Source: Coriobacteriales bacterium (GTDB taxonomy: Bacteria > Actinomycetota > Coriobacteriia > Coriobacteriales > UBA8131). From it: 10,381 nt of DNA. Each line of letters opens with the position of its first letter. Position 1 is the stretch's first letter. This document shows, in pieces, positions 1-10,381 of this stretch. The translations under genes and the position numbers were made by a program. The notes below the pieces were generated by a model. The model had not been told where the DNA came from and did no database searches. It saw only the letters and a list, made by a program, of their open reading frames with translations. The stretch covers positions 1 through 10,381 of the forward strand of contig JAIRTN010000120.1 in NCBI GenBank assembly GCA_031254905.1. The letters run 5' to 3'.

Positions 1-79
1 ATGTCGCGTGGAGTCGTAGGCGGAAGGAGAAATCTCGTTCGGCGGTGGCGAGCGGGATGATAAGGGGCGGGGGGTGCGG

Positions 80-85
80 TATACT
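80..85 (+). promoter_or_regulatory. Putative -10 box of murI (leaderless arrangement)
   Basis: TATACT lies exactly six bases before the ATG at 92. A transcript starting about seven bases downstream of this box would begin at or next to that ATG, giving a leaderless mRNA. There is no convincing -35 hexamer 16-18 bases upstream. Leaderless starts are common in Actinomycetota. The box also lies inside the coding region that a GTG start at 74 would imply, so the two models compete. Confidence 0.45.
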
Positions 86-91
86 GACAGG

Positions 92-1045
92 ATGCAAACT
101 ACCGACTACAGTACAAACAACAACATGGCTGCTCGTCCCATCGGTGTCTTTGACTCGGGCGTGGGTGGGCTTACTGTCGCCCGCGAGATAGCGCGGCGCC
201 TGCCGCATGAGTCCATCCTTTACTTTGGCGATACCTTGCGCTGCCCTTATGGGCCGCGCTCTCTTACGGAAATCAGGAGTTTTGCGCGGCAGATTTCCTG
301 CTGGCTGGCAGAGCAAGACGTCAAACTCATCGTCATAGCGTGCAACTCCGCGACAGCGGCGGGGCTCGAGACCGTGCAGCAAGAACTGGCCGTGCCGGTC
401 ATCGGTGTGGTTGAGCCCGGAGCGCGCGCCGCCGTGCAGGAGACCTTCACGCGCCGGGTTGGTGTCATAGGGACGGCGGCCACCATCGAATCCGACATCT
501 ACGCACGCGCCATCCGCAGCCTCGATACCGGCATCACGACCTTCTCCATCGCCACACCCCGCTTTGTTGAGATAGTGGAGCAGGGGCTGAGGCTCGACCG
601 CAATCCCCTCGAGGATGTTATGGCACGATCCTCCGCAATCTATATTCGCCCCGCCTTCCTTGAGATTGCCCGTGACTATCTCAACCCGCTCAAACGCTGC
701 GGAATAGACACGCTGGTACTCGGCTGCACGCATTATCCTCTGCTTGCGCCGCTTATCTCGCAGGTTATTGGGCCGGATGTGCGTATAATATCGAGCGCCG
801 AGGAAACAGCCCGCGACGTAGCGCAGATTCTCGAACGGCGGGGGCAACTCGTTTCTGAGGACGTCGTGCCCCGTCACCGCTTTGTGACTACCGCGACGGA
901 TGTAGAGGAGTTCGCCGCGCTCGGCTCCGCAATACTCGCTCACCCGATTTCTACGCCACGCGCCGTCACCATAAGCGAACTTGAAGAAACACTGATGAAA
1001 CGGCAGACATCGGGCAAAGAACTGCCAACGCTTGGATGCGAATGA
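92..1045 (+). CDS. murI: Glutamate racemase
   Basis: Interconverts L- and D-glutamate in the cytoplasm, supplying D-Glu for peptidoglycan. Counting from the ATG at 92 (317 aa), the N-terminal IGVFDSGVGG signature ends near residue 26. The first catalytic cysteine is C84 in ACNSAT, and the second is C212 in GCTHYP with the adjacent His. GDTxRCPYGPR (46-56) is also present, so both acid/base thiols of the cofactor-independent racemase are intact. The start is uncertain. GTG at 74 has an AAGGGG Shine-Dalgarno-like run six bases upstream. ATG at 92 has a -10-like box placed for leaderless translation. ATG at 125 gives the most family-typical N-terminus but no ribosome site. First gene of an operon with rph, which begins 32 bp after its stop. 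murI-rph-rdgB proximity is widespread in Gram-positive bacteria. Confidence 0.95.
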   Translation: MQTTDYSTNNNMAARPIGVFDSGVGGLTVAREIARRLPHESILYFGDTLRCPYGPRSLTEIRSFARQISCWLAEQDVKLIVIACNSATAAGLETVQQELAVPVIGVVEPGARAAVQETFTRRVGVIGTAATIESDIYARAIRSLDTGITTFSIATPRFVEIVEQGLRLDRNPLEDVMARSSAIYIRPAFLEIARDYLNPLKRCGIDTLVLGCTHYPLLAPLISQVIGPDVRIISSAEETARDVAQILERRGQLVSEDVVPRHRFVTTATDVEEFAALGSAILAHPISTPRAVTISELEETLMKRQTSGKELPTLGCE

Positions 1046-1060
1046 CGCATGCCGGATGAC

Positions 1061-1066
1061 AGGAGG
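1061..1066 (+). promoter_or_regulatory. Ribosome binding site deciding the rph GTG start
   Basis: Perfect AGGAGG lying 11 bases before the GTG at 1078. The intervening ATG at 1070 runs into a stop after four codons, so the GTG is the plausible start despite the slightly long spacing. Confidence 0.6.
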
Positions 1067-1077
1067 AAGATGCTACT

Positions 1078-1800
1078 GTGCTGACTACACGCGCAAATGG
1101 GCGCGAAGATGATGTGATGCGCCCGGTTGTGTTTACCCGCGATTATCTCAAGCACCCCTTTGGCTCTTGTTTGGTCGAATTTGGCGATACGAAGGTGCTT
1201 TGCGTCGCAAGCATCGAGGAGGGTGTTCCCGCGTGGCTCAAAGGCTCCGGCAAAGGCTGGGTGACGGCTGAGTATGCGATGCTCCCTGCCTCGGGTTCGC
1301 GGCGCTCGCGGCGTGAGATAAACGGCCAGAAGGGGCGCACTCATGAGATTCAGCGTCTCATCGGGCGCTCGTTGCGCTCGGCAGTCGATCTTGGCGCCCT
1401 TGGCGAGACAACCGTTACGATAGACTGCGACGTCATCCAAGCGGATGGCGGTACCCGCACCGCCTCGATATGCGGCGGGTGGCTTGCGCTTCATGACGCG
1501 CTTGTCGCATGGCGGAATGCCGGTAGGCTCAGAACCAACCCGGTTTTCGACCAAGTCGTTGCCGTCAGCGTTGGGCTTGTCGACGGCAAGGTGTTGCTCG
1601 ATTTGGATTATCGAGAGGACGCGCGTGCCGAAATCGACATGAACCTCGTCATGAACTCACAAGGCGAGTTCATCGAAGTGCAGGGGACAGGCGAGAGGGC
1701 AACCTTCGACCGCGCGCGTCTTGATGAAATGCTCGATAGGGGGATCGTGGGTTTGCAGGCTCTGCTTGCGGCCCAGCGGGTGGCTTTGGAACAGGCATAG
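1078..1800 (+). CDS. rph: Ribonuclease PH
   Basis: Phosphorolytic 3'-5' exoribonuclease that trims tRNA 3' ends, using phosphate and releasing nucleoside diphosphates; it works as a hexameric ring. At 240 aa it is full length for the family (E. coli about 238). Visible hallmarks are [11 protein letters not shown] (32-42), SIEEGVP (45-51), [11 protein letters not shown] (60-70) and the Arg-rich [16 protein letters not shown] (85-100). The phosphate-binding ADGGTRTAS (122-130) and the acidic [16 protein letters not shown] (174-189) with the catalytic Asp pair are also present. It starts with GTG behind AGGAGG. It is the second gene of the murI operon, and its TAG is followed after one base by the rdgB ATG, which implies translational coupling. 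Nothing suggests loss of activity. Confidence 0.97.
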
Positions 1801-1801
1801 C

Positions 1802-3130
1802 ATGACGGAAAACCACAACACCGTTCTTGTCGCGTCGAATAACGCGGGCAAGATTGCTGAGATAATCGAGAATCTCGAGTTGCCCGGCTGGCGCTTCTTA
1901 CCTCTCAACTCATTCGGCGCTGCGATTATGCCCGAGGAGACAGGGGCGACCTACGAGGAAAACGCGCGCATCAAGGCATGGGCGGCCCGCGAGTGGGCGG
2001 CCCGCGAGCATTCTTCCGTGTTGGCGACGCTCGCCGATGACTCCGGCCTTGAGGTTGATGCCTTGGGCGGGGCGCCGGGCGTCCGCTCGGCGCGCTACGG
2101 CGGCGAGCAGACCACCGATGTGCTCAACACCGCAAAACTGCTCGAGGAACTCAAGACTGTGCCCGATGAGGCTCGTCGGGCGCGCTTCGTCTGCTGCGTT
2201 GTCTACGTGGACACCGATGGTCACGAAATCGTTGCGCGCGGTAGCTGCGAGGGGCGCATCGCGCAGGCCCCGCGCGGCAAGGGCGGCTTTGGCTACGACC
2301 CGGTGTTCTTACCAGACGAAGTCGACGACGGCCGCACGATGGCCGAACTTTCCCCCGAGGAGAAGGACAAGATTTCGCACCGCGGTAAGGCCCTGCGTGC
2401 CCTGCGGGAGCAACTCGCCATCTGCTACGGGGCGCCCACAACAAAGGAGGAGCCCGTCCGCCTCGCCGCCTTTGACTTCGACGGCACCCTTCTCGAAGGG
2501 CATTCGCCCGTGCGCATGGTTCGCAGCCTCCTTCGCCGAAACATCATTCCGTACCGCGTCGCCCTTCAGGCGCTGTGGTGGGGGGTGCGCTATCGGCTGC
2601 GCATACCGGTTGAGCAAAAAGAGGTGCGCGAGCACATCTTCAGAAGTTTTTCGCATTTCCCCGCGGCCGAGGCCGACCAACTCATGTCCGACTTCTACCG
2701 GGCTGACCTGCGCCGCCGCCTGCGCCCTCGCGGCTTAGAGGCCGTCAAGAAGCATCGAGAAGCGGGGGAGCAGGTCGTCTTGGTAAGCGCTTCCTTCACC
2801 CCCATACTCAAGGAGGCCTCTCACGATTTGGGCGCCGACTGGTTCATCTGCACGCAGATGGAGGTCAAGGACGGCTACTACACCGGCAACGTGATGGGCC
2901 AGCCGCCCGAGGGAGCCCAAAAACTCGTCCAGCTTGCGGCATGGGCCGACGCGACCTACCACAAGGACGGCTGGGCGCTCGTGGCTGCCTACGGCGACCA
3001 CCGAAGCGACGAGCCGCTGCTTGCCGCCGCCCGCGAGGCAATCGCGGTCAACCCCGACAGCGGGCTTGAAAAGGCGGCACGACGCCACGGTTGGCGTATT
3101 CTCGACTGGAGTTTTGAGTGCAAACTTTGA
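1802..3130 (+). CDS. rdgB: RdgB-type ITP/XTP pyrophosphatase fused to a HAD-IB phosphatase
   Basis: A 442-aa two-domain protein. Residues 7-205 are a full RdgB/HAM1 pyrophosphatase, which hydrolyses dITP/XTP to monophosphates to keep deaminated purines out of DNA. Motifs are ASNNAGK (11-17), the metal-binding LADDSGLEVDALGGAPGVRS (78-97), GGFGYDPVF (161-169) and ISHRGKAL (191-198). A linker of about 15 residues leads to a HAD subfamily IB (SerB-like) phosphatase. It has nucleophile motif FDFDGTL (D225, D227), motif II VLVSAS (S329), motif III K374, and motif IV YGDHRSD (D399, D403), so all four catalytic motifs are present. The substrate of the HAD half is unknown; phosphomonoesters are typical. 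An open frame extends upstream to 1721 inside rph, but ATG 1802, one base after the rph stop, gives the family N-terminus. Oddities are a perfect ribosome-site sequence at the domain border and a 5-residue tandem duplication (60-69). Confidence 0.93.
   Translation: MTENHNTVLVASNNAGKIAEIIENLELPGWRFLPLNSFGAAIMPEETGATYEENARIKAWAAREWAAREHSSVLATLADDSGLEVDALGGAPGVRSARYGGEQTTDVLNTAKLLEELKTVPDEARRARFVCCVVYVDTDGHEIVARGSCEGRIAQAPRGKGGFGYDPVFLPDEVDDGRTMAELSPEEKDKISHRGKALRALREQLAICYGAPTTKEEPVRLAAFDFDGTLLEGHSPVRMVRSLLRRNIIPYRVALQALWWGVRYRLRIPVEQKEVREHIFRSFSHFPAAEADQLMSDFYRADLRRRLRPRGLEAVKKHREAGEQVVLVSASFTPILKEASHDLGADWFICTQMEVKDGYYTGNVMGQPPEGAQKLVQLAAWADATYHKDGWALVAAYGDHRSDEPLLAAAREAIAVNPDSGLEKAARRHGWRILDWSFECKL
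1979..2008 (+). repeat. 15-bp perfect tandem duplication inside rdgB
   Basis: The 15-mer TGGGCGGCCCGCGAG occurs twice with no gap (1979-1993 and 1994-2008). It is in frame and doubles WAARE (residues 60-64 and 65-69) in the helix between the ENA motif and the DDSG metal site. By my alignment the same interval is six residues longer here than in E. coli RdgB, so the duplication explains almost all of the excess. Confidence 0.9.
2443..2450 (+). promoter_or_regulatory. Relic or internal ribosome binding site at the RdgB/HAD domain border
   Basis: AAAGGAGG matches the anti-Shine-Dalgarno sequence almost fully. It sits in the linker codons (Thr214-Glu217), five bases before a GTC codon (Val219) that immediately precedes the HAD domain. 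No ATG, GTG or TTG in the HAD frame is nearby. It may be the remnant of the signal for a formerly separate HAD gene, or chance from AAG-GAG-GAG coding for Lys-Glu-Glu. Confidence 0.4.
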
Positions 3131-3175
3131 ATGCGTGCTTGCGGCGCAGGCTTGGGATACAGTCTTTGAGTGCAA
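3113..3175. repeat. Repeated TTTGAGTGCAA motif at the end of and after the rdgB-HAD gene
   Basis: The 11-mer TTTGAGTGCAA occurs exactly at 3113-3123 and 3165-3175. A related TTTGAATGC lies at 3126-3134. The first copy forms the last codons of the upstream gene and the second is intergenic. I see no strong hairpin with a T tract here, so it does not look like a standard terminator. Confidence 0.5.
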
Positions 3176-3203
3176 CAATTTGGCAAAGACTCTCTCGAAA
3201 GCG

Positions 3204-3231
3204 TTTATTCATGTTTTACTCGGGGTATGAT
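3204..3231 (+). promoter_or_regulatory. Predicted promoter of the degenerate AAA+ protein gene
   Basis: A -10 box TATGAT (3226-3231; an overlapping GATACT is an alternative) is preceded after 16 bases by a weak -35 TTTATT (3204-3209). It lies 32 bases before the ATG at 3264. That ATG has a clear ribosome site, GGAG/AGAGG at 3250-3256. The 133-bp gap from the previous gene supports an independent transcription unit. Confidence 0.45.
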
Positions 3232-3263
3232 ACTGCTAACCGTTATCCCGGAGAGGATGAAGC

Positions 3264-4829
3264 ATGAGTCAGGAACGTGAGCCACATAACGGTTTTGAGA
3301 AAAGCGCCGTGTTTTATCTTGAGGCCGCCCAAGCCGCGCTCGAAAGCGGCCAGTCCCGTTTGGCCATCCACCTATTTCGTGCGGCATACGAAATAGAAAC
3401 CACCTACAGTCCCCTTGTCTCGGGCAGCGTCCTCGAGGGCATGCGGAAGGCTTGGGACCTTGCCTTTGCGATGGGCGACCGCTCGATTGCGGAGTCCATT
3501 TTTGGCGACCTCGCGCCACACAACAGCCCTGAGGAAAACGAGAAGGCGACGATGCGCCTGCAGGCGCTCGCCTTCGACCAGCTTGAGGACATGGGCATCA
3601 CCGAGGACGACCTCGAAAGCATCGCGGGCATTATCTCCCGCGAGATGATTAGCTCCGATAACGAGAAACTCGTCGGTTCGCTCAAATCGGTGCTTGAGCA
3701 GATTGGCGTTTCCTTCGACGAGGACGAGGACATCCGAGCCTTCAGCGCGTCTGCCACAAACGAGGCGGGCGAGGCGGGCGAGGGCCTTGCCTCTCCCCCT
3801 GAGACCGCTCTTGCGAAAGACTCGTCGCTGCAGGCCGGCCTTGTGAGAATCGGCAAAGAACTCCGCGAGTCCGTCGAGCGGAGCAGGGAAGAAAACCAGC
3901 AGAGGCGCCTCGATTATCAGGCACTGTACGGCTACAGCCGCGCCCTTCAACGCATGCGCAGCTTCGGCTTCCTCTCCGCTGGTGATGAGGGCTATCGCAG
4001 TTTTATTGAGAGAAGTGCGGCCATGCATGGAGTTCCCCGACTCTCCCTGGACGGCACCTTCCTGTTCTCGGGGCCGACGAGAGAAGACGTGGCGCTGTTT
4101 GCCCACGCAACGGCGGGGGAAATCGGGTTTCCGGTGCTCCACGTATCCGTTGACCTCGACAAACAGGGCAATGGCACCATCAAGCTGGCGGGGCCCTTCA
4201 GGCGGGGCTTTTTTGGCAGTCCGCCTGACCTCATGGACATGGTGACACCCTGCACGGTGCTGATTGAGAATATCGACTATCTGCAGGAAATGTTCGACAA
4301 CGAGCAGCAGGCAATCAAGCGTAGCGGCGGTCGTTTCCGAGGCGTGGGAGGCCAGCCGGGCCGTTCGATGCAGCTTGAGATAACCGCCTATCTGCAGGCG
4401 CTGCGGCGCAAACCGGGAATCATCATCATGGCGACATCTCAGCAGGGGAGTGCCATTCGTACGCCTCTGCGCAATTTGCTTGGGGCTGTGCATGAGATAG
4501 AGGTGGCTGCGCCCTGCGAGGAGGAGCGGCTTGATGTTCTCATCAACTTTGCCAGCAAACACCCTTCCTTTGCAGAACTCGATATAGACCGTATCGCCTA
4601 TCTTTCCGAAGGGCTTTCCCGCAGCGACCTTATGTCCGCCGCTCACACGGCAGTAGAATCGGCGTACCGGGAATCCCTGCGTACCGGCAGGTATAATCGG
4701 GTGACGATGGGAGATGTCCTCATCCAACTCGCGCCTTTTATCAATCGCGACTCACCGTTTTATCAACAGGTGGAAGATGAGGCTGTTGCCCAGCTTGCCC
4801 ATGAACTTGAGAAAGATATGCCACAATAA
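3264..4829 (+). CDS. Degenerate FtsH-like AAA+ protein (predicted pseudo-ATPase) with TPR-like N-terminus
   Basis: A 521-aa protein, probably cytosolic, with no membrane segment or signal peptide. Residues 10-110 look like two TPR-type helical hairpins. Residues 152-187 are an acidic, low-complexity linker. A charged helix follows (193-236), then a AAA+ domain (about 262-490). The AAA+ part aligns with FtsH almost gap-free around the P-loop: 'SGP...ATAGE' (269-286) matches FtsH 'VGPPGTGKT...AVAGE', with Val276 and Ala277 replacing the Walker A Lys and Thr. Walker B is LIENID (333-338) instead of FIDEID. Sensor 1 is MATSQQ (389-394) instead of AATNRP, and the PGRFDR arginine fingers read NLLGAVHE. 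The lid helix GLSRSDLMSAAHTAVESA (450-467) clearly mirrors FtsH GFSGADL. No metalloprotease domain follows. It probably neither binds nor hydrolyses ATP normally. The role is unknown; a scaffold or adaptor is one inference. Confidence 0.85.
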   Translation: MSQEREPHNGFEKSAVFYLEAAQAALESGQSRLAIHLFRAAYEIETTYSPLVSGSVLEGMRKAWDLAFAMGDRSIAESIFGDLAPHNSPEENEKATMRLQALAFDQLEDMGITEDDLESIAGIISREMISSDNEKLVGSLKSVLEQIGVSFDEDEDIRAFSASATNEAGEAGEGLASPPETALAKDSSLQAGLVRIGKELRESVERSREENQQRRLDYQALYGYSRALQRMRSFGFLSAGDEGYRSFIERSAAMHGVPRLSLDGTFLFSGPTREDVALFAHATAGEIGFPVLHVSVDLDKQGNGTIKLAGPFRRGFFGSPPDLMDMVTPCTVLIENIDYLQEMFDNEQQAIKRSGGRFRGVGGQPGRSMQLEITAYLQALRRKPGIIIMATSQQGSAIRTPLRNLLGAVHEIEVAAPCEEERLDVLINFASKHPSFAELDIDRIAYLSEGLSRSDLMSAAHTAVESAYRESLRTGRYNRVTMGDVLIQLAPFINRDSPFYQQVEDEAVAQLAHELEKDMPQ

Positions 4830-4831
4830 CG

Positions 4832-4847
4832 GTAGCATATATGCTAC
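4832..4847. promoter_or_regulatory. 16-bp perfect palindrome, candidate operator for the Rrf2 regulator
   Basis: GTAGCATATATGCTAC is perfectly self-complementary and begins two bases after the preceding stop codon, 116 bases before the Rrf2 ATG. Its AT centre and the absence of a T tract argue against an intrinsic terminator. Rrf2 proteins are dimeric winged-helix factors that bind palindromes and often regulate themselves, so an operator is the leading reading. A possible -10 (TATGAT, 4883-4888) lies downstream with only a weak -35. Confidence 0.5.
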
Positions 4848-4963
4848 ACTTCGTTAGGGGACAAAAGCCTGACCATTGAGTATATGATGGGATGTGGCGA
4901 ACAATGCTAGGGCGGGCATGTTAGAGTCCGGGAGTGTTTCGGTTGTTTTCTTAAGGATGAAAT

Positions 4964-5407
4964 ATGGAGATTTCGCGGAGAACAGATTACGCAATTCGTC
5001 TTATCGCTGCGCTGCTGCTCAACGAGGGCGCACCGCTTTCCGTTCGCGAGGCGGCGAGCATGCAGGATGTGCCTTACGCCTTTGCGCGAAGCATTCAGCA
5101 CGACCTCGTGCATAGCGGGATTCTTACCTCAGTGCGAGGTGCTCATGGCGGCATGCTGCTCGCCGTAGACCCCGCCGAACTGACCCTTTATCGTCTTATC
5201 GAAGTTGTTCAGGGCCCGGTAAGTGTCGCCATCTGCACAAACGACAAGAATTGGTGTTCCCGCCAGCCGCGCTGTCAGTTCCACAGAGTGTGGGAGGGCG
5301 CGAACTCTCTTTTGAGGGAATACCTCACCTCCGTGACCATTCAGGAGCTTATCGAAGGTAAGTCCGCGCACCTGTCAACCAGCCTTGCCAGCTTCGCGGC
5401 AAAGTAA
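4964..5407 (+). CDS. Rrf2-family transcriptional regulator with IscR-type Fe-S ligands
   Basis: A 147-aa cytoplasmic regulator. The N-terminal winged helix begins with the family-typical MEISRRTDYAIRLIAALL and continues through the recognition region (VPYAFARSIQHDL, 36-48) and the wing (VRGAHGGMLLA, 57-67). The C-terminal half has C91, C98, C104 and H107, close to the C92/C98/C104/H107 ligands of IscR, so it probably binds a [2Fe-2S] or [4Fe-4S] cluster. It may sense iron-sulfur status, oxygen or nitric oxide. The ATG at 4964 has AAGGA six bases upstream (4953-4957). A palindrome lies 116 bp upstream. It is followed by a MutY-like gene after 37 bp, probably co-transcribed. The exact subfamily (IscR, NsrR, RsrR or other) cannot be settled from sequence alone. 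Confidence 0.92.
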   Translation: MEISRRTDYAIRLIAALLLNEGAPLSVREAASMQDVPYAFARSIQHDLVHSGILTSVRGAHGGMLLAVDPAELTLYRLIEVVQGPVSVAICTNDKNWCSRQPRCQFHRVWEGANSLLREYLTSVTIQELIEGKSAHLSTSLASFAAK

Positions 5408-5434
5408 TACACCCAAAGGCGCTCGTCGCGGCGC

Positions 5435-5439
5435 GGAGG
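5435..5439 (+). promoter_or_regulatory. Ribosome binding site choosing a TTG start for the MutY-like gene
   Basis: GGAGG lies five bases before a TTG at 5445. The longer open frame begins with a TTG at 5385 that overlaps the Rrf2 gene and has no ribosome site. The 5445 start also gives the N-terminal length seen in MutY, about 25 residues before the LPWR motif. Confidence 0.6.
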
Positions 5440-5444
5440 ACGCC

Positions 5445-6290
5445 TTGCAGCGCGAAACGGCCGCCTCGTTCATCGCAACGGTGTGGCGCGAAGGCAGGCG
5501 CCTGTATCGCGACCTGCCGTGGCGCAACCTCGATGATTCATACGCCATTCTCACGAGCGAAATCATGCTGCAACAGACGCAGGTATCGCGGGTACTCGGA
5601 TACTGGGAGCGCTGGATGCTGGCCTTCCCAACGGTCGACGCCTTAGCGTCCGCCTCTCTAAGCGACGTGCTCGAACGCTGGCAGGGCTTGGGTTATCACC
5701 GTCGAGCACTTGCCTTCAAACGCGCGGCCGAGATATGCTCAAGGCGTTTTCGGGGCCAAATACCGCGCGAATATCAAGAACTGCTCGGCCTGCCCGGGGT
5801 GGGGCCGGCAACGGCCGCGGGCGTTTGCGTCTTTGCCTATGGAGAGCCGCAGGTCTATCTGGAGACAAATGTGCGGACGGTATTCCTCCATCATTTTTTT
5901 GAGGGCCGCGAGCAGGTCTCGGATAGCGAAATTATTCCCCTCGTTGAGGCAACCTGCGATAACGATGACCCTCGGAACTGGTATTACGCCCTGCTCGACT
6001 ACGGAAGTCATCTCAAAAGCATAATGTTGAACCCCTCGCGGCGCTCCCGTCATCACGTGCGGCAGTCGCCCTTTGAGGGATCCTTGCGCCAAAAACGTGC
6101 GGAACTGCTCAGGCTCATCTTGGCACGGCCCAACAGCGACACCGAGGCGCTTGCCGCCGCGCTCAACCACCTTGAGCGCTTGGCCGGGCGCGGGGCGACG
6201 GATGCTGCAGAAATCGAAGCCATACTCGCAACCCTCGAACAAGAGGGCTTCTTAACGCGCCGCGGTGACACATGGCGCATCAGGGGATAG
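5445..6290 (+). CDS. MutY-like HhH-GPD DNA glycosylase lacking the Fe-S cluster and 8-oxoG domain
   Basis: A 281-aa HhH-GPD base-excision enzyme, closest by eye to the catalytic domain of A/G-specific adenine glycosylase. Hallmarks are DLPWR (23-27), the catalytic helix SEIMLQQTQV with E39, RWQGLGYHRRA (78-88) and the helix-hairpin-helix LPGVGPATAAG (116-126). Alanine replaces the EndoIII lyase lysine. MutY's catalytic Asp region (LDGNV) reads LETNV here, with E140 in place of Asp. After LLDYG (183-187), where MutY has the four-cysteine [4Fe-4S] loop, there are no cysteines. The NUDIX-like C-terminal domain that reads 8-oxoG is also missing; a short helical tail with a possible winged-helix look (215-281) replaces it. 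It may act on adenine mispairs or on another lesion. It follows the Rrf2 gene by 37 bp, and its 3' end overlaps the convergent LuxR-type gene by 11 bp. Confidence 0.88.
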   Translation: MQRETAASFIATVWREGRRLYRDLPWRNLDDSYAILTSEIMLQQTQVSRVLGYWERWMLAFPTVDALASASLSDVLERWQGLGYHRRALAFKRAAEICSRRFRGQIPREYQELLGLPGVGPATAAGVCVFAYGEPQVYLETNVRTVFLHHFFEGREQVSDSEIIPLVEATCDNDDPRNWYYALLDYGSHLKSIMLNPSRRSRHHVRQSPFEGSLRQKRAELLRLILARPNSDTEALAAALNHLERLAGRGATDAAEIEAILATLEQEGFLTRRGDTWRIRG

Positions 6291-7788
6291 GGAGAGGTGT
6301 CTCTTCCTGATTTGTTTGTTCGCCACCAATTACCATATCCAGTAACTCTTGGTTCTTATGGATACCGAGTTTCTGATAGATACGATAGCAGTGAGTTTTG
6401 AATGTCCCCTCTGATATGACAAGCTCGTTGGCGATATAGGGGCCGCTGCGACCCATGGCGAGGAAGCCGATGATTTCTTCTTCGCGTGGAGTTAGGCCAT
6501 GCAGGGCTGCCAGATTGTGACAACGCTCAAGAATCATGCTACGCAGGCCGGCAGAGCTCTCTTTGAAATAGTCCATGGCGCTTAGAGTCTGGGCATAACG
6601 CGACAAAGCTAATACAGTACCGACAATTATAATACCCGTAAAAATCCCTACAATCGCTTCGATTGGAATCGAGAGGTGAGTGAGCCAGTTCTCTGCGAGA
6701 GTGCCTAAGAGCATGCTGAGTGTCCAAGCGGTGAAGATAACAGCCTTTTCGCTGAAAGCTATTAATGTGTCTCGCATGCCGAAGATCATGCGATAGTTAG
6801 AAATCTGCACCGAGGTAAGCACAATGAAGCAGAGCCAAGAAGAAGCAATGGCAATAGGTATGAGGATGTTGAGGCTAGACCCGGCGAGTAGGAGAAAGAA
6901 TGAGGCGATAATGGCGAGTGGAAGGCAGGGTAGCAAATAGGCTGCAATTGGCAAGGTTTTCTGAGAGAGACTGAAAATGGCAATGAAAACCAACAGTATT
7001 GCACCGAATACGCCGCAAAGGCCCTGTGTCAAGGGGCTAATAACGGTGAGGAAACCTTTCGCCTGCGCCATGCTGATAATAAAGCCGATGCCCAATCCGT
7101 AGAGCAAGCGAGTACTCCAAAAGGCGCGCCATTGCGCAGGGCGCGCGGTTCGAGTTGATAGTACGACTCCGAAGCCTTTGTCCTTTATGAGCAGCGAACA
7201 GAGCGCGGAGAATGCGAGAAGAAGACAATAGAGAATGGCGATGAGGAAGGCGGGTAGGGCAACAATAAAAAGAAACATACCAGCAGAAAGAAACACAGTA
7301 GTGCCAACTACGCCTATCGAGTCTCTGATTCCCGTCATAGCAAAGCGCAAGCTCCATACTTGCATTAGGATCCCTGCTCCGATGCCTTGTGTCATATTGG
7401 ATAGAACCACAAAATAGGTGCTGTTTGCCGCGCTATTCAGATAACAGATCGACATAAGAGCGCAGGAACAGAGCGAGAATGCGGTAGCGGCGACAGTAAG
7501 GGCGGTAAGGGCCTTTTGTGATAGGGTTTTTCTGAATATCAAGAAAACAAACGAAACAGAAAAGAAACAAAACAAGGTGCTCACCCAAGCTGTGGAGAAA
7601 TTTACAAAATGGTTGAGCCCCGAAAATCCTCCTAGTTGCAGCAAGCATTCTGTCCAGTAGAAGGACGAGCCAAGCGACACCAAACCATTGCGGATTGTCC
7701 TGTTCAAAATCCCTCTTTTATATCGAGTCACGCTAAGTTCTTTCTTCCGCGCAACAGTATAGTCTAGGCCCCGATGAGCGGCAATCAT
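6280..7788 (-). CDS. Polytopic membrane LuxR-type transcriptional regulator (about 12 TM plus HTH)
   Basis: A 502-aa membrane protein. Roughly twelve hydrophobic segments fill residues 35-396 in an MFS-like arrangement with a longer cytoplasmic stretch near 202-226. A short linker leads to a C-terminal LuxR/GerE helix-turn-helix (about 429-489), with the signature LTPREEEIIGFLAMGRS (432-448) and recognition helix VISEGTFKTHCYRIYQKLGI (457-476). No receiver or autoinducer domain is present, so the membrane part probably senses a ligand. Such regulators are numerous in Eggerthella and relatives, usually beside the redox enzyme they control. This one is divergent from a Tat flavoprotein. ATG 7788 has no ribosome site but does have CATACT six bases upstream, suggesting a leaderless transcript; GTG at 7731 is an alternative start. 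Base composition is more AT-rich than the genes to its left. Confidence 0.92.
   Translation of the reverse strand: MIAAHRGLDYTVARKKELSVTRYKRGILNRTIRNGLVSLGSSFYWTECLLQLGGFSGLNHFVNFSTAWVSTLFCFFSVSFVFLIFRKTLSQKALTALTVAATAFSLCSCALMSICYLNSAANSTYFVVLSNMTQGIGAGILMQVWSLRFAMTGIRDSIGVVGTTVFLSAGMFLFIVALPAFLIAILYCLLLAFSALCSLLIKDKGFGVVLSTRTARPAQWRAFWSTRLLYGLGIGFIISMAQAKGFLTVISPLTQGLCGVFGAILLVFIAIFSLSQKTLPIAAYLLPCLPLAIIASFFLLLAGSSLNILIPIAIASSWLCFIVLTSVQISNYRMIFGMRDTLIAFSEKAVIFTAWTLSMLLGTLAENWLTHLSIPIEAIVGIFTGIIIVGTVLALSRYAQTLSAMDYFKESSAGLRSMILERCHNLAALHGLTPREEEIIGFLAMGRSGPYIANELVISEGTFKTHCYRIYQKLGIHKNQELLDMVIGGEQTNQEETPLPIP
6290..6307 (+). terminator. Weak predicted terminator of the Rrf2-mutY-like unit
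   Basis: GGGAGAG (6290-6296) pairs with CTCTTCC (6301-6307) around a GTGT loop. One pair is G-T, and the stem can extend outward by one or two pairs. A T-rich run, TGATTTGTTTGTT, follows. It begins at the stop codon of the + strand gene and lies inside the 3' end of the convergent LuxR-type gene. The T tract is interrupted, so efficiency is uncertain. Confidence 0.4.
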
Positions 7789-7794
7789 AACAAT

Positions 7795-7820
7795 AGTATG
7801 ACATCAAAACCATGACATCA
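7795..7820 (-). promoter_or_regulatory. LuxR-type gene promoter with tandem TGATGTCAT repeats (candidate operator)
   Basis: On the - strand the 9-mer TGATGTCAT occurs twice (7820-7812 and 7806-7798) with a 14-bp period. The second copy runs into CATACT (7800-7795), a -10-like box ending six bases before the ATG at 7788. The repeats therefore cover the spacer and -10 region, where a bound protein could block or recruit polymerase. No good -35 is visible. Self-regulation or co-regulation of the divergent flavoprotein gene is inferred. Confidence 0.5.
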
Positions 7821-7859
7821 GAAAAAGCGATACGGCGAATCGTTTATTGAGTAATCAAG

Positions 7860-7877
7860 CCAGTATAAACAGACTGG
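7860..7877. promoter_or_regulatory. Inverted repeat in the divergent promoter region
   Basis: CCAGT (7860-7864) and ACTGG (7873-7877) form an inverted repeat with an 8-bp gap that contains the AT-rich TATAAAC. It lies 73 bp before the flavoprotein ATG. It could be an operator or cover a -10 element (TATAAA, 7864-7869), though no well-spaced -35 is present. A chance match is possible for arms this short. Confidence 0.35.
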
Positions 7878-7950
7878 TCCTTTGGGTGTCTACGAGCACT
7901 CATGGGATGTTGAGTCAGAATATGTCAAAATTCAGGAAAGAGAGGGAAAC

Positions 7951-9651
7951 ATGAGCGACAAGACAGAGGTGCACGCAGGAGTTTCAAGGAGGGAATTTCT
8001 TAAAGGAACTGTTTTGGCGACCGCCGCTTCAACAGGGGTGTTTGCGTTGTCGGGTTGTGATGCGCCGTCAGCCCAAGCATCTGCTAAGGAAACGTATCTA
8101 CCGGAGGCGTGGGATCAGGAAACTGACATACTGGTGGTCGGATGCGGAGGAGCAGGCATCGCTGCTGGAATTACGGCGAAAACTGAGGAACTGGGAGAGG
8201 TATTACTTCTCGAGGCCGCCCCGCAGGGTTATGAAGGGGGCAATACACGCGTAAGCGCTCAGGTTATCTTTATCCCTGATAATGTTGAAGGTGCTATTAG
8301 GTATCAGAGAAATCTCAATGGTCCTCATGTTGTGGAGGAAGAACTGATACGTTCGTGGGCTGAAAATATTTGTGAAAATCTTGATTGGTTCAAACAGATT
8401 GGGGTTGAAGCCAACGAGTCCACCTTCTTCTCTCCGGAATGGCCAGATGTTGAAGGATCCGAGCATTGCAAAACCTATCTTGTTGGAGAAGGTATGGGTA
8501 AGGCGCAACTCTGGGATGCCTTGGCTGAGGTAGCTAACGATCTGGGTGTAACGATTCGGCATGATACCCGTGTCATTGAGCTTGTGTATGAACCACAGAC
8601 GCGAGAAGTACTTGGTGTTAAAGCGACAACTCCCTCTGGCGAGCAGCACATTAAGGCTCGCAAGGGCGTTGTCCTTGCATGTGGTGGTTTTGAGAATGAT
8701 CCTGAAATGATAAGGAACTATTATCAGATCGGTTATCACGATACGCGTCCGCTTGGCACTCCTTACAACAAAGGAGATGGTATCAGGATGGCACAAAGCG
8801 TCGGTGCCGAGCTTTGGCATATGAACAATTTTGCCAATTCTGGATTTGGCGCCCAAGCAGGCGGTCTTGACAATGTCTGTGTCTCGACTCTTTCTTTACG
8901 CAACAAGGATTACATCTATGTTGCTTCCGATGGTAGACGTTTTATGTATGAAGAGACAGTAGGGCTCGCAAGGCATGGCAAATATCTCTACAATGGCGCA
9001 TCGACCAATCTGCGGCAACCAATTCCCATCTATGCCGTTTTTGGAAGTAAGACTTTTGACGGTGATTGCATTGTTCAAGAGTCTTTTGCTGCATGGCTGT
9101 CCATAATGAAAGAATTGTTGGGAACAACCAATCAGGCATATCTTGACGCGGGAGTTATTGTTAAAGGAGATACGCCCGAAGATTTGGCAAATAAAATAGG
9201 AGTCAATTCGAATACTCTCAAAGAGACGATCGAATCCTACAATGCCAATGCCGCAGCAGGACAAGATCCTGTGTTCGGTCGAGGAACCGACGTATATTCT
9301 GCATTCAATTATGGAGCTATGGAAGAAGCAGGAAAACAAGGTCAGAGCACGATTGATTCAGCACCGGAAAACAAGCCGAGCATTGCTGCATTCGCTCTTG
9401 AGCCACTTGTGGCGCCCTATTACGCCATTCAGTTACACATCCAAACGCTCAACACGCAGGGCGGTCCGCGTAGAGGCCTCGAAGGTGAGGTGCTTGATAC
9501 CAAGGGAAAACCGATTCCCCGTCTCTATGCTGCTGGTGAACTCGGCTCCATTTACTCCTATAATTACAACGGAGGCGGAAACGTGAGCGAGGCGCTTTCC
9601 TCCGGGCGTCTGGCCGCGCGCTCTATAGGCAAGCTGGAGTCTTGGGAATAG
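7951..9651 (+). CDS. Tat-exported FAD-dependent oxidoreductase of the fumarate reductase/KstD-like flavoprotein family, predicted lipoprotein
   Basis: A 566-aa flavoprotein acting outside the cytoplasmic membrane. The signal peptide has the twin-arginine motif SRREFLK (12-18) and a hydrophobic stretch. It ends in a lipobox LSGC with C36, suggesting Tat export followed by lipidation. The mature part has a Rossmann FAD site, DILVVGCGGAG (59-69), then GGNTRVSAQ (96-104) and DGRRFMYEE (327-335). The C-terminal flavin closure is YAAGELGS...GGGNVSEA (526-548). It has no haem or FMN-binding domain, so electrons must come from a separate partner not seen here. Asn replaces the Arg of the fumarate reductase NRLGGN motif, so fumarate is an unlikely substrate and the true one is unknown. 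ATG 7951 is preferred, with GAGGG four bases upstream and the Tat motif at the expected distance; a longer frame opens at 7882. Transcribed away from the LuxR-type regulator. Confidence 0.92.
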   Translation: MSDKTEVHAGVSRREFLKGTVLATAASTGVFALSGCDAPSAQASAKETYLPEAWDQETDILVVGCGGAGIAAGITAKTEELGEVLLLEAAPQGYEGGNTRVSAQVIFIPDNVEGAIRYQRNLNGPHVVEEELIRSWAENICENLDWFKQIGVEANESTFFSPEWPDVEGSEHCKTYLVGEGMGKAQLWDALAEVANDLGVTIRHDTRVIELVYEPQTREVLGVKATTPSGEQHIKARKGVVLACGGFENDPEMIRNYYQIGYHDTRPLGTPYNKGDGIRMAQSVGAELWHMNNFANSGFGAQAGGLDNVCVSTLSLRNKDYIYVASDGRRFMYEETVGLARHGKYLYNGASTNLRQPIPIYAVFGSKTFDGDCIVQESFAAWLSIMKELLGTTNQAYLDAGVIVKGDTPEDLANKIGVNSNTLKETIESYNANAAAGQDPVFGRGTDVYSAFNYGAMEEAGKQGQSTIDSAPENKPSIAAFALEPLVAPYYAIQLHIQTLNTQGGPRRGLEGEVLDTKGKPIPRLYAAGELGSIYSYNYNGGGNVSEALSSGRLAARSIGKLESWE

Positions 9652-9670
9652 TTTACTTGATGAGAGAGGG

Positions 9671-9701
9671 CGAGGGCTTGCTTTGATTGGGCGAGCCCTC
9701 G
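9671..9701 (+). terminator. Strong hairpin after the flavoprotein gene, probable terminator
   Basis: CGAGGGCTTGC (9671-9681) pairs with GCGAGCCCTCG (9691-9701) around a nine-base loop: an 11-bp GC-rich stem with one G-T pair. It starts 20 bases after the stop codon. The following bases (ACTCTATTT) are only moderately T-rich. As the genes on both sides converge here, it may also serve the - strand gene ending at 9749. Confidence 0.7.
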
Positions 9702-9748
9702 ACTCTATTTGGGGCCGTCATCATCCCTATTATTATTTCTTTGTGGTG

Positions 9749-10381
9749 CTAAATGACGAAAAGTAGGACGCAGAGGACGTGGCAGGTGCTGCCTGCGAGT
9801 ACCCAGAGGTGCCATATCGAGTGCATATAGGGCACTTTTTTGAGGATGTAGAATATGGTTCCCAGCGTGTAGCACAGGCCGCCCGCCAGAAGGAGCGCCA
9901 TGCCGCCTGTGGGGAGGACGTCGAACAGGGTGCCGCCTTTGATGACGATTATCCAGCCCATGATAAGGTAGACGAGGACGCTGACCCAGCGCGGGCGAAA
10001 GACCCAGAACGCTTCGACCGCGATGCCGATTCCTGCCAGTGCCCATACGAGTATGCAGATGAGTGAACCGTCGCTGTTGGCGAGCGAGAGGAGGCAAAAG
10101 GGCGTGTAGGTGCCGGCTATGAGCAGGTAGATGGAGGCGTGGTCGAGGACTTTGAAGACTTGTTTTGCGCGGGGTGGGCGAAGCGCGTGGTAGAAGGTTG
10201 ACGCCGTGTATTCGAGGATGAGTGTGATGCCGAACACCAGCGCCGCGGCTAGGCGAAGGCCGCCGCCGTGTATGACGGAGACGATTATCATCAGGACGAG
10301 GGCGGCGATTCCCAGAAGCGCGCCGACGCCGTGAGTGACGGAGTTGGCGATTTCTTCGCCTATGGAGTAGATGCGGAGTTG
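9749..10381 (-). CDS. Hemolysin III (PAQR/TrhA-like) family membrane protein, 5' end outside the window
   Basis: A seven-helix membrane protein of the HlyIII/PAQR-like family. The reading frame stays open to the window edge, giving 210 visible residues, and its start is beyond 10381. The visible N-terminus, YSIGEEIANSVTHGVGALLG, is a family hallmark and shows that an internal ATG at 10291 is not the true start. Conserved zinc-site residues of the superfamily are seen in the STFYHAL segment (Ser and His), LDHASIYLLIAGTYTP, and HSIWHLWVLAGSTCH near the C-terminus. Bacterial members have been linked to membrane lipid homeostasis, while the haemolysin name is historical. GC content returns to the high level seen at the left of the window. 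It converges on the flavoprotein gene with a hairpin between them. Confidence 0.93.
   Translation of the reverse strand, partial: QLRIYSIGEEIANSVTHGVGALLGIAALVLMIIVSVIHGGGLRLAAALVFGITLILEYTASTFYHALRPPRAKQVFKVLDHASIYLLIAGTYTPFCLLSLANSDGSLICILVWALAGIGIAVEAFWVFRPRWVSVLVYLIMGWIIVIKGGTLFDVLPTGGMALLLAGGLCYTLGTIFYILKKVPYMHSIWHLWVLAGSTCHVLCVLLFVI

What the first reader, a model, noticed from the sequence alone, without database searches (positions are those of the whole stretch)
3264..4829. FtsH-like AAA+ domain with every ATP-handling motif lost
The domain at residues 262-490 aligns with FtsH through P-loop, Walker B, sensor 1 and lid, so homology is clear. The Walker A Lys/Thr are Val276/Ala277, the Walker B DE is E335/N336, the sensor-1 Asn is S392 and the arginine fingers are gone. 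The lid motif GLSRSDL and the core hydrophobic pattern are kept. Coordinated loss of all catalytic residues with an intact fold and full-length frame suggests selection for a non-catalytic role, possibly as a scaffold, adaptor or inactive ring subunit, and not decay. I know of no described function for this architecture.
Basis: partly seen in the sequence, partly recalled or inferred. Interest (0 to 1): 0.8.

Follow-up and report, generated by a model that had tools for sequence, protein, structure and literature searches.

The report
Dead ATPase scaffold of gut Coriobacteria
The gene encodes a protein shaped like an ATP-driven molecular motor but with its ATP-handling parts all replaced, and related bacteria have kept it that way, so it probably works as a motor-shaped scaffold and not as a motor.

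The parts
3264..4829 (+). pseudo-AAA+ gene, 521 aa plus stop
   Evidence: homologues
3297..3701 (+). N-terminal helical TPR-like domain, residues 12-146 (seven helices; the last two at low confidence)
3702..3905 (+). linker, residues 147-214, low confidence and probably disordered, with a helix at its end; length varies between homologues
   Evidence: pLDDT 32-57 in the blocks of residues 151-210; alignment
3906..4517 (+). AAA+-like core, residues 215-418
4071..4094 (+). former Walker A, residues 270-277 GPTREDVA (GPPGCGKT in L086)
4086..4088 (+). D275, acidic in 252 of 252 family rows
4134..4190 (+). beta hairpin, residues 291-309, predicted where strand 2 and pore loop 1 lie in AAA+ motors; no long helix follows before strand 330-335
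   Evidence: secondary structure of the model; alignment
4251..4277 (+). former Walker B, residues 330-338 CTVLIENID (E335/N336 for D/E)
4419..4442 (+). former sensor 1, residues 386-393 IIIMATSQ
4467..4496 (+). former arginine-finger segment, residues 402-411
4518..4826 (+). C-terminal helical lid, residues 419-521
4620..4622 (+). R453, Arg in 254 of 256 family rows, in place of the Gly of GAD
1721..3130 (+). upstream neighbour: RdgB/HAM1 joined to a HAD-IB phosphatase in one ORF; the HAD part is the conserved neighbour
4964..5407 (+). downstream neighbour: Rrf2-family regulator
5385..6290 (+). downstream neighbour: MutY-like HhH-GPD glycosylase

Best explanation
A soluble, ATP-independent scaffold descended from a TPR-plus-AAA+ motor. 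SHOWN by sequence and prediction: classical AAA+ core and lid with the nucleotide-handling motifs replaced across the family, under purifying selection. INFERRED: the P-loop acid (D275) and the lid Arg (R453, where GAD has Gly) form an internal salt bridge that takes the place of ATP in joining core to lid, so the domain is held in one closed shape. INFERRED: this rigid domain and the TPR-like N-domain each bind a partner protein; the partner is unknown.
Against: No binding data. Two rows have Pro at 453 while keeping D275, so the pair is not strictly coupled. The TPR assignment lies within the noise band for helical models. 252 of 396 genomes of the class gave no match (the search can miss divergent copies), so the gene seems dispensable in some lineages. 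Six of the 16 dN/dS pairs have dS of about 1.5 or more or saturated, where the ratio is rough.
Confidence: 0.6

Rival explanations
1. Inactive subunit of a mixed AAA+ ring, for example regulating FtsH, apparently the only classical AAA+ in most member genomes checked.
For: Classical-clade fold. Mixed rings with non-catalytic members are proposed or known elsewhere (LAP1-Torsin, PMC4358337, abstract read; FtsHi complexes, PMC8197885, passages and section 10 read). One strong CDC48-profile hit of FtsH size in 10 of 12 genomes (identity as FtsH inferred from size).
Against: Arg-finger columns lack Arg in 245 or more of 256 rows (11 of the 265 rows have Arg at any of the three), so it is unlikely to complete a neighbour's active site as LAP1 is proposed to do. 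Pore loop 1 and helix 2 region predicted remodelled. No membrane segment, while FtsH is membrane-bound.
Confidence: 0.12
2. Accessory factor of the neighbouring MutY-like glycosylase or of the Rrf2 regulator: a DNA-repair or redox-regulation adaptor.
For: HAD upstream in 63 of 74, Rrf2 downstream in 51 of 76 and MutY-like downstream in 32 of 36 loci with enough flank, also in members about 25% identical. In many divergent members the stop lies 0-17 bases from, or overlaps, the next start.
Against: In 7 of 16 loci from genomes without a match HAD still lies next to Rrf2 or MutY, with an empty slot in 6. Several members have MutY but no Rrf2 detected downstream. In the window's clade a TATGCTA-like element before Rrf2 may be its own promoter (my reading; the consensus scan found no promoter-like site there).
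Confidence: 0.15
3. The remodelled pocket binds another ligand, or a nucleotide in a new way, and the protein is a sensor.
For: Pocket residues 273-275 (R-E-D) and 335/336 (E, then D or N) are strongly conserved, as in a binding site.
Against: Two acids in the former P-loop should repel phosphates (inference); the conservation is explained equally well by packing.
Confidence: 0.1
4. A decaying gene or sequencing artefact.
For: All ATP motifs are lost; one genome holds a 252-aa ORF of unclear kinship in the slot (L117).
Against: Broad homologue set (899 at E <= 0.001, of which the 120 listed all have E below 1e-186), open frames, dN/dS 0.12-0.31.
Confidence: 0.02

Closest known systems
Classical-clade AAA+ ATPases (p97/CDC48, FtsH, PAN)
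   Same: Core and helical lid fold; residues such as E286, P417 and R422 that the family and L086 share
   Different: Walker A, Walker B, sensor 1, Arg fingers and the GAD motif replaced; helix 2 and pore loop 1 predicted replaced by a hairpin
LAP1/LULL1, AAA+-like Torsin activators
   Same: AAA+ fold without canonical nucleotide-binding motifs (PMC4358337, abstract)
   Different: LAP1 keeps an Arg finger (same abstract); this family does not. This family keeps a lid domain (that LAP1 lacks one is recalled)
FtsHi proteins of chloroplasts
   Same: FtsH relatives that lost one activity yet matter in a complex (PMC8197885, passages and section 10)
   Different: There the protease motif is lost and the AAA+ domain is described as intact (section 10): the opposite loss
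Intact AAA+ protein L086 of another genome of the class
   Same: AAA+ domain matches the family profile (5.5e-23); its N-terminal region aligns to the family N-domain with score 29.5, against at most 15.2 in 30 shuffles and 18.4 in 120 other ORFs
   Different: Intact ATP motifs; no HAD, Rrf2 or MutY neighbour detected. PADLOC's best match for it is IetA (4.1e-38), NCBIfam's is CDC48 (4.7e-57, below cut-off)

Membership tests
Classical AAA+ ATPase | Walker A GxxxxGK[T/S] | tested here: not met
   GPTREDVA; no K among 252 rows
Classical AAA+ ATPase | Walker B DE | tested here: not met
   EN here; no E at 336 among 256 rows
Classical AAA+ ATPase | Sensor 1 Asn and Arg fingers | tested here: not met
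   Q393, no Asn at 392/393 among 256 rows; Arg at 404/407/410 in 2, 0 and 10 of 256
Classical AAA+ ATPase | alpha/beta core plus helical lid fold | tested here: met
   predicted model
Classical AAA+ ATPase | pore loop 1 and helix 2 | tested here: inconclusive
   model shows a hairpin and no long helix there, but pLDDT is 64 in block 311-320
FtsH protease | M41 zinc-protease domain and membrane anchor | tested here: not met
   no M41 match in the Pfam lists; no hydrophobic segment
LAP1/LULL1-type activator | AAA+ fold lacking nucleotide motifs | tested here: met
LAP1/LULL1-type activator | retained Arg finger | tested here: not met
TPR protein | helical-pair repeat domain | tested here: inconclusive
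Ribonucleotide reductase alpha subunit (database name) | ribonucleotide reductase catalytic domain | tested here: not met
   no such Pfam match in 7 of the 8 listed orthologues so named or in the 32 members of A2

The most novel reading that the evidence does not exclude
A bacterial AAA+ motor turned, probably before the radiation of an order-level group, into an ATP-free structural module: a P-loop acid and a lid Arg replace the nucleotide as an internal lock, and the module is joined to a TPR-like domain to make a scaffold conserved in gut Coriobacteriia.
Probability: 0.35. Interest if true: 0.7.

Novelty: new variant of a known kind. Interest (0 to 1): 0.55.

Why it matters
The pseudo-AAA+ proteins that I know of (recalled, apart from the two papers cited) are mostly eukaryotic partners of active motors. 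A soluble bacterial family that lost both sides of the ATP site but fixed a new acid-Arg pair would show how a motor fold can be frozen into a scaffold, and the lock is directly testable. Orthologues in Gordonibacter, Raoultibacter and Arabiibacter carry the public name 'ribonucleotide reductase subunit alpha', which domain searches do not support.

Tried and rejected
Recent decay: rejected. Membrane FtsH pseudo-protease: rejected, no M41 match and no membrane segment. RNR alpha: rejected. Defence gene: no PADLOC match at E <= 0.1 for P0001 or L050. RNA element: no Rfam match at gathering scores in the window. Strict partnership with MutY: weakened by loci without the gene that keep the neighbours. 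The 252-aa ORF in the slot of L117 as a shrunken homologue: hhalign score 24.7 against at most 16.3 in 10 shuffles and 19.1 in 25 other ORFs, but probability only 4.5%; undecided. A rubrerythrin-like ORF downstream of MutY matched the profile weakly (0.017) and was dismissed as chance. The L086 N-domain match has hhalign probability 39.7%, and its controls were not chosen to be TPR proteins. Literature: the listings showed no description of this family; I saw listings only, and subscription papers are not held.

Limits of counts. Rows are sequences, not independent events, and include near-duplicates. (53 and 57 proteins) include the query. Of the 899 proteins only 120 were listed; the rest were not seen and may include ordinary AAA+ proteins. 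In one search, two of the 86 genomes (G028, G048) have weak matches that look like ordinary AAA+ proteins. In one search, 15 of the 144 have weak matches (E from 1e-19 to 2e-4), leaving 129 of 396. In some searches the 265 rows come from 259 proteins (L086 set apart); 252 to 256 have a letter at the tested columns. In one search loci with short flanks, identical proteins and L086 were dropped, neighbours were sought by BLAST from the window's proteins only, and the window itself is not counted. In one search, 19 of 20 genomes match the MutY-like query, but only 16 strongly (E <= 5.4e-53); those 16 were fetched. The tree holds 17 chosen members, without the most divergent ones (L097-L100), and 9 active rows out of 13 loci offered, three of them near-identical FtsH.

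Full report

WHAT IS LOST. Against the intact relative L086 (GPPGCGKT, FDEID, ATTN, RPGRFSR, GLTGAD) the window has GPTREDVA, IENID, ATSQ, NLLGAVH and GLSRSD. The region of pore loop 1 and helix 2 is predicted as a beta hairpin (strands 291-298 and 304-309), with no long helix before strand 330-335; pLDDT falls to 64 in residues 311-320.

IT IS A FAMILY TRAIT. One protein search gives 53 proteins, the query included; its profile gives 57; a broader profile gives 899, of which 120 were listed. In genomes: 86 of 197 of one order and 144 of 396 of the class, 129 of them with E below 1e-25. Among aligned family rows, 0 of 252 have the Walker A Lys, 0 of 256 have Glu at the Walker B catalytic position, and 0 of 256 have Asn at 392 or 393. 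Position 275 is D in 250 and E in 2; position 453 is Arg in 254 of 256, the other two being Pro; acid and Arg occur together in 250 of 252. A tree of 17 pseudo and 9 active AAA domains puts all pseudo rows on one side of a branch with 100/100 support, in keeping with a single loss; the root was not tested. Pairwise dN/dS (Nei-Gojobori) is 0.12-0.31 for 15 pairs, the 16th being saturated.

ORIGIN. L086, in another genome of the class, has intact motifs and an N-terminal region that aligns to the family's N-domain above shuffles and other ORFs, at an hhalign probability of only 39.7%. It is 434 aa, with no HAD, Rrf2 or MutY neighbour detected. It may represent the ancestral active type. In 61 genomes of its order the next best are G262 (3.9e-72, 44% identity over residues 24-373) and G226 (6.7e-54, AAA part); the rest with matches look like FtsH by size. 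Of 296 genomes of the phylum, 3 (its own included) hold a match at E <= 1e-52.

NEIGHBOURHOOD. The order HAD - pseudo-AAA - (Rrf2) - MutY-like holds in members of about 25% identity: HAD 63 of 74, Rrf2 51 of 76, MutY 32 of 36 loci with enough flank; the window's rph gene upstream is shared by 3 of 39. From 20 genomes without a match, the 16 loci with a strong MutY-like hit were fetched. In 7 of the 16 HAD lies just before Rrf2 or MutY, in six with an empty slot and in one (L117) with an unplaced 252-aa ORF; in the other 9 HAD was not found next to them. The block therefore exists without this gene.

MECHANISM. In an active AAA+ the nucleotide bridges P-loop and lid (established knowledge). Here the P-loop carries an acid where Gly stood and the lid carries an almost invariant Arg where the Gly of GAD stood. 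The simplest reading is an internal ionic bridge that fixes the closed shape without ATP. This is inference: I had no coordinates, and the two Pro exceptions show that it is not absolute. With no ATP cycle, no Arg finger and probably no pore loop, motor or trans-activator functions are unlikely; a binding scaffold is most likely.

NAMES. Eight of the 120 listed proteins, from Gordonibacter, Raoultibacter and Arabiibacter, are called 'ribonucleotide reductase subunit alpha'. Seven of the eight were scanned and show no such domain.

VERDICT. Real, family-wide, under selection, with a function that is unknown but constrained: a new variant of a known kind (pseudo-AAA+).

Noticed in passing
window 5385-6290 and homologues in fetched loci: The MutY-like glycosylases lack the C-x6-C-x2-C-x5-C Fe-S motif (0 of 92), and all 78 distinct ones read E-T-N where MutY has its catalytic Asp (that position is recalled). 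'Clusterless' MutYs are mentioned in PMC11078426 (passages read).
   Followed up: partly
window 4832-4847: Perfect 16-bp palindrome GTAGCATATATGCTAC right after the stop; its right half continues as TATGCTACACT, and TATGCTA(A/C)ACT stands at the same place in L001, L011 and L013, TATGTTA(A/C)ACT in L012, L023 and L032. Perhaps a promoter or operator of Rrf2; the scan found no promoter-like site there.
   Followed up: partly
L117:6060-6818 (-): A 252-aa ORF sits in the pseudo-AAA slot between HAD and Rrf2 in a genome with no family match; weak profile similarity around the sensor-1 strand.
   Followed up: partly
window 6280-7788 (-): 502-aa protein with a long hydrophobic N-terminal part and a C-terminal LuxR-type DNA-binding domain, next to a FAD-binding protein with a possible Tat signal at 7882-9651.
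   Followed up: no
L108-L110, L112-L121: An ORF that reads like rubrerythrin (motif search; three sequences read) lies near the MutY-like gene in 13 of the 16 loci without the pseudo-AAA.
   Followed up: partly
window 1721-3130: RdgB/HAM1 pyrophosphatase and HAD-IB phosphatase in one ORF; the HAD part stands alone in several more distant loci.
   Followed up: partly
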